DNA from: Bacteroidota bacterium
Lineage (GTDB): Bacteria > Bacteroidota > Bacteroidia > Palsa-965
Reading direction: 5' to 3'
DNA: 64,000 nt
Assembly: GCA_006218065.1 (NCBI GenBank)
Contig: VBWE01000001.1
Coordinates: 255,063-319,062 of the forward strand
The notes under the pieces were generated by a model. That model was not told where the DNA came from and did not search any database. It saw only the letters and a program-made list of their open reading frames with translations. Each line of letters opens with the position of its first letter. Within the stretch, counting starts at the first letter, position 1. Both the position numbers and the translations under genes were made by a program. Below are positions 1-64,000 of the stretch, one piece after another.

Positions 1-34
1 TTTTTTCCTGCACAAAGTCGGTTTCGTCGCGCCC

Positions 35-1225
35 ATGAAATGGACCCATTCGGCGCTGGCGGTTTGTATCGGTTTTATAACTGCACTTTTCGCCTGGCTG
101 ATCTATGCGTTTTACGAATACACGCTGGACTTCGAACGCAACGGCGAGATCCTGAACGATGCTTTGTATTGTTTTTTAGGCATCGGCGTGATCGAAGAGC
201 TGATCAAGCTGATTCCTTTCCTGGTCATCCTGCGTTTTACGAACATCATTCAAAAGCCGATTCACTATATCCTCGTTGCCTCTTTCAGCGCGCTGGGTTT
301 CGCTTTTTTCGAGAACCTGCTATACATCTCGCAGAGCGGGCTTTCAGTAATTCATGCGCGCGCGCTGACGGCCTGCGTGGCGCACATGCTTTCGAGCGCC
401 GTTATCGCCTACGGTTTTGTGCTGGGCCGTTACCGCTATCCCGGGAAGACCTGGCTCTGGGTTCCGCTTATGTTCCTGCTTTCGGCGCTGGCACACGGGT
501 TTTACGATTTCTGGCTGCTGAATGAAAAAGTGCAGGACTGGTTCTTTGTGACCTTCTTCTTCTACCTCTCCGAAATTCTCGTACTCGCTTCTTTGCTGAA
601 CAACGCCCTGAACCAGTCCGTTGACCCGGGCACCTCGGAAAAACAGCTCACCCTGAACACGAGCCGGCTTTCCAGTCTTTTGTCCGGTTTGCTGGTCTTT
701 GTTTTCGCGGTGGAATTTATCAGCCTCTGCCTGATGAGCGGCACGGAATACGGCAACAAAGCCCTGCTTTCGGGTTTTATGGCGGGCGGTTACCTCATTT
801 TTTTCCTGTCGGTGCGGCTTTCCAATATCGATATCGTTCCGGGCGAATGGGCGCCGATCGAGTTTTTTGCCGGCCTGCTTCCTTCGGATATCGGCAGCCG
901 CAAACTGAACCTGAACAGCGTGGTCGGCCTCGACCTGGGTTTATATGCGCTTAACCGTCCCGGGCCCCTGCAGCAGGCGCTCCCGGTAAAAGGCATGGTC
1001 CGCAGCCGGGAGAAACGTTCGGGCTATTCGGGCTGGTTTATCGTCATGCTTGATTTCCCGCTTCTTTTTAACGGAACATCCTATCCTTTTGTGTTCATCC
1101 GGGCCAAAAACAAGGAAGAGCTGATCAACAAGGAGGAACCGACCGTAATTGCTTTCTGCCTGCCCGTCGATCCGGCCGACCCGAACAGCCAGATGGTTTT
1201 TGTTGACTGGGCTGTGGCAAAATAA
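35..1225 (+). CDS. PrsW-family intramembrane metalloprotease-like protein (5' partial)
   Basis: Multi-pass membrane protein with the conserved motifs of PrsW/CPBP-type intramembrane proteases: EELIK (E54, E55, K58), FAFFEN (E93), AHMLSS (H117) and AHGFYD (H154, D158), spread over predicted helices in the first 200 residues. The last 170 residues look soluble and are not recognised. The frame is open from base 2 upstream of this ATG (FLHKVGFVAP...), so the true start probably lies before the window and the N-terminal helix is cut. Family members cleave membrane-bound substrates such as anti-sigma factors. An ECF sigma gene follows 280 bases downstream, but nothing shows a functional link. Confidence 0.75.
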   Translation: MKWTHSALAVCIGFITALFAWLIYAFYEYTLDFERNGEILNDALYCFLGIGVIEELIKLIPFLVILRFTNIIQKPIHYILVASFSALGFAFFENLLYISQSGLSVIHARALTACVAHMLSSAVIAYGFVLGRYRYPGKTWLWVPLMFLLSALAHGFYDFWLLNEKVQDWFFVTFFFYLSEILVLASLLNNALNQSVDPGTSEKQLTLNTSRLSSLLSGLLVFVFAVEFISLCLMSGTEYGNKALLSGFMAGGYLIFFLSVRLSNIDIVPGEWAPIEFFAGLLPSDIGSRKLNLNSVVGLDLGLYALNRPGPLQQALPVKGMVRSREKRSGYSGWFIVMLDFPLLFNGTSYPFVFIRAKNKEELINKEEPTVIAFCLPVDPADPNSQMVFVDWAVAK

Positions 1226-1505
1226 GGGGTCCGGCTTGAAGTATTAAATGCAGGGAACGCAGATATCAAACGCTCAACGCTCAATTTTCAATGAATTTAG
1301 CCGAGGGACGAACATTGATAATTAAGCGTTTGGCCTTGTGCGTTCTATCTCACTATTCCGGCGGCATCAGGCAAAATAAAAGCCCCGGAATCGCGTTATT
1401 ACCTGCCCCAACCGGGTTTTTCAACGAAAAACAGGGCTTTTGCAGGCAACCCTTCTAACAAAAGCCCGTCTTTTATCGTACAAAGCAGGACCGACTATCG
1501 GAATC
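1226..1505. other. Intergenic region with weak inverted repeat
   Basis: No gene is visible. It contains short A/T-rich repetitive phrases around 1265-1300 (AACGCTCAA repeated, then ATTTTCAATGAATTT) and an 8-bp inverted repeat AAAAGCCC (1378-1385) / GGGCTTTT (1434-1441) that could fold into a weak terminator-like hairpin ahead of the sigma gene. I see no convincing -7 box. Confidence 0.3.
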
Positions 1506-2081
1506 ATGACAGAAAACGAACTCATTGCAGGTTGTGTCAAGCAGGATCGGAACTGCCAGAAATTGCTCTACGAGCAGTTTTATGGCAAGATGCTGGGCGT
1601 TTGCATCCGCTACGCCCGCGACCGGGAAGAAGCGCGCGACATGCTGCATGAGGGCTTTATCAAAGTGTATTCCTCGATCCGGAGCTTTGCCGGCAAAGGT
1701 TCTTTTGAAGGATGGGTCAGGCGTATCATGGTCAACACATCGGTCGACCACCTGCGGCGCAATAAGCATCAATACCTCATCGTTTCCACGGTCAGGGCCG
1801 ACGAACAGCCCGAACAGGTGGATGAAGTAGATGAGGATGACATGCTGGATGTGATCGGAAAGGAAGAAATCATGGCGGCGGTCCAGCAACTGAGCCCGGC
1901 CTACCGTACGGTTTTCAACCTCTACGTGATCGAAGAATACGCGCACAAGGAAATCGCCGATATGCTGAACATCAGCGAAGGAACATCCAAATCGAACTTA
2001 GCCAAAGCACGATTCCAGCTCAAGAAAAACCTTACCAAATTAATGCATGACAACGATGGGAAACGAACAGCTACACGATAA
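1506..2081 (+). CDS. ECF RNA polymerase sigma factor (sigma-70 family)
   Basis: About 191 residues with the two-domain layout of ECF sigma factors: region 2 (FYGKMLGVCIRYARDREEA.DMLHEGFIKVY...FEGWVRRIMVN) and region 4 (LSPAYRTVFNLYVIEEYAHKEIADMLNISEGTSKSNLAKAR). It should direct RNA polymerase to a specific promoter set. The start at MTENEL is chosen because region 2 alignment begins just after it; an upstream in-frame ATG at 1440 would add 22 residues without family character. The next gene starts inside its 3' end (35-base overlap), so the two are translationally linked, as for sigma/anti-sigma pairs. Confidence 0.85.
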   Translation: MTENELIAGCVKQDRNCQKLLYEQFYGKMLGVCIRYARDREEARDMLHEGFIKVYSSIRSFAGKGSFEGWVRRIMVNTSVDHLRRNKHQYLIVSTVRADEQPEQVDEVDEDDMLDVIGKEEIMAAVQQLSPAYRTVFNLYVIEEYAHKEIADMLNISEGTSKSNLAKARFQLKKNLTKLMHDNDGKRTATR

Positions 2082-2865
2082 ACTCTTCCAGGCCGCCCGC
2101 CAGCACCTGAAAGACCATGAAGAGCCCTTCAACGGCTCGGATTGGGACCGGATGAACCGCGGGCTGGACCAATTGCCGGCGTCACGGCAGTTTAAATTTT
2201 CATTCTCCCTGAATTCGATACTGGTGCTGGTCGGCGTTACCGGCCTGGCCCTGGGCGGTTATGCGCTGCTCGGCGGACATTCTTCGGGAGATGCGAACCA
2301 GTCGCTCACACAGCCGGCTGTCGCCAAAACGGCCGCGCCGGTGAAAAAACAAACTGCTACGCAGCCGCAGCCGGTGGTATTTACCAAACCCGCCGCACCG
2401 CAGGACAACAATACCGTTGCACCGCCCGCTGAAGTAAAACAAAACAAACAGGACCCGAACGCCGATTATGCTGCCGTAAAAGAAAAACGGCACATGAAAA
2501 ACTCTACGGGTGTTCCCCGCGAAAAAGCGCCGACACTTGAAGATACAGGCTTCAGCCCGTTTGCAAGCGACAATGCTTTCCCGAATGTGGTTTTTCCCGA
2601 CCAGATCGATCGCCGTTTCGGACCGGTTTTCGAAACCCAGGAAGATCCCAACCGCCTGCATAATGTTCCGGAAGTGGATCCGACCAAGCTCACGTATTAC
2701 GATCATGTGAACGGGCAAACCACGCCGGTTTACATCAAAGGCGATTCATCCAAAGGAAATAAAGCCCCGGAAAAGAAAAACCGCAGGAAACGCAATAAAA
2801 ATCAAGGACAGGAGCCCGCGGCCGGGTCAACTACCCCAGCTGGCACCGGCACAGAAGGGCAATAA
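2047..2865 (+). CDS. Putative anti-sigma-like single-pass membrane protein
   Basis: 272 residues: a short cytoplasmic N-terminus (DHEEPFNGSDWDRMNRGLDQLP), one transmembrane helix at about 54-75, and a long low-complexity Pro/Thr/Lys/Gln-rich outer part ending in a basic stretch (KNRRKRNKNQ). This is the topology of Bacteroidota anti-sigma partners, and the gene overlaps the ECF sigma gene by 35 bases, but no anti-sigma zinc motif or FecR domain is visible, so the role is inferred from position. ATGs at 2047 and 2056 are both possible starts. A terminator follows at 2891. Confidence 0.6.
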   Translation: MTTMGNEQLHDKLFQAARQHLKDHEEPFNGSDWDRMNRGLDQLPASRQFKFSFSLNSILVLVGVTGLALGGYALLGGHSSGDANQSLTQPAVAKTAAPVKKQTATQPQPVVFTKPAAPQDNNTVAPPAEVKQNKQDPNADYAAVKEKRHMKNSTGVPREKAPTLEDTGFSPFASDNAFPNVVFPDQIDRRFGPVFETQEDPNRLHNVPEVDPTKLTYYDHVNGQTTPVYIKGDSSKGNKAPEKKNRRKRNKNQGQEPAAGSTTPAGTGTEGQ

Positions 2866-2890
2866 ACAAATACTGTCCTGCCTTATATAA

Positions 2891-2918
2891 AAGCTCTCCG
2901 GATGGAGGGCTTTTTTTG
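2891..2918 (+). terminator. Rho-independent terminator after sigma/anti-sigma pair
   Basis: AGCTCTCC GGAT GGAGGGCT forms an 8-bp stem (one T-G pair) with a tetraloop, followed by seven T residues. Confidence 0.75.
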
Positions 2919-3095
2919 TATTCTGGTACTCCCAGGCCAAATGTCAAATGCCGAACTCCGAATATCAAATGTCAAAGTGTATTGTTTGGTCCCCGTTTTT
3001 CCCGCAGGATATTGTTTTACAGACGCATCCCGGCAGGCAACCTTTTGCTTTTGCCTCGTCTTATTATCGGCAAAACATCTTAAACACTACTCCCA

Positions 3096-4055
3096 ATGAA
3101 ACACATGTACAAGCTGTTCTTATCGTCCGTAGCGCTGCTCACGGGTCTTGCACAGCTCAAGGCCCAGGACCCCGTGTTCACGCAGTTCTACGCCAACCCG
3201 CTTTACTTAAATCCCGCGCTGGCCGGCACAAAAGTTTGCCCGCGCTTCAACCTGAATTACCGCAACCAGTGGCCGGGAATTTCTGCGAATTACGTTACGT
3301 ATGCCGCTTCTTATGATCAGTACATTCACCAGATCAAAGGCGGCATCGGCATAACAGCCTTTACCGACCAGGCCGGCGGCGGAACGCTGAAAACAACAAG
3401 TGTAGGCGCCATTTATAACAACCACCTGCCGCTGAACAGAAAAGTTTCCATCAACACGGCTGTCCAGGCAGGCTACTGGCAGAAATCTGTTGACTGGAGC
3501 AAACTCAGTTTCGGCGATATGATCGACCCGAGGCAGGGATTTATTTACAACACAGCTGAAATGGCCAACCGCACAAGCATAACTAATTTCGATATGAGTG
3601 CGGGCATGATACTTACCATGGACAAGTATTTCGTTGGCGGCGCGCTTCATCACGCTTTCGAGCCGAACGAATCTTTCCTGAACGGCGTCAGCGTACTGCC
3701 GCAGAAATATACCATCCACGCCGGGGGAATTATTTATCCGAATCATAACGATAAAGAGACCAGCATTTCACCGAATATTCTGTGGAAAAAGCAACAGGAT
3801 TTCCAGGAGCTCAACCTCGGTATGTATTTCACAAGAAATGTCATCGTAGGCGGACTCTGGTACCGCGGCCAGGATTCGTTTATTCTCCTGCTCGGCATTG
3901 AAAAAGACCTTATGCGCATCGGGTACAGCTACGACGTAACCGTTTCCAAACTCACCAACGCAACTGCCGGCTCGCACGAAATTTCATTCAGCAAAAGCTT
4001 CACCTGCAAAAAACCCCGGCCGAAACACCGGCCCGTACAATGCCCCAGTTTCTGA
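3096..4055 (+). CDS. PorP/SprF family type IX secretion membrane protein
   Basis: 319 residues with a signal peptide ending near LKAQ, then the family hallmark DPVFTQFYANPLYLNPALAG and NYRNQWPGI, followed by alternating beta-strand sequence typical of the PorP/SprF outer-membrane barrel. Members associate with the type IX secretion or gliding machinery, and many copies per genome accompany large secreted proteins; here no large cargo is adjacent. ATG at 3096 is preferred, with MYKLF four codons later as an alternative. Its 3' end overlaps the next ORF if that one starts at 4040. Confidence 0.88.
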   Translation: MKHMYKLFLSSVALLTGLAQLKAQDPVFTQFYANPLYLNPALAGTKVCPRFNLNYRNQWPGISANYVTYAASYDQYIHQIKGGIGITAFTDQAGGGTLKTTSVGAIYNNHLPLNRKVSINTAVQAGYWQKSVDWSKLSFGDMIDPRQGFIYNTAEMANRTSITNFDMSAGMILTMDKYFVGGALHHAFEPNESFLNGVSVLPQKYTIHAGGIIYPNHNDKETSISPNILWKKQQDFQELNLGMYFTRNVIVGGLWYRGQDSFILLLGIEKDLMRIGYSYDVTVSKLTNATAGSHEISFSKSFTCKKPRPKHRPVQCPSF

Positions 4056-4429
4056 TCATGATGTGTAGTTTGACGACCAGATCAGTGTTTGCCGCAGTAC
4101 TCCTCCTGACCGGGGGAGTACTGTTTTTTTCCTGCGGCAAAAAAGACATTCCTTCCGGAACGCCCAACTGCATTATCAAAAAAATCGAGGAGATCAAAAG
4201 CCAGCCGGTACGTGATCCGGCTGCTAAAGTGTATTCGTACAAGTACCACGGCGAAACGGTTTATTACATCACCAGCTATTGCTGCGATATGTATAGTGAA
4301 CTATACGACAGCAACTGCAACCTGCTTTGTTATCCCGATGGCGGAATTACCGGCGGCGGAGACGGAAAATGCACGGATTTTTTCAGCGAACGGTCGCATG
4401 AAAAACTGGTCTGGAAAGATACGCGCTGA
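4040..4429 (+). CDS. Small lipoprotein, DUF6970-like
   Basis: A lipoprotein signal (VLLLTGGVLFFSC) with the lipobox Cys about 25-32 residues in is followed by a compact Cys-rich domain: YKYHGETVYYITSYCCDMYSELYDSNCNLLCYPDGGITGGGDGKC. The CCDMYSxLYDxNCxLLCxPDGGxTGxGDGxC pattern is what I recall of DUF6970, of unknown function. The ATG at 4040 overlaps PorP; ATGs at 4058 or 4061 would start just after the PorP stop and give a more usual signal length. It meets the following minus-strand gene tail to tail with no spacer. Confidence 0.7.
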   Translation: MPQFLIMMCSLTTRSVFAAVLLLTGGVLFFSCGKKDIPSGTPNCIIKKIEEIKSQPVRDPAAKVYSYKYHGETVYYITSYCCDMYSELYDSNCNLLCYPDGGITGGGDGKCTDFFSERSHEKLVWKDTR

Positions 4430-5281
4430 TCAGGCCCCGGTACCGAGTATTTCTTCGCGAAGTTGTACCGTTTTCAAACGCAGTTTATTCAACTCCGCGG
4501 CATTTGTTTCGGCAGTCACTTCACGGTTTTTTACATCTACTTTGATTTCTCCGAAAACCTGTTGCAGGGAGTAAAGTGTATTGAACATGTCCTGCGTCGG
4601 TTCATTCGGTTCGAGATAAGTAAGCGCTTCCACCAGGTTATCAAGGAAAATTTTTTCCTGGCCAAGTATGACAGGAAACTCCTCGCTTGCCTGGAACCGT
4701 TTGTTGTGCAGGATCAAATAAAGACTTTCGATATAACTTCCGGCTGTGATAAAAAAACCGTCCTCCTCGCGTTTATTGTCCGAAAAAAAATCGCTGCTTT
4801 TTTTATAAAGCTCCAGCACAATCCGGGAAAGAGAATCGGGACGGTTCTCATTCTTTTTAAACCTGTTTATAAGTTCCGTTCCGGAAACAGAACCCAGGCC
4901 AAGTTCGTTCATTACCGGCTGCACTTTTTTCAGCCGGTCGAGCGCTTCCTGCCGCTGGTTGTAAACGACACAGTAACCGATATCTGCAAGCGACGCGCCG
5001 AGATAAACCGCATTCGAATATGCTGAAGAAAGTTGCTTCTGCCCGCTATCGGATTTGATCAACCACTGTGCTTCAAAAACAGGACAGGCATTACGAAGTG
5101 TTGTTACAACCTGCAAAGGTCCCGGCACCGGGATAAGCCGGACAGTTGAATCGAGTTCGGGTTTTTGAGATTCCCCGATCGTATCCGTTTTTGATCCCGG
5201 TTTCGCATCGGAAGAACAGCCTTGAGGAATCAGAGAGAGCGTAAAAAGTACCGGGATTAAAAAAACAACGCGCTGCTGCAT
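4430..5281 (-). CDS. Hypothetical lipoprotein
   Basis: 283 residues with a clear lipoprotein signal (VLFTLSLIPQGC, Cys at about 22) and a charged, mainly helical body. The LYLILHNKRFQASEEF.VILGQEKIFLDNLVEALTYLE segment looks like a Bacteroidota periplasmic helical family, but I do not recognise a named domain. It lies three bases downstream of the T9SS cargo gene at 5285-6292 on the same strand, so the two are likely co-transcribed. Confidence 0.65.
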   Translation of the reverse strand: MQQRVVFLIPVLFTLSLIPQGCSSDAKPGSKTDTIGESQKPELDSTVRLIPVPGPLQVVTTLRNACPVFEAQWLIKSDSGQKQLSSAYSNAVYLGASLADIGYCVVYNQRQEALDRLKKVQPVMNELGLGSVSGTELINRFKKNENRPDSLSRIVLELYKKSSDFFSDNKREEDGFFITAGSYIESLYLILHNKRFQASEEFPVILGQEKIFLDNLVEALTYLEPNEPTQDMFNTLYSLQQVFGEIKVDVKNREVTAETNAAELNKLRLKTVQLREEILGTGA

Positions 5282-5284
5282 GAC

Positions 5285-6292
5285 TTAGCGGATCACCACT
5301 TTTTTCATGTATTTCTCGCGGTTCGAAGTTCCGCGTATCATATAAACTCCGGGCTTCAGGTTATTCGATGAATCCAGCGTAAGTGTAAAAGAGCCGCGCA
5401 TATCGCGCACCGGAACCGTGGAGAAAACCTGCTTTCCCGACGCGTCGATCAGATCGATTGTAATGTCGGAGCCGCTGTTTTCCGGGCAATCGTCCAGCTT
5501 TACCGTGCATTGCGGCACACAGGGATTCGGATAAACCTGGAGCTCGCACCCGCTTGCCGTACCGGCCTGCACATTAACCGCTACTACCTGGAATGTTTCA
5601 GACTGCCCGTTGAAATCCGTTTGACGAAGGCGATAATAATTCACCCCGGTTTGCGGATCGGGATCTGTTGCGGAATAGTTGCGCGAAACGGTGCTGTTCC
5701 CCGCACCATCAACCCGGGCGATTTCGGAAAAGCTAAGGCCGTTTGTGCTTCGTTCAACCGTAAAATACTGGTTGTTTTTTTCGCTGGCCGTTATCCAGGC
5801 AATCGCCACATGACCTTCGGGCTGGAGCGTTGCTGTAAAACTCAACAGCTCAACCGGCAGAACCACCGAACCGTAAACAATAGGACCGGTTGTAGGACCC
5901 GGGCCGTTCCAGACGGTTGATCCGCAAATATTTATTTTGGATCCGGGTGTTCCTCCTGACAATTGGCCTGTGGCCGATACAATGACTGTGCCCTGGCACA
6001 TGTTGAGCTTCATGCCGTTCTCGAAGTCGAGCGTTCCGTCCACATAAACAACCATGTTAACATAGGTCGGCGAATTGATGTCAACCGTTACGATAAATCC
6101 TACCGGGATGATGATCGTATCATTATCCCCGGGAGCCGTTCCGCACGACCAGGTGGCGGGATTACTCCAGTCGCCTCCACTGACAATAGCCGTGCAGGTG
6201 CGCGCCTGTATGCCGGCGGTACTGATCAGGAGGAAAAATAAACCGAACAGCGCGGATATGCCTTGCTTCATATAAGGAAACTCCTTTTTCAC
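5285..6292 (-). CDS. Secreted protein with T9SS type A sorting domain
   Basis: 335 residues: signal peptide (FGLFFLLISTAGIQA), an N-terminal G8-like segment (SGGDWSNPATWSCGTAPGDND...IIIPVGFIVTV), an FN3-like module common in Bacteroidota surface proteins (VELLSFTA...VERSTNGLSFSEIARVDGAGNS), and a C-terminal sorting-type domain (LQVYPNPC ... GVYMIRGTS..KYMKKVVIR). It should be exported by Sec, then by the type IX system. MKQGISALFG, seven codons in (start at 6271), is the likelier translation start for a normal signal peptide; the longer ATG is at 6292. Confidence 0.8.
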   Translation of the reverse strand: MKKEFPYMKQGISALFGLFFLLISTAGIQARTCTAIVSGGDWSNPATWSCGTAPGDNDTIIIPVGFIVTVDINSPTYVNMVVYVDGTLDFENGMKLNMCQGTVIVSATGQLSGGTPGSKINICGSTVWNGPGPTTGPIVYGSVVLPVELLSFTATLQPEGHVAIAWITASEKNNQYFTVERSTNGLSFSEIARVDGAGNSTVSRNYSATDPDPQTGVNYYRLRQTDFNGQSETFQVVAVNVQAGTASGCELQVYPNPCVPQCTVKLDDCPENSGSDITIDLIDASGKQVFSTVPVRDMRGSFTLTLDSSNNLKPGVYMIRGTSNREKYMKKVVIR

Positions 6293-6356
6293 AAAAGTAT
6301 GGCTTATTTACGTGTGCTTCCACGGAATGGTTTCCTTTTTATAGGCACAATACTTC

Positions 6357-6364
6357 TATTTTTG
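6357..6364 (+). promoter_or_regulatory. -7 box of the uvrC promoter
   Basis: TATTTTTG matches the Bacteroidota primary-sigma -7 consensus TAnnTTTG. It ends 11 bases before the uvrC ATG, so the leader would be very short. No clear TTTG -33 box was found at the usual distance. Confidence 0.5.
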
Positions 6365-6375
6365 TATACACAATC

Positions 6376-8187
6376 ATGCCTGCAGCACAATCCGAACATA
6401 TTCAGCAAGTACTCCCCGGACTTCCCGACAAACCCGGCATTTACCAGTATTTCGACGAAAACGGGAAGATGCTTTACGTAGGCAAAGCGAAAAGCCTGAA
6501 GAAACGCGTCGCTTCTTACTTCAATAAAGACAATCACGAAAACGGAAAGACGACCGTACTGGTTAAAAAAATCGCCGACATCAAAATTATCGTCGTCGCC
6601 ACCGAACTCGAAGCGCTCCTGCTCGAGAATACGCTCATCAAGCAATACCAGCCGCCTTACAATATCAAGCTGCGCGACGATAAAACCTATCCCTGGATTT
6701 GCATTTCGAATGAACGATTTCCGCGCATCTTTTCCACGCGCAATGTGGTGCAGGACGGCTCGCAGTATTACGGCCCGTATGCTTCGGTGAAAGTGATGAA
6801 CACCGCGCTCGAGCTGGTGCGTGAACTTTATCCTTTACGCAATTGCCGGCTGGCGCTGACCAAAGAGAATATCGAAAAAAAGAAATTCAAGATCTGCCTC
6901 GAATACCATATCGGCAATTGCCTCGGCCCCTGCGAAGGACTGCAGAGCGAAGAAGATTACAACGAATCGCTCGCGCATATCCGGCACATCATCCGCGGAA
7001 ATATCGGGGAAGTAATCAAACACCTGCGCGAACAGATCCAGGGACATGTATCGGAACTGCGTTTCGAGCGTGCGCAAGGGTTGAAAGAGAAACTGGAAAA
7101 GCTCGAGCGCTACCAGGCGCGTTCCACCGTGGTAAACCCGGCGATCGACAACGTGGATGTGTTTTCTTTTGTGGCGGATGAAAAATCGGCTTACGTGAAT
7201 TTCCTGAAAGTGAACAACGGCGCCATCGTACAGGGACATACCATCGAGTTGAAAAAAAAGCTCGACGAAACGGATGCCGAACTGCTCGACCTGGCGATAG
7301 CCGAACTGCGCAGCCGCTTCAGCAGCCAGTCGAAAGAAATCATCGTGCCTTTTGCGCCGGAAACCGAAATGCCGGAGATCGAAATCACCGTTCCGCAGCG
7401 CGGCGACAAGAAAAAACTGCTGGATCTTTCGCAGCGCAACGTGGACGTTTACCGGAAAGAAAAAGAACGGCAGGAATTGCTCGTCGATCCCGAACGGCAT
7501 ACACGACGCATCCTGCAAACGATGATGAAAGACCTGCGTCTCACCGAAGAACCGCGGCATATCGAATGTTTCGATAATTCGAACTTTCACGGCGACTATG
7601 CCGTTTCGGCGATGACGGTTTTCAAAGACACGCGACCAAGCAAAAAAGACTACCGGCATTTCAACGTAAAAACCGTGGAGGGCTCCGACGATTTCGCGAC
7701 GATGGAAGAAGTCATCCTGCGGCGATACAAACGCGTGCAGGAAGAAAACCAGCCCATGCCGCAGCTCATCGTGATCGACGGCGGAAAAGGACAGCTTAGC
7801 GCGGCGGTAACGAGCCTGGAGAAACTCGGGCTTCGCGGGAAAGTCGCTGTGATCGGCATTGCCAAACGCCTCGAAGAAATTTATTACCCCGATGATTCTA
7901 TCCCGCTGTATCTTGACAAAAAATCGGAAACGCTGCGCATCATCCAGCAGATCCGCGACGAGGCGCACCGCTTCGGCATCACGCATCACCGCAAGCGCCG
8001 CAGCAAAGGCACGATTAAAACGGAACTCACCGACATCAAAGGCATCAGTGAAAACACCGCGGCCAAGCTGCTGGTGAAATTCAAATCGGTAAAAACGATC
8101 CGCGAAACGCCGGAAGCGGAACTGGCCGAACTGATCGGGCCGGCGAAAGCGAAACTGGTGGCGGAGTACTTTGCAGGGAAAGCATAA
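6376..8187 (+). CDS. uvrC: UvrABC system protein C, excinuclease subunit
   Basis: 603 residues, the usual UvrC length. N-terminal GIY-YIG nuclease (LPDKPGIYQYFDENGKMLYVGKAKSLKKRV, residues 14-45), central UVR motif region (about 200-240), RNase H-like C-terminal nuclease (HIECFDNSNFHGDYAVSAM... VIDGGKGQLSAA...) and a helix-hairpin-helix tail (DIKGISENTAAKLLVKFKSV). It makes both incisions in nucleotide excision repair with UvrAB. It stands alone with its own promoter. Confidence 0.96.
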   Translation: MPAAQSEHIQQVLPGLPDKPGIYQYFDENGKMLYVGKAKSLKKRVASYFNKDNHENGKTTVLVKKIADIKIIVVATELEALLLENTLIKQYQPPYNIKLRDDKTYPWICISNERFPRIFSTRNVVQDGSQYYGPYASVKVMNTALELVRELYPLRNCRLALTKENIEKKKFKICLEYHIGNCLGPCEGLQSEEDYNESLAHIRHIIRGNIGEVIKHLREQIQGHVSELRFERAQGLKEKLEKLERYQARSTVVNPAIDNVDVFSFVADEKSAYVNFLKVNNGAIVQGHTIELKKKLDETDAELLDLAIAELRSRFSSQSKEIIVPFAPETEMPEIEITVPQRGDKKKLLDLSQRNVDVYRKEKERQELLVDPERHTRRILQTMMKDLRLTEEPRHIECFDNSNFHGDYAVSAMTVFKDTRPSKKDYRHFNVKTVEGSDDFATMEEVILRRYKRVQEENQPMPQLIVIDGGKGQLSAAVTSLEKLGLRGKVAVIGIAKRLEEIYYPDDSIPLYLDKKSETLRIIQQIRDEAHRFGITHHRKRRSKGTIKTELTDIKGISENTAAKLLVKFKSVKTIRETPEAELAELIGPAKAKLVAEYFAGKA

Positions 8188-8233
8188 CGTCCGGAAATCG
8201 TACTTTCGTTTTGCATCCTGAAAATCGCTTTCT

Positions 8234-9340
8234 ATGAATATGAAAAAGAGCCTGGCATTTCTCTGCTGTTCGCTGCTCCTCGCCTGCGGCGACCCGGCGA
8301 CTCCCGCAAAAAACGATTCTGCAAAAAAAGATACGGTTAAAATGCACCCTTCGCGGCTGCCGGATTCCGTTCCGCAAAAATTCGGTACGGCGGACGCGGC
8401 GCAGGCGGATACGGCTTTCCGCGAATTCGCTTTCGTAGTCGAGAACCGGTACATCGTGCTCACAGCGAAACCCGATACCAACTGGGTTGCAGGCAAACCC
8501 CATGCACCCGCCGAAAGCAAACACAGGGGCGTATATTTCACTTTTGCGGATGTGAAAACGGATTTGCTTCCCGCCGCATACGCTGAACTGCAGGGCAATT
8601 CGTTCTGGGTTTGTTCCGATTCCGGGGCATATAAAGCCTCGGTCAGCGGATTCAAATTGTATGCCGCTTCCATTCCTCATTTCGGCGAAGTGCAGCGATG
8701 GAGCGGAAGCGACGGGGAGAAAAAGGCAGCGGACGCCGACGAACAAATGGCCTGGAGCATCTGGCGCTCGGGTGCGGTTCTCCTTGTAGCGGAATTTACA
8801 ACCGACCCGAAAGAAAAAATCAGCGGTCTCCTCGGCTTCGCTGTTCCTGCGAAAAATCCGGCGCCGGCGCTTTATGCCCGGTCGGAAGAGGATACTTCCA
8901 AAATCCGGAAGGACGCGGCACAGCTTATGCAGGCAACCCCGGAATCAAAAGTGCTGCAGCAGGATTTCAAAAAAGCTTTTCCTTCGCTCACCGGCAGCTG
9001 GTGGGACCATGAATCGTATGAATCGTTCGTTTACTTTACCCGGGGAACCGAGGGTATCGCCGTTATGAATCACACCTGCGGAAGTCCCTGCGGCAGCGAA
9101 TTTTTTGCTGAGAAAACCGGCGCTTTTTCACTGAAGAAAGCCGGCGCCCCGCTGCTGACCATGTTGTTCATGCAGGGCGGCTTTTCCCGGGTAATGATCG
9201 CCGCCGATATCAATGGCGACAATACCCCGGAACTTTTGGTTGACGACGGTTTCGGAAATTATGCCTGGATCAGCCGGGTAAACGGTGTATGGGAAAAACG
9301 ATTCCATCTGAGCATTCCGTATTTCGATTGTCCATGCTGA
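8234..9340 (+). CDS. Hypothetical lipoprotein
   Basis: 368 residues; lipoprotein signal MKKSLAFLCCSLLLACGD with a lipobox at LLAC, then a Lys/Asp/Thr-rich linker and a mostly beta body. The C-terminus (GGFSRVMIAADINGDNTPELLVDDGFG) resembles an FG-GAP/EF-like DxNGDxxxEL calcium loop, so a short integrin-type repeat is possible. Two ATGs (8234, 8240) lie together. Function unknown. The next gene encodes a similar-sized-signal lipoprotein, separated by an interspersed repeat. Confidence 0.65.
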   Translation: MNMKKSLAFLCCSLLLACGDPATPAKNDSAKKDTVKMHPSRLPDSVPQKFGTADAAQADTAFREFAFVVENRYIVLTAKPDTNWVAGKPHAPAESKHRGVYFTFADVKTDLLPAAYAELQGNSFWVCSDSGAYKASVSGFKLYAASIPHFGEVQRWSGSDGEKKAADADEQMAWSIWRSGAVLLVAEFTTDPKEKISGLLGFAVPAKNPAPALYARSEEDTSKIRKDAAQLMQATPESKVLQQDFKKAFPSLTGSWWDHESYESFVYFTRGTEGIAVMNHTCGSPCGSEFFAEKTGAFSLKKAGAPLLTMLFMQGGFSRVMIAADINGDNTPELLVDDGFGNYAWISRVNGVWEKRFHLSIPYFDCPC

Positions 9341-9360
9341 GTTTTAATGCACATCCATTT

Positions 9361-9420
9361 TGTTTTTCTTTGTGTTTCTTTGTGCCGTCGTGACTTTGTG
9401 GCAAGAGCTATACAGGACAC
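9361..9420. repeat. Interspersed intergenic repeat, copy 1
   Basis: The segment CTTTGTGTTTCTTTGTG ... TTTGTGGCAAGAGC(T)ATACAGGACA recurs at 19681-19740 with the same order and only scattered changes. It is T/G-rich and lies between two lipoprotein genes. The long frame that appears to extend the next gene upstream through it is spurious. Confidence 0.6.
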
Positions 9421-9481
9421 GAAGACACCTGAAGTCGTCATATACTCTCCAGCTGATTCTTTTCAACTCCGCCTGATTAAG

Positions 9482-10108
9482 ATGAACATAAAAAACATAT
9501 TCCTGGTTCCGGTCACGCTGCTGTTTTTTGCCTGCGATTCGCCTGAAATCAAAACCAAAATCACACCTCCTGTTCCTGCAGACAGCGGAACGAAAGACAC
9601 GGCGACCGTTAAAATAACCGAGCCCGCCAAACCAGGCGAGCTTTCCGAATTCCGGAATATTGAAATGTACGAACGCTGCGTTTTGCTGCCGCTGCATCTT
9701 TACAGGGAGATCGATGATTCGCTCCCGCTTAAAGGTTATCATCATTTCGAACCGAAAAAGAAATCGTCGGATCACCCGGAGCTCAGCCATCTCGGCGAAT
9801 TCCGGCGCATTGATGTGCAGGTATTCATGATCGACGAAAAAAATTACCACAAGCCGACCGTTTTTTACGAACGCGACCTTACGGATATCGAAGAAAGCAA
9901 CCTCGCAACCGATACGTCGTATGTGCTGAACGATTTTTATTATATCCGCGGCCACCTGCCGAATTACAGCGAACTGAAATTTGTAAAGCTGGGCTGGGTT
10001 GGCGAAGACAAGGTCGTGCTCGATGTTGTTTATCACGCCGACGAACAGGCGAGCTGGGAAAGCTGGCTGAAGGAAATTATAACGCGTGGAGTAAATTGTA
10101 AAAACTGA
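9482..10108 (+). CDS. Hypothetical lipoprotein
   Basis: 208 residues starting MNIKNIFLVPVTLLFFAC, a clean lipoprotein signal, then a Pro/Thr/Lys linker (KTKITPPVPADSGTKDTATVKI) and a charged globular part rich in His and Asp (MYERCVLLPLHLYREIDDSLPLKGYHHFEPKK). I do not recognise the family. The start is placed here, not at 9347, because the extra 45 codons come from the interspersed repeat and would bury the signal sequence. Confidence 0.65.
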   Translation: MNIKNIFLVPVTLLFFACDSPEIKTKITPPVPADSGTKDTATVKITEPAKPGELSEFRNIEMYERCVLLPLHLYREIDDSLPLKGYHHFEPKKKSSDHPELSHLGEFRRIDVQVFMIDEKNYHKPTVFYERDLTDIEESNLATDTSYVLNDFYYIRGHLPNYSELKFVKLGWVGEDKVVLDVVYHADEQASWESWLKEIITRGVNCKN

Positions 10109-10128
10109 ATTCTCCTAAATTCTGCACG

Positions 10129-10638
10129 ATGACCGACTTTTCACTTCGCCCCTGGGCCCTCGCCGATCTCCACAGCCTCGTGAAATACGCGAACAATCCG
10201 AAAATCGCGCAGAACATGACGGACCAGTTCCCGCATCCGTACACCGAGGAAAAAGGCTCCGCGTTTATCAACAATGCCGCCGCCGGATCGCCGGTCCATA
10301 TTTTCGCGATCGACATCAACGGCGAAGCCTGCGGCGGAATCGGGCTGCATCCGCAAAGCGACGTGCACTGCAAAAATGCAGAACTGGGCTACTGGCTCGC
10401 GGAACCGTTCTGGGGAAAAGGGATTATCCCGCAAGCCATCGCACGCATCGTGGATTACGGTTTTAAAACCTTCGCGATCGACCGGATTTTTGCGCGACCT
10501 TACGGAACGAATACCGCTTCCCAGCGGGTACTCGAAAAAGCGGGCTTCGTTTTGGAAGCGCGATTTGAAAAAACGATTTTTAAAAACGGCGCATACCTGG
10601 ATGAACTGATTTACGCGACAAGGAGAAAAACAACATGA
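10129..10638 (+). CDS. GNAT family N-acetyltransferase (RimJ/RimL type)
   Basis: 169 residues with the Acetyltransf_3 pattern: FSLRPWALADLHSLVKYANNPKIAQNM at the N-terminus, GEACGGIGLHPQ..., AELGYWLAEPFWGKGIIPQAI (acetyl-CoA binding loop) and ASQRVLEKAGFVLEARFEKTIFKNGAYLDELIYA. The substrate cannot be read from sequence; relatives acetylate ribosomal proteins or small molecules. Its stop overlaps the start of the next gene (ATGA), so the two are translated together. Confidence 0.88.
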   Translation: MTDFSLRPWALADLHSLVKYANNPKIAQNMTDQFPHPYTEEKGSAFINNAAAGSPVHIFAIDINGEACGGIGLHPQSDVHCKNAELGYWLAEPFWGKGIIPQAIARIVDYGFKTFAIDRIFARPYGTNTASQRVLEKAGFVLEARFEKTIFKNGAYLDELIYATRRKTT

Positions 10639-11273
10639 CCGACATCAAAACAAACTGGGCGTTTTACACGGACTGGCTGAAATCAATGCTGCCGGTTTAT
10701 GCCGGCTTGCTGAACCCCGGCGCATCCGAAACGGAACTTGCGGAGCTTGAAAATTATCTCGGGTTTTCCCTGCCGGAAAATGTCAAAGCCCTGTACCGGC
10801 TGAACAACGGCGATGCTTCACGCGATACCCCGAGAATTTACGTGGGCGCTTTCCTCGGCTTCGAGTTTCTTTCGCTTGCGCGGATCAGGAACGTCCACAG
10901 CGAGTGGAAACAACACGCCGCGAATAATTATTCCGGCAGTTCTTTTCCCGAAGGCAGTATCCGCGTTCAATACACCAATGAAAAATGGATTCCTCTTTTT
11001 GCGGATTCCGGCGGAAATTACGTAGGTATTGATCTCGACCCGGACAAAAACGGTATCGCGGGGCAAGTGATCAATTTCGGCCGCGCCGAGGACAACAAAT
11101 TTGTCATCGCACAAAATCTCGACGACTTCCTGGAATTCGTCGGCAAACAAATTAAAAGCGGCGCCTGCGACAATGCCATCACGGAAGAAGATGACGGCGG
11201 ATCCAGCTACGGACTTAGTCCGCAGAGTCACCTGATCGACGACCTGAAAGGAATTTTTCTTCCGCAAAACTGA
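10635..11273 (+). CDS. SMI1/KNR4 family protein
   Basis: 212 residues with the SUKH/SMI1-KNR4 fold signature: GASETELAELENYLGFSLPENVKALYRLNNGDAS, then WIPLFADSGGNYVGIDLDPDKNGIAGQVINFGR and a C-terminal VIAQNLDDFLEFVGKQI. SUKH proteins often act as immunity proteins to secreted toxins, but solitary copies like this one also occur widely; no toxin gene is adjacent. ATGA overlap with the acetyltransferase gene indicates one operon. Confidence 0.85.
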   Translation: MTDIKTNWAFYTDWLKSMLPVYAGLLNPGASETELAELENYLGFSLPENVKALYRLNNGDASRDTPRIYVGAFLGFEFLSLARIRNVHSEWKQHAANNYSGSSFPEGSIRVQYTNEKWIPLFADSGGNYVGIDLDPDKNGIAGQVINFGRAEDNKFVIAQNLDDFLEFVGKQIKSGACDNAITEEDDGGSSYGLSPQSHLIDDLKGIFLPQN

Positions 11274-11315
11274 TCAAGGTCATAGCGCGGTTTTCAAAAC
11301 AGCACAAACTTTGTT

Positions 11316-11750
11316 TTGAAAAAATTAACGGCTGTGACTTCCATGCTGCGATTACTTTCTGTAGCTCTCCTGCTTTTCAACGGCATCGGCGCCATTTACG
11401 GTGGATGGTCGCTGATGCAGGATCCGTCGGGCGGAAAACTCGGCCTTTCACTCGCTTTTCTCGAAGAATCTCCTTTTTATAATTACCTCATCCCGGGTAT
11501 TATTCTTTTTTGTGCCAACGGGATATTGAGTATCATTTTCGCAGCCGCCGTTATTTCCAGGTACCGGTATTACCCGGAAGCGATTTTCATCCAGGGCGCC
11601 ATCCTTACCGGCTGGATCTTTATCCAGGTGATGATGATCGAAATCGTGTATTACCTGCATTTCATACTGGGCGGAACCGGGATTGTGCTGATGATCCTCG
11701 GATTTCTCCTGCATCGCCGGGAAAAAAAACAGCAGATTTTTGTCGCATGA
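11316..11750 (+). CDS. Hypothetical four-helix membrane protein
   Basis: 144 residues with four predicted membrane helices (about 10-30, 55-80, 88-106, 112-135) and a short basic C-terminus (HRREKKQQ). No recognised domain. Its last codons overlap the start of the flavodoxin stub (ATGA at 11747), so the pair was probably once an intact two-gene unit. Confidence 0.6.
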   Translation: MKKLTAVTSMLRLLSVALLLFNGIGAIYGGWSLMQDPSGGKLGLSLAFLEESPFYNYLIPGIILFCANGILSIIFAAAVISRYRYYPEAIFIQGAILTGWIFIQVMMIEIVYYLHFILGGTGIVLMILGFLLHRREKKQQIFVA

Positions 11751-11902
11751 AATACCTCATCGTTTTTATGAGCCATCACGGGACCACGAAAAAAGTCGTG
11801 GGACTGCTGGCAGAAAAACTCGGAACAGCCGATACGGTTATTGTCGATCTCGATCAAAACGATCCGCCCCCGCTGGCCGGGATGATTCTTTATTCCGTTT
11901 GA
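11747..11902 (+). pseudogene. Truncated flavodoxin-like gene (N-terminal stub)
   Basis: A 51-codon frame begins MKYLIVFMSHHGTTKKVV.LLAEKL, which matches the first strand and phosphate-binding loop of flavodoxins (SxHGTTxKVA as in the HemG/flavodoxin-domain group), then VIVDLDQNDPPPLAGMILYSV and stop. A whole flavodoxin domain needs about 140 residues; the sequence after PPPLAG no longer matches the family (expected YDxVIIGGSI-like). The rest is absent before the Crp/Fnr promoter. It overlaps the upstream gene by ATGA, so it probably is translated as a stub. Confidence 0.55.
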
Positions 11903-11913
11903 TTCAACATGCG

Positions 11914-11921
11914 TAACTTTG
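11914..11921 (+). promoter_or_regulatory. -7 box upstream of the Crp/Fnr regulator gene
   Basis: TAACTTTG is an exact TAnnTTTG match, 25 bases before the ATG at 11947. Unlike the two downstream sulfur-cluster promoters, it has no paired GTAAC operator upstream. Confidence 0.5.
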
Positions 11922-11946
11922 ACGCCGAAACGCATCGCTGCCGGCA

Positions 11947-12570
11947 ATGACTGATTACTTCAAAACGATTTTCGAACCCGCGCTGCTCGCCGAGCTGGAG
12001 AAAAAAGCAAAGCGGCAATCCGTAAAAGCCGGCGATGTTATCCTGGGTATCGGCCAAACAGTGAAACAGATTCCCATCGTGGTCAAAGGTTCCGTCAAAA
12101 TTTCCCGGACGGACGAAGAAGGCCGCGAGCTCCTGCTCTACTATATCAATCCGAACGAAACCTGCGCGATGACATTTACCTGCTGCATGCAGCAATACCC
12201 GAGTGAGATCAAAGCCGTAGCCGAAGAAGATACGGACCTGCTGGTGGTGCCGATTTCCGTCATGGACGAATGGCTGGTGAAATTCCCGACCTGGAAAAGC
12301 TTCGTTATGAAAACCATCCGCGGCCGGTTCAACGAGCTGCTGAAAACGCTCGACCAGGTGGCGTTCCAGAAACTCGACGAACGCCTGGTGTCTTATCTTA
12401 AAGAAAAATCCAAAGCCACCGGTTCGGCGCTGATCAACCTTTCGCACCAGCAGATCGCCGATGAACTGGCCACTTCGCGCGTAGTGATTTCACGCCTGCT
12501 GAAGAAACTGGAAAACGACGGCAAGCTCCTGCTTTACCGTAACCAGGTCAAAATTCTCCGCGATCTGTAA
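11947..12570 (+). CDS. Crp/Fnr family transcriptional regulator
   Basis: 207 residues: N-terminal cyclic-nucleotide-binding-fold domain (about 10-125) and C-terminal winged helix (about 140-205) with recognition region NLSHQQIADELATSRVVISRLLKKLE. The sensory domain contains C73 and a vicinal pair C79-C80 in ETCAMTFTCCMQQ; there is no FNR-type four-Cys cluster and the cAMP phosphate-binding motif is absent. Position immediately upstream of the exporter/rhodanese genes and the two matching palindromes there make it the likely regulator of that cluster. A sulfur-species or redox signal sensed by the cysteines is inference. Confidence 0.88.
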   Translation: MTDYFKTIFEPALLAELEKKAKRQSVKAGDVILGIGQTVKQIPIVVKGSVKISRTDEEGRELLLYYINPNETCAMTFTCCMQQYPSEIKAVAEEDTDLLVVPISVMDEWLVKFPTWKSFVMKTIRGRFNELLKTLDQVAFQKLDERLVSYLKEKSKATGSALINLSHQQIADELATSRVVISRLLKKLENDGKLLLYRNQVKILRDL

Positions 12571-12610
12571 CCTAAGTTACCGAAAAGCATTTTTGCCGGC
12601 CGTAGTTTTG
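12567..12610 (+). promoter_or_regulatory. Crp/Fnr-type operator plus -7 box, promoter of exporter gene
   Basis: Perfect palindrome GTAAC-CTAA-GTTAC at 12567-12580, partly inside the end of the regulator gene, then TAGTTTTG (exact TAnnTTTG) at 12603-12610. The palindrome centre is 36.5 bases from the end of the -7 box, which places it near -41.5, the class II activator position. No TTTG -33 box is present, as expected for an activator-dependent promoter. Confidence 0.6.
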
Positions 12611-12635
12611 CATAGTCAAATCATGCACTACTGCC

Positions 12636-13010
12636 ATGAATCACACGTTGATCATCATCACCATCGGGTTCGTCGCCGGCATGCTGGGCGGAATCCTCGG
12701 GCTGGGCGGCGCCATCGTCATCATCCCGGCCCTCGTTATGCTGCTCGGTTATTCGCAGCAGGCGGCGCAGGGAACCACCCTGCTCATGCTGACGCTGCCT
12801 GTGGGTGCGCTTGCAGCCTGGCAATATTATAAAGCCGGGCAGGTGGAGATAAAAACGGCTTTGATCCTCGCAGGAACATTTTTCATCGGCGGTTTTTTCG
12901 GGGCGAAGCTGGCCAATCTCGTTCCGCAGGAAATACTCAAAAAAGGCTTCGCCGTGCTGCTGGTGCTGATCGCCGTGAAGATGCTGTTTTTCGAAAAAAC
13001 GCTGAAATGA
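12636..13010 (+). CDS. TauE/SafE family sulfite exporter-like protein (half-length)
   Basis: 124 residues, four helices, with the family signature GFVAGMLGGILGLGGAIVIIPALVMLLGYSQQAAQGTTLLML and a second half LILAGTFFIGGFFGAKLANLVPQEILKKGFAVLLVLIAVKML. Full TauE/SafE proteins are about twice this length with two repeats, so this probably functions as a dimer. Likely role: efflux of a sulfur oxyanion produced by the enzymes encoded next door (inferred from context). Confidence 0.82.
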   Translation: MNHTLIIITIGFVAGMLGGILGLGGAIVIIPALVMLLGYSQQAAQGTTLLMLTLPVGALAAWQYYKAGQVEIKTALILAGTFFIGGFFGAKLANLVPQEILKKGFAVLLVLIAVKMLFFEKTLK

Positions 13011-13013
13011 ATT

Positions 13014-13057
13014 GTAACAAATGTAACTGTGCAGGCGGCAGATAGTCCGGACCTTTG
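13014..13057 (+). promoter_or_regulatory. Second Crp/Fnr-type operator plus -7-like box
   Basis: GTAAC-AAAT-GTAAC at 13014-13027 is the same 14-base layout as the upstream operator, with one change from a perfect palindrome. GACCTTTG at 13050-13057 is a one-mismatch TAnnTTTG box. Distance from operator centre to box end is 36.5 bases, identical to the upstream site. It would drive the metallo-beta-lactamase/rhodanese gene and those after it. Confidence 0.55.
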
Positions 13058-13085
13058 TACTACCAAATCAAAAAACAAGCGCATT

Positions 13086-14510
13086 ATGAAAATCGAGCAG
13101 ATATATACCGGTTGCCTTGCCCAGGGCGCATATTACCTGGAAAGCAATGGCGAAGCCGCCATCATCGACCCGCTCCGCGAAGTGCAGCCGTATATCGACA
13201 TGGCTGAAAAACGCGGCGCACGGATCAAATACATTTTCGAAACACATTTTCATGCCGACTTCGTTTCGGGTCACGTGGACCTGGCGAAAAAAACCGGGGC
13301 GAAAATCATCTACGGCCCGACCAAAATGAAAACCGGTTTCGATAGTATCATTGCCGTGGACGGGCAGGAATTCAAACTCGGAAATGCGACGATCCGGCTG
13401 ATCCATACTCCCGGCCATACCATGGAAAGCAGTTGCTACCTGCTGGTTGACGGGAACGGCAAAGAACAGGCTTTGTTCACCGGCGACACGCTGTTTATCG
13501 GCGACGTGGGAAGACCGGACCTTGCACAGCATGTGATTGCAGATATGACGGAAGAAAAACTGGCGAACCATCTTTACGATTCGCTCCGGGATAAAATCAT
13601 GCCGCTTCACGACGACATCATCGTTTACCCGGCACACGGGGCAGGAAGCGCCTGCGGAAAAAATCTCAGTAAGGAAACTTACGATACGCTCGGCAACCAG
13701 AAAAAAACGAATTACGCCCTGCGCAAAGGTCTTTCCCGCGAACAGTTCGTGAAAGAACTGCTGACCGGCCTGACTCCGCCGCCCGCTTACTTCCCGAAAA
13801 ACGTGCTGATGAATATCCGGGGCTACGAAAGTATCGACACCGTGCTTGAGCGCGGAACAAAAGCGATCCCCGCACGCGAATTCGAAACGATCATGCACGA
13901 AACCGGTGCGCTGGTGCTGGATACCCGCAGGCCCGAAGATTTTGCCAAAGGATTTATCCCCGGCTCCATCAACATCGGTCTCGACGGTGGATTCGCGGTT
14001 TGGGTGGGCACGCTCATCAGAGACATCCAAACGAACCTGCTCATCGTCGCCGATAAGGGAAAAGAAACGGAAGTCGCTACACGGCTGGCGCGGGTCGGTT
14101 ATGATCATGCGCTCGGTTACCTGGAAGGCGGATTCGCGGCCTGGGAAAAAGCCGGTTATGCCGCAAATCGTATTCCAACCATAACCGTCGATGAATTTGC
14201 CGCGCTGGAAGAAAAAAATCCGGCGATCAGTATCCTCGACGTGCGCAGGAAAAGCGAATACGATTCGGAACATATCGTGCAGGCGATCAACGCGCCGCTC
14301 GATTATATTGACGAAAGCATGCTGCTCATCGACCCGAACAAAACGTATTACGTGCATTGTGCAGGCGGATACCGGTCGATGATGTTTGTCTCCATCCTGA
14401 AAGCGCGCGGCTACACCAACCTGGTTGACGTGGTCGGCGGATTCAAAGCCATCCGGGATTCGGGCAGATTCCGGGTCACCGATTATGTTTGTCCGACTAC
14501 CATGCTTTAA
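13086..14510 (+). CDS. MBL-fold hydrolase fused to two rhodanese domains (persulfide dioxygenase-like)
   Basis: 474 residues. The N-terminal metallo-beta-lactamase domain has THFHADFVSGH (H54, H56, D58, H63), then HTPGHTMESSCYLL and GDTLFIGDVGRPDL, a pattern of ETHE1-type persulfide dioxygenases and related hydrolases. A first rhodanese domain (GALVLDTRRPEDFAKGFIPGS) has no catalytic Cys; the second (AISILDVRRKSEYDSEHI) keeps HCAGGYRS with C425. Such fusions move sulfane sulfur from thiol carriers toward sulfite. ATG at 13086 is used; the upstream in-frame start at 13029 lies within the promoter region. Confidence 0.9.
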   Translation: MKIEQIYTGCLAQGAYYLESNGEAAIIDPLREVQPYIDMAEKRGARIKYIFETHFHADFVSGHVDLAKKTGAKIIYGPTKMKTGFDSIIAVDGQEFKLGNATIRLIHTPGHTMESSCYLLVDGNGKEQALFTGDTLFIGDVGRPDLAQHVIADMTEEKLANHLYDSLRDKIMPLHDDIIVYPAHGAGSACGKNLSKETYDTLGNQKKTNYALRKGLSREQFVKELLTGLTPPPAYFPKNVLMNIRGYESIDTVLERGTKAIPAREFETIMHETGALVLDTRRPEDFAKGFIPGSINIGLDGGFAVWVGTLIRDIQTNLLIVADKGKETEVATRLARVGYDHALGYLEGGFAAWEKAGYAANRIPTITVDEFAALEEKNPAISILDVRRKSEYDSEHIVQAINAPLDYIDESMLLIDPNKTYYVHCAGGYRSMMFVSILKARGYTNLVDVVGGFKAIRDSGRFRVTDYVCPTTML

Positions 14511-14512
14511 CG

Positions 14513-14737
14513 ATGAACTTTTTACAGAAACATAAGCTGACCATCATCGGCGTTGCAGCGGGAGCGCTCGGCGGGTATCTCTACTACCATTTTGTGGGTT
14601 GCGAAAGCGGAACCTGCGCCATTACCTCCAGGCCGTTGAACAGCACCCTTTACGGCGCCATGATGGGCGGCTTATTCTTCAACATGTTCAGAAAAGAAAA
14701 GTCCCAAAATCAAAAAAATGAAAACCATGAACACTAA
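14513..14737 (+). CDS. DUF6132 family small membrane protein
   Basis: 74 residues with two hydrophobic segments, GVAAGALGGYLYYHFVGCESGTCAITSRPLNSTLYGAMMGGLFFNMF. The GCxSGTCxITSxPxxSTLYGAxMG signature is that of DUF6132, frequent in Bacteroidota rhodanese/thioredoxin clusters. The two Cys residues could exchange disulfides or persulfides, but this is conjecture. Starts two bases after the MBL-rhodanese stop and overlaps the next gene by 20 bases. Confidence 0.78.
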   Translation: MNFLQKHKLTIIGVAAGALGGYLYYHFVGCESGTCAITSRPLNSTLYGAMMGGLFFNMFRKEKSQNQKNENHEH

Positions 14738-14993
14738 AATCATCATCGACGTAAGATCGCGCGGAGAATTCATGAGCGGGCACGTCGCAGGAAGCATCAA
14801 TATTCCGCTGCAGGAAATTCCCGAACGTATCGGGGAAATCCGCGCCATGCAGCAACCCGTTATCCTCTGCTGCGCCAGCGGAAACCGGAGCGGGCAGGCC
14901 GCGGCTTACCTCCAGAGACAAGGAATCAGCTGCGAAAACGGCGGCGGGTGGATGGATGTACAATATGACCTTCAAAACCAAAAAACAGCATGA
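14718..14993 (+). CDS. Single-domain rhodanese-like sulfurtransferase
   Basis: 91 residues covering one rhodanese domain: IIIDVRSRGEFMSGHVAGSINIPL, then the active loop ILCCASGNRSG with the catalytic Cys followed by A-S-G-N-R-S, and NGGGWMDV at the end. Cytoplasmic, with no signal. It overlaps both neighbours, so it is part of the same transcript. A second start, MNTK, lies three codons in. Confidence 0.88.
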   Translation: MKTMNTKIIIDVRSRGEFMSGHVAGSINIPLQEIPERIGEIRAMQQPVILCCASGNRSGQAAAYLQRQGISCENGGGWMDVQYDLQNQKTA

Positions 14994-15304
14994 TCTCATT
15001 TATCAGGAAAGCGCTCGGTCTCGGACCGAAAGTCAATTACGCCGAACTGGTCGCCAACGGTGCAATCATCCTCGATGTGCGCACCAAAGGCGAATACCAG
15101 GGCGGGCATATCAAAGGTTCGGTGAACATTCCGCTGAACGATCTGAACCGCAGCCTGTCGAAGCTGAAAAAAGACAAGCCGGTTATTACCTGCTGTGCAT
15201 CCGGCATGCGCAGTGCTTCGGCGAAAAGTATCCTGAAATCAAACGGCTTTTCCGAAGTGTACAACGGCGGCGGATGGATGAGCCTGGAAAATAAAATCAG
15301 CTGA
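14990..15304 (+). CDS. Single-domain rhodanese-like sulfurtransferase
   Basis: 104 residues, closely related to the preceding gene (ILDVRTKGEYQGGHIKGSVNIPLNDL; active loop TCCASGMRSASA; ending VYNGGGWMSL), but with an added basic N-terminus MISFIRKALGLGPKVNYAELV. ATGA overlap with the previous gene. The pair looks like a tandem duplication; both keep the catalytic Cys, so redundancy or different sulfur carriers are possible. Confidence 0.88.
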   Translation: MISFIRKALGLGPKVNYAELVANGAIILDVRTKGEYQGGHIKGSVNIPLNDLNRSLSKLKKDKPVITCCASGMRSASAKSILKSNGFSEVYNGGGWMSLENKIS

Positions 15305-15305
15305 T

Positions 15306-15569
15306 ATGCTGAAGCAACGAATCCTGTCCGGCTGGACATTCATGCGGGTGCTTTACCTGGCGATCGGCGTGCTCGTCATCATCCAGTCGGTCGCAGACAA
15401 ACAATGGTTCGGCCTGCTCCCGGGCGGATATTTCGCCGCGATGGCTGTTTTCCGTTTCGGCTGTGCGGCCGGCGGATGTTTCAGCGGGAGCTGCAATTAT
15501 GATCCTGCTGAAAAAACCGCGGCAAAACCGGGAGAGGCAGAGGTTGAAAAAATCAAAACAAAACCGTGA
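15306..15569 (+). CDS. Small membrane protein of the rhodanese cluster (DUF2892/YgaP-like)
   Basis: 87 residues with two membrane helices ([17 protein letters not shown] and [23 protein letters not shown]) and a Cys-rich turn [12 protein letters not shown], then a charged tail. Similar short proteins accompany rhodaneses in many Bacteroidota. Resemblance to the YgaP transmembrane part is only general. Starts one base after the preceding stop. Confidence 0.65.
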
Positions 15570-15571
15570 AC

Positions 15572-15886
15572 ATGGAAACGACAGGAAAACCAAAAACATT
15601 CAGCGGGATCATCCGCTCGGAGCCGATGGTGCTGGTTGATTTTTCCGCGGAATGGTGCGGCCCGTGCAAAATGATGAAACCCATCCTGGAAAACCTGAAG
15701 CCGATGGTGGGCGATTCGGTTAAAATCCTGAAAGTGGATGTCGATAAAAACCCGGCGGCCGCATCGGCATACCGGATTACCGGCGTGCCTACGCTCATCC
15801 TTTTCCGGAACGGCGAAGTCGTGTGGAGAACATCCGGCGTGATGCAGGCTGTACAACTTCAAAAAATCATTGACCAGCACCGTTAA
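15572..15886 (+). CDS. Thioredoxin
   Basis: About 104 residues, a single thioredoxin fold with [21 protein letters not shown] (active site WCGPC), [31 protein letters not shown] (cis-Pro loop) and no signal peptide, so cytoplasmic. A GTG at 15566, overlapping the previous stop, is the alternative start. It probably reduces persulfide or disulfide intermediates of the rhodaneses in the same operon. Confidence 0.92.
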
Positions 15887-15895
15887 TCCTTTCCG

Positions 15896-15903
15896 TACCT
15901 TTG
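15896..15903 (+). promoter_or_regulatory. -7 box for the membrane protein gene at 15923
   Basis: TACCTTTG is an exact TAnnTTTG match, 19 bases before the ATG. A TTG at 15870-15872 lies 23 bases upstream, so the gene may be transcribed separately from the sulfur cluster. Confidence 0.5.
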
Positions 15904-15922
15904 ATTATCCAAAAGGTCCGGC

Positions 15923-16318
15923 ATGAGCAACGCTCCGCAAAACGAATTCGAATACATTCCCGGAACCTGCAATATCGGTCCGGCCGAAATACGCAGGCGG
16001 CGGAATCTTTCATTTTACGCACTGCTGGTCTTGCTGCTCATGGCTGTTCCCCTTTTTCTTTTCAGCGACCAGAAATTGCTGCGGCTCCTGCTTATCATCC
16101 CGGCTTCTGCTTTTGGCGTAAGCGCAATACAATGGCTCACGAAGTTCTGCGTGAAGTTCGGCCTGAAAGGAATTTTCAATTTCCGGCAAACCGGCCAAAG
16201 CCAGTCCGTGATGCAGGAAGAATTCCGCCGGAAAGATCTTGCCAAAGCCCGGACCATTATACTTTCCGGAACACTGGTCGGCGCGGCCATTACAGCTATC
16301 GCGTATTTTCTGCCCTGA
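15923..16318 (+). CDS. Hypothetical membrane protein
   Basis: 131 residues with two adjacent helices at about 28-45 and 50-68 and one at the C-terminus (IILSGTLVGAAITAIAYFLP). The N-terminus FEYIPGTCNIGPAEIRRRRNL is a recognisable Bacteroidota opening (PGTCNIGxxEIxRRR) of unknown function. It has its own promoter and faces a convergent gene ten bases away. Confidence 0.65.
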   Translation: MSNAPQNEFEYIPGTCNIGPAEIRRRRNLSFYALLVLLLMAVPLFLFSDQKLLRLLLIIPASAFGVSAIQWLTKFCVKFGLKGIFNFRQTGQSQSVMQEEFRRKDLAKARTIILSGTLVGAAITAIAYFLP

Positions 16319-16327
16319 GCGGATTGA

Positions 16328-16795
16328 TCACTGCTTTTTCTCGCCGGTAAATTCCCAAAGCACATTCACAATCTTCCATTCCCCGTTGATTTTCCCAAGC
16401 TGCACGTAATCGATAAAGCTGAACTTGTCGGTACTGGCTTTGGCCGTGGCGATGTTTTTAAAAATATCGTACACGAGTATCTCTGTTTTGATCGGCTCTT
16501 TCCGCTCCTGCGCTTTTTTGCTTTGGCGGCTCGTATTGTAAATCAGCGTGGACGATCCCATATTGCTGACCATCGTCACGCCCGATGTATCGCGCACGAT
16601 GATCCGTTTCGCCAGCTCGGGATGAACCGCTTTTTCCATACGTTTCACCTCGCCGTAATAAAATCCTTCCACATAATTCAGGATGGTTTCCCGGATGGCC
16701 AGCGAATCGGCATGTCTTGGTTTTGCGGCATCGTTTTGTGCAGATACCGTTACGGAACTTGCTGCAAGAAGCAGGCAGGAGATCAATCGTTTCAT
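16328..16795 (-). CDS. NTF2-like / putative lumazine-binding secreted protein
   Basis: 155 residues: signal peptide ISCLLLAASSVTVSA, then ADSLAIRETILNYVEGFYYGEVKRMEKAVHPELAKRII ... IDYVQLGKINGEWKIVNVLWEF, the helix-plus-sheet order of the NTF2-like superfamily (Lumazine_bd_2/DUF4440 type). Exported; ligand unknown. Confidence 0.75.
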   Translation of the reverse strand: MKRLISCLLLAASSVTVSAQNDAAKPRHADSLAIRETILNYVEGFYYGEVKRMEKAVHPELAKRIIVRDTSGVTMVSNMGSSTLIYNTSRQSKKAQERKEPIKTEILVYDIFKNIATAKASTDKFSFIDYVQLGKINGEWKIVNVLWEFTGEKKQ

Positions 16796-17040
16796 CTTGT
16801 TTTGTGTTATGTGATACGTAAAAAAACAGCCCGGCAGAAATCGAATTTACAAAGAAGAACCTGTGCCGGTGCGGGTTCAGGCAGACAATCCGCAAATAAA
16901 TTTTTTCACCGGCCGGTTTTTTCCCTTCGCCGGGAAAGCCTGTTTCAAGCACAAAAACCGTACATCAGATTCCGTATGCGCTTGTCACGATCATCTTCCA
17001 TCCGGCATCAATTTCGTAACTTCGTACAAAATCCAAAGCC

Positions 17041-18537
17041 ATGAACACAGGCACGGAACCGGTAACGCTGACGCGAAAAGGCGACACGAGCACCATGGAA
17101 AAACTGCACAACTACATCAACGGGAAACTCGTTGCGCCGCAAAGCGGCAAGTACTTTGATAATTACCAGCCCGCAACCGGGAAGGTCTACTCGCTCATTC
17201 CCGATTCCGGCGCAGCCGACGTACAGCTGGCCGTGGATGCCGCCAATGCCGCATTCCCGGCCTGGGCAAACACGCCCGCCGAAAAACGCGCGAAGATCAT
17301 CATGCGCATCGCCGCGCTGATCGAACGCGACCTCGAACGCCTGGCCAAAGCCGAATCGAAAGACAACGGCAAGCCGGTAGAACTCGCGCGCCGCGTGGAC
17401 ATTCCGCGCGCCGTGAGCAATTTCGAATTCTTTGCTACGGCGGTGATGCATTATGCTTCCGAATCGCACGCGATGGAGGACAGTGCCATCAACTATACGC
17501 TGCGCCAGCCCATCGGCGTAGTCGGCTGCATTTCGCCGTGGAATCTCCCGCTGTATCTTTTCACCTGGAAAATTGCGCCGGCGCTGGCTGCGGGAAACTG
17601 CGTAGTCGCTAAACCGAGCGAAGTAACACCGATGACCGCGTTCCTGCTTTCCGAACTTTGCATCGAAGCCGGGCTGCCGGCAGGTGTGCTCAACATCGTG
17701 CACGGCACGGGACCGGGTGCGGGACAGGCCATTGTGGAGCACCCGGAAATCAAAGCGATCTCTTTTACCGGCGGAACAAAAACCGGTGCAGGCATTGCGC
17801 GCACGGCGGCGCCGATGTTCAAAAAACTGTCGCTCGAACTCGGCGGAAAAAATCCGAATATCATTTTCGCCGACTGCGATTTCGACCAGGCGCTGAAAAT
17901 TACCATGCAAAGTTCATTCGCCAACCAGGGCCAGATCTGCCTCTGCGGTTCGCGGATTTTTGTCGAACGGCCAATCTATGAAAAATTCCGCGACGCCTTC
18001 GTGGCAAAAACAAAAGAACTGAAACCCGGGAATCCCGGCGATGAAAAAACGCGTCTCGGCGCCGTGGTTTCACAAAGTCACATGGAGAAAATTCTTTCGT
18101 ACATCGATCTTGCGCAGCAGGAGGGCGGGAAAATCCTGGCCGGCGGAAAGCGTGTAATGCTTGACGGCGAGTTTTCCGAAGGCTGGTATATCGAACCGAC
18201 CATCATCGAAGGACTTGCGTTTGATTGCCGCACCAACCAGGAAGAAATTTTCGGCCCCGTGGTTTCCATCATGCCTTTCGATACGGAAGAAGAAGCGCTG
18301 AACATGGCCAACAGTACCAGCTACGGCCTGGCGGCGATCGTATGGACGCAGCACCTCACGCGCGCGCACCGCGTGGCATCGAAACTGCAGAGCGGCATTG
18401 TCTGGATCAACTGCTGGCTGCTCCGCGACCTGCGCACGCCTTTCGGTGGAGTGAAACAATCGGGCGTAGGTCGCGAAGGCGGATTCAACGCGCTGAATTT
18501 TTTCACTGAAGCGAAAAATGTCTGCATAAAACTCTGA
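17041..18537 (+). CDS. NAD(P)-dependent aldehyde dehydrogenase
   Basis: 498 residues with all ALDH elements: GCISPWNLPLYLFTWKIAPALAAGN (N168), SFTGGTKTGAGIA, catalytic E266 in LELGGK, catalytic C300 in NQGQIC, and the C-terminal TPFGGVKQSGVGREGG. The FGGVKQSG end, INGK start and WINCWLLRDLRTPFGG suggest the ALDH8/2-aminomuconate or 2-hydroxymuconate semialdehyde dehydrogenase branch, as in tryptophan/kynurenine breakdown; no other pathway gene is near. ATG at 17041 or 17095. A weak -7 box TAACTTCG lies at 17020. Confidence 0.9.
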   Translation: MNTGTEPVTLTRKGDTSTMEKLHNYINGKLVAPQSGKYFDNYQPATGKVYSLIPDSGAADVQLAVDAANAAFPAWANTPAEKRAKIIMRIAALIERDLERLAKAESKDNGKPVELARRVDIPRAVSNFEFFATAVMHYASESHAMEDSAINYTLRQPIGVVGCISPWNLPLYLFTWKIAPALAAGNCVVAKPSEVTPMTAFLLSELCIEAGLPAGVLNIVHGTGPGAGQAIVEHPEIKAISFTGGTKTGAGIARTAAPMFKKLSLELGGKNPNIIFADCDFDQALKITMQSSFANQGQICLCGSRIFVERPIYEKFRDAFVAKTKELKPGNPGDEKTRLGAVVSQSHMEKILSYIDLAQQEGGKILAGGKRVMLDGEFSEGWYIEPTIIEGLAFDCRTNQEEIFGPVVSIMPFDTEEEALNMANSTSYGLAAIVWTQHLTRAHRVASKLQSGIVWINCWLLRDLRTPFGGVKQSGVGREGGFNALNFFTEAKNVCIKL

Positions 18538-18539
18538 AC

Positions 18540-19658
18540 GTGTTGAATACGGCTTTTCGTTTTGTCCTTTGTTTTTTGTTTTTTGCTTTTTTCATCCTGC
18601 AATCCTGCGGCGGGAAAAACGAGCCGGACCTTTCGGAAAAAGAATATCGCCGTTTTGCCGAAGCGCTGGACAGTGCGCTGGATGCCGGGAACCCGAATTT
18701 CCTGAAAACCAATTCCGACCTGGATGAGCTGGGCGAAGAACGCGCGCGCAAATTAAAACTCCGGCTGGCCGACGTTAAAAATTTCAAACAGGCCTTCTCC
18801 GAAGGAATGCAGGCTGTTTTTGATACGCTGGCCTGGAGAGGAAAGGGAGGCGACTTCGAATATATCCGTTACGAACAAAAAAACGGCGAGCACCATGCGT
18901 TCCTTCGCCTGTTTTACGAACAGGGTGGAATCAACTACTATGATTTTATACTCGGTTCAAAAAACGGGAAGCCGGTTGTTCGCGACATTTATGTTTTTAT
19001 CATCGGGCGGACGATCGGCGAAGCGGTAGGCAGCGACGCATCTTCCGGCATGAAACGAAGCGACTCGGTCAATACACTGAAAATTTTCCGCGAACAGGCG
19101 TCAACCGGCAACGTGCCCGAAACAATCCTGGCTTATAATACGCTTCCGAAAAAATATCGCGAAGTCAAATCGGTGCTGCTTCAGTATATGAGTATTTGTT
19201 CCGGCCACGATGCCGAAGAATACGCAGCAGCAGCAGCGACATTTAAAAAATTATACCGCGACGACGCAGGGTACAACCTGCTCATGTTTGACGACTGTTC
19301 GAAAACAGGCGATTACAGAAAATCGATTTATTATCTCGACGAGCTGGACAAAATCGTAAAGGATCCCTTACTCGATTATTACCGCGCGAACCTGTATTCC
19401 GCGATGGACAGCACGGAACGCAGCCTGGAATTATTCCGGAAAGTCGCCGAAAACATGCCCGGCCTCGCCCGCGAACGTTCCTGCCGCGCCATACTCAACA
19501 CGCATATTTATTACAGTGAATATGACAAAGCGCTTGCCGTTTGCAAAGAACTCGTCAGCCGGAAGTTTTTTACAAAACAGGAAGTGGAAGAAACCCTGCT
19601 CGAAGAACAAACCCTTTTCCTCCTGCTCCCTGACGTAGTCGCCTGGCTCGGCGAATAG
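18540..19658 (+). CDS. TPR-like lipoprotein of unknown function
   Basis: 372 residues. GTG start two bases after the aldehyde dehydrogenase stop; there is no nearby ATG. Lipoprotein signal (LCFLFFAFFILQSCGG), a middle beta-rich domain, and a helical C-terminal half with TPR-like pairs (YYRANLYSAMDSTERSLELFRKVAENMP, THIYYSEYDKALAVCKELVSRKF). Probably a periplasmic or outer-membrane scaffold; shares a transcript with the dehydrogenase, with no clear functional reason. Confidence 0.65.
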   Translation: MLNTAFRFVLCFLFFAFFILQSCGGKNEPDLSEKEYRRFAEALDSALDAGNPNFLKTNSDLDELGEERARKLKLRLADVKNFKQAFSEGMQAVFDTLAWRGKGGDFEYIRYEQKNGEHHAFLRLFYEQGGINYYDFILGSKNGKPVVRDIYVFIIGRTIGEAVGSDASSGMKRSDSVNTLKIFREQASTGNVPETILAYNTLPKKYREVKSVLLQYMSICSGHDAEEYAAAAATFKKLYRDDAGYNLLMFDDCSKTGDYRKSIYYLDELDKIVKDPLLDYYRANLYSAMDSTERSLELFRKVAENMPGLARERSCRAILNTHIYYSEYDKALAVCKELVSRKFFTKQEVEETLLEEQTLFLLLPDVVAWLGE

Positions 19659-19680
19659 TAAAGAATGATCCCGGATGCAT

Positions 19681-19740
19681 CCGCATTCTCTTCGTGTTTC
19701 TTTGTGACTTGGTGCCTTTGTGGCAAGAGCCATACAGGAC
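19681..19740. repeat. Interspersed intergenic repeat, copy 2
   Basis: Same T/G-rich element as at 9361-9420: CTTCGTGTTTCTTTGTG ... TTTGTGGCAAGAGC(C)ATACAGGACA. The middle ten bases differ most. It again sits between the end of a lipoprotein gene and the start of another plus-strand gene. Confidence 0.6.
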
Positions 19741-19823
19741 AAAAGTCGCTGCCGGAAAAACAGCGGTCTTGACTGGCATACTGATTTTGGTTTACCTTTC
19801 CTGCTCACCAAAACCAACACGCC

Positions 19824-20243
19824 ATGCTTAAAGACTTTTTTGACCATGCGAACTGGCTCGCCATTTTTGTAGCCACTTTGGTTTATTTCGTCGTCGGAGC
19901 GCTCTGGTATTCACCGATTCTCTTTGCCAAAATCTGGGTTTCACTGCTTCCTTCGCCTCCTTCGGAAGAAGACAAAAAGCGGATGCCTATGCTGATGGTG
20001 TTTACACTGATCGGTAATTTCGCCGCGGTTTTTGCGATTGCTTTTTTTGCCTGGATCATGGCCTGCGGCACGGTTGTTCCCGCGCTGAAACTCGGTTTAT
20101 TCGTCAGCCTGTGCTTCTGTGCAACCGTGATGGGCATCAACATGATGTACGAAAAACGTCCGCTGAAACTGATGATGATCAATATCGGTTACCACGTGGT
20201 GGGAATTTGTGCGGCAGCCGTTATCGTGGCGCTGTGGAAATAA
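19824..20243 (+). CDS. DUF1761 membrane protein
   Basis: 139 residues, four helices. The N-terminus NWLAIFVATLVYFVVGALWYSPILFAKIW and the later LKLGLFVSLCFCATVMGINMMYEKRPLKLMMINIGYHVVGI match the DUF1761 pattern (WYSPxLFxxxW; YExRxxxLxxINxGYH). Function unknown. Convergent with the sensor kinase eight bases away. Confidence 0.82.
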   Translation: MLKDFFDHANWLAIFVATLVYFVVGALWYSPILFAKIWVSLLPSPPSEEDKKRMPMLMVFTLIGNFAAVFAIAFFAWIMACGTVVPALKLGLFVSLCFCATVMGINMMYEKRPLKLMMINIGYHVVGICAAAVIVALWK

Positions 20244-20251
20244 AACCGTAA

Positions 20252-21769
20252 TTACTTTTTCAGCACAATCCGGAACGTGGTCCCTTTGTCGGCTTCCGAG
20301 CGCTTGACGAAAATTTTTCCTTCGTGGTAATTTTCGATAATCCGCTTGCATAATGAAAGGCCGAGTCCCCAGCCGCGCTGTTTGGTAGTATATCCCGGCT
20401 CGAAAACCGTTTTGTATTTCGACTTGGGCATGCCTTTGCCCGTATCCGTGATGTCGATGTACGCGGTTTGCATATGGTCGCTGAGTTCGATCGTGATGCT
20501 ACCTTTCCCGTCCATCGCATCCACCGCGTTGCGGCACAGGTTTTCGATGACCCAGGCAAAAAGCGGCACATTCACCGGGACAGGAAGTTGCTGGAGCCCG
20601 TTGGTCTGGATAATGAAGGTCACGTCCTTCGGCGAACGCGAGCGCATATATTCTACCGCACTGTCGAGCGCTTCCACCATATTCGTGCGTTCGAGTTTCG
20701 GTCTCGACCCGATCTTCGAGAAACGCTCGGTAATCATTTCCAGGCGCTTGATATCGTGCCCGATTTCATTCAGTATACCTTCGTCAACGCCTTTCATTTT
20801 CAGGTATTCCATCCAGGCAAAAAGCGCCGAAAGCGGCGTGCCGAGCTGGTGCGCCGTTTCCTTAGCCATGCCTACCCAGACTAAATTCTGTTCCGCCCGC
20901 CGGGATGTGCTGAAAAGCAGGTAAGCCACAACCAGGAAAACGCCGACTACGCCGAGCAGCACCAGCGGAAGAAAACGAAGCTGCTGCAGGTAGGGCGATT
21001 CCATGTAATAAATCACGTTGCCCCTGCCGCGGCCGTTGCCGATGGATACTTTGATCTTGTTTCCGCTGAGCTGCATTTTTTTGTACACCTCCTGCACGTA
21101 TGCGGCGGAATCTTTCGAATGAATTTTCTGGTCGTCGAAATTTCCGAACGCGATGATCTCGTTGGTTACCGAATCCGCATAAACGGCCGGAGCCGAAGTC
21201 GGGTTGGAAGCGACTTCGCGGATAAACGACCGTTCGTTATCCTCGAACGACTGCCGGATTTCGGTAAATACTTCGGAGTCTTTGTAAAAAAGAAAATGCA
21301 GGCGCCCGTTTCCAAGATTGATCGCGATGGAATCGTGCTGATCGCGCATAATGGCCAGCTGCTCTTCCAGGTATGCCGGATCGTTCCCTTTGATCGAATC
21401 CAGGTTGCGCGTGGAAATAATTTTCCCGGCGTCATCTACCAGCATCACGGGAACATTTTCATTCCCCTTGATGACTTCGAAAATAAAACTGTAATCGTTC
21501 AGGTCTTTGGCCAGCTGGCGGTTGGCCTCGGCCCAGAGTTCCATTTTTTTCCGCTCTTCGCGCGCGATTTTTTCATAGAGCTGGCCGGTAACTTCCATCA
21601 ACACGGCCTTGCGGCGAACGGCTTCGGCCCAAAGCTCCACGTTGCGCTTTTCACTTTTGGCGATATTGCTTACCAGGAATCCCGAATAGAGCAGCGACGC
21701 TCCAACGATAATCGCCGCCGAGATCAGCAGCAGCCATTTCCATACCTGTTTCCGGGAATAAATATTCAT
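20252..21769 (-). CDS. Sensor histidine kinase
   Basis: 505 residues: N-terminal membrane helix (about 10-30), a periplasmic helical region of roughly 230 residues with a repeated ELWAEA phrase, a second helix (about 275-295, FLPLVLLGVVGVFLVVAYLLF), a HisKA motif AKETAHQLGTPLSAL and a HATPase domain with N box ENLCRNAVDAMDGKG, G1 DTGKGMPKSKY and G2 RGWGLGLSLCKRIIENYH. No response regulator gene is adjacent, so it is an orphan kinase; its partner and signal are unknown. Six bases downstream of marC-like gene on the same strand. Confidence 0.92.
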   Translation of the reverse strand: MNIYSRKQVWKWLLLISAAIIVGASLLYSGFLVSNIAKSEKRNVELWAEAVRRKAVLMEVTGQLYEKIAREERKKMELWAEANRQLAKDLNDYSFIFEVIKGNENVPVMLVDDAGKIISTRNLDSIKGNDPAYLEEQLAIMRDQHDSIAINLGNGRLHFLFYKDSEVFTEIRQSFEDNERSFIREVASNPTSAPAVYADSVTNEIIAFGNFDDQKIHSKDSAAYVQEVYKKMQLSGNKIKVSIGNGRGRGNVIYYMESPYLQQLRFLPLVLLGVVGVFLVVAYLLFSTSRRAEQNLVWVGMAKETAHQLGTPLSALFAWMEYLKMKGVDEGILNEIGHDIKRLEMITERFSKIGSRPKLERTNMVEALDSAVEYMRSRSPKDVTFIIQTNGLQQLPVPVNVPLFAWVIENLCRNAVDAMDGKGSITIELSDHMQTAYIDITDTGKGMPKSKYKTVFEPGYTTKQRGWGLGLSLCKRIIENYHEGKIFVKRSEADKGTTFRIVLKK

Positions 21770-21775
21770 CGCTTC

Positions 21776-22429
21776 TCAGGAACGCCCTTTGAGAAGGACA
21801 TTCAGACCGTCGTAAAGGTAAGAAACGGCCTGTTCCGTTGTTTTAGTGTCCTCAAACAGTTTAGCCGCGTGCGTGCGGAACAGTTTTACGGCAAGCGCCA
21901 GCAGGATTATGCCGAATACTTTACGCAGGATGGCGACGCCTCCCACGCCCAGCATTTTCTCCAGCCGGGCGATATTCCGGAGCACGACATACACGATGAT
22001 CACGTTGATGGCGATCGCGATCAGGATCGTGAGTATGGTGTATTCCGCGCGGAGAGAGAGCAGCGTGGTCAGCGTTCCGGTCCCGGCAATAAGCGGGAAA
22101 GCGAGCGGCATTACGGATGCGGTTGAAGGAACTTCGTCTTTATACAAACGGATACCGAGAATCATTTCCAGCGCAAGAAAGAAAAGCACGAATGAACCGG
22201 CTATCGCGAAATCGGAAACGGCAAGCCCGATCAGGCCGAGAATCTGTTCGCCGATAAAGAGGAAAACCACCATGATACCCAGCGAAACCAGCGAAGCCTT
22301 GCCGGTCTGAAGTTCTCCTACTTTCTGGCGCAGCCCGATAATAACCGGGATAGAGCCGACCACGTCAATTACCGCAAAAAGCACCATCGTTACGGTTGCG
22401 ATCGCTTTGAAGTCAAGAGTCCAGTCCAT
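21776..22429 (-). CDS. MarC family membrane protein
   Basis: 217 residues, six helices. The opening FKAIATVTMVLFAVIDVVGSIPVIIGL and the middle MPLAFPLIAGTGTLTTLLSLRAEY (P-x-A-x-P-L-I-A-G-x-G) are MarC signatures. Despite the name, MarC proteins have no proven role in multidrug resistance; transport is presumed. Probably transcribed with the sensor kinase gene that follows. Confidence 0.9.
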   Translation of the reverse strand: MDWTLDFKAIATVTMVLFAVIDVVGSIPVIIGLRQKVGELQTGKASLVSLGIMVVFLFIGEQILGLIGLAVSDFAIAGSFVLFFLALEMILGIRLYKDEVPSTASVMPLAFPLIAGTGTLTTLLSLRAEYTILTILIAIAINVIIVYVVLRNIARLEKMLGVGGVAILRKVFGIILLALAVKLFRTHAAKLFEDTKTTEQAVSYLYDGLNVLLKGRS

Positions 22430-22555
22430 GTTTACCTGTTTTTCCCGACAAAAGTAGAAAGAATGAATATGCCTGTTACTGAAACCCTATATACATAATT
22501 ACGTATCTTTCGTTGACTGTTTCCTATGGCTTCAAGGCTGCATATCTGCAAGGGC

Positions 22556-23842
22556 ATGGCTGCTAAAAAATTACTTTTTGCCGGGCTCTTTTTTTTGCTG
22601 ATTCCCGCCGTTTTACGGGCCCAGGGCGATCTCCGCTTTTTCGGTACCGCGGTCAAAGGCAAACAACCCCTCCCGGGAGCAACCGTAACGGTAATCATGG
22701 ACGGAACCACCCAGCTTTACCAGCTCACCACGGGAAAAAACGGCAAATTCAAATTCACCATCGATCTCGGGCACGAATACCGGATCAACTATTCCGCGCC
22801 GGGCTGCGTGCCTATGCACATGCTGCTGAACCTGAAAGTGCCGCCGGATAAAGCCTGGATTTATCCCGACTACGTGGCCGAAGTTCCTTTTTTCGAAGAA
22901 AACGCACCGAATGTTAATACGGCTCTTTTTGCGCGTGAGCCTTTTATTAAAGTGATGTTCGACGGGAAAACCGGCTTCCAGGATGATCCTTCCTGGCGCT
23001 TCATCGATCGTGTTTTTAAAGATGTGAACGAGGATAAAAAACGCCAGCAGGAACTCGCTGCGCTCAAAGAAGCCGAAGAACGCGCACGCCGCGAGGCTGA
23101 AGAACGCGAGCGCGAAGACGATGCGCGCAAAAAACTGCTGGCCCTGCGCGAAGCTGAAGAACGCGCCAAAGCCGAAGAAGAAGCGCGCCGCCTGAAAGCC
23201 ATCGCCGAAGCAAGAGCCAAAGCCGACCAGGAAAAGGAAAAAGAAACGATGGAATCCGAAGCCATCCGGCTCGAGCGCGAAAAACAGGAACGCCTGGCCC
23301 TCGAGGCACGAAACAAAGGCATCAAGTCGCAATATGAAAACAGCCTGCTCAAACTGGTTGCCGAAAGCGAACGGCAGGCCAATATGCAGAAGTTCACCAA
23401 CATGAAACGCGATGCCGAAGGCAGTTCCGTGGTGGAAATCATGCGTCTCGAAGCCGATCGCATCGGGCGAAGCGGTTTCCTGAACGAACAGGAAAAAATG
23501 CGCCGGAAACATACCCTGGAAAACAAGCAGATCAAAACCAACCAGGAAAAACGGCTTGTGCAGGATGCCGCACGGATCGAACGGGAAAGTAAATCGGCTT
23601 TGCTGAAGCCTGTAGTGAAGATCAATGCGTATTCTTACAACCCTTCTCCCAATATTGCTATTTCAACGAGCCCCGGTTTTTTATCCGATACCAAAACAAC
23701 CGTCATATCCTGGCCCGGCGGCAAACGCGACACATTCCGCGCGGAAACCTGGTGGTGGGGCGTAACCTATTTCTACAAAAACGATCAGGCGATCGACGCA
23801 AAAATCTATTATGCTGAACTGGCTGCTCTCAAAAAACGCTGA
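22556..23842 (+). CDS. Exported carboxypeptidase-regulatory-like / coiled-coil protein
   Basis: About 428 residues. Signal peptide MAAKKLLFAGLFFLLIPAVLRAQ; a CarboxypepD_reg-like beta domain (FFGTAVKGKQPLPGATVTVIMDGT...LTTGKNGKFKFTIDLGHEYRINYS) over the first 90 residues; a long charged coiled coil (about 165-350) rich in AEERARREAEE-type heptads; and a small C-terminal domain ending KTTVISWPGGKRDTFRAETWWWG. An upstream ATG at 22526 would lengthen the signal by ten residues. A -7-like box TATCTTTC is at 22504. Stop lies four bases before the next gene, so the two are an operon; the role is unknown. Confidence 0.7.
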   Translation: MAAKKLLFAGLFFLLIPAVLRAQGDLRFFGTAVKGKQPLPGATVTVIMDGTTQLYQLTTGKNGKFKFTIDLGHEYRINYSAPGCVPMHMLLNLKVPPDKAWIYPDYVAEVPFFEENAPNVNTALFAREPFIKVMFDGKTGFQDDPSWRFIDRVFKDVNEDKKRQQELAALKEAEERARREAEEREREDDARKKLLALREAEERAKAEEEARRLKAIAEARAKADQEKEKETMESEAIRLEREKQERLALEARNKGIKSQYENSLLKLVAESERQANMQKFTNMKRDAEGSSVVEIMRLEADRIGRSGFLNEQEKMRRKHTLENKQIKTNQEKRLVQDAARIERESKSALLKPVVKINAYSYNPSPNIAISTSPGFLSDTKTTVISWPGGKRDTFRAETWWWGVTYFYKNDQAIDAKIYYAELAALKKR

Positions 23843-23846
23843 ACGG

Positions 23847-26800
23847 ATGCGTTTTCTTCTTGCTCTTTACCTGCTGCTGCTTCCGGCTTTATTCCGCGCG
23901 CAAACCACCAGTTTCATTCACTACGGCGTGGAACAGGGACTTGCACAATCGCAGGTGCAGACGCTCATCCAGGACAAAGAAGGCAATCTCTGGATCGGGA
24001 CGCTGGCGGGCCTGTCAAAATACAACGGCCGCGAATTCACCAACTTTTCACGGAAAAACGGGCTGGCCGAAGACTGGATCACCTGCTCGTACAAAGACAC
24101 CAGCGGCGACCTCTGGTTCGGTCACTGGGCCGGCGGCGTTTCGCGCTACAATGCCGGGCTGAAAAAACTCGAATCGCTCGAACTGGAAGAATACACACGT
24201 TTTAAAACGGTAACGGCAATTACCCGCGACAAGCACGGTTCGTTCTGGATCGCGACGGACGGCGCCGGCATTTTTATTTACGCTCCCGGGAAAAACCAGA
24301 TGTCTTCGCTCTCGCTCGACGATGGCCTGCCGTCGGAAAACGTGTACGGTCTGTGCAAAGACGGGATGGATAATATCTGGATGACGACAGATAAAGGCAT
24401 TTGCATTTACAATGAAAATACGGAACTCGCATCGCCTTCTTCATACGAACGCCTGAATCTTGCCGACGGGCTGCCATCGAACCTGTTCACGGCCATCGCG
24501 CTGGTGAACCAGAACGAAATGTGGCTCGGAACGGCCGACGCCGGGGTGGTGGTGCTCACCATTCCGAAAGGGTTTATGGCGCGTTCGGCCAAAACGCTGG
24601 CACCGCACCTGCGGCAGTATGCGCAGGGCAACGGGCTGGGCGCAAATTTCATTGAAACGATTTGCCCGGATTCGCGGGGAAACGTCTGGATCGGGACTAC
24701 CGGCGGAGGCGCCTGCAAGATTTCCCCCGCTGCATCCGCCGACCGGAACGATGCACTCAGCCGCGCCACCCTGAAAAATTATTCCACGCGGCAGGGCCTC
24801 AATTATTTCAATGTAAAAACACTGCTCGAAGACCGCGAAGGAAATGTCTGGATCGGTACCGATGTCGGGCTGAACCAGTACCGCGGCGAACGCTTCCAGC
24901 TTTTCGACCGGGCCGACGGGCTGGTGAACGATATCGTCTGGGCGGTTTGCTCTGACCGCAACGGCAACCTCTGGCTGGGGACAAATGACGGGCTTACCAA
25001 AATCAGTTTCTACAAACTGCCGCTTACCGGTGAAACGAAATTCACGGTGAAGAATTACGGAACGGACAACGGACTCGGCAGTAATGTGATCTTATCCGCA
25101 TACGAAGACGCGAACGGCAACCTCTGGTTCGGAACGGGTTTCGGGGGAGTGAGCAAACTGGCCCCGGGAAGCGAGCGGTTCGAAACGTACACGAAAAGCG
25201 ACGGGCTGGCCAACGACGTGGTTTACGCCATCAACAGCGACAGCAAAGGCAACCTCTGGTTCGGAACGAAAGAAGGCGCATCCCGTTTCGATCCGCAGAC
25301 CAAAACGTTCCGGAACTTCAATACCGGCGACGGGCTGGGCGGAAACCACGTGTACCGGATTTTCCGCGACAGCAAAGGACTGCTTTGGTTCGGGGCGCTG
25401 GGCGGTTACCTTTCCGTGTATGACGGTTCCGCTTTCCGCAGGTATGATGAAGGCAGCGGCGTGGCGCATCGTTTTATTCTCTGCATCAACGAAGACAAAA
25501 AACACAACCTCTGGTTCGGCGCGTATGGCGGCGGACTGTACATGTATAACGGGAAAACGTTCCGGAATTATACCACGCGCGACGGCATGACCACCGACTC
25601 ACCGTATGCGATACTGGTTGACGCCAACGACCAGGTATGGATCGGGAACAGCCGCGGCATCGACCGTTTCAATCCTGCCGACAGCAGTTTCGCACACTTC
25701 GGCCGCAGCGAAGGATTCCTCGGCGTTGAAGTCAACCCGAACGCCGCCTGCATCGACAAGAACAACAAAGTCTGGTTCGGCACCATCATGGGCGCTGTAA
25801 AATTCGACCCGGCGGAAAACAGGAAAAACGAAAGCGAACCGATCACCAAACTGACCGGGCTTAAAATTTTTATGAAGGATGCCGAATTCCCGGAAGACGC
25901 GGAATTCAGCTACGACCAGAACCACCTCACGTTCCGTTTTGTCGGGGCCAGCCTCACCAGTCCCGAAAAAGTAAAGTATCAATACAAACTGGAAGGATTC
26001 GACAACGACTGGTCCCCGGGACTTACTTCGCTGAACGAAGCCGTATACTCCAACCTCCCGCCGGGAGAATACACTTTTTTGCTCAAGGCGGTGAACAACG
26101 ACGGCGTTCAGAATAAAGAACCCGCCAAATACCGATTCTTCATCAAGCCGCCTTTCTGGCAAACCGCCGTTTTTTACGTGATCGCCATACTCTTCGTGAT
26201 TTTCTGCATCTACGGTTTTGACAAGATGCGCACGCGGAACCTGAAAAAACAAAAACGCGAACTGGAACAAAAAGTAGAAGAGCGCACGCTCGAACTGGCC
26301 CTGCGCAACGAAGAACTCGCGCAGAAAAACAAGGAAGTCACTGACAGCATCCGCTACGCGAAACGCCTGCAGGATGCCATGATGACCCCGGTGCGTGATA
26401 TCCGGAAACGGTTGCCGGATATGTTCCTTTTATATAAACCGAAAGACATCGTGAGCGGCGATTTTTATTACTTCCGTGAATTTGGTGACCATGTTCTGCT
26501 TGCCGCGATCGACTGCACGGGGCACGGCGTTCCGGGTGCGTTCATGAGCGTTGTTACCAAGGATATTCTCGATGAAGCCGTGCGCGGTCACGAAACCGAG
26601 GCGCCGGCGGTCATCCTCGACCGCCTCAATAAAATGATCTCCGAAAAACTGCGCCAGACCTTCGGCGATACGCGTGTGCGCGACGGCGTGGATATTGCGC
26701 TCTGCCTGCTTCATACACGCACGCTGGAAATGCAGTATGCCGGTTCATTCAGCCCGCTGTTTCACTTCCGCGGAAAATTATTCACGGAATACAAACCCGA

Positions 26801-27089
26801 TAAAATTTCCATCGGCAGTTGGAGCGACGATCCTTCCAAAACATACACCACGCATAAAATCCAGCTCAATCCCGGCGATACGTTTTACATTTTCAGCGAC
26901 GGGTATGCCGACCAGTTCGGCGGTCCGCAGGGGAAAAAATTCAAGAGCGCCCAGATGAAAGCATTGCTGCTGAGCATCCTGGACAAAGACCTCGAAGAAC
27001 AGGGGCGCGTACTCGATCAGACCATCGAAGAATGGCGCGGAGCGCTGGAACAGGTGGATGATATGCTCGTGATCGGGGTGCGCGTATAA
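23847..27089 (+). CDS. Propeller-Y_Y_Y-SpoIIE signalling phosphatase
   Basis: 1080 residues. Signal peptide MRFLLALYLLLLPALFRAQ; two-component-regulator propeller repeats over about 20-640 (recurring GNLWIGT/GNLWFGT... blocks, some 14); a Y_Y_Y domain (about 671-755); one membrane helix (about 769-790); a coiled coil with EQKVEERTLELALRNEELAQKN; and a C-terminal SpoIIE/PP2C Ser/Thr phosphatase (from about 857: KDIVSGDFYYF, LAAIDCTGHGVPGAFMS, FSDGYADQFGG). It senses outside ligands and likely dephosphorylates an anti-anti-sigma partner inside. The longer ORF from 23811 overlaps the upstream gene; the later ATG gives a proper signal. Confidence 0.9.
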   Translation: MRFLLALYLLLLPALFRAQTTSFIHYGVEQGLAQSQVQTLIQDKEGNLWIGTLAGLSKYNGREFTNFSRKNGLAEDWITCSYKDTSGDLWFGHWAGGVSRYNAGLKKLESLELEEYTRFKTVTAITRDKHGSFWIATDGAGIFIYAPGKNQMSSLSLDDGLPSENVYGLCKDGMDNIWMTTDKGICIYNENTELASPSSYERLNLADGLPSNLFTAIALVNQNEMWLGTADAGVVVLTIPKGFMARSAKTLAPHLRQYAQGNGLGANFIETICPDSRGNVWIGTTGGGACKISPAASADRNDALSRATLKNYSTRQGLNYFNVKTLLEDREGNVWIGTDVGLNQYRGERFQLFDRADGLVNDIVWAVCSDRNGNLWLGTNDGLTKISFYKLPLTGETKFTVKNYGTDNGLGSNVILSAYEDANGNLWFGTGFGGVSKLAPGSERFETYTKSDGLANDVVYAINSDSKGNLWFGTKEGASRFDPQTKTFRNFNTGDGLGGNHVYRIFRDSKGLLWFGALGGYLSVYDGSAFRRYDEGSGVAHRFILCINEDKKHNLWFGAYGGGLYMYNGKTFRNYTTRDGMTTDSPYAILVDANDQVWIGNSRGIDRFNPADSSFAHFGRSEGFLGVEVNPNAACIDKNNKVWFGTIMGAVKFDPAENRKNESEPITKLTGLKIFMKDAEFPEDAEFSYDQNHLTFRFVGASLTSPEKVKYQYKLEGFDNDWSPGLTSLNEAVYSNLPPGEYTFLLKAVNNDGVQNKEPAKYRFFIKPPFWQTAVFYVIAILFVIFCIYGFDKMRTRNLKKQKRELEQKVEERTLELALRNEELAQKNKEVTDSIRYAKRLQDAMMTPVRDIRKRLPDMFLLYKPKDIVSGDFYYFREFGDHVLLAAIDCTGHGVPGAFMSVVTKDILDEAVRGHETEAPAVILDRLNKMISEKLRQTFGDTRVRDGVDIALCLLHTRTLEMQYAGSFSPLFHFRGKLFTEYKPDKISIGSWSDDPSKTYTTHKIQLNPGDTFYIFSDGYADQFGGPQGKKFKSAQMKALLLSILDKDLEEQGRVLDQTIEEWRGALEQVDDMLVIGVRV

Positions 27090-27183
27090 AAGTCCTTCTC
27101 CCTACCGGAAATGATAATGCACCGTTTACGATAAACAGAAACGGATAAATCCTGGCTTTTCCTGGGAAAGGTTTATAAAAATA

Positions 27184-27306
27184 GCGGCGCGGATTAACCC
27201 CAAAAACCCGCGCCGCAAAACATGTAAGCGATTCAGTGGATTAACCCCAATAAACCCACTGGTCGCATTTGAAACTCAATCTTGTCACCGGGCGGTGAGG
27301 ATTGAG
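27184..27306 (+). ncRNA. Candidate structured RNA: tandem hairpins with a shared loop
   Basis: Three hairpins lie in the 365-base gap before the TPR kinase gene. Hairpin 1: GCGGCGCGG (27184-27192) with CCGCGCCGC (27208-27216). Hairpin 2: CAGTGG (27234-27239) with CCACTG (27256-27261). The stems differ but both enclose the same loop, starting ATTAACCCCAA and ending AAAC. Hairpin 3: CTCAATC (27275-27281) with GATTGAG (27300-27306), with an inner CACC/GGTG pair. No T-run follows on the plus strand, so these are not simple terminators. Strand is inferred from flanking genes. The remaining gap shows only a small inverted repeat near 27152. Confidence 0.35.
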
Positions 27307-27454
27307 CATTACAAAGATAACCCAAATTTTATAATTTATCCATGCTTTTTTGTTTGTCCCGGCCAATATTTTGCCCCTTCGTCGACATTCAGGAAAAATT
27401 GCCGGGAATCCGGTCTTTCCTGTGCCGGTTTTTTTTGTTGAAATTTGTTTTCTC

Positions 27455-29224
27455 ATGCGGCATTGGCGGTTTTTACTTTTCCTGTTTTTTATTCCCGCCT
27501 CCGTTCGGGCCGGGGATACGCTGAGCGATAAAAAACAGGTGCTGCTGCTCGACAGCCTGAGCTGGGAACTCCAGCCTTCGGATATCGACTCGGCCCTGGT
27601 CCTGGCCGGGGAGGCTTACCGCGGAGCCGTTTCGCTCAACGATACCGCCCTGCTCCTGCAAACACTGCGCACGATCGGTTCGGCCTGCGTAAGAAAAGGA
27701 TTTTACGAGCGCGGCGTCGACTATTATATGAAAGCGAAAATCATCGGCGAACGCCAGGATAATAATAATGTCCTCGCCAAAATTTACACCGGGCTGGCCG
27801 TGATTTACAAGCGCACGGAAAAATACGATCTCGCTTTACAGTATAACCGGAAAGCGCTGAAATCGGATCTCGAAACCGGCGACAGCAGCGGTATCGCGGC
27901 CGATTATAATAACATCGGCGTGGTTTTGCGTTACCTGAAACGGCCGCAGGAAGCGCTGAACTATTTCGCCGATGCCGTTGCCCTGCGCAGCCGGCTCGGC
28001 GAAAAGAAAAAACTTCCCGGCACGTATTCCAATATGGCCAACGCTTACTGCGACCTGGGTAAACACGAAGAAGCCGTTTCCATTTACCGCAAAGCGCTGC
28101 AGAACCGGGATCCCGTTCCTTCCGACGACCTGCTGATGGCCAACCTCGCCAACTGTATGATCCATCTCGGGCAGCCGGAAAAAGCGAAACTTGCACTCGA
28201 TACGGCGCTCGCGCTCGCGCATGAAAACAATAGTTTATACGCCCTGGGCATTGTGCACCAGTTCTTAGCCGAAGTGTATGAAAAAACCGGCGACACGCGC
28301 AAGGCGCTGGAAAATTTCAAACTCTTCCGGATGTACGAAGACTCCCTCAAGAAAGAAGATGCCGGGAGCAGGCTTGCCGAATTGCAGGAACAATATGAAT
28401 CGGCGAGAAAAGACCGGGACCTCGCGGAACTCGGGCAAAAAAACCTTTCGCTGCAGCTGGAGCAAACCCGCATCACACGCCTGGCCTGGATCACCGGGCT
28501 TTCGGCGGCCGTTATCCTGCTGCTTGTTCTTTTCCTTTTCCAGCGCAGGAGCCGCATCCAGAAAGCAAAGCAGCATGCCGCGCTGATCCGGGAAAAAGAA
28601 CGCGGGCTCAAAGTGACCCTCGAAGCCGTGGAAGCCGAACGCAGCCGGATGGCGCGCGACCTGCACGACGGGATCGCACAGCAGCTCGCCGCACTGAAAC
28701 TCTCGTGGCAGAAACTTACCGGCGACGTGAAATCAGGCAAAGCCGTGGCCACCGAAATGGAATCCACGCTCGATATTCTCGATGCAGCCGGGAAAGAAGT
28801 CCGTACCATGTCGCACACCATCATGCCGCCCGCGCTCAAACACCACGGGCTCGGCGCAGCGCTCAGCGACCTGGTTCAGAAAAGTTTTTCCGCCGGAACG
28901 ATCCGTTCTTCTTTCGACGATTTCACCGGGCAGGCCGTGATCCCGGAAAACACCGCGATCCATGTGTACCGCATCGCCCAGGAAATGATCAGCAACATTA
29001 TCCGGCATTCCGGCGCGAGCCATACGCAGGTACAGGTGCTCGTGCGCGAAGGACGGCTGATCCTGCGTATGGAGGACAACGGGAAAGGCTTTAACTTCGC
29101 TGCGGCGGGAGGAGGCATCGGCCTGACCAATATCAGCAACCGGGTCGCTATTCTCGGCGGAGAGCTGCGTTGCGAATCCGGGCAGGGAAAAGGAACCGCC
29201 TTTATCGTAAGATTACCGTTATGA
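27455..29224 (+). CDS. TPR-containing sensor histidine kinase (HisKA_3)
   Basis: 589 residues. Signal or anchor at the N-terminus (MRHWRFLLFLFFIPASVRAG), TPR repeats over about 60-300 (YNRKALKSDLETGDSSGIAADYNNIGVVLRYLKRPQEALNYFADAV-like pairs), a short coiled coil, a membrane helix at about 343-363, then a HisKA_3 dimerisation helix RMARDLHDGIAQQLAALKLSW with the phospho-accepting His in DLHDG, and a HATPase domain (MEDNGKGFNF, GGIGLTNISNRV). Start at 27455 is chosen for the signal sequence. It overlaps the response regulator gene (ATGA), forming a two-component pair. Confidence 0.92.
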   Translation: MRHWRFLLFLFFIPASVRAGDTLSDKKQVLLLDSLSWELQPSDIDSALVLAGEAYRGAVSLNDTALLLQTLRTIGSACVRKGFYERGVDYYMKAKIIGERQDNNNVLAKIYTGLAVIYKRTEKYDLALQYNRKALKSDLETGDSSGIAADYNNIGVVLRYLKRPQEALNYFADAVALRSRLGEKKKLPGTYSNMANAYCDLGKHEEAVSIYRKALQNRDPVPSDDLLMANLANCMIHLGQPEKAKLALDTALALAHENNSLYALGIVHQFLAEVYEKTGDTRKALENFKLFRMYEDSLKKEDAGSRLAELQEQYESARKDRDLAELGQKNLSLQLEQTRITRLAWITGLSAAVILLLVLFLFQRRSRIQKAKQHAALIREKERGLKVTLEAVEAERSRMARDLHDGIAQQLAALKLSWQKLTGDVKSGKAVATEMESTLDILDAAGKEVRTMSHTIMPPALKHHGLGAALSDLVQKSFSAGTIRSSFDDFTGQAVIPENTAIHVYRIAQEMISNIIRHSGASHTQVQVLVREGRLILRMEDNGKGFNFAAAGGGIGLTNISNRVAILGGELRCESGQGKGTAFIVRLPL

Positions 29225-29868
29225 ACAAACCGGTCCGCATACTGATTGCCGATGATCACCGTCTGATGGCGGAAGGACTGGCCCTGGTTTTTAACGAAGC
29301 GAACGGATTTTTCGTTTGCGGAACGGCGGCCAACGGCGTGGAAGCGGTTGCGCTGTTCAACAAGCTGCGCCCGGATATCGTACTGATGGATATCGACATG
29401 CCGCAGATGAACGGCATCGAAGCGACATCCGCCATCATCAAAACGGATCCCGATCAGAAAATCCTCCTGCTCACCATGCACGATCAGCGCTCGCTCCTGC
29501 GCAAAGCGCTCGATGCAGGCGCGTCGGGTGTTGTGCTGAAAATTGCAGGCAGCGAAGAATTGCTCAAAGCCGTGCACGAAATTCTCGCCGGGGGCCGGTA
29601 CATTTCGGAAGAAGCGCGCGCCGCACTCGACGGGAAAAGCGACAGCGGAATAAAGACGGATGAAGAGCCGGCCGAACAACTTACTTCCCGCGAAATCGAA
29701 ATTATCCGCCTCATCGCCGAGGGCCTGACGAATACGGAGATCGGGGAAAAACTGTTCATCAGCCCGCGAACAGTAGATACGCACCGCACCAATATTTTCC
29801 GGAAACTGAACGTCTCCAATGCCGCCGACCTGATCCGCTACGGATTCCGTTCGGGACTGCTGAAATAA
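29221..29868 (+). CDS. LuxR/NarL family response regulator
   Basis: 215 residues: receiver domain (VRILIADDHRLMAEGL, phospho-acceptor D57 in VLMDIDMPQMNG, K in VLKIAGS) and a C-terminal LuxR helix-turn-helix (LTSREIEIIRLIAEGLTNTEIGEKLFISPRTVDTHRTNIFRKL). Its ATG overlaps the kinase stop, so the TPR kinase upstream is its cognate partner. An in-frame extension to 29170 lies wholly within the kinase gene. Confidence 0.94.
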   Translation: MNKPVRILIADDHRLMAEGLALVFNEANGFFVCGTAANGVEAVALFNKLRPDIVLMDIDMPQMNGIEATSAIIKTDPDQKILLLTMHDQRSLLRKALDAGASGVVLKIAGSEELLKAVHEILAGGRYISEEARAALDGKSDSGIKTDEEPAEQLTSREIEIIRLIAEGLTNTEIGEKLFISPRTVDTHRTNIFRKLNVSNAADLIRYGFRSGLLK

Positions 29869-29869
29869 T

Positions 29870-29946
29870 TTCCGATTGGCGATTTTGGATTTGCGATTGG
29901 AGTCGGCTTACAATCGCCAATCCAAAATCGGCAATCCAAAATCCGG
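29870..29946. repeat. Imperfect inverted repeat of GATTTTGGATT-type units
   Basis: Left arm CGATTGGCGATTTTGGAT... (29873-29900) and right arm CAATCGCCAATCCAAAATCGG... (29911-29937) are near-complementary and each contains sub-repeats of ATTTTGGATT. It separates two convergent genes and could act as a bidirectional terminator, but there is no strong T-run. Confidence 0.5.
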
Positions 29947-30015
29947 AAAAGGATCTCTTCCGAAATCAACGATACATAAAATGAACCTGGTACTTTGAGG
30001 AATGCAATACGTTCC

Positions 30016-30765
30016 TCAAACGATCATATTCTCCACGGCGAAGCGAACCAGTCCGGCGGTGTTTTTCACTTCCACTTTCCGGAGCAGGTTCCGGCGATGG
30101 GTTTCCACCGTGGGAATGCTGATGTTGAGTTCTTCCGCAATCTGTTTGGTACTGTATTCACGGGCGATCAGGCGAAGCACGTCATACTCGCGGCGCGTGA
30201 TGCTGCGGATGACTTTGTCACTTCCGTTGCTCACCATGGCGCGGAGCATCTGCTTCAGCTCCTGCTGTGTTTCCGTCTGGCGGGTAACATCGAGCGCAAT
30301 GCAGATTACCGAACTCACTTTTCCTTTTTCCTCGCGCTGCAGCGGGGCCACCGTCGCGCTCATAATATGCTCTTCGTTGTACGAGTCGTGCATATGAAGC
30401 AGCGTCTTGTACTCGTTGCCTTTCCGGGAATTAAAATACTCCACGGCCTGCTGAATGTGGTGAAAATCGTCGCGCCCGATCAGCTCGCGCAAAAATTTCG
30501 TTCCCCCGTTCATCGCCTGGTCTGTTGTAAAACCCAGCAACTGCTTCAGCCGCTGGTTCACCCAGGTGATCCGGTTGCGCGTGGTGTCGATCATAAAAAT
30601 AACAGCGGGGACATGGTTCATCACCAGGTCCAGCAGCTCCTGCTTTTTCTGCAGTTCACGATTCTGACGGGTGATTTTTTCCGACAGCTCTTTCAGATGC
30701 ACAAATGCATCCGATGCCTGGTTGAGGCGTTGCGCCATCAACAAGTCATATTCCGATCCGGTCAT
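30016..30765 (-). CDS. PAS domain LuxR-type transcriptional regulator
   Basis: 249 residues: N-terminal short coiled coil (ELSEKITRQNRELQKKQELL), a PAS domain (about 45-160: LVMNHVPAVIFMIDTTRNRITWVNQRLKQLLGFT...), and a C-terminal LuxR helix-turn-helix (ITRREYDVLRLIAREYSTKQIAEELNISIPTVETHRRNLLRKVEV). No receiver domain, so the input is presumably a small molecule or redox cue through PAS. It stands alone; targets are unknown. Confidence 0.88.
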   Translation of the reverse strand: MTGSEYDLLMAQRLNQASDAFVHLKELSEKITRQNRELQKKQELLDLVMNHVPAVIFMIDTTRNRITWVNQRLKQLLGFTTDQAMNGGTKFLRELIGRDDFHHIQQAVEYFNSRKGNEYKTLLHMHDSYNEEHIMSATVAPLQREEKGKVSSVICIALDVTRQTETQQELKQMLRAMVSNGSDKVIRSITRREYDVLRLIAREYSTKQIAEELNISIPTVETHRRNLLRKVEVKNTAGLVRFAVENMIV

Positions 30766-30971
30766 TGTTCTCTCTTCCTTTTACTAATTGGTACTATGCA
30801 GCTTCGAAGGTGGTGCTGTGTTGTGTTATACGGGTACTCAAAAAACGGGAAAAGCATCGGATTCCACAAGTAAAATAGACCGGCGGCACTATTTCGGTAA
30901 CAAAAGGTATCTCCGGGGCAATGAATGTTTTTGCGACATTCGGGGAAATGCAGGACAAGCCCGGCTTTTCC

Positions 30972-30979
30972 TATTTTTG
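30972..30979 (+). promoter_or_regulatory. -7 box of the serine hydrolase promoter
   Basis: TATTTTTG, an exact TAnnTTTG match, 20 bases before the ATG at 31000. The 234-base gap upstream shows nothing else I can support. Confidence 0.5.
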
Positions 30980-30999
30980 ATCAAACCAATTCCTGTCGT

Positions 31000-32520
31000 A
31001 TGAAGCGCTCCGTTTTCCTTTTTCTCCTGCTTTTTTCCGCTTCGCTGGCTGCGCAGAAAATTCCCGCTTTTGTTACCGACAGTCTCGACGGGTACATGGA
31101 GCGCGCACTGAAACAATGGAATCTTCCCGGCGTGGCCATCGCCGTTGTGAAAGACGGCAAAGTTATCCTGGCTAAAGGTTACGGCGTCCGTGAAATCGGG
31201 CAGCCCGGCAAAGTGGATGAAAATTCGCTTTTCATGATCGCCTCCTGCACCAAAGCGTTTACCGCAACCGCGCTGGCGATGCTTGAAAGCGAAAAGAAAA
31301 TGGCGCTCGACCAGCCCGTTTCACAATGGCTCGGCGATTTCCGGCTCTATGATTCGCTGGCCGGCAAACAGTGTGCGGTCCGTGATCTTCTGTGTCACCG
31401 CCTCGGTTTCGGAACATTCCAGGGCGATTTCATTCACTGGGATTCCGACCTTTCACGGAAAGAAATCATCCGGCAAATGGCGAAGTACGAACCGAAATAC
31501 GGGTTTCGTGCGCACTTTGGTTACTGCAACGCCGCATTTACTGCCGCCGGGCAAATCATTCCCGAAGTTACTTCCGGCATTCCCTGGGATGATTTTGTAC
31601 GCACCCGTTTTTTCGAACCGCTCGGCATGTCGCGCACAACCACGCAGCACAAATACATCATTTCCGACGCCAACGCCTGCCGCCCGCATACGCGTATTGA
31701 TGGGAAAGAACAGGTTTTTGCGTATGATAATGTCGATAATCTCGGGCCGGCTGCTTCGATCAATTCCTGCGTAAACGATTTATCGAAATGGGTCCTGATG
31801 CAGCTCGACAGCGGGAGATTCAACGGCAAAAAAATCGTGCCTTTTGATGTGCTGCAGGAAACACGCGCGCCGCAGATCATGATGGAAAATAATGCCCCGC
31901 TGTTCCCGAGCACACATTTCAACGCCTACGGACTGGGCTGGTTCCTGCGCGATTATTCCGGCAGGAAAATCATCTGGCACGACGGCGGCGCGGGAGGGTT
32001 TTTATCCAACATCACGATCGTTCCCGAAGAACGGCTGGGCTTTGTCATCCTCACCAACAGCGACAACAACGCGATCTTCGAAGCCCTGCATCACCAGCTG
32101 CTCGATGCATTTTTCGGAAACCCGTACCGCAATTACAGCAACATTTACCAGAAATGGCAAAGCGCCCAGGTGAAAAACCAGGACGCCGATCTGAAGAAAA
32201 GCAAAGAGCTCGTCGCGAAGAAAAAAACGCCGCCCGTTCCGTTGAAAGCATTCGCAGGAACTTATTCCAATCTCTTGTACGGAACGATAAGCATCGAAGA
32301 AAAAAACGGCGTACTCGTGATGAGCATGCAGCACCACCCGAAGATCGGCGCCATACTGGAGTACCGCGACGGGAATACATTACTGTGCACGTACAAAAAT
32401 CCTGTTTTCGGAATTCGCGTAACGCCGTTTGAAATCGCCGATAAAAAACTGCGGTCGGTTACGCTTTCCGCCAACGAGTTTCTGGATTACGGGACGTATG
32501 AGTTTGTGAAGCAGGAATAG
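31000..32520 (+). CDS. Serine hydrolase, beta-lactamase class C-like (DUF3471 tail)
   Basis: 506 residues with signal peptide MKRSVFLFLLLFSASLAAQ. The penicillin-binding-protein-like fold shows SxxK as S82-C-T-K85, YxN as Y175-C-N177, and HDGGAGGFLSN as the third motif. The last 100 residues (PLKAFAGTYSNLLYGTISIEEKNGVLVM) match the DUF3471-type C-terminal domain of periplasmic family members. Such enzymes hydrolyse esters or D-amino-acid peptides; beta-lactam hydrolysis is not implied. The ORF's upstream extension to 30925 runs through the promoter and is rejected. Confidence 0.9.
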   Translation: MKRSVFLFLLLFSASLAAQKIPAFVTDSLDGYMERALKQWNLPGVAIAVVKDGKVILAKGYGVREIGQPGKVDENSLFMIASCTKAFTATALAMLESEKKMALDQPVSQWLGDFRLYDSLAGKQCAVRDLLCHRLGFGTFQGDFIHWDSDLSRKEIIRQMAKYEPKYGFRAHFGYCNAAFTAAGQIIPEVTSGIPWDDFVRTRFFEPLGMSRTTTQHKYIISDANACRPHTRIDGKEQVFAYDNVDNLGPAASINSCVNDLSKWVLMQLDSGRFNGKKIVPFDVLQETRAPQIMMENNAPLFPSTHFNAYGLGWFLRDYSGRKIIWHDGGAGGFLSNITIVPEERLGFVILTNSDNNAIFEALHHQLLDAFFGNPYRNYSNIYQKWQSAQVKNQDADLKKSKELVAKKKTPPVPLKAFAGTYSNLLYGTISIEEKNGVLVMSMQHHPKIGAILEYRDGNTLLCTYKNPVFGIRVTPFEIADKKLRSVTLSANEFLDYGTYEFVKQE

Positions 32521-32531
32521 CCCGAAATTCT

Positions 32532-33257
32532 TTACCCCATCACCTCTTCCAGCACCTTGTGCGATTTGACATCACGCATGTTTTCCAGGTGCATTTCATA
32601 ATACCAGAGCAACCGTTCCAGCAGGCGCCGGCGGTCCAAATTACCGATCGTGAATTCCTGCATGTTCTCGTAATTCGTTTGCATCAGCCGGAGTAATTTT
32701 TCCCCCAGTTCCGGCTCCAGGAAATACGGGTGATGCGGCTCGGTAGCCCGGAAAACACCTTCCTGCAGGTCAAAAATTTTATGTGCCGGCGATTCTGCGC
32801 TGTGCGGAAAGAATCCGAGATACCGCGAGAGCTGAAGTAAAAAACACAAGTGAAAATTATGACAACTGCCGGTTTCCAGGTCGAGAATCTGCAGCGAATG
32901 CGAAAGGAATTCAAACAGTCCCGGATTTTTTTCTTCCTCGCGGATGGCTTTGTAAAGCACTTCGGCCAGGAAAAGCGCGATGCTGGTTTTCACGATGTCT
33001 TCGTGAATATGCCGGTACGGCGCTTTGCAGCCGATTTCCATAATGCGCTGGAGACGGCTTTTCGCTTTATGCTGCACGACCAGCTCCACCTGCATCAGCG
33101 GCTGCAGCAAATTGCCTTTCGCTTTTCCGCGCTTGCTGCGCGCACCGCTTACGATGTAGGATTGCAGGCCGAATTGTTCGGTATAAATTTTCGCAATAAG
33201 ACTGCTGTCGGAATACGGGATGGTGTGAAGAACGATTCCCCGCGTATGATGCAGCAT
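32532..33257 (-). CDS. recO: DNA repair protein RecO
   Basis: 241 residues: N-terminal OB fold (HHTRGIVLHTIPYSDSSLIAKIYTEQFGLQSYIVSGARS) and helical C-terminal domain. Works with RecR and RecF to load RecA at gaps. The zinc-finger cysteines found in some RecO proteins are not evident, as is common in Bacteroidota. It begins one base after the porZ stop, so it is the second gene of the porZ-recO transcript. Confidence 0.92.
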   Translation of the reverse strand: MLHHTRGIVLHTIPYSDSSLIAKIYTEQFGLQSYIVSGARSKRGKAKGNLLQPLMQVELVVQHKAKSRLQRIMEIGCKAPYRHIHEDIVKTSIALFLAEVLYKAIREEEKNPGLFEFLSHSLQILDLETGSCHNFHLCFLLQLSRYLGFFPHSAESPAHKIFDLQEGVFRATEPHHPYFLEPELGEKLLRLMQTNYENMQEFTIGNLDRRRLLERLLWYYEMHLENMRDVKSHKVLEEVMG

Positions 33258-33258
33258 C

Positions 33259-35631
33259 TCAGTTTATGAAAAGGATCTTGGTAACGGCTGTTTCCGTACC
33301 GTCCTCATTGGTGATGAAGACCAGGTATACGCCGCTCGCAGCCCGTTCGCCCTTGAAGTTATTTCCGCTCCACGTCGCTTGTCCGCCAAGCGCCTTGGTT
33401 TTGTAAATCACATTGCCGCGTACGTCCGCTATTTTTACGTCTGCATCTTTCACTAAGCCCGTGATCGCGATGATTCCGTCGTATTCCGGGCGGACCGGGT
33501 TCGGGAAAGCATACACATCACCGTTGGTTTCTCCGCCTTCAGTAGCATCGCTTCGGTAGGAAACAATGCCTTTGTCCGTACCGAAAAACACTTCGCCCGT
33601 GGCCTGGTTGATCGCGATCGAAGTGATCGAGTTCGACAGCAGCGGACTGTTGTCCACATCAAAATGCGCGATCTGCTGGGTGCCGTCTTCCGACATTAAG
33701 AACACCCCGCCGCTCTCGGTGCCGATCCATTTGCGGTTCGCTCCGTCCACCGCTATCGCCGTTACAATCTGCGTTTCCAGCAGGATCTGGATGTACCCGC
33801 CGTAGTCGATCAATATCTGCTGGGCATCAAAGCCGCTGCTGTTAAATACGTTTTCCGGTGAGTAGAAAACACAAATTCCTTTATCCGTTCCTACCCAGAT
33901 CTCCCCGTCGCGGTCCTCGGCGATGCACAGCACATCCGTGCCCGAGAGATTACCTGCGCCGGGAGTGAAACTGAGTTTTTTCTTTTTATCGTCCGTGGTG
34001 TTCGACAGGGTGCCGCTTTCATCAAAAACCATCAGGCCGCTTCCGCGCGGAAGGATGATCCATTTTTGTTTGATCTTGGTAACGATTAGTCCGCCTACGG
34101 TTGTCCCGGTACTCACTAACCCGGTAAAGTCATACGACTGCCAGGTATTATCCGCTTTTTTTACACTCAGGCAGGAAGTGGTATTGGAGTTTGTCATCCA
34201 CAGGTTATTGTCTTCATCAAATCCAAGACCGCCGACGCCGACCCACTGGAACGAATTGCTCGAACTGAGCGTACTGTTGTAATTATCATAAACCGTGGAA
34301 ATGTTCCCGTTGCGGAAATCCACAAGACCTTTCCCCCAGGAGCCGAAATAATAATGGTTCACATCATCCGGGTCGATCGCTACTGCGAGAATATCCCAAA
34401 GCGTGTCAAAGCCCGGGTTCAGGTCGCGGTTCAGCGTGCTCCACAAATCCTGCTTGTAATTAAAAACGCCTTCGATGTTGAACGTATTCCCCCATGCGTC
34501 GTTCTTATTGCCCGGCGCCACCAGCAGGTTGTTCTCCTTCAGATCCATACTGTATGCGCTTGGCGTACCCGGCCCGTTCGGATAAAAAATCGTGCCGTTG
34601 GAAATATTGTCGATCCGCACAAGCCCGTTTCGTTTGTCGGCAATCCAGAGCACTTTTCCTTCGTCAACAAAAATGTCTTTCGGCCATGGATTTATGTTTG
34701 GTCCGCTGCCGTTGTATGTGTACAGGTTTTCCAGGCTGAACGACGGAGTAAAAACCATCGTGTCGTAAATGAAAACATTGTAGTTCAGTCCGAGATACAG
34801 TTTTTCATTCGTGGCCGACATCCCGTTAAGTTCATGCGATCCTGCGGGAAACCCGGGGAATGTATCCCAGGCAGCCGTCGAAACCTTAAAGCAGAAAAGC
34901 GTATCGTCCTCGTAGGAATTCGAAAGAATTCTTTTCGAGAAATTCGCCATCAGCCTGCCGTGATACATAACCAGGTGGTTGTACGGACCGGTTGGAATGG
35001 CCGTGAACTTTGTCCACGACGTAAAATTTGCCAGGTTCGGGTCGCTTAGCGAAGCATAATACACCCCGGCATCCGTCCCGGCATAAATGGTATTGCCGTC
35101 GGAAGTGATTTCATATACTTCCAGGTACGAACCGTTCGGACCGATATAATATGTGTCTTTGATCTCTTTCCGGTCCATATCCACCACCACGATGCCGAAC
35201 CCGCAGGCCACGTAAGCCAGGTTGCCGATAAAATGCATACTGTTGATGGTCTTGTTACCGATGATCTGCGCATTCTTGATGTCCGGGATATTGACGATCG
35301 TTTTGCCTTTGATGATATCGATGTTCGCGTTTTTGTATCCTACAAAAAGCTCGCCGGTGAATGGATTCCAGCCGATATTTTTAATCGTGATGTCGGAAAG
35401 CCCGCTCACCTTGTTGATCCGTTCGATACTGTTGTCGGCGCGGTTTACGGCAAAAAGGCCGCTCTCGGTAGCAGCATACATGGTAGTATTATTCCCTGCA
35501 GCGGAAATACAGCTGCGATAAGGTAAATGAATCTGCCATTGGCCGATTCCGATCTGCTGGGCAGAGACCCCGAATACCTGGAAAATAACGACCGCGGCCA
35601 GTAATAACCGAAGCATATTGATTGATTTCAT
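33259..35631 (-). CDS. porZ: Type IX secretion system protein PorZ
   Basis: 790 residues, near the length of known PorZ. Signal peptide (LLLAAVVIFQVFGVSA), N-terminal propeller beginning IGIGQWQIHLPYRSC and containing YAATESGLFAVNRADNSIERINKVSGLSD, further propeller repeats (GEIWVGTDKGICVF, RKWIGTESGGVFLM), and a C-terminal sorting-type domain (VYAFPNPVRPEYDGIIAI... GVYLVFITNEDG). PorZ is an outer-surface component that supplies anionic lipopolysaccharide to the PorU sortase. Adjacency to recO is a familiar arrangement in Bacteroidota. Confidence 0.85.
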   Translation of the reverse strand: MKSINMLRLLLAAVVIFQVFGVSAQQIGIGQWQIHLPYRSCISAAGNNTTMYAATESGLFAVNRADNSIERINKVSGLSDITIKNIGWNPFTGELFVGYKNANIDIIKGKTIVNIPDIKNAQIIGNKTINSMHFIGNLAYVACGFGIVVVDMDRKEIKDTYYIGPNGSYLEVYEITSDGNTIYAGTDAGVYYASLSDPNLANFTSWTKFTAIPTGPYNHLVMYHGRLMANFSKRILSNSYEDDTLFCFKVSTAAWDTFPGFPAGSHELNGMSATNEKLYLGLNYNVFIYDTMVFTPSFSLENLYTYNGSGPNINPWPKDIFVDEGKVLWIADKRNGLVRIDNISNGTIFYPNGPGTPSAYSMDLKENNLLVAPGNKNDAWGNTFNIEGVFNYKQDLWSTLNRDLNPGFDTLWDILAVAIDPDDVNHYYFGSWGKGLVDFRNGNISTVYDNYNSTLSSSNSFQWVGVGGLGFDEDNNLWMTNSNTTSCLSVKKADNTWQSYDFTGLVSTGTTVGGLIVTKIKQKWIILPRGSGLMVFDESGTLSNTTDDKKKKLSFTPGAGNLSGTDVLCIAEDRDGEIWVGTDKGICVFYSPENVFNSSGFDAQQILIDYGGYIQILLETQIVTAIAVDGANRKWIGTESGGVFLMSEDGTQQIAHFDVDNSPLLSNSITSIAINQATGEVFFGTDKGIVSYRSDATEGGETNGDVYAFPNPVRPEYDGIIAITGLVKDADVKIADVRGNVIYKTKALGGQATWSGNNFKGERAASGVYLVFITNEDGTETAVTKILFIN

Positions 35632-35718
35632 GTGCCTTACGAAATTACGGATTTGTAGCGAGCTATAAACTTCATTTTCCCTGTTTTATTGTATTCTGCT
35701 GCCTTTTTCACGAATTCT

Positions 35719-35726
35719 TATCTTTG
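35719..35726 (+). promoter_or_regulatory. -7 box upstream of the tRNA-Arg locus
   Basis: TATCTTTG is an exact TAnnTTTG match. It lies about 30 bases before the degenerate tRNA copy and 141 bases before the intact tRNA. Confidence 0.45.
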
Positions 35727-35758
35727 CACTCCTTCTGCCGAGGGGCTGCATCATTCTT

Positions 35759-35827
35759 CCGATAATTAGGGATGGATAGAATGACAGTCCCGATAGCTAT
35801 CGGGACCGGTTCTGTTGGTTGGGGGGG
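35759..35827 (+). pseudogene. Degenerate tRNA-Arg copy interrupted by an 18-bp palindrome
   Basis: TGGATAGAATGACAG (35773-35787) and CCGGTTCTGTTGGTTGGGGG (35806-35825) are identical to 35883-35897 and 35901-35920 of the intact tRNA-Arg. Between them, the three anticodon-loop bases ATT are replaced by TCCCGATAGCTATCGGGA (35788-35805), a perfect palindrome. The stretch CCGATAATTAGGGA just before may be a decayed acceptor/D-arm. The T-arm's 3' half and the 3' acceptor strand are missing, so it cannot fold as a tRNA. Confidence 0.65.
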
Positions 35828-35866
35828 AATTAAAAATACAAGTATTAAAATTTATCGTTCTTTTTT

Positions 35867-35940
35867 GGCTCCGTAGTTCAACTGGATAGAATGACAGATT
35901 CCGGTTCTGTTGGTTGGGGGTTCGAATCCCTCCGGAGTCA
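35867..35940 (+). tRNA. tRNA-Arg (anticodon CCG)
   Basis: 74 bases. Acceptor GGCTCCG/CGGAGTC (one G-T pair) with discriminator A; D-arm GTTC/GAAT; anticodon stem ACAGA/TCTGT with loop TTCCGGT, anticodon CCG, reading CGG; variable TGGTT; T-arm GGGGG-TTCGAAT-CCCTC. CCA is not encoded. Confidence 0.92.
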
Positions 35941-35945
35941 CGGAT

Positions 35946-36119
35946 GAATCGCACACAGGCCACGGCGTTAGTCGTGGTCTTTTGCTTTTCATGCAGGCGG
36001 CGAAAGCCCGAAGGGATTTTGACGAACGTGTGAAAAGCAAAAGATGCGCCCGGCAGGGAGCGCCTGTGTTGGATTCACAATGCTGCGTATACCGGGATAT
36101 GCAATCCTTCCGGAGTCAC
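35946..36119. repeat. Nested inverted-repeat element after tRNA-Arg, ending in a copy of the tRNA 3' end
   Basis: Outer arms GAATCGCACACAGGC (35946-35960) and GCCTGTGTTGGATTC (36062-36076), 13 of 15 paired; inner arms CTTTTGCTTTTCA (35979-35991) and TGAAAAGCAAAAG (36031-36043), perfect. At 36103-36119, AATCCTTCCGGAGTCAC repeats the tRNA 3' end AATCCCTCCGGAGTCAC (35925-35941) with one change, preceded by a six-pair hairpin GCGTAT/ATATGC (36084-36101). Together with flanking sequence this fills the 325-base gap before the next gene; no coding region is visible. Confidence 0.55.
35960..35983 (+). terminator. Probable terminator after tRNA-Arg
   Basis: CCACG-GCGTTAGT-CGTGG followed by TCTTTT. 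The stem is only five base pairs, so it is modest. Confidence 0.45.
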
Positions 36120-36265
36120 AATGCTCAAAGCCTTGATGGCAGATGCTTTCAAGCCTTTTTTGCTTTTGGGAAGTGGGGTGCGGAAATGGGAAAAGGTGAA
36201 AAAGGCACGCACAATCCTTTTCCACGTATTTCTTACCTTTCAGCAGTGAACATGAAAAATCGCAC

Positions 36266-37186
36266 ATGAAACAATTTTTACTTTTCCCGGCCCTGCTGCT
36301 TTCCCTGGCTTCCGCAGCACAAACCAACCAGAACTTCGAAACGCAGGATTTTACCGGCTGGGCCGGATTCTCCGGCATGCCCAACGGGTACACCAACCCA
36401 CTCACAGGCGTCAGCACCGGCATCACACCAGCCAATGTGAACGCCTATACGTCCAATTCGCCGCACCTGATCGTCAACAGCAATTTTAACGGGATCACCT
36501 GCAACGGGGCTACGCCGGTGGGACAAGGGACTTATTCCGCGCTGATCAATTTTACCTCCGGAAGCAACCATGCCAGCGGAATTGAACAAACATTCACGGT
36601 CGGCCCTTCCGGCACAAGCCTGGTATTCTCATATTCCGCTTTGCTGATCGATGCCAATCACGCAGCTACCGAAGAGCCGTTTTTCCGCGCCGAAGTTTTC
36701 GATGCAAGCAGCGGCGTCATTTTTCAGAAAGTCATTTATCCCGGCATGCCCAACTCGCCGCTGGTTTCCTGTAATATCAACAACAACTATTACACGCCCT
36801 GGGGCTGCGATACGGTTTCACTGACCGCTTATATCGGGCAATCCGTGACTATGCGGTTCACTGCTGCCGATTGCTTTTTTGGCGATCACGACGGGTATGC
36901 TTTTGTGGATGCGGGATGTCTTTCAACAGGAATTGCAGAAATAAAAACAAACGCAACCGATTCCGTTTATCCCAATCCCGGCGACGGCATGTTCTTTATC
37001 CGCCACAGCATCGACGAAACAAGGAATATCATTGTCCGCAGCATCGACGGAAAAGAACTATTCCGCACAACATCCGTATCAAAAGCAAGCTGGGTTGATC
37101 TTCGCAGTTTTGCTCCCGGGATTTATTTCCTGGAAATTGAAAATGCGGCGGGGATGCGTTCGGTAAAAAAACTGGTGAAACAGTAA
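36266..37186 (+). CDS. Secreted protein with T9SS type A sorting domain
   Basis: 306 residues: signal peptide MKQFLLFPALLLSLASAAQ, a beta-sandwich body (NQNFETQDFTGWAGFSGMP ... FTVGPSGTSLVFSYSALLIDANH ... VDAGCLSTGI) resembling the jellyroll found in many Bacteroidota exoproteins, and a C-terminal sorting-type domain (SVYPNPGDGMFFIRH ... SFAPGIYFLEIENAAGMRSVKKLVKQ). Presumably secreted through the T9SS and attached to the surface. Convergent with the PLP-enzyme gene, stop to stop. Confidence 0.82.
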   Translation: MKQFLLFPALLLSLASAAQTNQNFETQDFTGWAGFSGMPNGYTNPLTGVSTGITPANVNAYTSNSPHLIVNSNFNGITCNGATPVGQGTYSALINFTSGSNHASGIEQTFTVGPSGTSLVFSYSALLIDANHAATEEPFFRAEVFDASSGVIFQKVIYPGMPNSPLVSCNINNNYYTPWGCDTVSLTAYIGQSVTMRFTAADCFFGDHDGYAFVDAGCLSTGIAEIKTNATDSVYPNPGDGMFFIRHSIDETRNIIVRSIDGKELFRTTSVSKASWVDLRSFAPGIYFLEIENAAGMRSVKKLVKQ

Positions 37187-38350
37187 TCAGATTTTTTCCA
37201 GCGCCTGGCGCAGATCATCGATAAGCACTTCAGGGTCTTCCAGCCCGATATAAAGCCGGACCATTTTCCAGGGCAGGTTTGTTTTTCCTTCGAAACTCTT
37301 CGCAGCGGCAACCGCACAAAGCGGGAACACCAGCGATTCATGCCCGCCCCACGAAGTGGCGATCAGGAACCGCTGCAGGCTGTCGCAAAAACGTTCCACG
37401 GCCGCTTCATTTTCCACCCGGAGTTCCACAGTGAGCAATCCCCCGCCCTGCTTCATCTGCTTCCGCGCAAGTCCGAGCTGCGGGTTTTTAGCGGAAAACG
37501 GGTAAAGCACCTGTTCCGTTTTCGGGTGTTTCTCTAAAAAATCCACGATCCGCATCGCCGAATCAGCCGACCGGTTCAGCCGGAGTTCCAGCGTCCGCAG
37601 TCCACGCATCAGCAACCACGCATCGTGTGGTGATATGATGGCGCCGATGGTCATGAATTCTTCTGCCATCATTTTCATGATGCGTTCCTTCGAACCGCAG
37701 ACCACGCCGGAAACCACATCGCTGTGCCCGTTGAGGTACTTCGTAGCCGAATGCACAACCAGGTCGGCGCCCAGCGCAAGCGGACTCTGGTTAAGCGGTG
37801 AATTATAACTGTTATCCGCGATTACAGTAATGTTTTTTTCATGTGCAATCGCACAGATTGCTGCGATGTCCTGCAATTCGAAGGTCAGGGAATTCGGACT
37901 TTCCACGTAAAACATCCGCGTATTCGGTTTAATCGCATGGCGGTAGTTCTCCGGGTCTTCGCCGTCGACAAAACTGGTTTCGACACCGTATTTCGCCAGG
38001 TATTTCGAAAGCAGCGCATTTGTCCAGCTGTATGGTTTACGTACACAAACCACATGATCGCCGGCCTTCACCGAGCTCATCACCGCGGCAGCGATCGCCC
38101 CGCTCCCGCTTGCAAAAACAAGAGCATCTTCCGCTCCTTCCAAGGCTGCGATCTTTTTCCGGAGCATCGCAACAGTCGGGTTATAACCGCGCGTATAAAA
38201 AGGAACCTCCAGCTCCCTTTTCAGATTTTCACGCATCACCGCAACCGAAGGAAAAGCAAAATTACTGGATTGAAAAATCGGCGGGGAAACGGCGTTGTAG
38301 TATTCTTCGCGGTTTTCTCCCAGCTGGTTGAGGATGAATGAAAGATCCAT
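37187..38350 (-). CDS. Cys/Met-metabolism PLP-dependent enzyme (cystathionine gamma-synthase/beta-lyase type)
   Basis: 387 residues with the fold-type I pattern of the trans-sulfuration family: YTRGYNPTVAMLRKKIAALEGAEDALVFASGSGAI (PLP phosphate loop), VIADNSYNSPLNQSPLALGADLVVHSATKYLNGHSD with Schiff-base Lys K204, and a C-terminal WGGHESLVFP. The exact reaction (gamma-synthase, gamma-lyase or beta-lyase) cannot be told from sequence. It is the last gene of a minus-strand run with the two paralogues upstream, six bases after the nearer one. Confidence 0.87.
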   Translation of the reverse strand: MDLSFILNQLGENREEYYNAVSPPIFQSSNFAFPSVAVMRENLKRELEVPFYTRGYNPTVAMLRKKIAALEGAEDALVFASGSGAIAAAVMSSVKAGDHVVCVRKPYSWTNALLSKYLAKYGVETSFVDGEDPENYRHAIKPNTRMFYVESPNSLTFELQDIAAICAIAHEKNITVIADNSYNSPLNQSPLALGADLVVHSATKYLNGHSDVVSGVVCGSKERIMKMMAEEFMTIGAIISPHDAWLLMRGLRTLELRLNRSADSAMRIVDFLEKHPKTEQVLYPFSAKNPQLGLARKQMKQGGGLLTVELRVENEAAVERFCDSLQRFLIATSWGGHESLVFPLCAVAAAKSFEGKTNLPWKMVRLYIGLEDPEVLIDDLRQALEKI

Positions 38351-38356
38351 AAATGC

Positions 38357-39934
38357 TTAGCGTTTTTTCCGCCCGGGCGAGTTTTTCTTCGCGGCTTTGG
38401 CCGGCTTTTCTCCCTGGTTTTCCATGATGATTTCCATCAGCGGACGACCTTTTACTTTACTGTCGAACCAGGCGATGAGATCGAAATTGTTGGAGAAGAA
38501 TCGCTTGTCTTCCGGCGATTCCCGGATGGCTTTCGCGATCGAATCACGCAGTCCTGCAAAAAATTCCGTTTTCTTGTTGGGCGATGTGGAACGTGCCAGG
38601 ATACGGATATGATCCATCAGCGCGCGCTCCACTTCGTACAGCGATTTTTTGTTTTTCAGGTAACGATAGAATGAAGACAATTTCTGCGACAGTTTTTCTT
38701 CGTCGCCGATTTCGAAATAACATTGCAGTTCGGTGATCCGGATAAACGTTGCAAGGTCTTCGCGCGGAGCCAGCGCCGGCATAACCATCACCTGGTCGAT
38801 CCATTGCAATGCGCGTTTGTATTCCCCCATCGAGCAGGCAAACCCTGCGGCCTGGACCAGGAGCGTTACGGCAAATTCCGGGTCCACCCGCTTGCCGTAA
38901 ACAGGAAAATCTTCCTCGAAGCGGGCCAGTGTTTCACGTATCGCCGATTCGTCTTTACGCAAAACGCAATCGTTGAATTCCGCGTTTGTCGCATACTGAA
39001 AGATCCGGATTTTGAGTCGCTCGTCCGTCGTATTGACGGCGCGCATCAAGCCGGCCGTTTCCAGCAGTTCGCGCGGCATTTTCAGCATGGCGCAGGCGGA
39101 AGCATGGCGGTTGAGAATGGAAATATATTTTTCCGTTTCGTACTGAAGCACGTTGGGGTGCTCCTGCGCGAGACGGATCAGGCGGCTGCTGTAAAAATAC
39201 ATGGTGTTGTAATCCGCCTTGATGTATGACGCAACTACATGCAGATCGTTATAAAAAAACTGTGACCTGACCGATGACGGTCCCTGTTCATGCCGGATTT
39301 CGGGCAGGTCGAGAAATGCATCCAGGTCTGCGAAATCCTGTGTTTTGCTCCGGCTGTATGCCGGGCGTATGGCCATCAGGCTCACCTGCTTCAACCTTCT
39401 TCCGTACATGGCCTGGACTTCGAGTTTGGCCAGCACATCGCAATATTCTTCGTAAAAAAGCTGGGCTTTTTTGAATTGCTGTTCCCGGTTATCCTTATCG
39501 GCCATCACCAGTTCCAGTTCCAGGATCGCCGGCATATATTCCAGCAGCTCATGCTTGCGCGCTAAATCACGGGCAACCTTCAGCTGCTGCCGGGCGTGTT
39601 TTTCCAGGCCCTTGGAAAGCAGCAATTCCGTATAGTGCAACTGCGCCCTGATTTTCGGCTCGGGTGTTTTTTCTTCGTGAAAAGCGTGCATGCTTTTCAG
39701 AAGCACATCCTGCAGCAGGTTCGACAGTGAATGATATTCTCCTTCCGATCCCAGGCCCGATTCGCGGCGAAGAATATGTTCCTCGCGAAAAGAGTCCTGC
39801 TTGTCGATTACGTCAAACAAACGGATCGGACGGTCGTCCCCACCCTGCACGGTACGCGACGCATAAAGCTTGAAGTAGCGCTTCTCGCTTTTGCTCATCG
39901 TTTTGATCACATGCTGCAGGTTCTCCGTATTCAC
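38357..39934 (-). CDS. Helical protein of unknown function, paralogue 2
   Basis: 525 residues starting at a GTG that overlaps the stop of the upstream paralogue (GTGA); GGAG lies seven bases before it. The N-terminus NLQHVIKTMSKSEKRYFKLYASR...IRLFDVIDKQDSFREEHILRRE is conserved with the neighbour (LFQLIKTLSEEEKHFFSVYASR...VRLFTAIDQQDVYDENIIRKKF), and the rest is TPR-like alpha-helical repeats ending in a Lys-rich tail. An ORF extension upstream to 40081 runs inside the neighbouring gene. I recognise this as a Bacteroidota-wide family without a known function. Confidence 0.7.
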   Translation of the reverse strand: MNTENLQHVIKTMSKSEKRYFKLYASRTVQGGDDRPIRLFDVIDKQDSFREEHILRRESGLGSEGEYHSLSNLLQDVLLKSMHAFHEEKTPEPKIRAQLHYTELLLSKGLEKHARQQLKVARDLARKHELLEYMPAILELELVMADKDNREQQFKKAQLFYEEYCDVLAKLEVQAMYGRRLKQVSLMAIRPAYSRSKTQDFADLDAFLDLPEIRHEQGPSSVRSQFFYNDLHVVASYIKADYNTMYFYSSRLIRLAQEHPNVLQYETEKYISILNRHASACAMLKMPRELLETAGLMRAVNTTDERLKIRIFQYATNAEFNDCVLRKDESAIRETLARFEEDFPVYGKRVDPEFAVTLLVQAAGFACSMGEYKRALQWIDQVMVMPALAPREDLATFIRITELQCYFEIGDEEKLSQKLSSFYRYLKNKKSLYEVERALMDHIRILARSTSPNKKTEFFAGLRDSIAKAIRESPEDKRFFSNNFDLIAWFDSKVKGRPLMEIIMENQGEKPAKAAKKNSPGRKKR

Positions 39935-41475
39935 GCTTTTTCTCCTTCTGTTTTTATTTCTTCGCGAAAGACCAATCTGTCGCGCATGGGCACGCCATCT
40001 ATCTTCCCGTTGAGCCAGGCCAGTAAATTGAAATGCGCGAGTGTCCGTTTTGTTGCAGGCGCTTTCTCGAAAACATTGCAAACAGCTTCCCTGGTTTTTA
40101 CAAGAAGTGCTTTGAGTTGTTCACGGGAAGTAACCCCGGTTATTTTGCGGATGCCGTTTATGAAGGTTATCTCTGCCACAAAACGTTCGCTTTTCGGCGA
40201 AAGGTAACGCAGCAATGACTTTAACCTGTAATCAACGAGATCGTGATTATTCAGTTCATAATGCAGCAGGATCTCCAGTATACGCAACGAAAGCGTAATG
40301 TCGTCGCGGTGCCCCACCTGCGTTTGATTGAGCGCTTCATTCAGCCAGCGCAGCGATTTATTATACTGTTCCAGCAGGTAATATACATACGCCGTTTGCC
40401 CGCAAATAGCCAGGATAAAAACCCGTTCCATATGCGGCTGACTGGTGGCAATTTTCTTTTCCACTTCAGCCGCAAGTACTTCCGCTTTCTGGTGATTGCC
40501 TTCAACGAGCAGGATATTGTATTCGGCATTAACTGCGTATTGGAAAATCCGGGCGATCAGCCGCTGGTCATTTGTTTTGACAGCGCGCAGCCATTTGCAG
40601 ACTGACCGCATTTCATCCAGCCGGCCGGTCGCCGAACACGCATTCGAATAGTGGTGCAGAAGCGATATGTACCGGGATGTATCATGCTGCAAAATATCCG
40701 GGTACTGCTGCGACATTTCAAAAACCTTTTTCGACTGGACATATGTCCCTTCAAAATCGCGCTTATTAAATGCGCACAAAGCATGAATCTGGTGAAAGAA
40801 ATAACGCGCCATAATGCTTTTCGGTCCCGTCTCGTCTTTGATTTCGGGAAGGCGCAGAAAATCGTCTATAGCACTGTGGTCGGTGCTATGTCCGTATGCT
40901 ATGTTCTGTGTGATAAACCTGACCTGCTTATTCAGGCGCTCATACATGGCCAGGTTTTCCAGCTTTTTGATCACGTCCTGGTATTCTTTCAGGAAGCGCT
41001 CGGAATGGGCTTCCTGTTGCTCGCGGTCCTCGCCTGACATATACGCGAATTCCAAATGCAGTATTTCGGGCAGGTAGGCAAGAAGCTCGTGCTTCTCGGC
41101 CAATCGTTTGGCTTCGGCAACCTGCTGGCGGGCCATTTTCTCCAGTCCTTTTGCTGCCAGCACTTCTGCATAATGAAGCAATTGCCGCAAGCGGGCTTCC
41201 GCTGTGCTTTCTTCGTATTGTGCATGGATACTGCGCAGAATTACGCCGTACAGTTCATGCTTGCTGGAGGCGAGAAATCTTTCAATGCTTTGTCCCTGGA
41301 ATTTTTTCCGGATGATGTTTTCATCGTAAACATCCTGCTGATCGATGGCGGTAAACAGCCGTACATAATTGCTGTCCCCCTTTGCGCTTACTCTGGAAGC
41401 ATACACGCTGAAAAAATGCTTCTCTTCTTCACTCAGTGTTTTGATGAGTTGAAAGAGGTCATCGTTGTTTTTCAT
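39931..41475 (-). CDS. Helical protein of unknown function, paralogue 1
   Basis: 514 residues, alpha-helical throughout, no signal peptide or membrane helix. Repeated pairs such as LLHYAEVLAAKGLEKMARQQVAEAKRLAEKHELLAYLPEILHLEFAYM and the near-identical block in the downstream paralogue show they arose by duplication. The helix pairs suggest a TPR-type scaffold in the cytoplasm. First gene of a three-gene minus-strand unit. Confidence 0.7.
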   Translation of the reverse strand: MKNNDDLFQLIKTLSEEEKHFFSVYASRVSAKGDSNYVRLFTAIDQQDVYDENIIRKKFQGQSIERFLASSKHELYGVILRSIHAQYEESTAEARLRQLLHYAEVLAAKGLEKMARQQVAEAKRLAEKHELLAYLPEILHLEFAYMSGEDREQQEAHSERFLKEYQDVIKKLENLAMYERLNKQVRFITQNIAYGHSTDHSAIDDFLRLPEIKDETGPKSIMARYFFHQIHALCAFNKRDFEGTYVQSKKVFEMSQQYPDILQHDTSRYISLLHHYSNACSATGRLDEMRSVCKWLRAVKTNDQRLIARIFQYAVNAEYNILLVEGNHQKAEVLAAEVEKKIATSQPHMERVFILAICGQTAYVYYLLEQYNKSLRWLNEALNQTQVGHRDDITLSLRILEILLHYELNNHDLVDYRLKSLLRYLSPKSERFVAEITFINGIRKITGVTSREQLKALLVKTREAVCNVFEKAPATKRTLAHFNLLAWLNGKIDGVPMRDRLVFREEIKTEGEKA

Positions 41476-41641
41476 AACGCGTTATCAGCTGTTTTTTTGT
41501 CAGGGAAGGTCGAAAATACATGTTTTTTTAAACACTTTTTCTCTCCCGGGTTATATATCAGGGCACGGAAATATGCTTTTTCCATATTGACAAATCTCTG
41601 ACAATCGGGCTGTTGGCAGAATTGTCCCGATGTAAATGTCA

Positions 41642-41664
41642 ACGGGCGCCCGAAGACGCCCGCT
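41642..41664 (-). terminator. Hairpin at the end of the methyltransferase gene
   Basis: On the minus strand, AGCGGGCGTCTTCGGGCGCCCGT folds with CGGGCG pairing CGCCCG, four bases after the stop of the methyltransferase gene. The following TTGACATTT is not a strong T-run. Confidence 0.4.
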
Positions 41665-41668
41665 GTAA

Positions 41669-42580
41669 TCAATCATTATTCCGGATAATGTAAATCTGGC
41701 TTGAGCAACGCGGCGGATCTCCACCTGACTTCAGGTTGGAGATCCAGCCGCGCCAGAAGGCAGCAAGCAAACTCGTTTTTCCGTTTTTATATTTTTCACT
41801 GAGCATCGAAACATAATAAGCATCGAATTTCATCGGAAGTATTTCTTTTACTCCCATCTGCTGCTTCCCGAAAAGGTTTTTGATATCTGACGGAGCGAAA
41901 TGCCAAAGGTGCCGGGGAACATCCCAGGCGGCCCAGTTTTCCTTGTAATGGTCAGCATCATGTGAAAGATGATTGGGAACAGCCACAATCAGCACTCCTC
42001 CGGGCTTAAGTAATCGCTTCAGTTCCGCAACCCGTTCATTCAAAAAGGGAACATGCTCGAGCACATGCCACATGGTAATTACATCGAATGACTGGGCCTG
42101 AAGCTGGACCAGGTGATCTTCTTCAAATGCGTTGATCCCAAATTTTTCACGGGCGACTTTGCGGGCCGATTCACTTGGCTCAATTCCGATGGTTTCCCAG
42201 CCCCCAGTTTTCGCAGTGTGTAAAAAATGCCCTGTTCCGCAACCGATGTCCAGGAGCTTGCCTTGCCCCGAAAGCCTGTTAACAAGCTTTAGTTTGCGTT
42301 TTAACGTCGTTTTACGCACGCGCTGGTAGAGCCAGTTCACAATCCCTTTCGAAGTGTCTGAATGCGAAACATAGTCGTCTGATTCGTAATACCGACCCAG
42401 ATCCGAGACCTCAGGCTGCGGGTTGGTGAAAAAGAAACTACATTTTTTGCATGAAACGATATCAAAAAGCTCTTTGCTTACGGTAAAGTCCCGGCACTGC
42501 AATTTCTTCTCAATCTCCTTCGAACCGCAAACGGGGCAGCTCTCGATTTTGTTTTGATTTGATTGTTCCACGTGAAACAA
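41669..42580 (-). CDS. Class I SAM-dependent methyltransferase with N-terminal zinc ribbon
   Basis: 303 residues. A CxxC...CxxC ribbon (SCPVCGSKEIEK ... VSCKKCSFFFTNPQPE) is followed by a Rossmann methyltransferase (GKLLDIGCGTGHFLHTA, FDVITMWHVLEHVPFLNERVAELKRLLKPGGVLIVAVPN). This pairing is found in enzymes that modify sugars or small molecules; the substrate is unknown. The apparent start TTG at 42580 translates MFHVEQ, which is the parS site read as protein; a GTG three codons later (42571) also lies within parS. Neighbour of mnmG across the candidate origin. Confidence 0.85.
   Translation of the reverse strand: MFHVEQSNQNKIESCPVCGSKEIEKKLQCRDFTVSKELFDIVSCKKCSFFFTNPQPEVSDLGRYYESDDYVSHSDTSKGIVNWLYQRVRKTTLKRKLKLVNRLSGQGKLLDIGCGTGHFLHTAKTGGWETIGIEPSESARKVAREKFGINAFEEDHLVQLQAQSFDVITMWHVLEHVPFLNERVAELKRLLKPGGVLIVAVPNHLSHDADHYKENWAAWDVPRHLWHFAPSDIKNLFGKQQMGVKEILPMKFDAYYVSMLSEKYKNGKTSLLAAFWRGWISNLKSGGDPPRCSSQIYIIRNND
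42564..42579. other. parS site (ParB binding)
   Basis: TGTTCCACGTGAAACA is an exact match to the bacterial parS consensus TGTTNCACGTGAAACA. It overlaps the start of the methyltransferase gene. Confidence 0.85.
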
Positions 42581-42680
42581 ATTTTAATTATTTTATAATT
42601 ATTTGATTTTATGTTGATTAGAAATATATTTATACTATTTCAAAATAAATAATATCCCACGAAAGCGTATTATAGTGAAT

Positions 42681-42696
42681 TGTTCCACATGAAACA
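42681..42696. other. parS-like site with one change
   Basis: TGTTCCACATGAAACA differs from consensus at one central base (CACATG for CACGTG). Confidence 0.6.
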
Positions 42697-42783
42697 CTTT
42701 CGTGATACAATTATACTAATAAAAATATTTTTGCTGTCTATTTATCTAACTCTTTTTCAAATGTTTATCAACATATTATTTGT

Positions 42784-42799
42784 TGTTTCACGTGGAACT
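42784..42799. other. parS site
   Basis: TGTTTCACGTGGAACT; read on the other strand it is AGTTCCACGTGAAACA, matching consensus except for the outermost base. Confidence 0.75.
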
Positions 42800-42852
42800 T
42801 TAGCAAAACTCATTTTCTGTTTTTCGGCGTATTAGTCACCAAAATGTGCGCA

Positions 42853-42883
42853 CAAAAAAGCCCGAAGCGTTTTGGCTTCGGGC
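42853..42883 (-). terminator. Terminator of mnmG
   Basis: On the minus strand GCCCGAAGC-CAAAAC-GCTTCGGGC forms a perfect nine-pair stem, followed at once by TTTTTTG. Confidence 0.85.
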
Positions 42884-42903
42884 GAAAAGAAAGGCGTTGG
42901 TAT

Positions 42904-44763
42904 CTATCTGCCGAGGTAAATCATGAGCACAGAAATGTCTGCCGGACTGACTCCACTGATCCGGGAAGCCTGGCCGAGAGAACCAGGTTTGATATGATTC
43001 AGTTTTTCCCTGGCTTCAGACGACAGTGATGTGAGTTGCAGGTACGGCAGATCAGCTGGCAACAGGATATCTTCCAGGCGTGCCATTTTATTCGCCATTT
43101 CGTGCTCACGCTCAATATAGCCTTCGTATTTCATGAGGATTTCGGCTTGCTCAATGGTTTCCGGGTCAAAACCGGAAAGAAAGTCCTTATGACTACCTAC
43201 CGCTATATCGGCTACGGCTATTCCCGGACGGGAAAGAACCGAGAACAAACGGACCTTCTGGTTAATGGAACTTGAGCCACGTTCCTCCAGCATCCTGTTT
43301 ATTTCCTCCGGTGAAATACTCGTGTTTTTAAAGTAGCTGATGATTTTATTCGCCCCGGCTATTTTGGTGGCAATGTGTTGGTTTCTGTCTCCGCTGGCCA
43401 GGCCGATTTCATGGGAACGGCTAGTCAGGCGGCTATCGGCATTATCCTGGCGAAGCAGGATCCGGTATTCTGCCCGGGAGGTAAACATCCTGTATGGCTC
43501 ATCTGTCCCTTTGGTAACAAGATCATCAATCAATACACCGATATAGGCTTCTGCCCGGGTTAAAACGAACCGGTTAGCCCCGTTTATCTTCAGGTGCGCG
43601 TTGATCCCGGCCATGATTCCCTGGCAGGCGGCCTCTTCATATCCTGTGGTTCCATTAATCTGGCCGGCGAAATACAGGTTTTCAATTCGCTTGGTCTGAA
43701 GCGTATGGTCAAGCTGTGTCGGCGGGAAATAGTCGTACTCTATGGCATATCCGGGGCGGAACATCTTAACTTTCTCAAAACCCTTTATTTTCCGCAACGC
43801 AGCCATCTGGACATCCTCCGGCAGGGACGTGGAAAAACCATTGACATAGATTTCTACGGTATTCCAGCCTTCCGGCTCTACAAAAATCTGGTGCCGTTCC
43901 TTATCTGCAAAACGGTTGATTTTATCTTCTATTGACGGGCAATAACGCGGTCCAAGGCCCTGGATACGTCCCGCATACATGGGTGAGCGATCAAAGCCGG
44001 TTTTAAGAATCTCGTGAACCTGGTCGTTTGTATAAGTAATCCAGCATGAGCGCTGTTTGGTCAATGGACTCGTTTCGGGTGAATAGGAGAATTTTTGCGG
44101 GTTTTCATCCCCGGGCTGCTCTTCCATTACGGAATAATCAAGCGAGCGCCCGTCTATCCTGGGAGGAGTGCCTGTTTTCATTCGCCCGCTTTCAAAGCCG
44201 AGTTCCAGTAACTGTTCCGTGATTCCCGTTGCGGCCTTCTCTCCTGTTCGTCCGCCGCCAAACTGTTTCTCTCCAATATGTATAATGCCGTTCAGGAAGG
44301 TTCCGTTGGTCAGAATAACCGACTTTGCTTTAATCGTAAGGCCCATACCGGTTACTACGCCACATACTTTATCGTCCTTAACCAGGAGCGAGCGGACCAT
44401 ATCCTGCCAGAAATCAACGTTGGGCGTTTGCTCGAGCATCAGGCGCCAGTGTTCTGCAAAGAGCATCCGGTCGTTTTGGGTACGCGGACTCCACATGGCC
44501 GGACCTTTTGACCTGTTCAGCATACGGAACTGGATGGCGCTTTTATCGGAAACGATTCCCGAGTAGCCACCGAGCGCATCAATCTCACGCACGATCTGGC
44601 CTTTGGCAATTCCTCCCATGGCGGGATTACAGCTCATCAGGGCGATGGTTTGCATATTCATTGTGACGAGCAAAACCGACGAACCCATATTTGCAGCAGC
44701 GGCAGCAGCTTCGCAGCCGGCATGACCGGCACCAACAACAATTACATCGTATTCTTTATGCAT
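42904..44763 (-). CDS. mnmG: tRNA uridine-5-carboxymethylaminomethyl modification enzyme MnmG (GidA)
   Basis: 619 residues, the standard length. FAD-binding DVIVVGAGHAGCEAAAAAANMG at the N-terminus, SCNPAMGGIAKGQIVREIDALGG, TGTPPRIDGRSLDYS, CPSIEDKI, and the C-terminal helical domain. With MnmE it installs the cmnm5 group on wobble U34. The ATG at 44763 gives MHKEYDVIVVG; the ORF upstream of it runs through a parS site. mnmG next to an origin is a common bacterial arrangement. Confidence 0.96.
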   Translation of the reverse strand: MHKEYDVIVVGAGHAGCEAAAAAANMGSSVLLVTMNMQTIALMSCNPAMGGIAKGQIVREIDALGGYSGIVSDKSAIQFRMLNRSKGPAMWSPRTQNDRMLFAEHWRLMLEQTPNVDFWQDMVRSLLVKDDKVCGVVTGMGLTIKAKSVILTNGTFLNGIIHIGEKQFGGGRTGEKAATGITEQLLELGFESGRMKTGTPPRIDGRSLDYSVMEEQPGDENPQKFSYSPETSPLTKQRSCWITYTNDQVHEILKTGFDRSPMYAGRIQGLGPRYCPSIEDKINRFADKERHQIFVEPEGWNTVEIYVNGFSTSLPEDVQMAALRKIKGFEKVKMFRPGYAIEYDYFPPTQLDHTLQTKRIENLYFAGQINGTTGYEEAACQGIMAGINAHLKINGANRFVLTRAEAYIGVLIDDLVTKGTDEPYRMFTSRAEYRILLRQDNADSRLTSRSHEIGLASGDRNQHIATKIAGANKIISYFKNTSISPEEINRMLEERGSSSINQKVRLFSVLSRPGIAVADIAVGSHKDFLSGFDPETIEQAEILMKYEGYIEREHEMANKMARLEDILLPADLPYLQLTSLSSEAREKLNHIKPGSLGQASRISGVSPADISVLMIYLGR

Positions 44764-44809
44764 GACTAATAAAAAGGGTAACAAAGGTACGAAAGAGGGA
44801 CCAACCTGT

Positions 44810-44825
44810 AGTTTCACGTGAAACC
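44810..44825. other. parS site upstream of mnmG
   Basis: AGTTTCACGTGAAACC contains the perfect 14-base core GTTTCACGTGAAAC. A degenerate relative, ATTTCACATGAAAA, occurs at 44938-44951. Confidence 0.75.
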
Positions 44826-44944
44826 CAAGTGCAGGCAAGCAAAAACAAACAGGAAAAAGAAAAAACTTACATGTGAAATTTCATGTCGCAGCATGGGTTT
44901 ACATGGGTGTAGAGATGTCGTTTGTTTGCAGAAAACAATTTCAC

Positions 44945-45478
44945 ATGAAAACGTACACTCATAAACTTCTGCTCATGATTCTCTCTGTAATTATTTTTCA
45001 CCCGCTCGCTTCGGCGCAATTTCGGGTCAAAGCACCGGTCATTAAATCTGACAGAATGCTTTACTGCCTGAACCTCACAGGAACGATTAATTATAACGGT
45101 ACCGAAATCGATGCCGCTGAAATTATCCTGTACCTGGGAAACAAGGAGATTTCCAGGCAGTCGTACACTCCGAAAGAGAAGTTTCTCTTCCTGCTCGAGC
45201 AAAACAATGTTTATACGCTTGAGGTAATCCGTGCAGGCATGATCACCCGCTATATCCGGATCGACACGTCATTACCGGATGATGCTGTTCCGACCAAGTC
45301 GAAAGAGCTCTATTACTTTGATTTTGAACTCAGTATGCTTAAAGAATCGCAAATCGTCGTTAATCCTTATGCTGATTTGCCCATCGCACTGATCCGGTAC
45401 GATAAGAAGAGAAAAGCATTTGATTACAACAAAGATTATACTGCCGATATCAAGAAAAAAATCGGTCAAAAGAATTAG
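44945..45478 (+). CDS. Hypothetical exported protein
   Basis: 177 residues with a signal peptide (LLLMILSVIIFHPLASAQ) and a beta-rich body: LNLTGTINYNGTEIDAAEIILYLGNKEISRQSYTPKEKFLFLLEQNNVYTLEVIRAGMITRYIRIDTSLP, which has the look of a carboxypeptidase-regulatory or Gram-positive-type beta-sandwich repeat. ATG at 44945 is chosen over 44873 because only it gives a signal peptide. Function unknown. Strong terminator downstream shared with the convergent gene. Confidence 0.65.
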   Translation: MKTYTHKLLLMILSVIIFHPLASAQFRVKAPVIKSDRMLYCLNLTGTINYNGTEIDAAEIILYLGNKEISRQSYTPKEKFLFLLEQNNVYTLEVIRAGMITRYIRIDTSLPDDAVPTKSKELYYFDFELSMLKESQIVVNPYADLPIALIRYDKKRKAFDYNKDYTADIKKKIGQKN

Positions 45479-45499
45479 TTAGCGCGACCCATCTTGTGC

Positions 45500-45576
45500 G
45501 GTTGAAAGAAGAGTGAGCGTGTGGTTGAATAGCAGAGCAAGAGTGCAGTTGAAAGAAGAGCGAGTGTGAAGTTGAA
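45500..45576. repeat. Four degenerate tandem repeats of GTTGAA-containing unit
   Basis: GGTTGAA at 45500 and 45523, AGTTGAA at 45547 and 45570 recur every 23-24 bases, with GAAAGAAGAG(T/C)GAG(C/T)GTG between the first and second and between the third and fourth. G/A-rich, 3' of a plus-strand gene. Confidence 0.55.
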
Positions 45577-45590
45577 ACGGAGGGAAGAAG

Positions 45591-45626
45591 AAGCCCCGGT
45601 ATCCTAAGGATCCGGGGCTTTTATTA
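45591..45626. terminator. Bidirectional terminator
   Basis: AAGCCCCGG/CCGGGGCTT (nine pairs) extended by ATCC/GGAT with a one-base bulge, loop TAA, followed on the plus strand by TTATTATTT. It separates convergent genes and could stop transcription both ways. Confidence 0.85.
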
Positions 45627-46043
45627 TTTCGCTGCGGTGAAGTGCAGTATGTTATGAATCTCGTCTTTATCGCGATAATCGATCTTCAGTTTATCTGCAG
45701 ACGATTCCATCACTTTAATCCGGAATGTTTCTTTTGTGACATCCTGCGTGAGCGTTATCCAGGCATTTGATTTGTCGATGGTCCAGGTGCCGACGACAGG
45801 AGTACCGCTGTAAATCCACCGGAAACGACCGTCTTCCATTAGAATAAACTGGTCATTCTTTTGTGCTTCGGTCGGAGCCTGGGGCAGATCAAAGTTTTCG
45901 GAGTTCGCAAATGTCCATGTTTTGCAAAGTGATTTGGCTTTCGCAGAAAGTGCAGGAGCTGTGCCGCCTGCAGCGGTTTGTGCATTCATGCCTGTAAATC
46001 CTGCAAAAAGAAAAAGGATTAGGATAGTAGAGAACTTTTTCAT
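45624..46043 (-). CDS. Small exported lipocalin-like protein
   Basis: 139 residues: signal peptide MKKFSTILILFLFAGFTGMNAQ, then SLCKTWTFANSENFDLP ... DQFILMEDGRFRWIYSGTPVVGTWTIDKSNAWITLTQDVT, a pattern of lipocalin-like small domains (W-x-F near the start; F-x-x-DG-x-F; GTW). Ligand unknown. The ORF start at 46157 lies within ybeY and is rejected in favour of 46043. Confidence 0.7.
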   Translation of the reverse strand: MKKFSTILILFLFAGFTGMNAQTAAGGTAPALSAKAKSLCKTWTFANSENFDLPQAPTEAQKNDQFILMEDGRFRWIYSGTPVVGTWTIDKSNAWITLTQDVTKETFRIKVMESSADKLKIDYRDKDEIHNILHFTAAK

Positions 46044-46056
46044 GTGCTGTGTTTTT

Positions 46057-46497
46057 TTAAAGGATAAGTAAAGATAGATAAAAGTCTTCGAGCCGGCGAA
46101 TGGTTTTTTGCTGTTTTTGCGTTTTGTCGCCGTGGCCGCAGAGGTGCAGCAAACCATGTACCATAACCCGGTGAAGTTCCTGCGCCGTTGATATTTTCAG
46201 CCGGCGGGCATTATCCTTTACCCGGTCGATACTGATGTAAATCTCGCCGGAGATGATCTGTTTTCCCTTTTCCCGGGTACAATAATCAAAGGTGATCACA
46301 TCGGTGAAAAAGTCGTGCTGCAGGAATTGTTTATTGATTCCGAGCAGGCTTTTATCGCTCGTGAAGATGTAGCTGATATCGCCGGGAAGCGCTTTTTCTT
46401 TTTTGATTACCTGCAACAGCCAGGCACGTACAGCGGCGCGGTTACGAAACGAAAAACGGGTTTTGTCAGAGAAAAAAAGAATACTGCCGGGAATCAC
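46057..46497 (-). CDS. ybeY: Endoribonuclease YbeY, rRNA maturation
   Basis: 146 residues ending in the metal-binding motif HGLLHLCGHGDKT (H114, H118, H122). GINKQFLQHDFFTDVITFDY and ISGEIYISID are also conserved. YbeY acts in 16S rRNA 3' maturation and ribosome quality control. It is last in a run with the RsbW-like and DUF4175 genes. Confidence 0.93.
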   Translation of the reverse strand: MIPGSILFFSDKTRFSFRNRAAVRAWLLQVIKKEKALPGDISYIFTSDKSLLGINKQFLQHDFFTDVITFDYCTREKGKQIISGEIYISIDRVKDNARRLKISTAQELHRVMVHGLLHLCGHGDKTQKQQKTIRRLEDFYLSLLIL

Positions 46498-46506
46498 AAA
46501 CGGAAC

Positions 46507-46935
46507 TTAGTTGGCAGAGAGGAAGAAATCGAGGATAACGGTGCTTCCGTTATCGGAAAACTCAACCTTATCCGCGAGGTGGCGCATGAGAAAAACACCG
46601 CGACCGTTCGGTTTTTCAATATTTTCCGGGTTGGTAGGATCGGGAAGCGTATCGAAGTCAAAGCCTTCGCCCTGGTCTTTAATCGTAAAGGTGAGTTTAT
46701 TGTCCCCGGATTTTACGTTCAGGTCGATCAGCTTGCTTGGATTCGACTTATTGCCGTGCATAATGGCATTATTTACAGCCTCGGTAAGGGCAACGAGGAT
46801 GTTTCCGTAGTGGTCCTCGCTGATTTTATGCTCCAGGCAAATCTGGTTTATAAGTCGTTCTACCAAGCTGATATTCTCGGACTTAGAGGCAAAAGACAAG
46901 TTTTGTTCTCGTTCCATTTCTAGCGTTTGGGTCAT
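46507..46935 (-). CDS. RsbW-like ATP-binding protein (serine kinase/anti-sigma regulatory type)
   Basis: 142 residues of a single HATPase_c domain: LVALTEAVNNAIMHGNKSN (N box), TIKDQGEGFDFDTLP (G1), NGRGVFLMRHLADKVEF (G2). Related proteins phosphorylate STAS-domain antagonists or bind sigma factors. The start overlaps the DUF4175 stop (ATGA), so translation is coupled. A STAS gene is not in the window. Confidence 0.85.
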   Translation of the reverse strand: MTQTLEMEREQNLSFASKSENISLVERLINQICLEHKISEDHYGNILVALTEAVNNAIMHGNKSNPSKLIDLNVKSGDNKLTFTIKDQGEGFDFDTLPDPTNPENIEKPNGRGVFLMRHLADKVEFSDNGSTVILDFFLSAN

Positions 46936-49900
46936 TTTTTTTCTACGCTGTTGAAATACTCGTTTACTTTCGACTTGTAGAAGGGAGACAAGCCCGCCGG
47001 GACGGTTTTGAGCAGTTCGGCTTCTTTCTGTTTCAGCCTATTATACTCAAAAAACGCGTCAGGGTTACTGATTTGTTGATTTTTTGCTTCGTCCGATTTT
47101 CGTTTATTATCCATTTCCCGCTCTTTTTCCGCTTTTTCGTAGTCCAGGAGCTTGTTCAGGATTTCCTGCTGGCGCTTGAGCGTCTCGGCGGTAATGCGTT
47201 TATTCACGAGGTCGACCTCGGTTTCTTCCATTTTTGATTCCATATTTCCGCCGGGGCGGTTTCCGCCTTTGTTGTTTTTGTCCTGGCCGTTTTGCATGGC
47301 TTCGCGGAGCATATTGCGGATCATTTCCTGCTGGGCGGCCATGCGGGCGAGTTCTTCGGACATGCCTTTTTCGCCCTGCTGGCCATTTTGGCCCGATTTA
47401 CCCTGTTTACCTGTCTTGCCCTGCATTTCCTTCATTTGCTGGTTAAGCTGCTGCTGCATCTGGCGCAGGCTGGACATGCTGGGCTTGGATTTTCCTTTTC
47501 CGCCGGGCTTTTTGCAGCTGCCGTTTCCTTTCATCTGGTTCTGCTGATTCATTTGCTGCATCATCTGCTGCAGAGATTCGTCAAGCATCAGGGCCAGGTT
47601 GTTGATCGAAGTCATGGATTGCTGCTGGCGGTTCTGGGCATCGGGCGACTGACGTTCGGCCAGGTGTTCGATGCTTTTTTCCATGTTGTTGTTGATCTTG
47701 TTGATTTCCTGGTTGACTTTGGAGGAAATCTTGGGCTGGCGTTTGCTGAGCGCGAGCAGGCTGTCTTCGATCATGCCGGCGTTGTCTTTCAGCTTATTCT
47801 GTTCGCGGGCTACCGAAGGGTACTGCGGGCTGCTGACGGGCGTCTTTTTCAGTTTGTCCATCAGGGCTTCCTGGTCGAAGGAAAGCTGGATCAGGTTTTC
47901 CAGTATTTCGCGGAGTTTTTCCGCGTCTTCGCCGGGTTCCTGCATCTGGTCGAGTTGCTGCTGCATTTTATCGGCCAGTTCGTTCATTTTCTGCGCGGCG
48001 TTTTTCTGCGACTTCGACGCTTTATCTTTTTGTTTCTGGTCCAGGCTTTTCGAGCTCTCTTTCTGCTGCTGCTGGATTTCCAGTTCCTGCAGGTCGGTGT
48101 TCTCCATTTCCTGCGGCTCATCGAGCTGCTGGTTCAGTTGCTCGATTTTATCGAGTTCCTGGCGCAGTTCCTGGAAATCTTTATTCACTTTATCCTGCTG
48201 TTGTTTCAGCTGATCGGCATCGGCTTTTTTATCCTGCGACTGCTGGCTTTTCTGTTCCTGGTCTTTGGCCTGCTCGCGGAGCTTGTCGATAGCCTGCTGC
48301 ATTTTTTCCTGCACCTGCATCTGCTTGAACAGTTCGAGCGTGCGGTCGAGTTCTTTCTCCATGTCTTTGTTGGAGAGTTTCATTTTCTCGAGTTCCTGCT
48401 GCGCCTGGTCTTTGTTCAGGTTGTCGAGCAGCTTTTCCAGTTGCTCGAGTTGTTTTTTCATGTCTTCGTTCATGAGCTGATCGAAGAGCTGCTGGATCTG
48501 TTCCTGCTTGTCAAGCAGGCTCTGGTTGTCTTTCTGGTATTCCTGCTGCTGCGCGGCGTTCTGCTGCTGGTCTTGTTTCACCTGGTCGATCTGGTTTTGC
48601 AGGTCTTTCTGCTTATCGATCATATCCTGGATTTTCTTCTTGTCTTCCCAGCTGAGGCTTTTTTTCTCCATCACCTTTTTGTGCATCGCGTCGATTTCTT
48701 TCTGAAGTTCTTTCGCGTCGGTGATGCTCTTTTCAAGATCGCTCTTGATCTGTTCGTTGCTCTTGTCGTTTTTCTCGGCAAGTTCTTTCAGCGTGGGCGC
48801 GCGGAAGATCATGCGCTGGGTGCGGGCGGATTTGGACCCGTGCACGCCGTCGTTATCCCATACTTCGAAGTAGTATTCAACCTGTTGTCCCGGCGTGATG
48901 CTGAGTTGCGACAGGTCCCAGAAATGCACGAACTGGTCCTGCGCGAGCGCGCGGTTAACGGCCAGCGGAACCGACTTGAGCGACTCATCCGTTTTTACGG
49001 AATCGTTCTGCGAAGCGATCTGCCTGTAGTTGAACGAGAGATGCGAAAAACCATAATCATCTTTTACATCGCCCTTGAAGTACACCCGTTGCGAATACAC
49101 CGAGTCGCGCTGTTCATCCACCTGGATGGCGGGATAGAGATCGGGAATGACGTTGATGTTGTACGCGATCGAATCCGTACTGTTCAGGAACTGGTTCGCA
49201 GTGTGGATCGAGTAAGTTTTGCTGCTGAGCAGGTTGTCGGAAAACACGAAGGTATTTTCCTGCGTGGGCTGCAGGCGGATGCTGGTATCGCTGAAGGTGA
49301 GGCGCAGGCTGCTGGTGGCGCGGGTGCTGAATACCCAGGATACTTTTGTCCCGGCGGGAATAACGAGGTCGCCGGTGTTGCGCAGGACTTCGTCTTTTTT
49401 GTTCAGGTATTTCGGATAGCTGAGTTTCACGTCGAAATTCAGCACGATCGGATTCGGTAAAACCTGCAGCGTATATTCCTGCGAAGTAAACCCGTCGGCG
49501 CTCAGGCAGAATTTCACATCCTTCTGGAGGTTGCGGAATGTATAGCCGAATTCGATGTTGCTTTCTTTGTCCAGTTTGTATTCCGCTCCGTCGATAGTGA
49601 TAAACACATGTTCGGGAACTTCCTGGCCGGCGATTTTTATTTCCAGCGGAAAGTCATGTTGTTCCACGGCGCGCAAAGCAGGATTCTTCACGACAAAACG
49701 GAAAGGCGCCTGTTTTTCGAAATAGGTTCCGTGGTTCACCAGCCGGCGGGTACTGTCGGTAATGATTCCTGCGTTGGTGAACAGAATAACCACGAGCACA
49801 AGCAGCGGAACCAGTGCATATTTGGCGTAACGGCGGTTCTGTTTCAGGTCGATGGCTGCGGTAAAGGGAACGGGGCGAAGCTCTTTTATTTTCTGGTTGA

Positions 49901-50303
49901 TGCTGGCTTCCACCAGGTCGCGGCTGGCGCTGTCGTTGCCGGTGTTGTGCAACTGGAGTACGTTGAGCAGTTTGTCTTCGATATTCGCAAAGTGGCGGCC
50001 GATGATCTGCGCAGCCTGTTCATGCGAAATGACTTTCCCGATTTTGTAGAGCTTGAAAAGCGGGATGCAGACAAAACGACCGAGCACGGCCGCTGCACCG
50101 AGAACAAACGTGTAGAAAATGGTTGTGCGGACCGTAGTATCAAAATGCCCGAAATATTCCAGGACGGCTACAAGCAGGAAAAAGCCGAGCAGCAAGCCCG
50201 AGCCGTAAAGTCCGCCACGGATAAGCCTGTTTTTGTAATACTTCCGGATAAACTCATCGAGTTTACCGATCAGTATGCTGTAGTTGGAGTTGCTGTCTGA
50301 CAT
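46932..50303 (-). CDS. DUF4175 family membrane coiled-coil protein
   Basis: 1123 residues: two N-terminal helices (about 30-90), a third at about 165-185 (YAKYALVPLLVLVVILFTNAG), a periplasmic-type beta region up to about 480, and an extremely Gln/Lys-rich coiled coil (about 490-1080) made of QQQL/LDKQEQ-like heptads. This matches DUF4175, whose function is unknown. The 13-residue extension to 50342 is not used because MSDSNSNYSIL starts the conserved part. Coupled to the RsbW-like gene. Confidence 0.85.
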   Translation of the reverse strand: MSDSNSNYSILIGKLDEFIRKYYKNRLIRGGLYGSGLLLGFFLLVAVLEYFGHFDTTVRTTIFYTFVLGAAAVLGRFVCIPLFKLYKIGKVISHEQAAQIIGRHFANIEDKLLNVLQLHNTGNDSASRDLVEASINQKIKELRPVPFTAAIDLKQNRRYAKYALVPLLVLVVILFTNAGIITDSTRRLVNHGTYFEKQAPFRFVVKNPALRAVEQHDFPLEIKIAGQEVPEHVFITIDGAEYKLDKESNIEFGYTFRNLQKDVKFCLSADGFTSQEYTLQVLPNPIVLNFDVKLSYPKYLNKKDEVLRNTGDLVIPAGTKVSWVFSTRATSSLRLTFSDTSIRLQPTQENTFVFSDNLLSSKTYSIHTANQFLNSTDSIAYNINVIPDLYPAIQVDEQRDSVYSQRVYFKGDVKDDYGFSHLSFNYRQIASQNDSVKTDESLKSVPLAVNRALAQDQFVHFWDLSQLSITPGQQVEYYFEVWDNDGVHGSKSARTQRMIFRAPTLKELAEKNDKSNEQIKSDLEKSITDAKELQKEIDAMHKKVMEKKSLSWEDKKKIQDMIDKQKDLQNQIDQVKQDQQQNAAQQQEYQKDNQSLLDKQEQIQQLFDQLMNEDMKKQLEQLEKLLDNLNKDQAQQELEKMKLSNKDMEKELDRTLELFKQMQVQEKMQQAIDKLREQAKDQEQKSQQSQDKKADADQLKQQQDKVNKDFQELRQELDKIEQLNQQLDEPQEMENTDLQELEIQQQQKESSKSLDQKQKDKASKSQKNAAQKMNELADKMQQQLDQMQEPGEDAEKLREILENLIQLSFDQEALMDKLKKTPVSSPQYPSVAREQNKLKDNAGMIEDSLLALSKRQPKISSKVNQEINKINNNMEKSIEHLAERQSPDAQNRQQQSMTSINNLALMLDESLQQMMQQMNQQNQMKGNGSCKKPGGKGKSKPSMSSLRQMQQQLNQQMKEMQGKTGKQGKSGQNGQQGEKGMSEELARMAAQQEMIRNMLREAMQNGQDKNNKGGNRPGGNMESKMEETEVDLVNKRITAETLKRQQEILNKLLDYEKAEKEREMDNKRKSDEAKNQQISNPDAFFEYNRLKQKEAELLKTVPAGLSPFYKSKVNEYFNSVEKK

Positions 50304-50484
50304 GATTCTCTTGTTCTTATCCGGGCGGGGTAGCCCGTACATACCGTAAATATAGTGTATAACGGTTGCTGGTCCTATTTGTTACGCTTTTTTAACAGTC
50401 TTTCTTTTCCAGTGGCGGGCGCAAAGGACAACCGGTATACCAAACTGATCAAAGGATGCGTTTTTATAAGAAAATCCATACTTC

Positions 50485-50655
50485 ATGATACGTGTTGTCG
50501 GTCTTTTACTTATCGGGACCTGTTTGCTGGCCGGAGGCTGCCGGAGCGCCTGCCAGAAAAAGCAGTCTTCGCGCGAGAAACTGCTGGTGGGGAAGCATGA
50601 TTTCGGGAAAACGGATACCAAAAAATACAAGCGGATGAACAGGCGTTCATTCTAG
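50485..50655 (+). CDS. Tiny lipoprotein
   Basis: 56 codons, MIRVVGLLLIGTCLLAGGCRSAC..., a classic lipoprotein signal with lipobox LAGGC, then a short, strongly basic tail (KLLVGKHDFGKTDTKKYKRMNRRSF). No family recognised. The signal and basic tail argue it is real despite its size. Convergent with the methyltransferase gene, ten bases away. Confidence 0.45.
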   Translation: MIRVVGLLLIGTCLLAGGCRSACQKKQSSREKLLVGKHDFGKTDTKKYKRMNRRSF

Positions 50656-50665
50656 CGCTGTTCAA

Positions 50666-51529
50666 TCAGAAATTCCGCAACCTGCCGAAAACGCCCAGCG
50701 GAAGCTTGGACCCATGTTTCGCCTGCAGGAAAAGCTCGCCGGTTTCTATCTTCTTCCCGGGAAATAAATTTTCGAGGATGAGCGCCGAGAAACCAAGCGA
50801 ATAGGCGTTGAGAATAAGAAAGTGTTTCTGTTCGTCGAGCAGTTGCACCACGTTTTGGATCATTTCCGCGATGTTTTCTTCCAGTTTCCATTTTTCGCCT
50901 TCGGGACCGTGGCCGAAAGCGGGCGGATCGAGGATGATGCCGTTGTAGCGGTTATTTCGCCGCACTTCGCGTTTCACGAATTTCAATGCATCGTCAACCA
51001 GCCAGCGGATATTATCCAACTGCGAGAGTTCCTGGTTTTCCTTCGCCCAGTTTACCACCTGTTTTACCGAATCGACATGTGTAACGTCGGCTCCCGCAGC
51101 TTTTGCAGCCAAGGAAGCGCCACCGGTGTAGGCAAACAGGTTGAGGAAACGCGGTTTTTCGGCTTTCATTTCCTGCAAACTTCTGCAGATATAATCCCAG
51201 TTCACCGCCTGCTCGGGGAAAACGCCCACGTGTTTAAAGGCCGTAAGTCCGAGGCGCAGCGTGATTTTTTTCCCGTTCGGAAGTGCGTACTGAATGTACC
51301 ACTGGTCGGGCATGTCTTTCAGTTTATGCCAGGTTCCCGAATTACTGGAACGCTGCTCGAAGTGTACATGCGCCAGCTTTTCCCACTCTGAATCATGCAG
51401 GTTGCGCGGCCAGACGGCTTGCGGTTCGGGACGGATGGTAATGTATTTCCCGAAGCGTTCGAGTTTTTCGAAATCGCCGGCGTCGATCAGTTCGTAGTCC
51501 GGGAATTTGTCGGGCGAGAGCAGAAGCAT
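50666..51529 (-). CDS. SAM-dependent methyltransferase (RlmI-like rRNA cytosine methyltransferase type)
   Basis: 287 residues with the RlmI/RlmK-type core: FLNLFAYTGGASLAAKAAGADVTHVDSVKQVVNWAKENQELS (SAM loop), NGIILDPPAFGHGPEGEKWKLEENI (catalytic LDPPxF), and a C-terminal sheet. The PUA domain usual in RlmI is lacking; the N-terminus is an unknown 100-residue domain. An rRNA target is assumed from the family, not shown. Confidence 0.82.
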   Translation of the reverse strand: MLLLSPDKFPDYELIDAGDFEKLERFGKYITIRPEPQAVWPRNLHDSEWEKLAHVHFEQRSSNSGTWHKLKDMPDQWYIQYALPNGKKITLRLGLTAFKHVGVFPEQAVNWDYICRSLQEMKAEKPRFLNLFAYTGGASLAAKAAGADVTHVDSVKQVVNWAKENQELSQLDNIRWLVDDALKFVKREVRRNNRYNGIILDPPAFGHGPEGEKWKLEENIAEMIQNVVQLLDEQKHFLILNAYSLGFSALILENLFPGKKIETGELFLQAKHGSKLPLGVFGRLRNF

Positions 51530-51631
51530 GGGGGCAAAAGTACGAAAGGGAAGCCGAAGCCTGCATTCTGGTCATTTTCCCGACACAAGGATTCCCGGCG
51601 TCTTTTGACTCAATTGTTTTATTTTTACTTC

Positions 51632-52372
51632 ATGACCCCGAAACTCCTAACTTTTATTTTCCTGTTACTCCTTTCGCCCGCAGCACATGCGCAGACGGCG
51701 GGGGATTCCGTTACGGTATATTATGCGTTTCCTTCGCAGTGCGAATTGGCAACGGTACTTTCGCGTAGCTGCAAACAGGTGAATACCGACTCGATTTTGC
51801 CCGTTTTCCGTTCAGACAGTCTTTCGCGCGGGCAAAAGATTTTCCTGCTCGGGGCCTGCTGGTTCGACTGTGCGCTGCTGATCGAAAAGAACAAAGAAAA
51901 AGACCTGTTAAACCGCTTCCCGGCAATCGAAAAACTTGCGCAGGATCTGCAACTGCCCGGTACACAAAACCTGCTTGCGCGCTTAACAGAACATATCAGG
52001 ATAAAAGATTCGCTGTTGTTCATTTTTTCAGAGACCGGCGTTTTATTCGCGGAATTTCTAACCGAAAACGACGATGCAGCAGCAGCCAGGCTCTTTCATG
52101 CCGGAGGCTCGTTCGAAGCGGTCCATCTCTTCCTGCTCAGTGAGCCGAAATCCGAAAGAAAGCACACATACCTGTACGATCATACGTTTTATTTCAGTTC
52201 GTTTCTGCAAGTCCCCGACAAAGATGTTTTTTCGAAACAGATCGACGGACTAATCGCTGACTTGCTGCGCTTTTCTCCAAAAAACGAATCGGATTTTTCC
52301 GCGGAAAAAAACAACCGCGCAGACCTGTTACGCGTCACCCGCACAGCACGACAGCTCATGCTTGCCAGGTAA
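51632..52372 (+). CDS. Hypothetical exported protein
   Basis: 246 residues with signal peptide MTPKLLTFIFLLLLSPAAHAQ. The body is helical with conserved-looking Cys residues (FPSQCELATVLSRSCKQ, LLGACWFDCALL). No family recognised. The longer ORF from 51395 runs antisense to the methyltransferase start and is rejected. Upstream of gltX on the same strand, but gltX has its own promoter. Confidence 0.65.
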   Translation: MTPKLLTFIFLLLLSPAAHAQTAGDSVTVYYAFPSQCELATVLSRSCKQVNTDSILPVFRSDSLSRGQKIFLLGACWFDCALLIEKNKEKDLLNRFPAIEKLAQDLQLPGTQNLLARLTEHIRIKDSLLFIFSETGVLFAEFLTENDDAAAARLFHAGGSFEAVHLFLLSEPKSERKHTYLYDHTFYFSSFLQVPDKDVFSKQIDGLIADLLRFSPKNESDFSAEKNNRADLLRVTRTARQLMLAR

Positions 52373-52399
52373 GACTGCCCCCTGCTTTTGCATTTCCGT

Positions 52400-52407
52400 T
52401 ATCTTTG
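52400..52407 (+). promoter_or_regulatory. -7 box of the gltX promoter
   Basis: TATCTTTG, an exact TAnnTTTG match, 25 bases before the ATG at 52433. Confidence 0.5.
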
Positions 52408-52432
52408 TCCTCCAAATTTCAATTACCAAAAA

Positions 52433-53983
52433 ATGAGTGATCGTAAAGTGCGCGTACGTTTTGCGCCAAGTCCCACCGGCCCGCTGCACATGGGTGGTGT
52501 GCGCACGGCTTTGTATAATTACCTGCTGGCCAAAAAGCTGGGCGGGGATTTTATTCTTCGCATCGAGGATACCGACCAGGAGCGCCTTGTTCCCGGTTCC
52601 GAGCAATATATTATCGACGCGCTGAAATGGTGCGGGATCGAGCCGAACGAAGGTATCGGTTTCGGCGACGGACCCTGCGCACCTTACCGCCAGAGCGACC
52701 GTAAAGCTGCGGGTGTTTATACCCAGTACGCGCAGCAGCTGATCGACGCGGGTCATGCGTATTATGCTTTCGACAGCAAAGAAGAGCTCGACGAACAGCG
52801 CAAACGTTTCGAGGGTATGGGAAAAGCGTTTGCATACAACGCCGTTACCCGGCAGAACCTGAAAAATTCGTTGACGCTTTCGGAGGACGAAGTAAAAAAA
52901 CGGATCGAAAGCGGTGAGCATTACGTGGTGCGCATCAAGATCCCGCGCAACGAAGAAATACGCCTGCAGGATATTATCCGCGGCTGGGTAGTGGTGCACA
53001 CCTCGCAGCTCGACGATAAAGTACTTTACAAAAGCGACGGCATGCCGACGTATCACCTGGCGAACGTGGTGGATGATTATACCATGAACATCAGCCATGT
53101 GATCCGCGGGGAAGAGTGGCTGCCTTCGGCTCCGCTGCACGTGCTTTTGTACCGTTACCTCGGCTGGGAAAACGTGATGCCGCAGTTTGCGCACCTGCCG
53201 CTCATCCTGCGCCCCGACGGGAACGGCAAGCTGAGCAAGCGCGACGGCGACCGGCTGGGATTCCCCGTATTCCCGCTGAGCGGGGAACTGACCGATACCA
53301 AAACAGGAAAGCCGGAAACATTTACCGGTTACCGTGAAAAAGGATACCTGCCGGACGGGTTTATCAACATGCTCGCATTCCTGGGCTGGAACCCGGGGAC
53401 CACGCAGGAAATATTTTCGCTGAACGAACTTGTGCAGGCTTTTTCGCTGGAACGCGTGAGCAAATCGGGCGCAAAATTTGATCCGGAAAAAACGAAATGG
53501 TTCAACCAGCAGCATCTGCGGATGCGTACGGATGCACAACTGGCGGAAGCATTAATTCCGCTGCTGAAAGCGATCGGCATTGAAACCACGCCGGCATTTG
53601 CGCAGGAAGTTTGCCGCCTGATGAAAGAGAAAGTGCAGTTCACGCACGAGTTACGCGACCAGGGTATGTTCTTTTTCAACGATCCGGAGATGTATGATGC
53701 GGACGTGATCAAAAAACGCTGGAACGAGCAGAGCGCGGGATTCATCGCGAAAGTAAAAGATGCGCTGGCAGCAGCAACTGTTTGGAAAGCCGCCGACCTG
53801 GAAGCGACGTTTAAAGCGACTGCGGAAGCGAACAGCATTAATCCCGGCAGCGTGATGCAGCTTTTCCGTGTTTGCGTAAGCGGGGCGGGGGGAGGCCCGG
53901 TGCTTTTCGAGATGGTGGAACTGCTGGGGAAAGAGACGATAGCGCGCCGGCTGGAAAAGGCATTGAACACGATCGGGAAATAG
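52433..53983 (+). CDS. gltX: Glutamate--tRNA ligase
   Basis: 516 residues. RVRFAPSPTGPLHMGGVRTALYNYLLAKK carries the HIGH-equivalent HMGG; KLSKRDGDRLGFPVFPL carries the KMSKS-equivalent KLSKR; FILRIEDTDQERLVPGS is also typical. Charges tRNA-Glu with glutamate. The long PVFPLSGELTDTKTGKPETFTGYREKGYLP insert after the KLSKR loop is the form seen in Bacteroidota. Start at MSDRKVRVRFAP (52433). Confidence 0.96.
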   Translation: MSDRKVRVRFAPSPTGPLHMGGVRTALYNYLLAKKLGGDFILRIEDTDQERLVPGSEQYIIDALKWCGIEPNEGIGFGDGPCAPYRQSDRKAAGVYTQYAQQLIDAGHAYYAFDSKEELDEQRKRFEGMGKAFAYNAVTRQNLKNSLTLSEDEVKKRIESGEHYVVRIKIPRNEEIRLQDIIRGWVVVHTSQLDDKVLYKSDGMPTYHLANVVDDYTMNISHVIRGEEWLPSAPLHVLLYRYLGWENVMPQFAHLPLILRPDGNGKLSKRDGDRLGFPVFPLSGELTDTKTGKPETFTGYREKGYLPDGFINMLAFLGWNPGTTQEIFSLNELVQAFSLERVSKSGAKFDPEKTKWFNQQHLRMRTDAQLAEALIPLLKAIGIETTPAFAQEVCRLMKEKVQFTHELRDQGMFFFNDPEMYDADVIKKRWNEQSAGFIAKVKDALAAATVWKAADLEATFKATAEANSINPGSVMQLFRVCVSGAGGGPVLFEMVELLGKETIARRLEKALNTIGK

Positions 53984-54000
53984 TATTGTTGTCCGAAGTT

Positions 54001-54100
54001 TCTCGCAAGGACGCAATGGACTACTTGCTCGCAATGGCGCAATGGGACTACTTGCTCGCAATGACGCAATGCACTACTTTCTCATACAGACGCAATGACA
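54001..54100. repeat. Imperfect tandem repeats running into the folB start
   Basis: About 26-27-base units: CTACTTGCTCGCAATGGCG... (54021), CTACTTGCTCGCAATGACG... (54048) and the more diverged CTACTTTCTCATACAGACG... (54074), preceded by a partial unit TCTCGCAAGGACGCAATGG. The last unit contains the ATG at 54095 that begins folB. Spacing is contiguous, so it is not CRISPR. Confidence 0.65.
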
Positions 54101-54448
54101 CAATGCATTAACATAAACGGAATAAAGCTGCGGGCGAATCACGGCTGCCTGGACGAGGAGGCGGTAATCGGCGGCGACTATATTGTGCATGTGGAGTTGT
54201 ACGCGGATCTAGCGAAAGCTTCCGTTACCGACGACCTCGACGATACGCTGGACTACGTGACCGTTTACAATATCGTGAAAACTGAAATGGCAATACGATC
54301 CAAGCTCATTGAACACGTGGCGCAGCGTATTGCCTCGCGGCTGAAAAAAGAATTTACTTCGCTGGAACGCGGCTCGGTTACGGTTATTAAACTTCGTCCG
54401 CCCATACATGGCAATGTGGAACAGGTAAGTGTAACATTCCCGATCTGA
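54095..54448 (+). CDS. folB: Dihydroneopterin aldolase
   Basis: 117 residues: GIKLRANHGCLDEEAVIGGDYIVHVELYADLAKASVTDDLDDTLDYVTVYNIVKTEM ... LIEHVAQRIASRL, the full FolB pattern (NHGC, DxLxxTxDYxxVY, LIExxAxxI). Converts dihydroneopterin to 6-hydroxymethyldihydropterin and glycolaldehyde in folate synthesis. The start codon is inside a repeat, but the family's N-terminal strand begins a few residues later, so no better start exists. Confidence 0.92.
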   Translation: MTQCININGIKLRANHGCLDEEAVIGGDYIVHVELYADLAKASVTDDLDDTLDYVTVYNIVKTEMAIRSKLIEHVAQRIASRLKKEFTSLERGSVTVIKLRPPIHGNVEQVSVTFPI

Positions 54449-54450
54449 CG

Positions 54451-54642
54451 ATGTCTGTAAAACAATGTTCCCGCTGCGGTAAAAATTTCGATTGCTGCAA
54501 CGAAACGCGGGGGTGCTGGTGCGAGAACTATTCGCTTTCGGCAGAAACATTGAAGGAGCTCCGGGAGAAATACAGCAATTGTCTTTGTGAAAAATGCCTG
54601 GCGGAGTTCGCGGAAAAACCGGCCACAGGTTTCGCAGATTAG
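54451..54642 (+). CDS. Cysteine-rich CWC domain protein
   Basis: 63 residues: MSVKQCSRCGKNFDCCNETRGCWCENYSLSAETLKELREKYSNCLCEKCLAEFA. The CxRCGxxFxC...CWC...CLCxxCL pattern is the Cys_rich_CWC family, presumably zinc-binding. Starts two bases after folB and probably shares its transcript. Function unknown. Confidence 0.82.
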   Translation: MSVKQCSRCGKNFDCCNETRGCWCENYSLSAETLKELREKYSNCLCEKCLAEFAEKPATGFAD

Positions 54643-54702
54643 CACAGATTTTTTTATGCACCGGGAGTTTAAATGAGCGGCTTTGCATTTTCCCGTTTTT
54701 AT

Positions 54703-54710
54703 TACCTTTG
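54703..54710 (+). promoter_or_regulatory. Promoter of the tRNA-Cys locus
   Basis: TACCTTTG, an exact TAnnTTTG -7 box, with TTTG at 54682-54685 as a possible -33 element. It is placed normally relative to the broken tRNA 5' copy at 54726, not to the intact tRNA 89 bases further on. Confidence 0.6.
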
Positions 54711-54725
54711 TCTTCCTTTGAAAAA

Positions 54726-54773
54726 GGTCCTGTGGCCGTCCGCCTACGCCAAGGCTTCGGCGGATGAAGTGGC
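54726..54773 (+). pseudogene. tRNA-Cys 5'-end copy interrupted by a hairpin insert
   Basis: GGTCCTGTGGCCG (54726-54738) equals the first 13 bases of the intact tRNA-Cys, and AGTGGC (54768-54773) continues it. Between them sit 29 bases (54739-54767) forming TCCGCC/GGCGGA with an inner GCC/GGC. The insertion falls in what would be the D-loop. After AGTGGC similarity ends. Confidence 0.6.
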
Positions 54774-54814
54774 CACATTTTTGGAAAACGGGTTATGTTC
54801 TTTAAATAAAATCA

Positions 54815-54885
54815 GGTCCTGTGGCCGAGTGGCTAGGCTCAGCTCTGCAAAAGCTGCTACAGCGGTTCGAATCCGCTCGGGACCT
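54815..54885 (+). tRNA. tRNA-Cys (anticodon GCA)
   Basis: 71 bases. Acceptor GGTCCTG/CGGGACC (one T-G pair), discriminator T as expected for Cys; D-stem GCC/GGC; anticodon stem CAGCT/AGCTG with loop CTGCAAA, anticodon GCA; T-arm AGCGG-TTCGAAT-CCGCT. CCA is not encoded. The cytosine at loop position 32 is noted because a ttcA-type gene lies just downstream. Confidence 0.93.
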
Positions 54886-54949
54886 CGGATAAACAGCGAG
54901 GCGTTTTATATATCTTCGCTGTTCCCTGTTTTAGGGAGATGGAACTACT

Positions 54950-54992
54950 GCGGTTCGTACCGATGACTATCGGGACCGCTCGGGACCTCGGA
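54950..54992 (+). pseudogene. tRNA-Cys 3'-half copy interrupted by an 18-base palindrome-like insert
   Basis: GCGGTTCG (54950-54957) and CCGCTCGGGACCTCGGA (54976-54992) match 54862-54869 and 54873-54889 of the intact tRNA and its 3' flank. The three T-loop bases AAT are replaced by TACCGATGACTATCGGGA (54958-54975), a near-copy of the palindrome in the tRNA-Arg pseudogene. The 60 bases before it form AACAGCGA/TCGCTGTT and TCCCT/AGGGA hairpins. Confidence 0.65.
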
Positions 54993-54997
54993 ATGAA

Positions 54998-55032
54998 AAC
55001 GGTAATCATCTGAAAATGGTTGCCGTTTTTTG
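54998..55032 (+). terminator. Terminator of the tRNA-Cys locus
   Basis: AACGGTAATCA pairs with TGGTTGCCGTT (two wobble pairs), followed by TTTTG. It closes the unit that holds the promoter, both tRNA fragments and the intact tRNA. Confidence 0.65.
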
Positions 55033-55053
55033 TTTGATTACTTTTATAACCTT

Positions 55054-55854
55054 ATGCCCGAAAAAAGTCCGCTCGAACAACTCACCAAAAAACTCCGCCG
55101 CGCTGTATGGTCGGTGCAGGAAGATTTTTCGCTGATCGAACCCGGCGACAAGGTGATGGTTTGCCTTTCGGGTGGGAAAGACAGTTACACGTTGCTGGAC
55201 ATGATGCTGCACCTGCAACAGGTGATGGACAACGGCTTTGAAATAATCGCCGTAAACCTTGACCAGAAACAGCCGGGCTTCCCGGAGCATATCCTGCCGG
55301 AGTATCTTACGAATCTCGGTGTTCCTTTCCGCATCCTCCAGCGCGATACATATTCCGTGGTGAAAGAACATATCCCGGAAGGGAAAACCATGTGCAGCCT
55401 CTGCTCCCGGCTTCGCCGGGGTATCCTGTACGATGCTGCCGAAGAAATGGGCGTTACGAAAATCGCGCTCGGGCATCACCGGGAAGATATTCTCGAAACG
55501 TTTTTCCTGAATTTATTTTTCGCGGGCAAGCTTGAAACCATGCCGGCCAAATTTCGCAGCGACGACGGACGAAACACGGTGATCCGCCCGCTGGCGTATT
55601 GCAAGGAGGATGAGATCGCCGAATATGCTTCCATCAAAAATTTTCCGATCATTCCGTGCAACCTTTGCGGATCGCAGGAAAACCTGCAGCGGAAAGTAGT
55701 GCGGAAAATGATGGACGAATGGCAGGAAAAATTCCCGAACCGGAAAGAGATCATGTTCACTGCGCTGAAAAACGTACACGCTTCGCATCTTTTTGATCCG
55801 CGCCTGTTTGATTTTGCGCTGAACCATTTTGCCGAAAAAGGCGATACGCAGTAA
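55054..55854 (+). CDS. ttcA: TtcA-family tRNA 2-thiocytidine synthetase
   Basis: 266 residues. PP-loop [29 protein letters not shown] and PCNLCG cysteine pairs that bind the Fe-S cluster, [18 protein letters not shown]. TtcA thiolates C32 of certain tRNAs. ATG at 55054 is used; the TTG at 55030 only adds residues encoded by the tRNA terminator. It lies 169 bases beyond tRNA-Cys, whose C32 could be a substrate, but that is not tested. Confidence 0.9.
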
Positions 55855-55891
55855 GCATCCCGCCTCTTTTTTTACCTTGCCTTTCCTGCAG

Positions 55892-57556
55892 ATGACGACG
55901 GCTGTTTCACCTTCTTTTTCCCGCATCACCCGGTCTATCTGGGGGCAGGCATTACTTGTCCTGCTGCTTTTTGCCTGCTGCCAGGTCGCGACGTCTGCTG
56001 TTTTTTTCGATGGTTTCCTGCATACGTTCAGCGGGATCAACCGGATGCTGTTTGGTGAAAATGGCGCACCCGGAATACTGACGCATGTTCCGTATCATGG
56101 TTGTTCTATTCTTCTTTCCGCGTTCCTGCATCCTCTTTTTACGCTCGGACTGATATTGCTTTATGTTCCGTTCCTGTTTAAAAAGCGTTTCGCCAAAGGA
56201 CTTGTCATTTCACATACGTTTGCCGACCGGTTACTGGTGACTGTTGCGGCCCTGCTGCTGGCCTGGGAGCTGGGAACTTACGAGTACAATTATTTTCTCG
56301 ATCATGCTTTTTATTTCGACCGGGCTTTGCTTTTTATACTGGCACTGCTGCTGTTTCGTTTCCCGGTACTGGTCCCGGTTTTTCTCGCTTTTGCATTTGT
56401 GTATCGTTCGCAGTTCAATTACCCGGTAACCGGTTTCCCGCTGTTTGACAAACGGCTGCTTTATGATTTGCTCGTGCTTTTTTTATCGTTTTGGTATATC
56501 CGGATTTTAGTCCCGGCGTTCCGTATCCCGTTTCTTTTCTTCGCGCTCTGCCTTGTCGCCTCGAATTATTTCGCCAGCGGTTTTGCCAAGATCCTGATAT
56601 CGCCGCACGGCACGGAATGGCTGCTGGAAAACAAAACATCCGATCTGTTCGCCAATGTGCGGCTGCGCGGGTGGCTCGACGGAACGGATCCCGGAACAAT
56701 CGCATCCATGCGGACGTTCATTGAAAAAAGCGGTTTTGTTTTTCAATGTGTTGTTTTGCTGCTCGAACTGGGCGCGATATTCCTGTTGCGCTCACGCAGG
56801 CTGGCTATCCTGGTTCTTGTTCTGCTGGCGCTGATGCATGCCGGTATTTTTATTTTCGGAAGCATGCTGTTCTGGAAATGGATGGCGATCGATCTTACCC
56901 TTGCCGCGGTTTTATTTTTCAGGAAGCCGGCGGCAGAAAATCTTTTCCCGGGGAAGAAATATTTCTTTCTTTCCATCGGCATCATCCTGCTTTCCTTCGC
57001 CTGGCTGCGGCCATACACCATCGGCTGGCACGATACACCGTTCAACCAGTATTTCACCTACGAAGTTGAAGACGACTCGGGTCGGGTTTATGCGCTGGCA
57101 AAAAATGAACTGAATCCGTATCATCAATGGATACAGTACGACCAGTTTCTTTTCCTGGTCAATCGTCCCTGCCTGCGCGTGAGCGGTTTCGGTTATACCA
57201 ATAATTATGCGCTGGCTTCCGCAATCCGGAACAGCGGGCCCGATGGGATAACGGCGCTGGAAAACGCGAAAGGGGAAAAACAATATTCGGAAGAAAAGAA
57301 AAAGGAGTACAATGAGTTTATGCAACGCTTTTTTGTAAACAGGAACAAAAGAATCGGGCGGTCTTTTTTTCCTTCTGCACTTCATGCGCCACATCATTTG
57401 TACAACTGGTCTGCAGAAAATGCCTACGCCGGCCAGGCCCCGGTCCGGATTTTTCGCGTGATTTTCAACCAAACGTACACCGTGGGAGGGGAAACGAAAA
57501 CTATCCGGAAAGAGCTTGTGGATGAAATTTTAATTCCCCCATGGCCTGTAGATTAA
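55892..57556 (+). CDS. Polytopic membrane protein, weakly HTTM-like
   Basis: 554 residues with roughly ten to twelve helices over the first 390 residues, then a soluble C-terminal domain (FTYEVEDDSGRVYALAKNELNPYHQWIQYDQFLFLV...). The ASNYFASGFAKI and FWKWMAIDLTLAAVLFF segments are reminiscent of HTTM/vitamin-K-dependent carboxylase-type membrane domains, but the resemblance is weak. An ORF extension to 55829 overlaps ttcA and is rejected. Confidence 0.6.
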   Translation: MTTAVSPSFSRITRSIWGQALLVLLLFACCQVATSAVFFDGFLHTFSGINRMLFGENGAPGILTHVPYHGCSILLSAFLHPLFTLGLILLYVPFLFKKRFAKGLVISHTFADRLLVTVAALLLAWELGTYEYNYFLDHAFYFDRALLFILALLLFRFPVLVPVFLAFAFVYRSQFNYPVTGFPLFDKRLLYDLLVLFLSFWYIRILVPAFRIPFLFFALCLVASNYFASGFAKILISPHGTEWLLENKTSDLFANVRLRGWLDGTDPGTIASMRTFIEKSGFVFQCVVLLLELGAIFLLRSRRLAILVLVLLALMHAGIFIFGSMLFWKWMAIDLTLAAVLFFRKPAAENLFPGKKYFFLSIGIILLSFAWLRPYTIGWHDTPFNQYFTYEVEDDSGRVYALAKNELNPYHQWIQYDQFLFLVNRPCLRVSGFGYTNNYALASAIRNSGPDGITALENAKGEKQYSEEKKKEYNEFMQRFFVNRNKRIGRSFFPSALHAPHHLYNWSAENAYAGQAPVRIFRVIFNQTYTVGGETKTIRKELVDEILIPPWPVD

Positions 57557-57594
57557 TCTAATTCACTAATTTTCGTTTGGCAAATCACAATACT

Positions 57595-58686
57595 ATGCAA
57601 GCATACCGGGATTTTCAGCGGAACCTGACCTTCGGGCAACGTTTTAAATATGGCGTTTACCAGATCGCGGATCATTTTTTCGGCCGTAAAAAGCTGTTCA
57701 ACAAAGCCCGCGCACGCTATTATGCCAAACTGAAGGCCAGCCTCGAGAAAAAAGGGCCCGGCCGGATCATGCCGATCGAGCGGAGAAAAGACCTTTCGCT
57801 GAAAGAATTCATGAATCACTATGTGCGGAAAGGAATTCCCGTGGTGATGGAAGGTGCGGCGGCTGACTGGGATTGTGTAAAAAAATGGTCGCTGGAATAT
57901 TTTAAAGAGCTTCACGGAAAAGACGAGATTGTGCTGGTGGATCAAAGCCAGGTGGATTATCCGTACGAGCTGACCACGCTGGCGCACGTGATCGACAATA
58001 TCCGCAGCGGCGGAAGCAAGTATTACCGCTTTTACCCGCTGCTGAGCAGGCACCCGGAACATCTCGAAGAATTCGATTACAAATGGCTGCGCGACCGGCG
58101 TACAAAACCCGTCTGGTTCGATGCCTTCCAGGTTTTCATCGGCGGAGCGGGAACCTATACTGCGCTGCACAATGCCAACCAGTCGAATCTTTTCGTGCAG
58201 GTTTACGGGGAGAAAAAATGGGTCCTTTACTCGCATTACTATACGCCCATTATCGATCCGGCGCCCGTGAGCAACGTATATCGCAGCGCACCGGGGAAAA
58301 AAGAAAGCGGCCCGTTCAATCCTTTTGAAGAAGAACTGGATTTTACCGGTCACTACGAATTGTTCAAATACCTCGACGGCTATTCTGTTCATCTGAAGCC
58401 GGGCGACGTTTTCTGGAACCCGCCGTTTTACTGGCACGCCGTGAAAAACCCGACCGATTCTATCGGTGTGGGTTATCGGTGGTCCTCGCCGTTTTATTCG
58501 TTCAAGATTTCCCCGCTTTATATGACGCTCGATTGCTTCGCCCGTAATCCCCCGATCTGGAAAGCATATGCGCTTTACCAGAAAGACATCAACGAACTGC
58601 ATCTCGCGGAAGTGAAACGGCTGGAAGAAGCCAAGCAGAAACTGGCGGAGCAGGAGGAGAGAAGGAAAAAAGTTTCTGTTACATAA
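57595..58686 (+). CDS. Cupin-like (JmjC-type) domain protein with altered metal site
   Basis: 363 residues. LKEFMNHYVRKGIPVVMEGAAADWDCVKKWSLEYFKE is a typical Cupin_8 opening; the core shows YTALHNANQSNLFVQVYGEKKWVLYS and LKPGDVFWNPPFYWHAVKNP. In active family members the first motif is HxD; here it is HNA, so the carboxylate ligand is not seen while both His positions remain. Either metal binding differs or the protein is not catalytic. C-terminus is a charged helix. The TTG-start extension at 57577 is not needed. Confidence 0.75.
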   Translation: MQAYRDFQRNLTFGQRFKYGVYQIADHFFGRKKLFNKARARYYAKLKASLEKKGPGRIMPIERRKDLSLKEFMNHYVRKGIPVVMEGAAADWDCVKKWSLEYFKELHGKDEIVLVDQSQVDYPYELTTLAHVIDNIRSGGSKYYRFYPLLSRHPEHLEEFDYKWLRDRRTKPVWFDAFQVFIGGAGTYTALHNANQSNLFVQVYGEKKWVLYSHYYTPIIDPAPVSNVYRSAPGKKESGPFNPFEEELDFTGHYELFKYLDGYSVHLKPGDVFWNPPFYWHAVKNPTDSIGVGYRWSSPFYSFKISPLYMTLDCFARNPPIWKAYALYQKDINELHLAEVKRLEEAKQKLAEQEERRKKVSVT

Positions 58687-58906
58687 CTCACCCCCCGGCC
58701 CCCTCTCTCCGGGCAGGTTTCGTTTGTTTTCCAAAATTCTGTTTTTACATCACCCGCCCGCAAAGAGGGGGTGTCGTAAAACTGTAATACCTGCGTCTTT
58801 GACGCAGGTATTACAGTAGGCTCCCCCTCTTTGCGTCTTCGACGCAAAACGATCTTCCGTTTCCGCTAACATGTCGAAGGCGGAGAGAGGGGGCCGGGGG
58901 GTGAGT
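58686..58906. repeat. Nested palindromic element 1
   Basis: Outer perfect 26-bp inverted repeat (58686-58711 and 58881-58906) rich in C/G, starting ACTCACCCCCCGG. Inside it, a 13-bp perfect inverted repeat CGCAAAGAGGGGG / CCCCCTCTTTGCG (58759-58771, 58823-58835), and at the centre a 17-bp perfect hairpin ACTGTAATACCTGCGTC (58781-58797) with a three-base loop. TTGCGTC-TTC-GACGCAA at 58831-58847 adds another hairpin. It begins at the stop codon of the cupin gene and fills most of the gap before the sigma gene. Confidence 0.85.
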
Positions 58907-58976
58907 CCCGGACAACCGACTATTTTTTCAACCTTCCGGGTTACCTTTATGTTTTATCCAGGATAAACCCCTGCAG

Positions 58977-59534
58977 ATGGACCAGAACCCGGCAGAAGAG
59001 GAGCTTATTTCCGGCCTGAAACGCGGCGATGACGAGGCGTTCCGGAAGGTGTATGTCCTTCATTTCAATATGATCCGCTACCTGGTGATTAAAAACAGCG
59101 GGCAGGAAGAAGATGCAGACGACGTTTTCCAGGATGCGCTGGTGGTGCTTTTTGAAAAACTGAACAGCGCTGATTTTGTGCTGACTTCTTCCCTGAAAAC
59201 ATTCCTGTATTCCGTTTGCCGCAACCTCTGGCTGAAACGGCTCGGGAAAAACAAACGCGAAGCATTTACGGACTTTGAAGATTTCGACCTGGCGGCGGCA
59301 GAAGAGGAGGAAAGCGAGAAAACGGAGGAGAAAGCGAAACTGCGCAGGCACCTGCAAAGTCTCGGCGAGCAATGCCGGAAAGTGCTCACGCTTTTTTATT
59401 ATTTCAAAAAAAGCATGGAGGAAATCGCGGCGGATCTCGGTTATACGAACGCGGATAATGCGAAGAACCAGAAATACAAATGCCTGCAACGGCTCAAAGT
59501 GGCGTATGCAGGCGTAAAAACTTCCCGGAGATGA
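58977..59534 (+). CDS. ECF RNA polymerase sigma factor
   Basis: 185 residues: region 2 (EEELISGLKRGDDEAFRKVYVLHFNMIRYLV ... DADDVFQDALVVLFEKL), LKTFLYSVCRNLWLKRL, an acidic linker (AAAEEEESEKTEEKAKL), and region 4 (CRKVLTLFYYFKKSMEEIAADLGYTNADNAKNQKYKCLQRL). ATGA overlap with the following membrane protein gene points to an anti-sigma partner. Confidence 0.88.
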   Translation: MDQNPAEEELISGLKRGDDEAFRKVYVLHFNMIRYLVIKNSGQEEDADDVFQDALVVLFEKLNSADFVLTSSLKTFLYSVCRNLWLKRLGKNKREAFTDFEDFDLAAAEEEESEKTEEKAKLRRHLQSLGEQCRKVLTLFYYFKKSMEEIAADLGYTNADNAKNQKYKCLQRLKVAYAGVKTSRR

Positions 59535-60439
59535 TCAGCGGAGACCGTGAACATATCGACAGTTACCTGCGCGGGGAATTAAGCGGGCAGGCGCGGAGCG
59601 ATTTTGAATCGCAGCTGAAAAGCGATGCCGTGCTCCGCCGCGAAACCGACGCCCTGCTGATGCTTTTACCGGAAATCCAGGACGCAGGAAGAATCATGCT
59701 GAAAGCCAAACTGAAAATGATTGCGCTGGCTTTACCGAAAAACTATTCGGATTACACGCCTTCGAAAAACGGGAAAGGACCGCTGCCCGCAATGAAAGCC
59801 GCCGGAAAACCCTGGCTGTGGATCGCGGTTTCAACGGTTGCGATTGCCCTGGCGGCTTTTGCCGTGTGGTGGTTCGGTTTCAGGCATGCGCATACAAGCG
59901 AGGGTGAAGGAAATCACGAAAACAATATACCGGCCATACGGCCCGAGGATTCTGTAAAACCACAGGGCGTTTCTCCGGCAGATACTTTAACCATTCCTGT
60001 TGACAGTTGCAAAGAAGCCTCTTCTTCTAAACGAAAAGAAACCAAAGGAGATGACGCTTTTTTCCTGCCCGATTCTTTCGGCAAGAAAAATAAGAAAGCA
60101 GCGAAAAACAATTCGGTACCTGCCAGAAACGGCGTTTCTTCGACTATTGGTTACGATACCAGCTCTTTCCTGATCAGCGGAACTGCAGAGGGTCCGGAGC
60201 TTTCTCTTCACCGGTCTCCTCCCGTGCTCATTAAAGACGATAATCCATCTTATCGTTTCCACTATGCACTGAAGGATACGCTTTATCTCTACGGGCCGTT
60301 CAAAAAAGAATTGCTGTTCTGGAAGTCCCGTGCACCGGGACTCGTTTTGCATTGCAACGGGAAGAACTACGATCTGAAGCCGACGAAAAGCATTGTGCCG
60401 CTGAAAAACGTAGAAATGACGGCCTCTGCACAGAAATAA
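59531..60439 (+). CDS. Putative anti-sigma membrane protein
   Basis: 302 residues: cytoplasmic N-terminus HIDSYLRGELSGQARSDFESQLKSDAVLRRETDALLMLLPEI (the LRGELSGxxRxxFExxLxxDxxLRxE pattern of anti-sigma domains), one helix at about 100-120 (LWIAVSTVAIALAAFAVWWFGF), and an outer region of no recognised family. Start MISGDREHIDSYL overlaps the sigma stop (ATGA). It should hold the sigma factor at the membrane. Confidence 0.8.
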   Translation: MISGDREHIDSYLRGELSGQARSDFESQLKSDAVLRRETDALLMLLPEIQDAGRIMLKAKLKMIALALPKNYSDYTPSKNGKGPLPAMKAAGKPWLWIAVSTVAIALAAFAVWWFGFRHAHTSEGEGNHENNIPAIRPEDSVKPQGVSPADTLTIPVDSCKEASSSKRKETKGDDAFFLPDSFGKKNKKAAKNNSVPARNGVSSTIGYDTSSFLISGTAEGPELSLHRSPPVLIKDDNPSYRFHYALKDTLYLYGPFKKELLFWKSRAPGLVLHCNGKNYDLKPTKSIVPLKNVEMTASAQK

Positions 60440-60448
60440 TCCGGCATG

Positions 60449-60886
60449 CTATTTCCGCATATCCTTCGGAAAAAGTCCCATCTCGGGATGCTTCGCCTTT
60501 TTTTTGATTTCCTTTTTTCGCTTTTTGTGGTTGGTGTGAAATAGTTTTTTGTTCTCGCTTTCAGATGCTTTTTCGTCGCTGCGCTTTTTTACAAACATAC
60601 GCCAGCGCCGTTCGGCTTTGGATGTTTTTTCTTTCTTCTTTCCCTTCTCCGCTTTTTCTTTTGGTTGCCGGCTGCGTTTTTCTTTTTTCCGGAAACCGTC
60701 TTCCGCTTTTTTCTGTCGCTTATGTCTCTTGAAAAAAACGGCGTCCTTCGTGCTTTTCCCGTTGACAGCCGCCATGCCGTCTCTTGCGCTGAGGTTTTTG
60801 TTCACGCCCGCACAAGCCACCGGTGAGCTTTCCTTTGCACAGGAAGCGAGAAAAAGCAGGAGCAGGATGATGATAGCGAGGCGCAT
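60449..60886 (-). CDS. Lysine-rich lipoprotein
   Basis: 145 residues: lipoprotein signal MRLAIIILLLLFLASCAKE with lipobox LASC, then a strongly basic tail (KRHKRQKKAEDGFRKKEKRSRQPKEKAEKGKKKEKTS...). The basic composition echoes the tiny lipoprotein at 50485. No family recognised; possible binding to anionic polymers is a guess. Confidence 0.55.
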   Translation of the reverse strand: MRLAIIILLLLFLASCAKESSPVACAGVNKNLSARDGMAAVNGKSTKDAVFFKRHKRQKKAEDGFRKKEKRSRQPKEKAEKGKKKEKTSKAERRWRMFVKKRSDEKASESENKKLFHTNHKKRKKEIKKKAKHPEMGLFPKDMRK

Positions 60887-60929
60887 GAATGGCTGTAATA
60901 ACGAAAGTTAGGGAATTCGGCCCGGATAG

Positions 60930-61058
60930 GCCTCACCTCTTTCCTCCCCAAAGGGGAGGATGCTGGAATATTTAAGTGACGTTCCTTTCGTTAAAACGAA
61001 AGGAACGTCACTTCCCGTGTAACGCCATCCTCCCCTTTGGGGAGGAAAGAGGTGAGGC
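60930..61058. repeat. Nested palindromic element 2
   Basis: Outer perfect 33-bp inverted repeat (60930-60962 and 61026-61058), starting GCCTCACCTCTTTCCTCCCC; each arm contains the local palindrome CCTCCCC-AAA-GGGGAGG. Central 19-bp perfect hairpin AAGTGACGTTCCTTTCGTT (60974-60992) with a two-base loop. Same plan as the element at 58686-58906 but with a different inner sequence. Confidence 0.85.
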
Positions 61059-61070
61059 TTTTCCCCGAAC

Positions 61071-61619
61071 TTATTTCTTCTTCACAACCGGTGCCATCGA
61101 AACTTTGGGACCAGTCACATTGTCATCGGGATGTCGGTCAATCAGTTTGTTATAGGGATCGATGCCGCCTTCGGCCGGTTTCTGGTCGAAGAAAAATTCC
61201 AGTTCCGTTTTGTTTTTCGTGATCTTCTGTTTCTGGAAATAGAGCGGCTTGCGTTCGTACTTCCCTTTTTCTTTCACGTTGGCAAAAATGCCGATGTCGA
61301 TCCAGTCGTTTACCGGGATTTCTTTTTCATTACCCACACCGTCCGCGCGGAACTTTTGCGATTCCACGGTCATGTTCACTTTATACTTTCCGTCGGGTTG
61401 CTTTTTATAGCCGAAAACTGTGACTTTATTCTCGAAGAGCGTAATGTTTTCGAACAGGTCCGTGATCACATACTGCAGCGAGTCGGGCGTTACGCTGCGC
61501 AGGTATTTCACAAATTCCAGCGACTGCGTGTACGGCGCTTCCTGGAATGCCGTTTTGGCGAGGTAGGCGCGCAGGCCGGCGTTGAGTGAATCTTCGCCGA
61601 TATAATCTTTCAGCGCATA
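61071..61619 (-). pseudogene. C-terminal part of the M1 aminopeptidase, out of frame
   Basis: Reading on the minus strand in the second frame: YALKDYIGEDSLNAGLRAYL...LEFVKYLRSVTPDSLQYVITDLFENITLFENKVTVFGYKK..., which continues the M1 peptidase family after the break near 61620. In relatives I recall a short loop such as xKGSVxM between IHY and YALKDY; only one base remains here, consistent with a loss of about 20 bases. The final segment ends GPKVSMAPVVKKK. See the upstream frame for the N-terminal part. Confidence 0.7.
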
Positions 61620-63999
61620 TGTAATGAATGTACTGCTGACCTTCCATGGTAATCATCGGGAGTTCGTTTCTCCTTTCGGAAGAGCGGCCACGCAGGTACT
61701 GGTTCATTTCATACTTCAGGAACTTGCGCATTTTTTCCGGACCGTATTCTTTTTCCATCACCATCAGGGCGGAATATTGCGCCATCGATTCGATCATCAG
61801 CGCGGAACCCTGCACATTGGCCCCGATCACCTGGTGCGCCCACCATTGGTGCGCTACTTCGTGCGCGGTAACGTAGAACGGGTAGTCGATCGACTCGGGA
61901 TCGTTTTCGTCGACATCAGCGATGAAACCGATCGATTCGGAATAGGGAATCGTATTCGGAAACGACTGCGCGAAGCTGGCATAACGCGGGAACTCGATGA
62001 TGCGCACCTGCCTGAACTGGTAAGGCGTAAAGTTCTCCGTATAATAATCCAGTGATTTTTTGATTGCGCGGATCATCCGGTCAACATTATACGGATGTCC
62101 TTTGTGGTGATAAATCTCGATGTTCACGTCCTTCCACTTATCGCGTTTGATTTCGTAGCGGGCAGAGAGGAACGAATAGAAATTCAAAATCGGCGTATCC
62201 ATTTTATAATGGAAATAGTTGCGCCCGTTTTCAGTCCATTCTTTCTGGAGATAGCCCGGGGCAATCGCTACCTGGCCGGAACTTGTGCTTACTGTCGCTT
62301 CGAAACGAATCCAGTCGGCATCGGGCGTAAGCGCATTGGTCATATAATTGACCGAATCGTACACGCTTTTCATCCGTTCTTTCGCCGGGAGTCCGTGCTT
62401 TTTCCGGTCTTCTTCCCCGGACAATTCGCCAAGCTCGGTGTAACCGATAAAGGGCAGGTAATTGCTGTTGAAGAATGTTCCGTTATAAACCACCTGAGTC
62501 GCTCCGCCCTCGTTCGTAAACCCGTTCGATTCGTAAGCGATATCCAGGCGCAGTTGTACGGAATCTCCCGGCTGCATCGGTTTGTCGAGGTCGTAAATAA
62601 AGTATCCCTGCTTGCGGTCGTCCAGTACCTGCTTTGCCGGCTCTGCAAGACGGAGATACTTAATCTTCACGTCGGGACTGAGCTGGACATGAACAGAATC
62701 GATCGGCGTTTTGCTTTTATTCTTCAGCCACATCGTTCCGCTGATGTTCACATCCCGCTCTTCCGGAAAAATATCCACGTCGAGTTTTACATCCACAATC
62801 TTCGGCTGCGGAATGTTTTTATACTTGCTGAATTTTTTTTCATACTCCACCATGGCCTGCTCCGTTTCGCCGGAAGCGCCGTAGTCGTTCAGCACATTCG
62901 TATTGTAAAAAATATACGCTCCGCTGCCCGCAAAAATCACGAAACCGCAGGTGGCAGCCAGTTTGGCCGGGCGGGAAAAACGCTTGCGCGCCTGTTTCCA
63001 TCGTCCGCCGAAACCGCTTTCGGTACCGCGTACGAAAAGCAAATTGGAAAGTACGGCCAGCAGGATGGCGAAACCGGACCAGTATACTTTGAAAATAAAA
63101 AACGGCCAGGCGAAATGTCCGTACCCGTTCATGTCCGAATAAAACATACCGGTATCCGAAGCGAACTTGAACATTTTATGCTCGATGCCGAGCTGGGGCA
63201 TGAAAAACGAGAAGGTGTAATAAATCACCAGGACAAAATGGCCGAGATATTTATTATTCACCAGCACGTGCACCAAAATCGCCAGCACACACATCAGCCA
63301 CCAGTCGATAAGGTTTACACCGAACAGCGCTTTGAGATACAGACCGATTTCAAAATTGAAATAGCCAAGCATCGCCTGGACGAGGATACCACAAAGCATG
63401 AGTACCACCAGCAGCAATACCTGGACAAGCATCAGCGCAAAAAGCTTGGAGAGATAAAAAACACTTCCCGGAACCGGCATCGCATCAATCAGCAGGTTGA
63501 CTCCCGAACCACGCTCCCGCCAGATCAGTTCCCCGGAATAAAAAATGATGATGACGAACATGAACAATCCAAAAGTTCCGCCGAGAATATCGGTGATCTG
63601 GTACGTTACGGGCAATGTTGCCGTATCGTAAATTTTACCGATCTGTCCTGCGGAAACAAAAAGCAATCCGACGCCCGCGCCGGCGATCACCAGGAAATAC
63701 ACGTTGCGCACCACCGAAAGAAATTCCTGGCGCGTCATCCGCAGCAATTGTTTAACCCGGAACCGGGAAGAAAAATCAAGTACCACTTTCGGCAGCGTAA
63801 GCCGGGCTGTTTCCTTTTTCGCTTCTGTCGCTGGCCCCGCGGCAAGTTCTTCCTGCACGTCGCCTGCTTGTTGCTGAACAGGAACCTGTTTCCTGTTTTT
63901 CTTATCCGATGCCTGGTACGAGAATTTGAACCGGAAAAACGCAACCGCCCAAACCAATATACCCACACCGATCCAGATCAGCCGGTTGGTAAGCAGCAA
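61426..63999 (-). CDS. ABC-2 permease fused to M1 aminopeptidase (5' partial, 3' frameshifted)
   Basis: The frame enters from beyond the window end. Residues 1-370: membrane region with about six helices (YSGELIWRERGSGVNLLIDAMPVPGSVFYLSKLFALML, an ABC-2 permease pattern). Residues 400-800: M1 peptidase with TAHEVAHQWWAHQVIG (zinc HEVAH at about 61850-61864) and MIESMAQYSALMVMEKEYG supplying the second zinc ligand. After EGQQYIHY the frame becomes non-family (ICAERLYRRRFTQRR...) and ends at 61426. Catalytic core is therefore intact but the C-terminal domain is lost to the shift, which may be a real mutation or an assembly error. Confidence 0.8.
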   Translation of the reverse strand: MLLTNRLIWIGVGILVWAVAFFRFKFSYQASDKKNRKQVPVQQQAGDVQEELAAGPATEAKKETARLTLPKVVLDFSSRFRVKQLLRMTRQEFLSVVRNVYFLVIAGAGVGLLFVSAGQIGKIYDTATLPVTYQITDILGGTFGLFMFVIIIFYSGELIWRERGSGVNLLIDAMPVPGSVFYLSKLFALMLVQVLLLVVLMLCGILVQAMLGYFNFEIGLYLKALFGVNLIDWWLMCVLAILVHVLVNNKYLGHFVLVIYYTFSFFMPQLGIEHKMFKFASDTGMFYSDMNGYGHFAWPFFIFKVYWSGFAILLAVLSNLLFVRGTESGFGGRWKQARKRFSRPAKLAATCGFVIFAGSGAYIFYNTNVLNDYGASGETEQAMVEYEKKFSKYKNIPQPKIVDVKLDVDIFPEERDVNISGTMWLKNKSKTPIDSVHVQLSPDVKIKYLRLAEPAKQVLDDRKQGYFIYDLDKPMQPGDSVQLRLDIAYESNGFTNEGGATQVVYNGTFFNSNYLPFIGYTELGELSGEEDRKKHGLPAKERMKSVYDSVNYMTNALTPDADWIRFEATVSTSSGQVAIAPGYLQKEWTENGRNYFHYKMDTPILNFYSFLSARYEIKRDKWKDVNIEIYHHKGHPYNVDRMIRAIKKSLDYYTENFTPYQFRQVRIIEFPRYASFAQSFPNTIPYSESIGFIADVDENDPESIDYPFYVTAHEVAHQWWAHQVIGANVQGSALMIESMAQYSALMVMEKEYGPEKMRKFLKYEMNQYLRGRSSERRNELPMITMEGQQYIHYICAERLYRRRFTQRRPARLPRQNGIPGSAVHAVAGICEIPAQRNARLAAVCDHGPVRKHYALRE

Positions 64000-64000
64000 A

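Follow-up and report, generated by a model that had tools for sequence, protein, structure and literature searches.

The palindromic elements of Rickettsia are small palindromes that reside within genes, RNA genes included; they are larger than the inserts described below and lie in working genes. A different kind of tRNA-associated repeat is known from the tyrT/RtT system of E. coli, in which tandem repeats starting with the 3′ end of the tRNA follow a tRNA gene, at one locus and with no known loop palindromes or 5′ copies. Among palindromes dispersed through bacterial genomes, REPINs form tandem arrays together with their flanks (PMC3116915), and tRNA goes unmentioned in both papers on REP and REPIN sequences (PMC2817692; PMC3116915). 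Hairpin elements of organelles sit where the RNA can bulge out, as in the variable arm of placozoan trnS (PMC7813641). Partial tRNA genes left behind by integration are common (PMC9897764). In the open-access literature searched we found no description of partial tRNA self-copies that are interrupted by palindromes.

Such copies flank a tRNA-Cys gene of a Bacteroidota bacterium that is alone in its genus and is represented, like the other genomes considered here, by a draft assembly. The gene lies in the window, by which we mean the whole 64,000-nucleotide stretch of contig VBWE01000001.1 that was analysed. An initial annotation had placed this tRNA-Cys between two broken copies of itself, each with a palindrome in a loop of the cloverleaf, and the arrangement is borne out by the sequence, by ARAGORN and by Rfam.

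Organization of the tRNA-Cys and tRNA-Arg loci

All features of the tRNA-Cys locus are on the + strand. The unit opens with a predicted Bacteroidota-type promoter (54682..54710), assigned from the consensus and from the motif seen in relatives, in which TTTG (54682-54685) is followed by TACCTTTG (54703-54710); the motif TAnnTTTG also precedes the tRNA-Cys genes of relatives at a comparable distance. Fifteen bases separate the promoter end from a broken 5′ copy of tRNA-Cys, and the single intact tRNA-Cys of relatives is similarly spaced, in agreement with the earlier proposal that the promoter stands at a normal distance from the broken copy. This copy comprises tRNA positions 1-13, GGTCCTGTGGCCG (54726..54738; 13/13 identity), and positions 14-19, AGTGGC (54768..54773; 6/6 identity), and between these two pieces, in the D-loop, lies a 29-nt palindromic insert, TCCGCCTACGCCAAGGCTTCGGCGGATGA (54739..54767), which consists of a 26-nt hairpin plus TGA and belongs to a family designated E_D. 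The intact tRNA-Cys(GCA) follows at 54815..54886 (ARAGORN; Rfam, 58.3 bits) and is 100% identical over 72 nt to the tRNA-Cys of the relative G006. Beyond it, a broken 3′ copy begins with the variable region, the 5′ strand of the T-stem and the T-loop TTCG (CTACTGCGGTTCG, 54945..54957; 12/13 identity). An 18-nt palindrome of a second family, P, which is dispersed in the genome, then occupies the place of the T-loop AAT (TACCGATGACTATCGGGA, 54958..54975), and the copy resumes with CCGCTCGGGACCTCGGA (54976..54992; 17/17 identity), which runs from the 3′ strand of the T-stem to the tRNA 3′ end (54989) and the flanking GGA. After the broken 3′ copy there is one terminator-like hairpin (54996..55029), an inverted repeat with arms at 54996-55009 and 55016-55029, followed by a T-run. 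The extents of both copies, the two inserts, the absence of AAT and the single closing terminator are thus as the initial annotation had described them.

When the tRNA-Cys loci of relatives were compared, as had been proposed, the broken copies proved to be absent or different, and several of these loci share the upstream neighbour folB. In the relatives with folB upstream, judged by eye (e.g., G006), one tRNA-Cys comes right after the promoter and a terminator right after the tRNA. Here, unlike in those relatives, the two broken copies intervene, the 5′ one after the promoter and the 3′ one ahead of the terminator, so that the present state of the locus is derived. The broken copies start about 89 nt to either side of the intact gene and are too close to it to leave room for an integrative element. 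A short dispersed repeat of the CGCAGATTAGCACAGATT type, present elsewhere in the genome as well, lies at the end of a cysteine-rich ORF upstream of tRNA-Cys (window 54612-54650), and a second, divergent tRNA-Cys(GCA) gene exists in the same genome (G000 contig C78, L093:9138-9210).

The design of the tRNA-Cys locus is matched at a tRNA-Arg(CCG) locus of the same window (35773-36119, + strand). There, an upstream copy in two pieces of 15 nt (35773-35787) and 20 nt (35806-35825), identical to the tRNA at 35/35 positions, is interrupted in the anticodon loop region by a P palindrome, TCCCGATAGCTATCGGGA (35788-35805), that stands in place of ATT. The intact gene (35867..35941; ARAGORN) follows, and a copy of its 3′ end lies 236 nt past the gene start (36103..36119; 16/17 identity).

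Partial tRNA copies and their inserts in this genome and its relatives

What had been reported as a single curious unit is instead a pattern that extends across the genome and the class. Of 57 tRNA genes found, 41 lie outside a tRNA array and were analysed, and 13 of these 41 have a cognate partial copy (exact match of 12 nt or more, no farther than 300 bp away). The corresponding match occurs in 0.6% of non-cognate tRNA pairs and in 2.7-3.4% of random 75-bp segments drawn from this genome; hence the self-copies are not due to chance. A scan of the tRNA genes revealed upstream copies at Cys, Arg(CCG), Val, Lys, Gly(GCC), Gly(TCC), Asn, Met, Pro, Ala, Glu, Leu and Thr, and downstream copies at Cys, Arg(CCG), Arg(TCT), Pro, Val, Lys, Gly(TCC), Gln, Met and Glu. 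The copies are polar, in that those upstream mostly start from base 1 of the tRNA, often together with the leader, and those downstream nearly always reach the tRNA 3′ end, often together with a terminator. This is the expected remnant of partial tandem duplications that extend across one edge of a gene whose intact version survives.

Two broken 5′ units precede tRNA-Ala and tRNA-Glu. The single transcript with three tRNA-like pieces suggested earlier would be hypothetical, and the Lys, Pro, Gln and Glu loci have a terminator-like hairpin that separates the 3′ copy from the intact gene. Partial copies carry substitutions, and the leaders ahead of a broken and an intact copy are sometimes very different, as at Cys and at tRNA-Leu of G006. 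Tandem-repeat density as called by TRF gave one match only near tRNAs, and a GTTCTT leader motif is present at 12 of the 41 tRNAs, including some that have no copies. Rfam covariance models run over the broken copies returned no match, the intact tRNAs being the only ones found at the scanned loci. In this genome and in G006, G007 and G009, tRNA genes appear rather often to be no more than a few hundred bases away from a contig end, as is expected if flanking copies break assemblies.

Inserts of 12-60 nt split 25 of the copies, and a stem of at least 6 bp is present in 52% of these inserts, compared with 9% of random segments. Among 29 insertion points collected by eye and curated by hand, 24 fall within a loop or junction or at its edge, where 53% would be expected (p=7e-4). 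The hot spots are the entry of the D-loop and the T-loop after TTCG, and boundary 12-14 alone accounts for 9 of the 29 points against an expectation of 1.2. A genome search with the downstream palindrome of the Cys locus defined the P family as TCCCGATNNNNATCGGGA, an 18-nt sequence that is dispersed over dozens of places. P replaces exactly 3 nt of the tRNA in no fewer than seven independent cases (Pro upstream, Pro downstream, Arg-CCG, Cys, Arg-TCT, G006 Phe and G006 Leu); the Pro downstream insert measures 28 nt, with P nested inside a second palindrome. Outside tRNAs, P shows a modest excess at inverted-repeat tips, since 13 of 64 occurrences have a flanking stem of at least 5 bp, compared with 5-7%. 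The E_D family, TCCNCCTNCGC...GGCGGA (TCCNCC..GGCGGA), is 25-29 nt long and occurs six times in 5.26 Mb. All six occurrences are inside broken 5′ tRNA copies, upstream of the intact cognate gene and in the same orientation, and four of them directly follow TAGCTCA. This confinement is the strangest single fact of the system, and not what one would expect of a generic mobile element. Palindromic inserts other than P and E_D also occur.

P is also found in tRNAs that are otherwise complete. An array on contig C9 of this genome (L144:8320-10650) contains some 15 recognised tRNA genes, part of them unusual, together with three further tRNAs, one Gln-like and two Arg-like, that would be complete but for P in the T-loop. 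No local duplication was found at these three P-bearing tRNAs of the dispensable array, which makes insertion separable from duplication. The array matches phage records over short stretches only, such as single tRNAs, and neither of the two tRNA-palindrome patterns was found in the viral contigs of IMG/VR; a viral or phage origin was rejected on these grounds.

Four relatives share the partial-copy pattern, with cognate copies at 8/33, 4/33, 3/40 and 2/26 tRNA genes, the last two values being weakly above the random level, and their inserts differ. Tandem units recur there, with four broken 5′ units upstream of tRNA-Leu in G006 and repeated 3′ units downstream of tRNA-Asn in G004 and of tRNA-Met in G102, a member of another family. 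Of 396 genomes sampled across the phylum, strict patterns matched this one only. With a relaxed T-loop pattern, a search of 247 genomes of the class uncovered nine more genomes from six other families, and most of these matches represent partial 3′ copies that closely follow the intact cognate tRNA (Met, Leu, Thr, Gly and probably Val), although the matches in G513 (f70) and G580 (f59) show no obvious likeness to a tRNA. The D-loop design was detected in a Phaeodactylibacter MAG as well (JAGFJD010000147.1). On that sequence (L159), the anticodon loop of a tRNA is split by roughly 330 nt carrying both palindrome families; a group I intron was considered for this case and had no Rfam intron match. 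A pattern match in Phycisphaerae has no tRNA and is taken as chance.

Scars of the integration type seem to exist at the tRNA-Cys genes of two relatives, where the tRNA 3′ end and its trailer are repeated 1.9 kb downstream in G010 (contig C24, L283) and 8.2 kb downstream in G011 (contig C6, L282). The 8.2-kb stretch of G011 encodes DUF262-like and Fic-like proteins, as judged by eye, which suggests a defence-type island.

Origin of the interrupted copies

We consider the best reading, at a probability of about 0.5, to be that palindromic elements inserted into the loops of redundant tRNA copies generated by partial tandem duplication. A short duplication across one edge of a tRNA gene would leave the intact gene and a partial copy, the upstream copies bringing the leader and 5′ half and the downstream copies the 3′ half and terminator. 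Small palindromic hairpin elements, P and E_D among them, would then enter the dispensable copies, in most cases at the entry of the D-loop, in the anticodon loop or in the T-loop after TTCG, and often with exactly 3 loop nt replaced. Loops exposed in a single-stranded cloverleaf would be the preferred targets, and insertion would be tolerated in the copies and not in the intact gene, which selection would retain because it is essential, while the copies decay and are re-made. On this account the palindromes would be mobile and would recognise hairpin loops, perhaps in single-stranded DNA, duplication would usually come first, and the copies would be neutral. The account retains the earlier suggestion that palindromes lie in the loops of duplicated tRNA pieces beside a conserved intact copy, one of the palindromes being a dispersed repeat; it departs from the idea of two decayed whole copies, since partial tandem duplications fit better the 5′ copy with its leader and the 3′ copy with its terminator. 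It leaves the high number of partial duplications at tRNA genes without explanation, and no mobilising enzyme could be linked to the palindromes. A miniature element specific for tRNA loops, which would insert a hairpin into a D-, anticodon or T-loop and by the same mechanism restore an adjacent intact gene, and could thereby invade essential single-copy tRNA genes, seems to us unlikely.

The main rival of insertion into redundant copies is an origin in one step, in which fork or repair synthesis stalls at tRNA hairpins and switches template to a distant palindrome and back, yielding duplication and insert together. Many loci do have palindrome and duplication together, the inserts cluster at hairpin loops, and the strongly different leaders at Cys and G006 Leu also speak for it, but several switches would be needed, as the same tRNA resumes after the insert (e.g., Lys positions 15-29) before the junction. 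The array tRNAs that bear P without duplication also speak against a single step, and the separability of insertion that they reveal favours the entry of hairpins into redundant copies; the one-step origin is a possible but doubtful explanation. Somewhat harder to credit is integration, whereby tyrosine integrases crossing over in the anticodon or T-loop would have left displaced tRNA ends. The 3′ copies often begin at the T-loop and span from there to the gene end, as attachment blocks would, and the repeats at tRNA-Cys of G010 and G011 resemble those of an integrative element. Upstream 5′ copies with leaders do not fit this account, nor do tRNA sequence on both sides of a palindrome, tandem arrays with terminators, and distances that are usually below 300 bp with no element between, and we regard such an origin as improbable. 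An assembly artefact or chance similarity is scarcely credible: many tRNA loci do lie near contig ends, yet the flanks are unique, the assemblies independent and the inserts different, and the non-cognate and random-segment controls fall far below 13/41.

The copies might instead act as RNA. A 5′ mimic with its hairpin, with or without the 3′ mimic, could regulate the folding, maturation or transcription of the tRNA, or could serve as bait for tRNA-cutting nucleases. The exclusive placement of E_D, its single orientation and its fourfold position right after TAGCTCA would suit such a role, as would the retention of the 5′ copy between promoter and gene at Cys, Arg and other loci. Folding in silico predicts that only one of two identical 5′ strands can pair with the single 3′ strand at a time, and at 6/7 loci the broken 5′ strand is a competitor of the intact one for the 3′ acceptor strand (0.84-0.99), so that the copies may not be neutral; if it occurs in the cell, this competition would affect tRNA maturation. 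Copies and inserts nevertheless vary between relatives, many tRNAs have none, the copies carry substitutions, and the spacer complementarity at Cys is not significant, being reached by 8.5% of shuffles. The variation and the substitutions argue for turnover rather than conserved function and point to a recurrent mutational or selfish process; a functional leader or decoy RNA is rather unlikely. The idea that the hairpin insert insulates the intact tRNA and so lets it fold was rejected, as removal of the insert in silico changes almost nothing. It is very improbable that the locus is a nested design with the intact tRNA at the tip of an outer pseudo-tRNA built from the two broken halves. The MFE fold of the Cys unit does pair the outer acceptor strands (first five pairs, each at a probability of 0.99-1.0) around a foldable intact tRNA; this pairing follows from both pieces being tRNA-derived, however, that of the spacers is not significant, and elsewhere the gene and its 3′ copy are separated by a terminator-like hairpin.

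tRNA genes are usually regarded as conserved and clean except for integration scars. Here about one third of those in one genome have self-derived partial copies, many of them split by hairpins, and the phenomenon recurs across Bacteroidia; it looks like a recurrent, apparently undescribed route by which tiny palindromes and local duplications accumulate around essential RNA genes. If the palindromes are mobile, selfish hairpins would exploit the loops of RNA folds in bacteria, as they seemingly do in organelles, and active copies would make possible a new level of control over tRNAs, or decoys. The copies are also relevant to the annotation of tRNAs and may be the reason why contigs break at tRNA genes.

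Comparison with described elements

The elements of Rickettsia differ from the present inserts in their hosts, which here are dispensable partial tRNAs beside an intact gene. The E. coli tyrT/RtT repeats resemble the downstream 3′ copies and differ in having no known loop palindromes or 5′ copies. A tRNA or group I intron was rejected as an explanation because the copies are without one tRNA half, P replaces loop bases, and there is no Rfam intron match.

Integrative elements likewise leave displaced tRNA ends near an intact gene, as documented for Islander and in related work (PMC4383910; PMC9897764), but in those cases the element lies between the two, no palindrome occupies a loop, and upstream 5′ copies with a leader are absent. 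REP and REPIN sequences associated with RAYT are dispersed and share with P and E_D the character of short, GC-rich palindromes that form hairpins and occur in tandem arrays including their flanks (PMC2817692; PMC3116915). P is present at dozens of places, whereas E_D is not dispersed. No common tetranucleotide head of the GT(A/G)G kind was seen at P sites, which were judged by eye, and REPs driven by RAYT were rejected as a model, the two Y1-type transposase genes of the genome (L260 and L261) having neither P nor E_D within the surrounding 3.2 kb.

The hairpin elements of sponge and placozoan organelles are likewise present in intergenic DNA and in RNA genes (PMC2800124; PMC7813641). They differ in being organellar, and the available portions of both reports describe no partial tRNA self-copies on either side. 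In their way of working, the palindromes in tRNA loops would resemble the mobile hairpins that have been proposed for the DNA of organelles (PMC2800124; PMC7813641).
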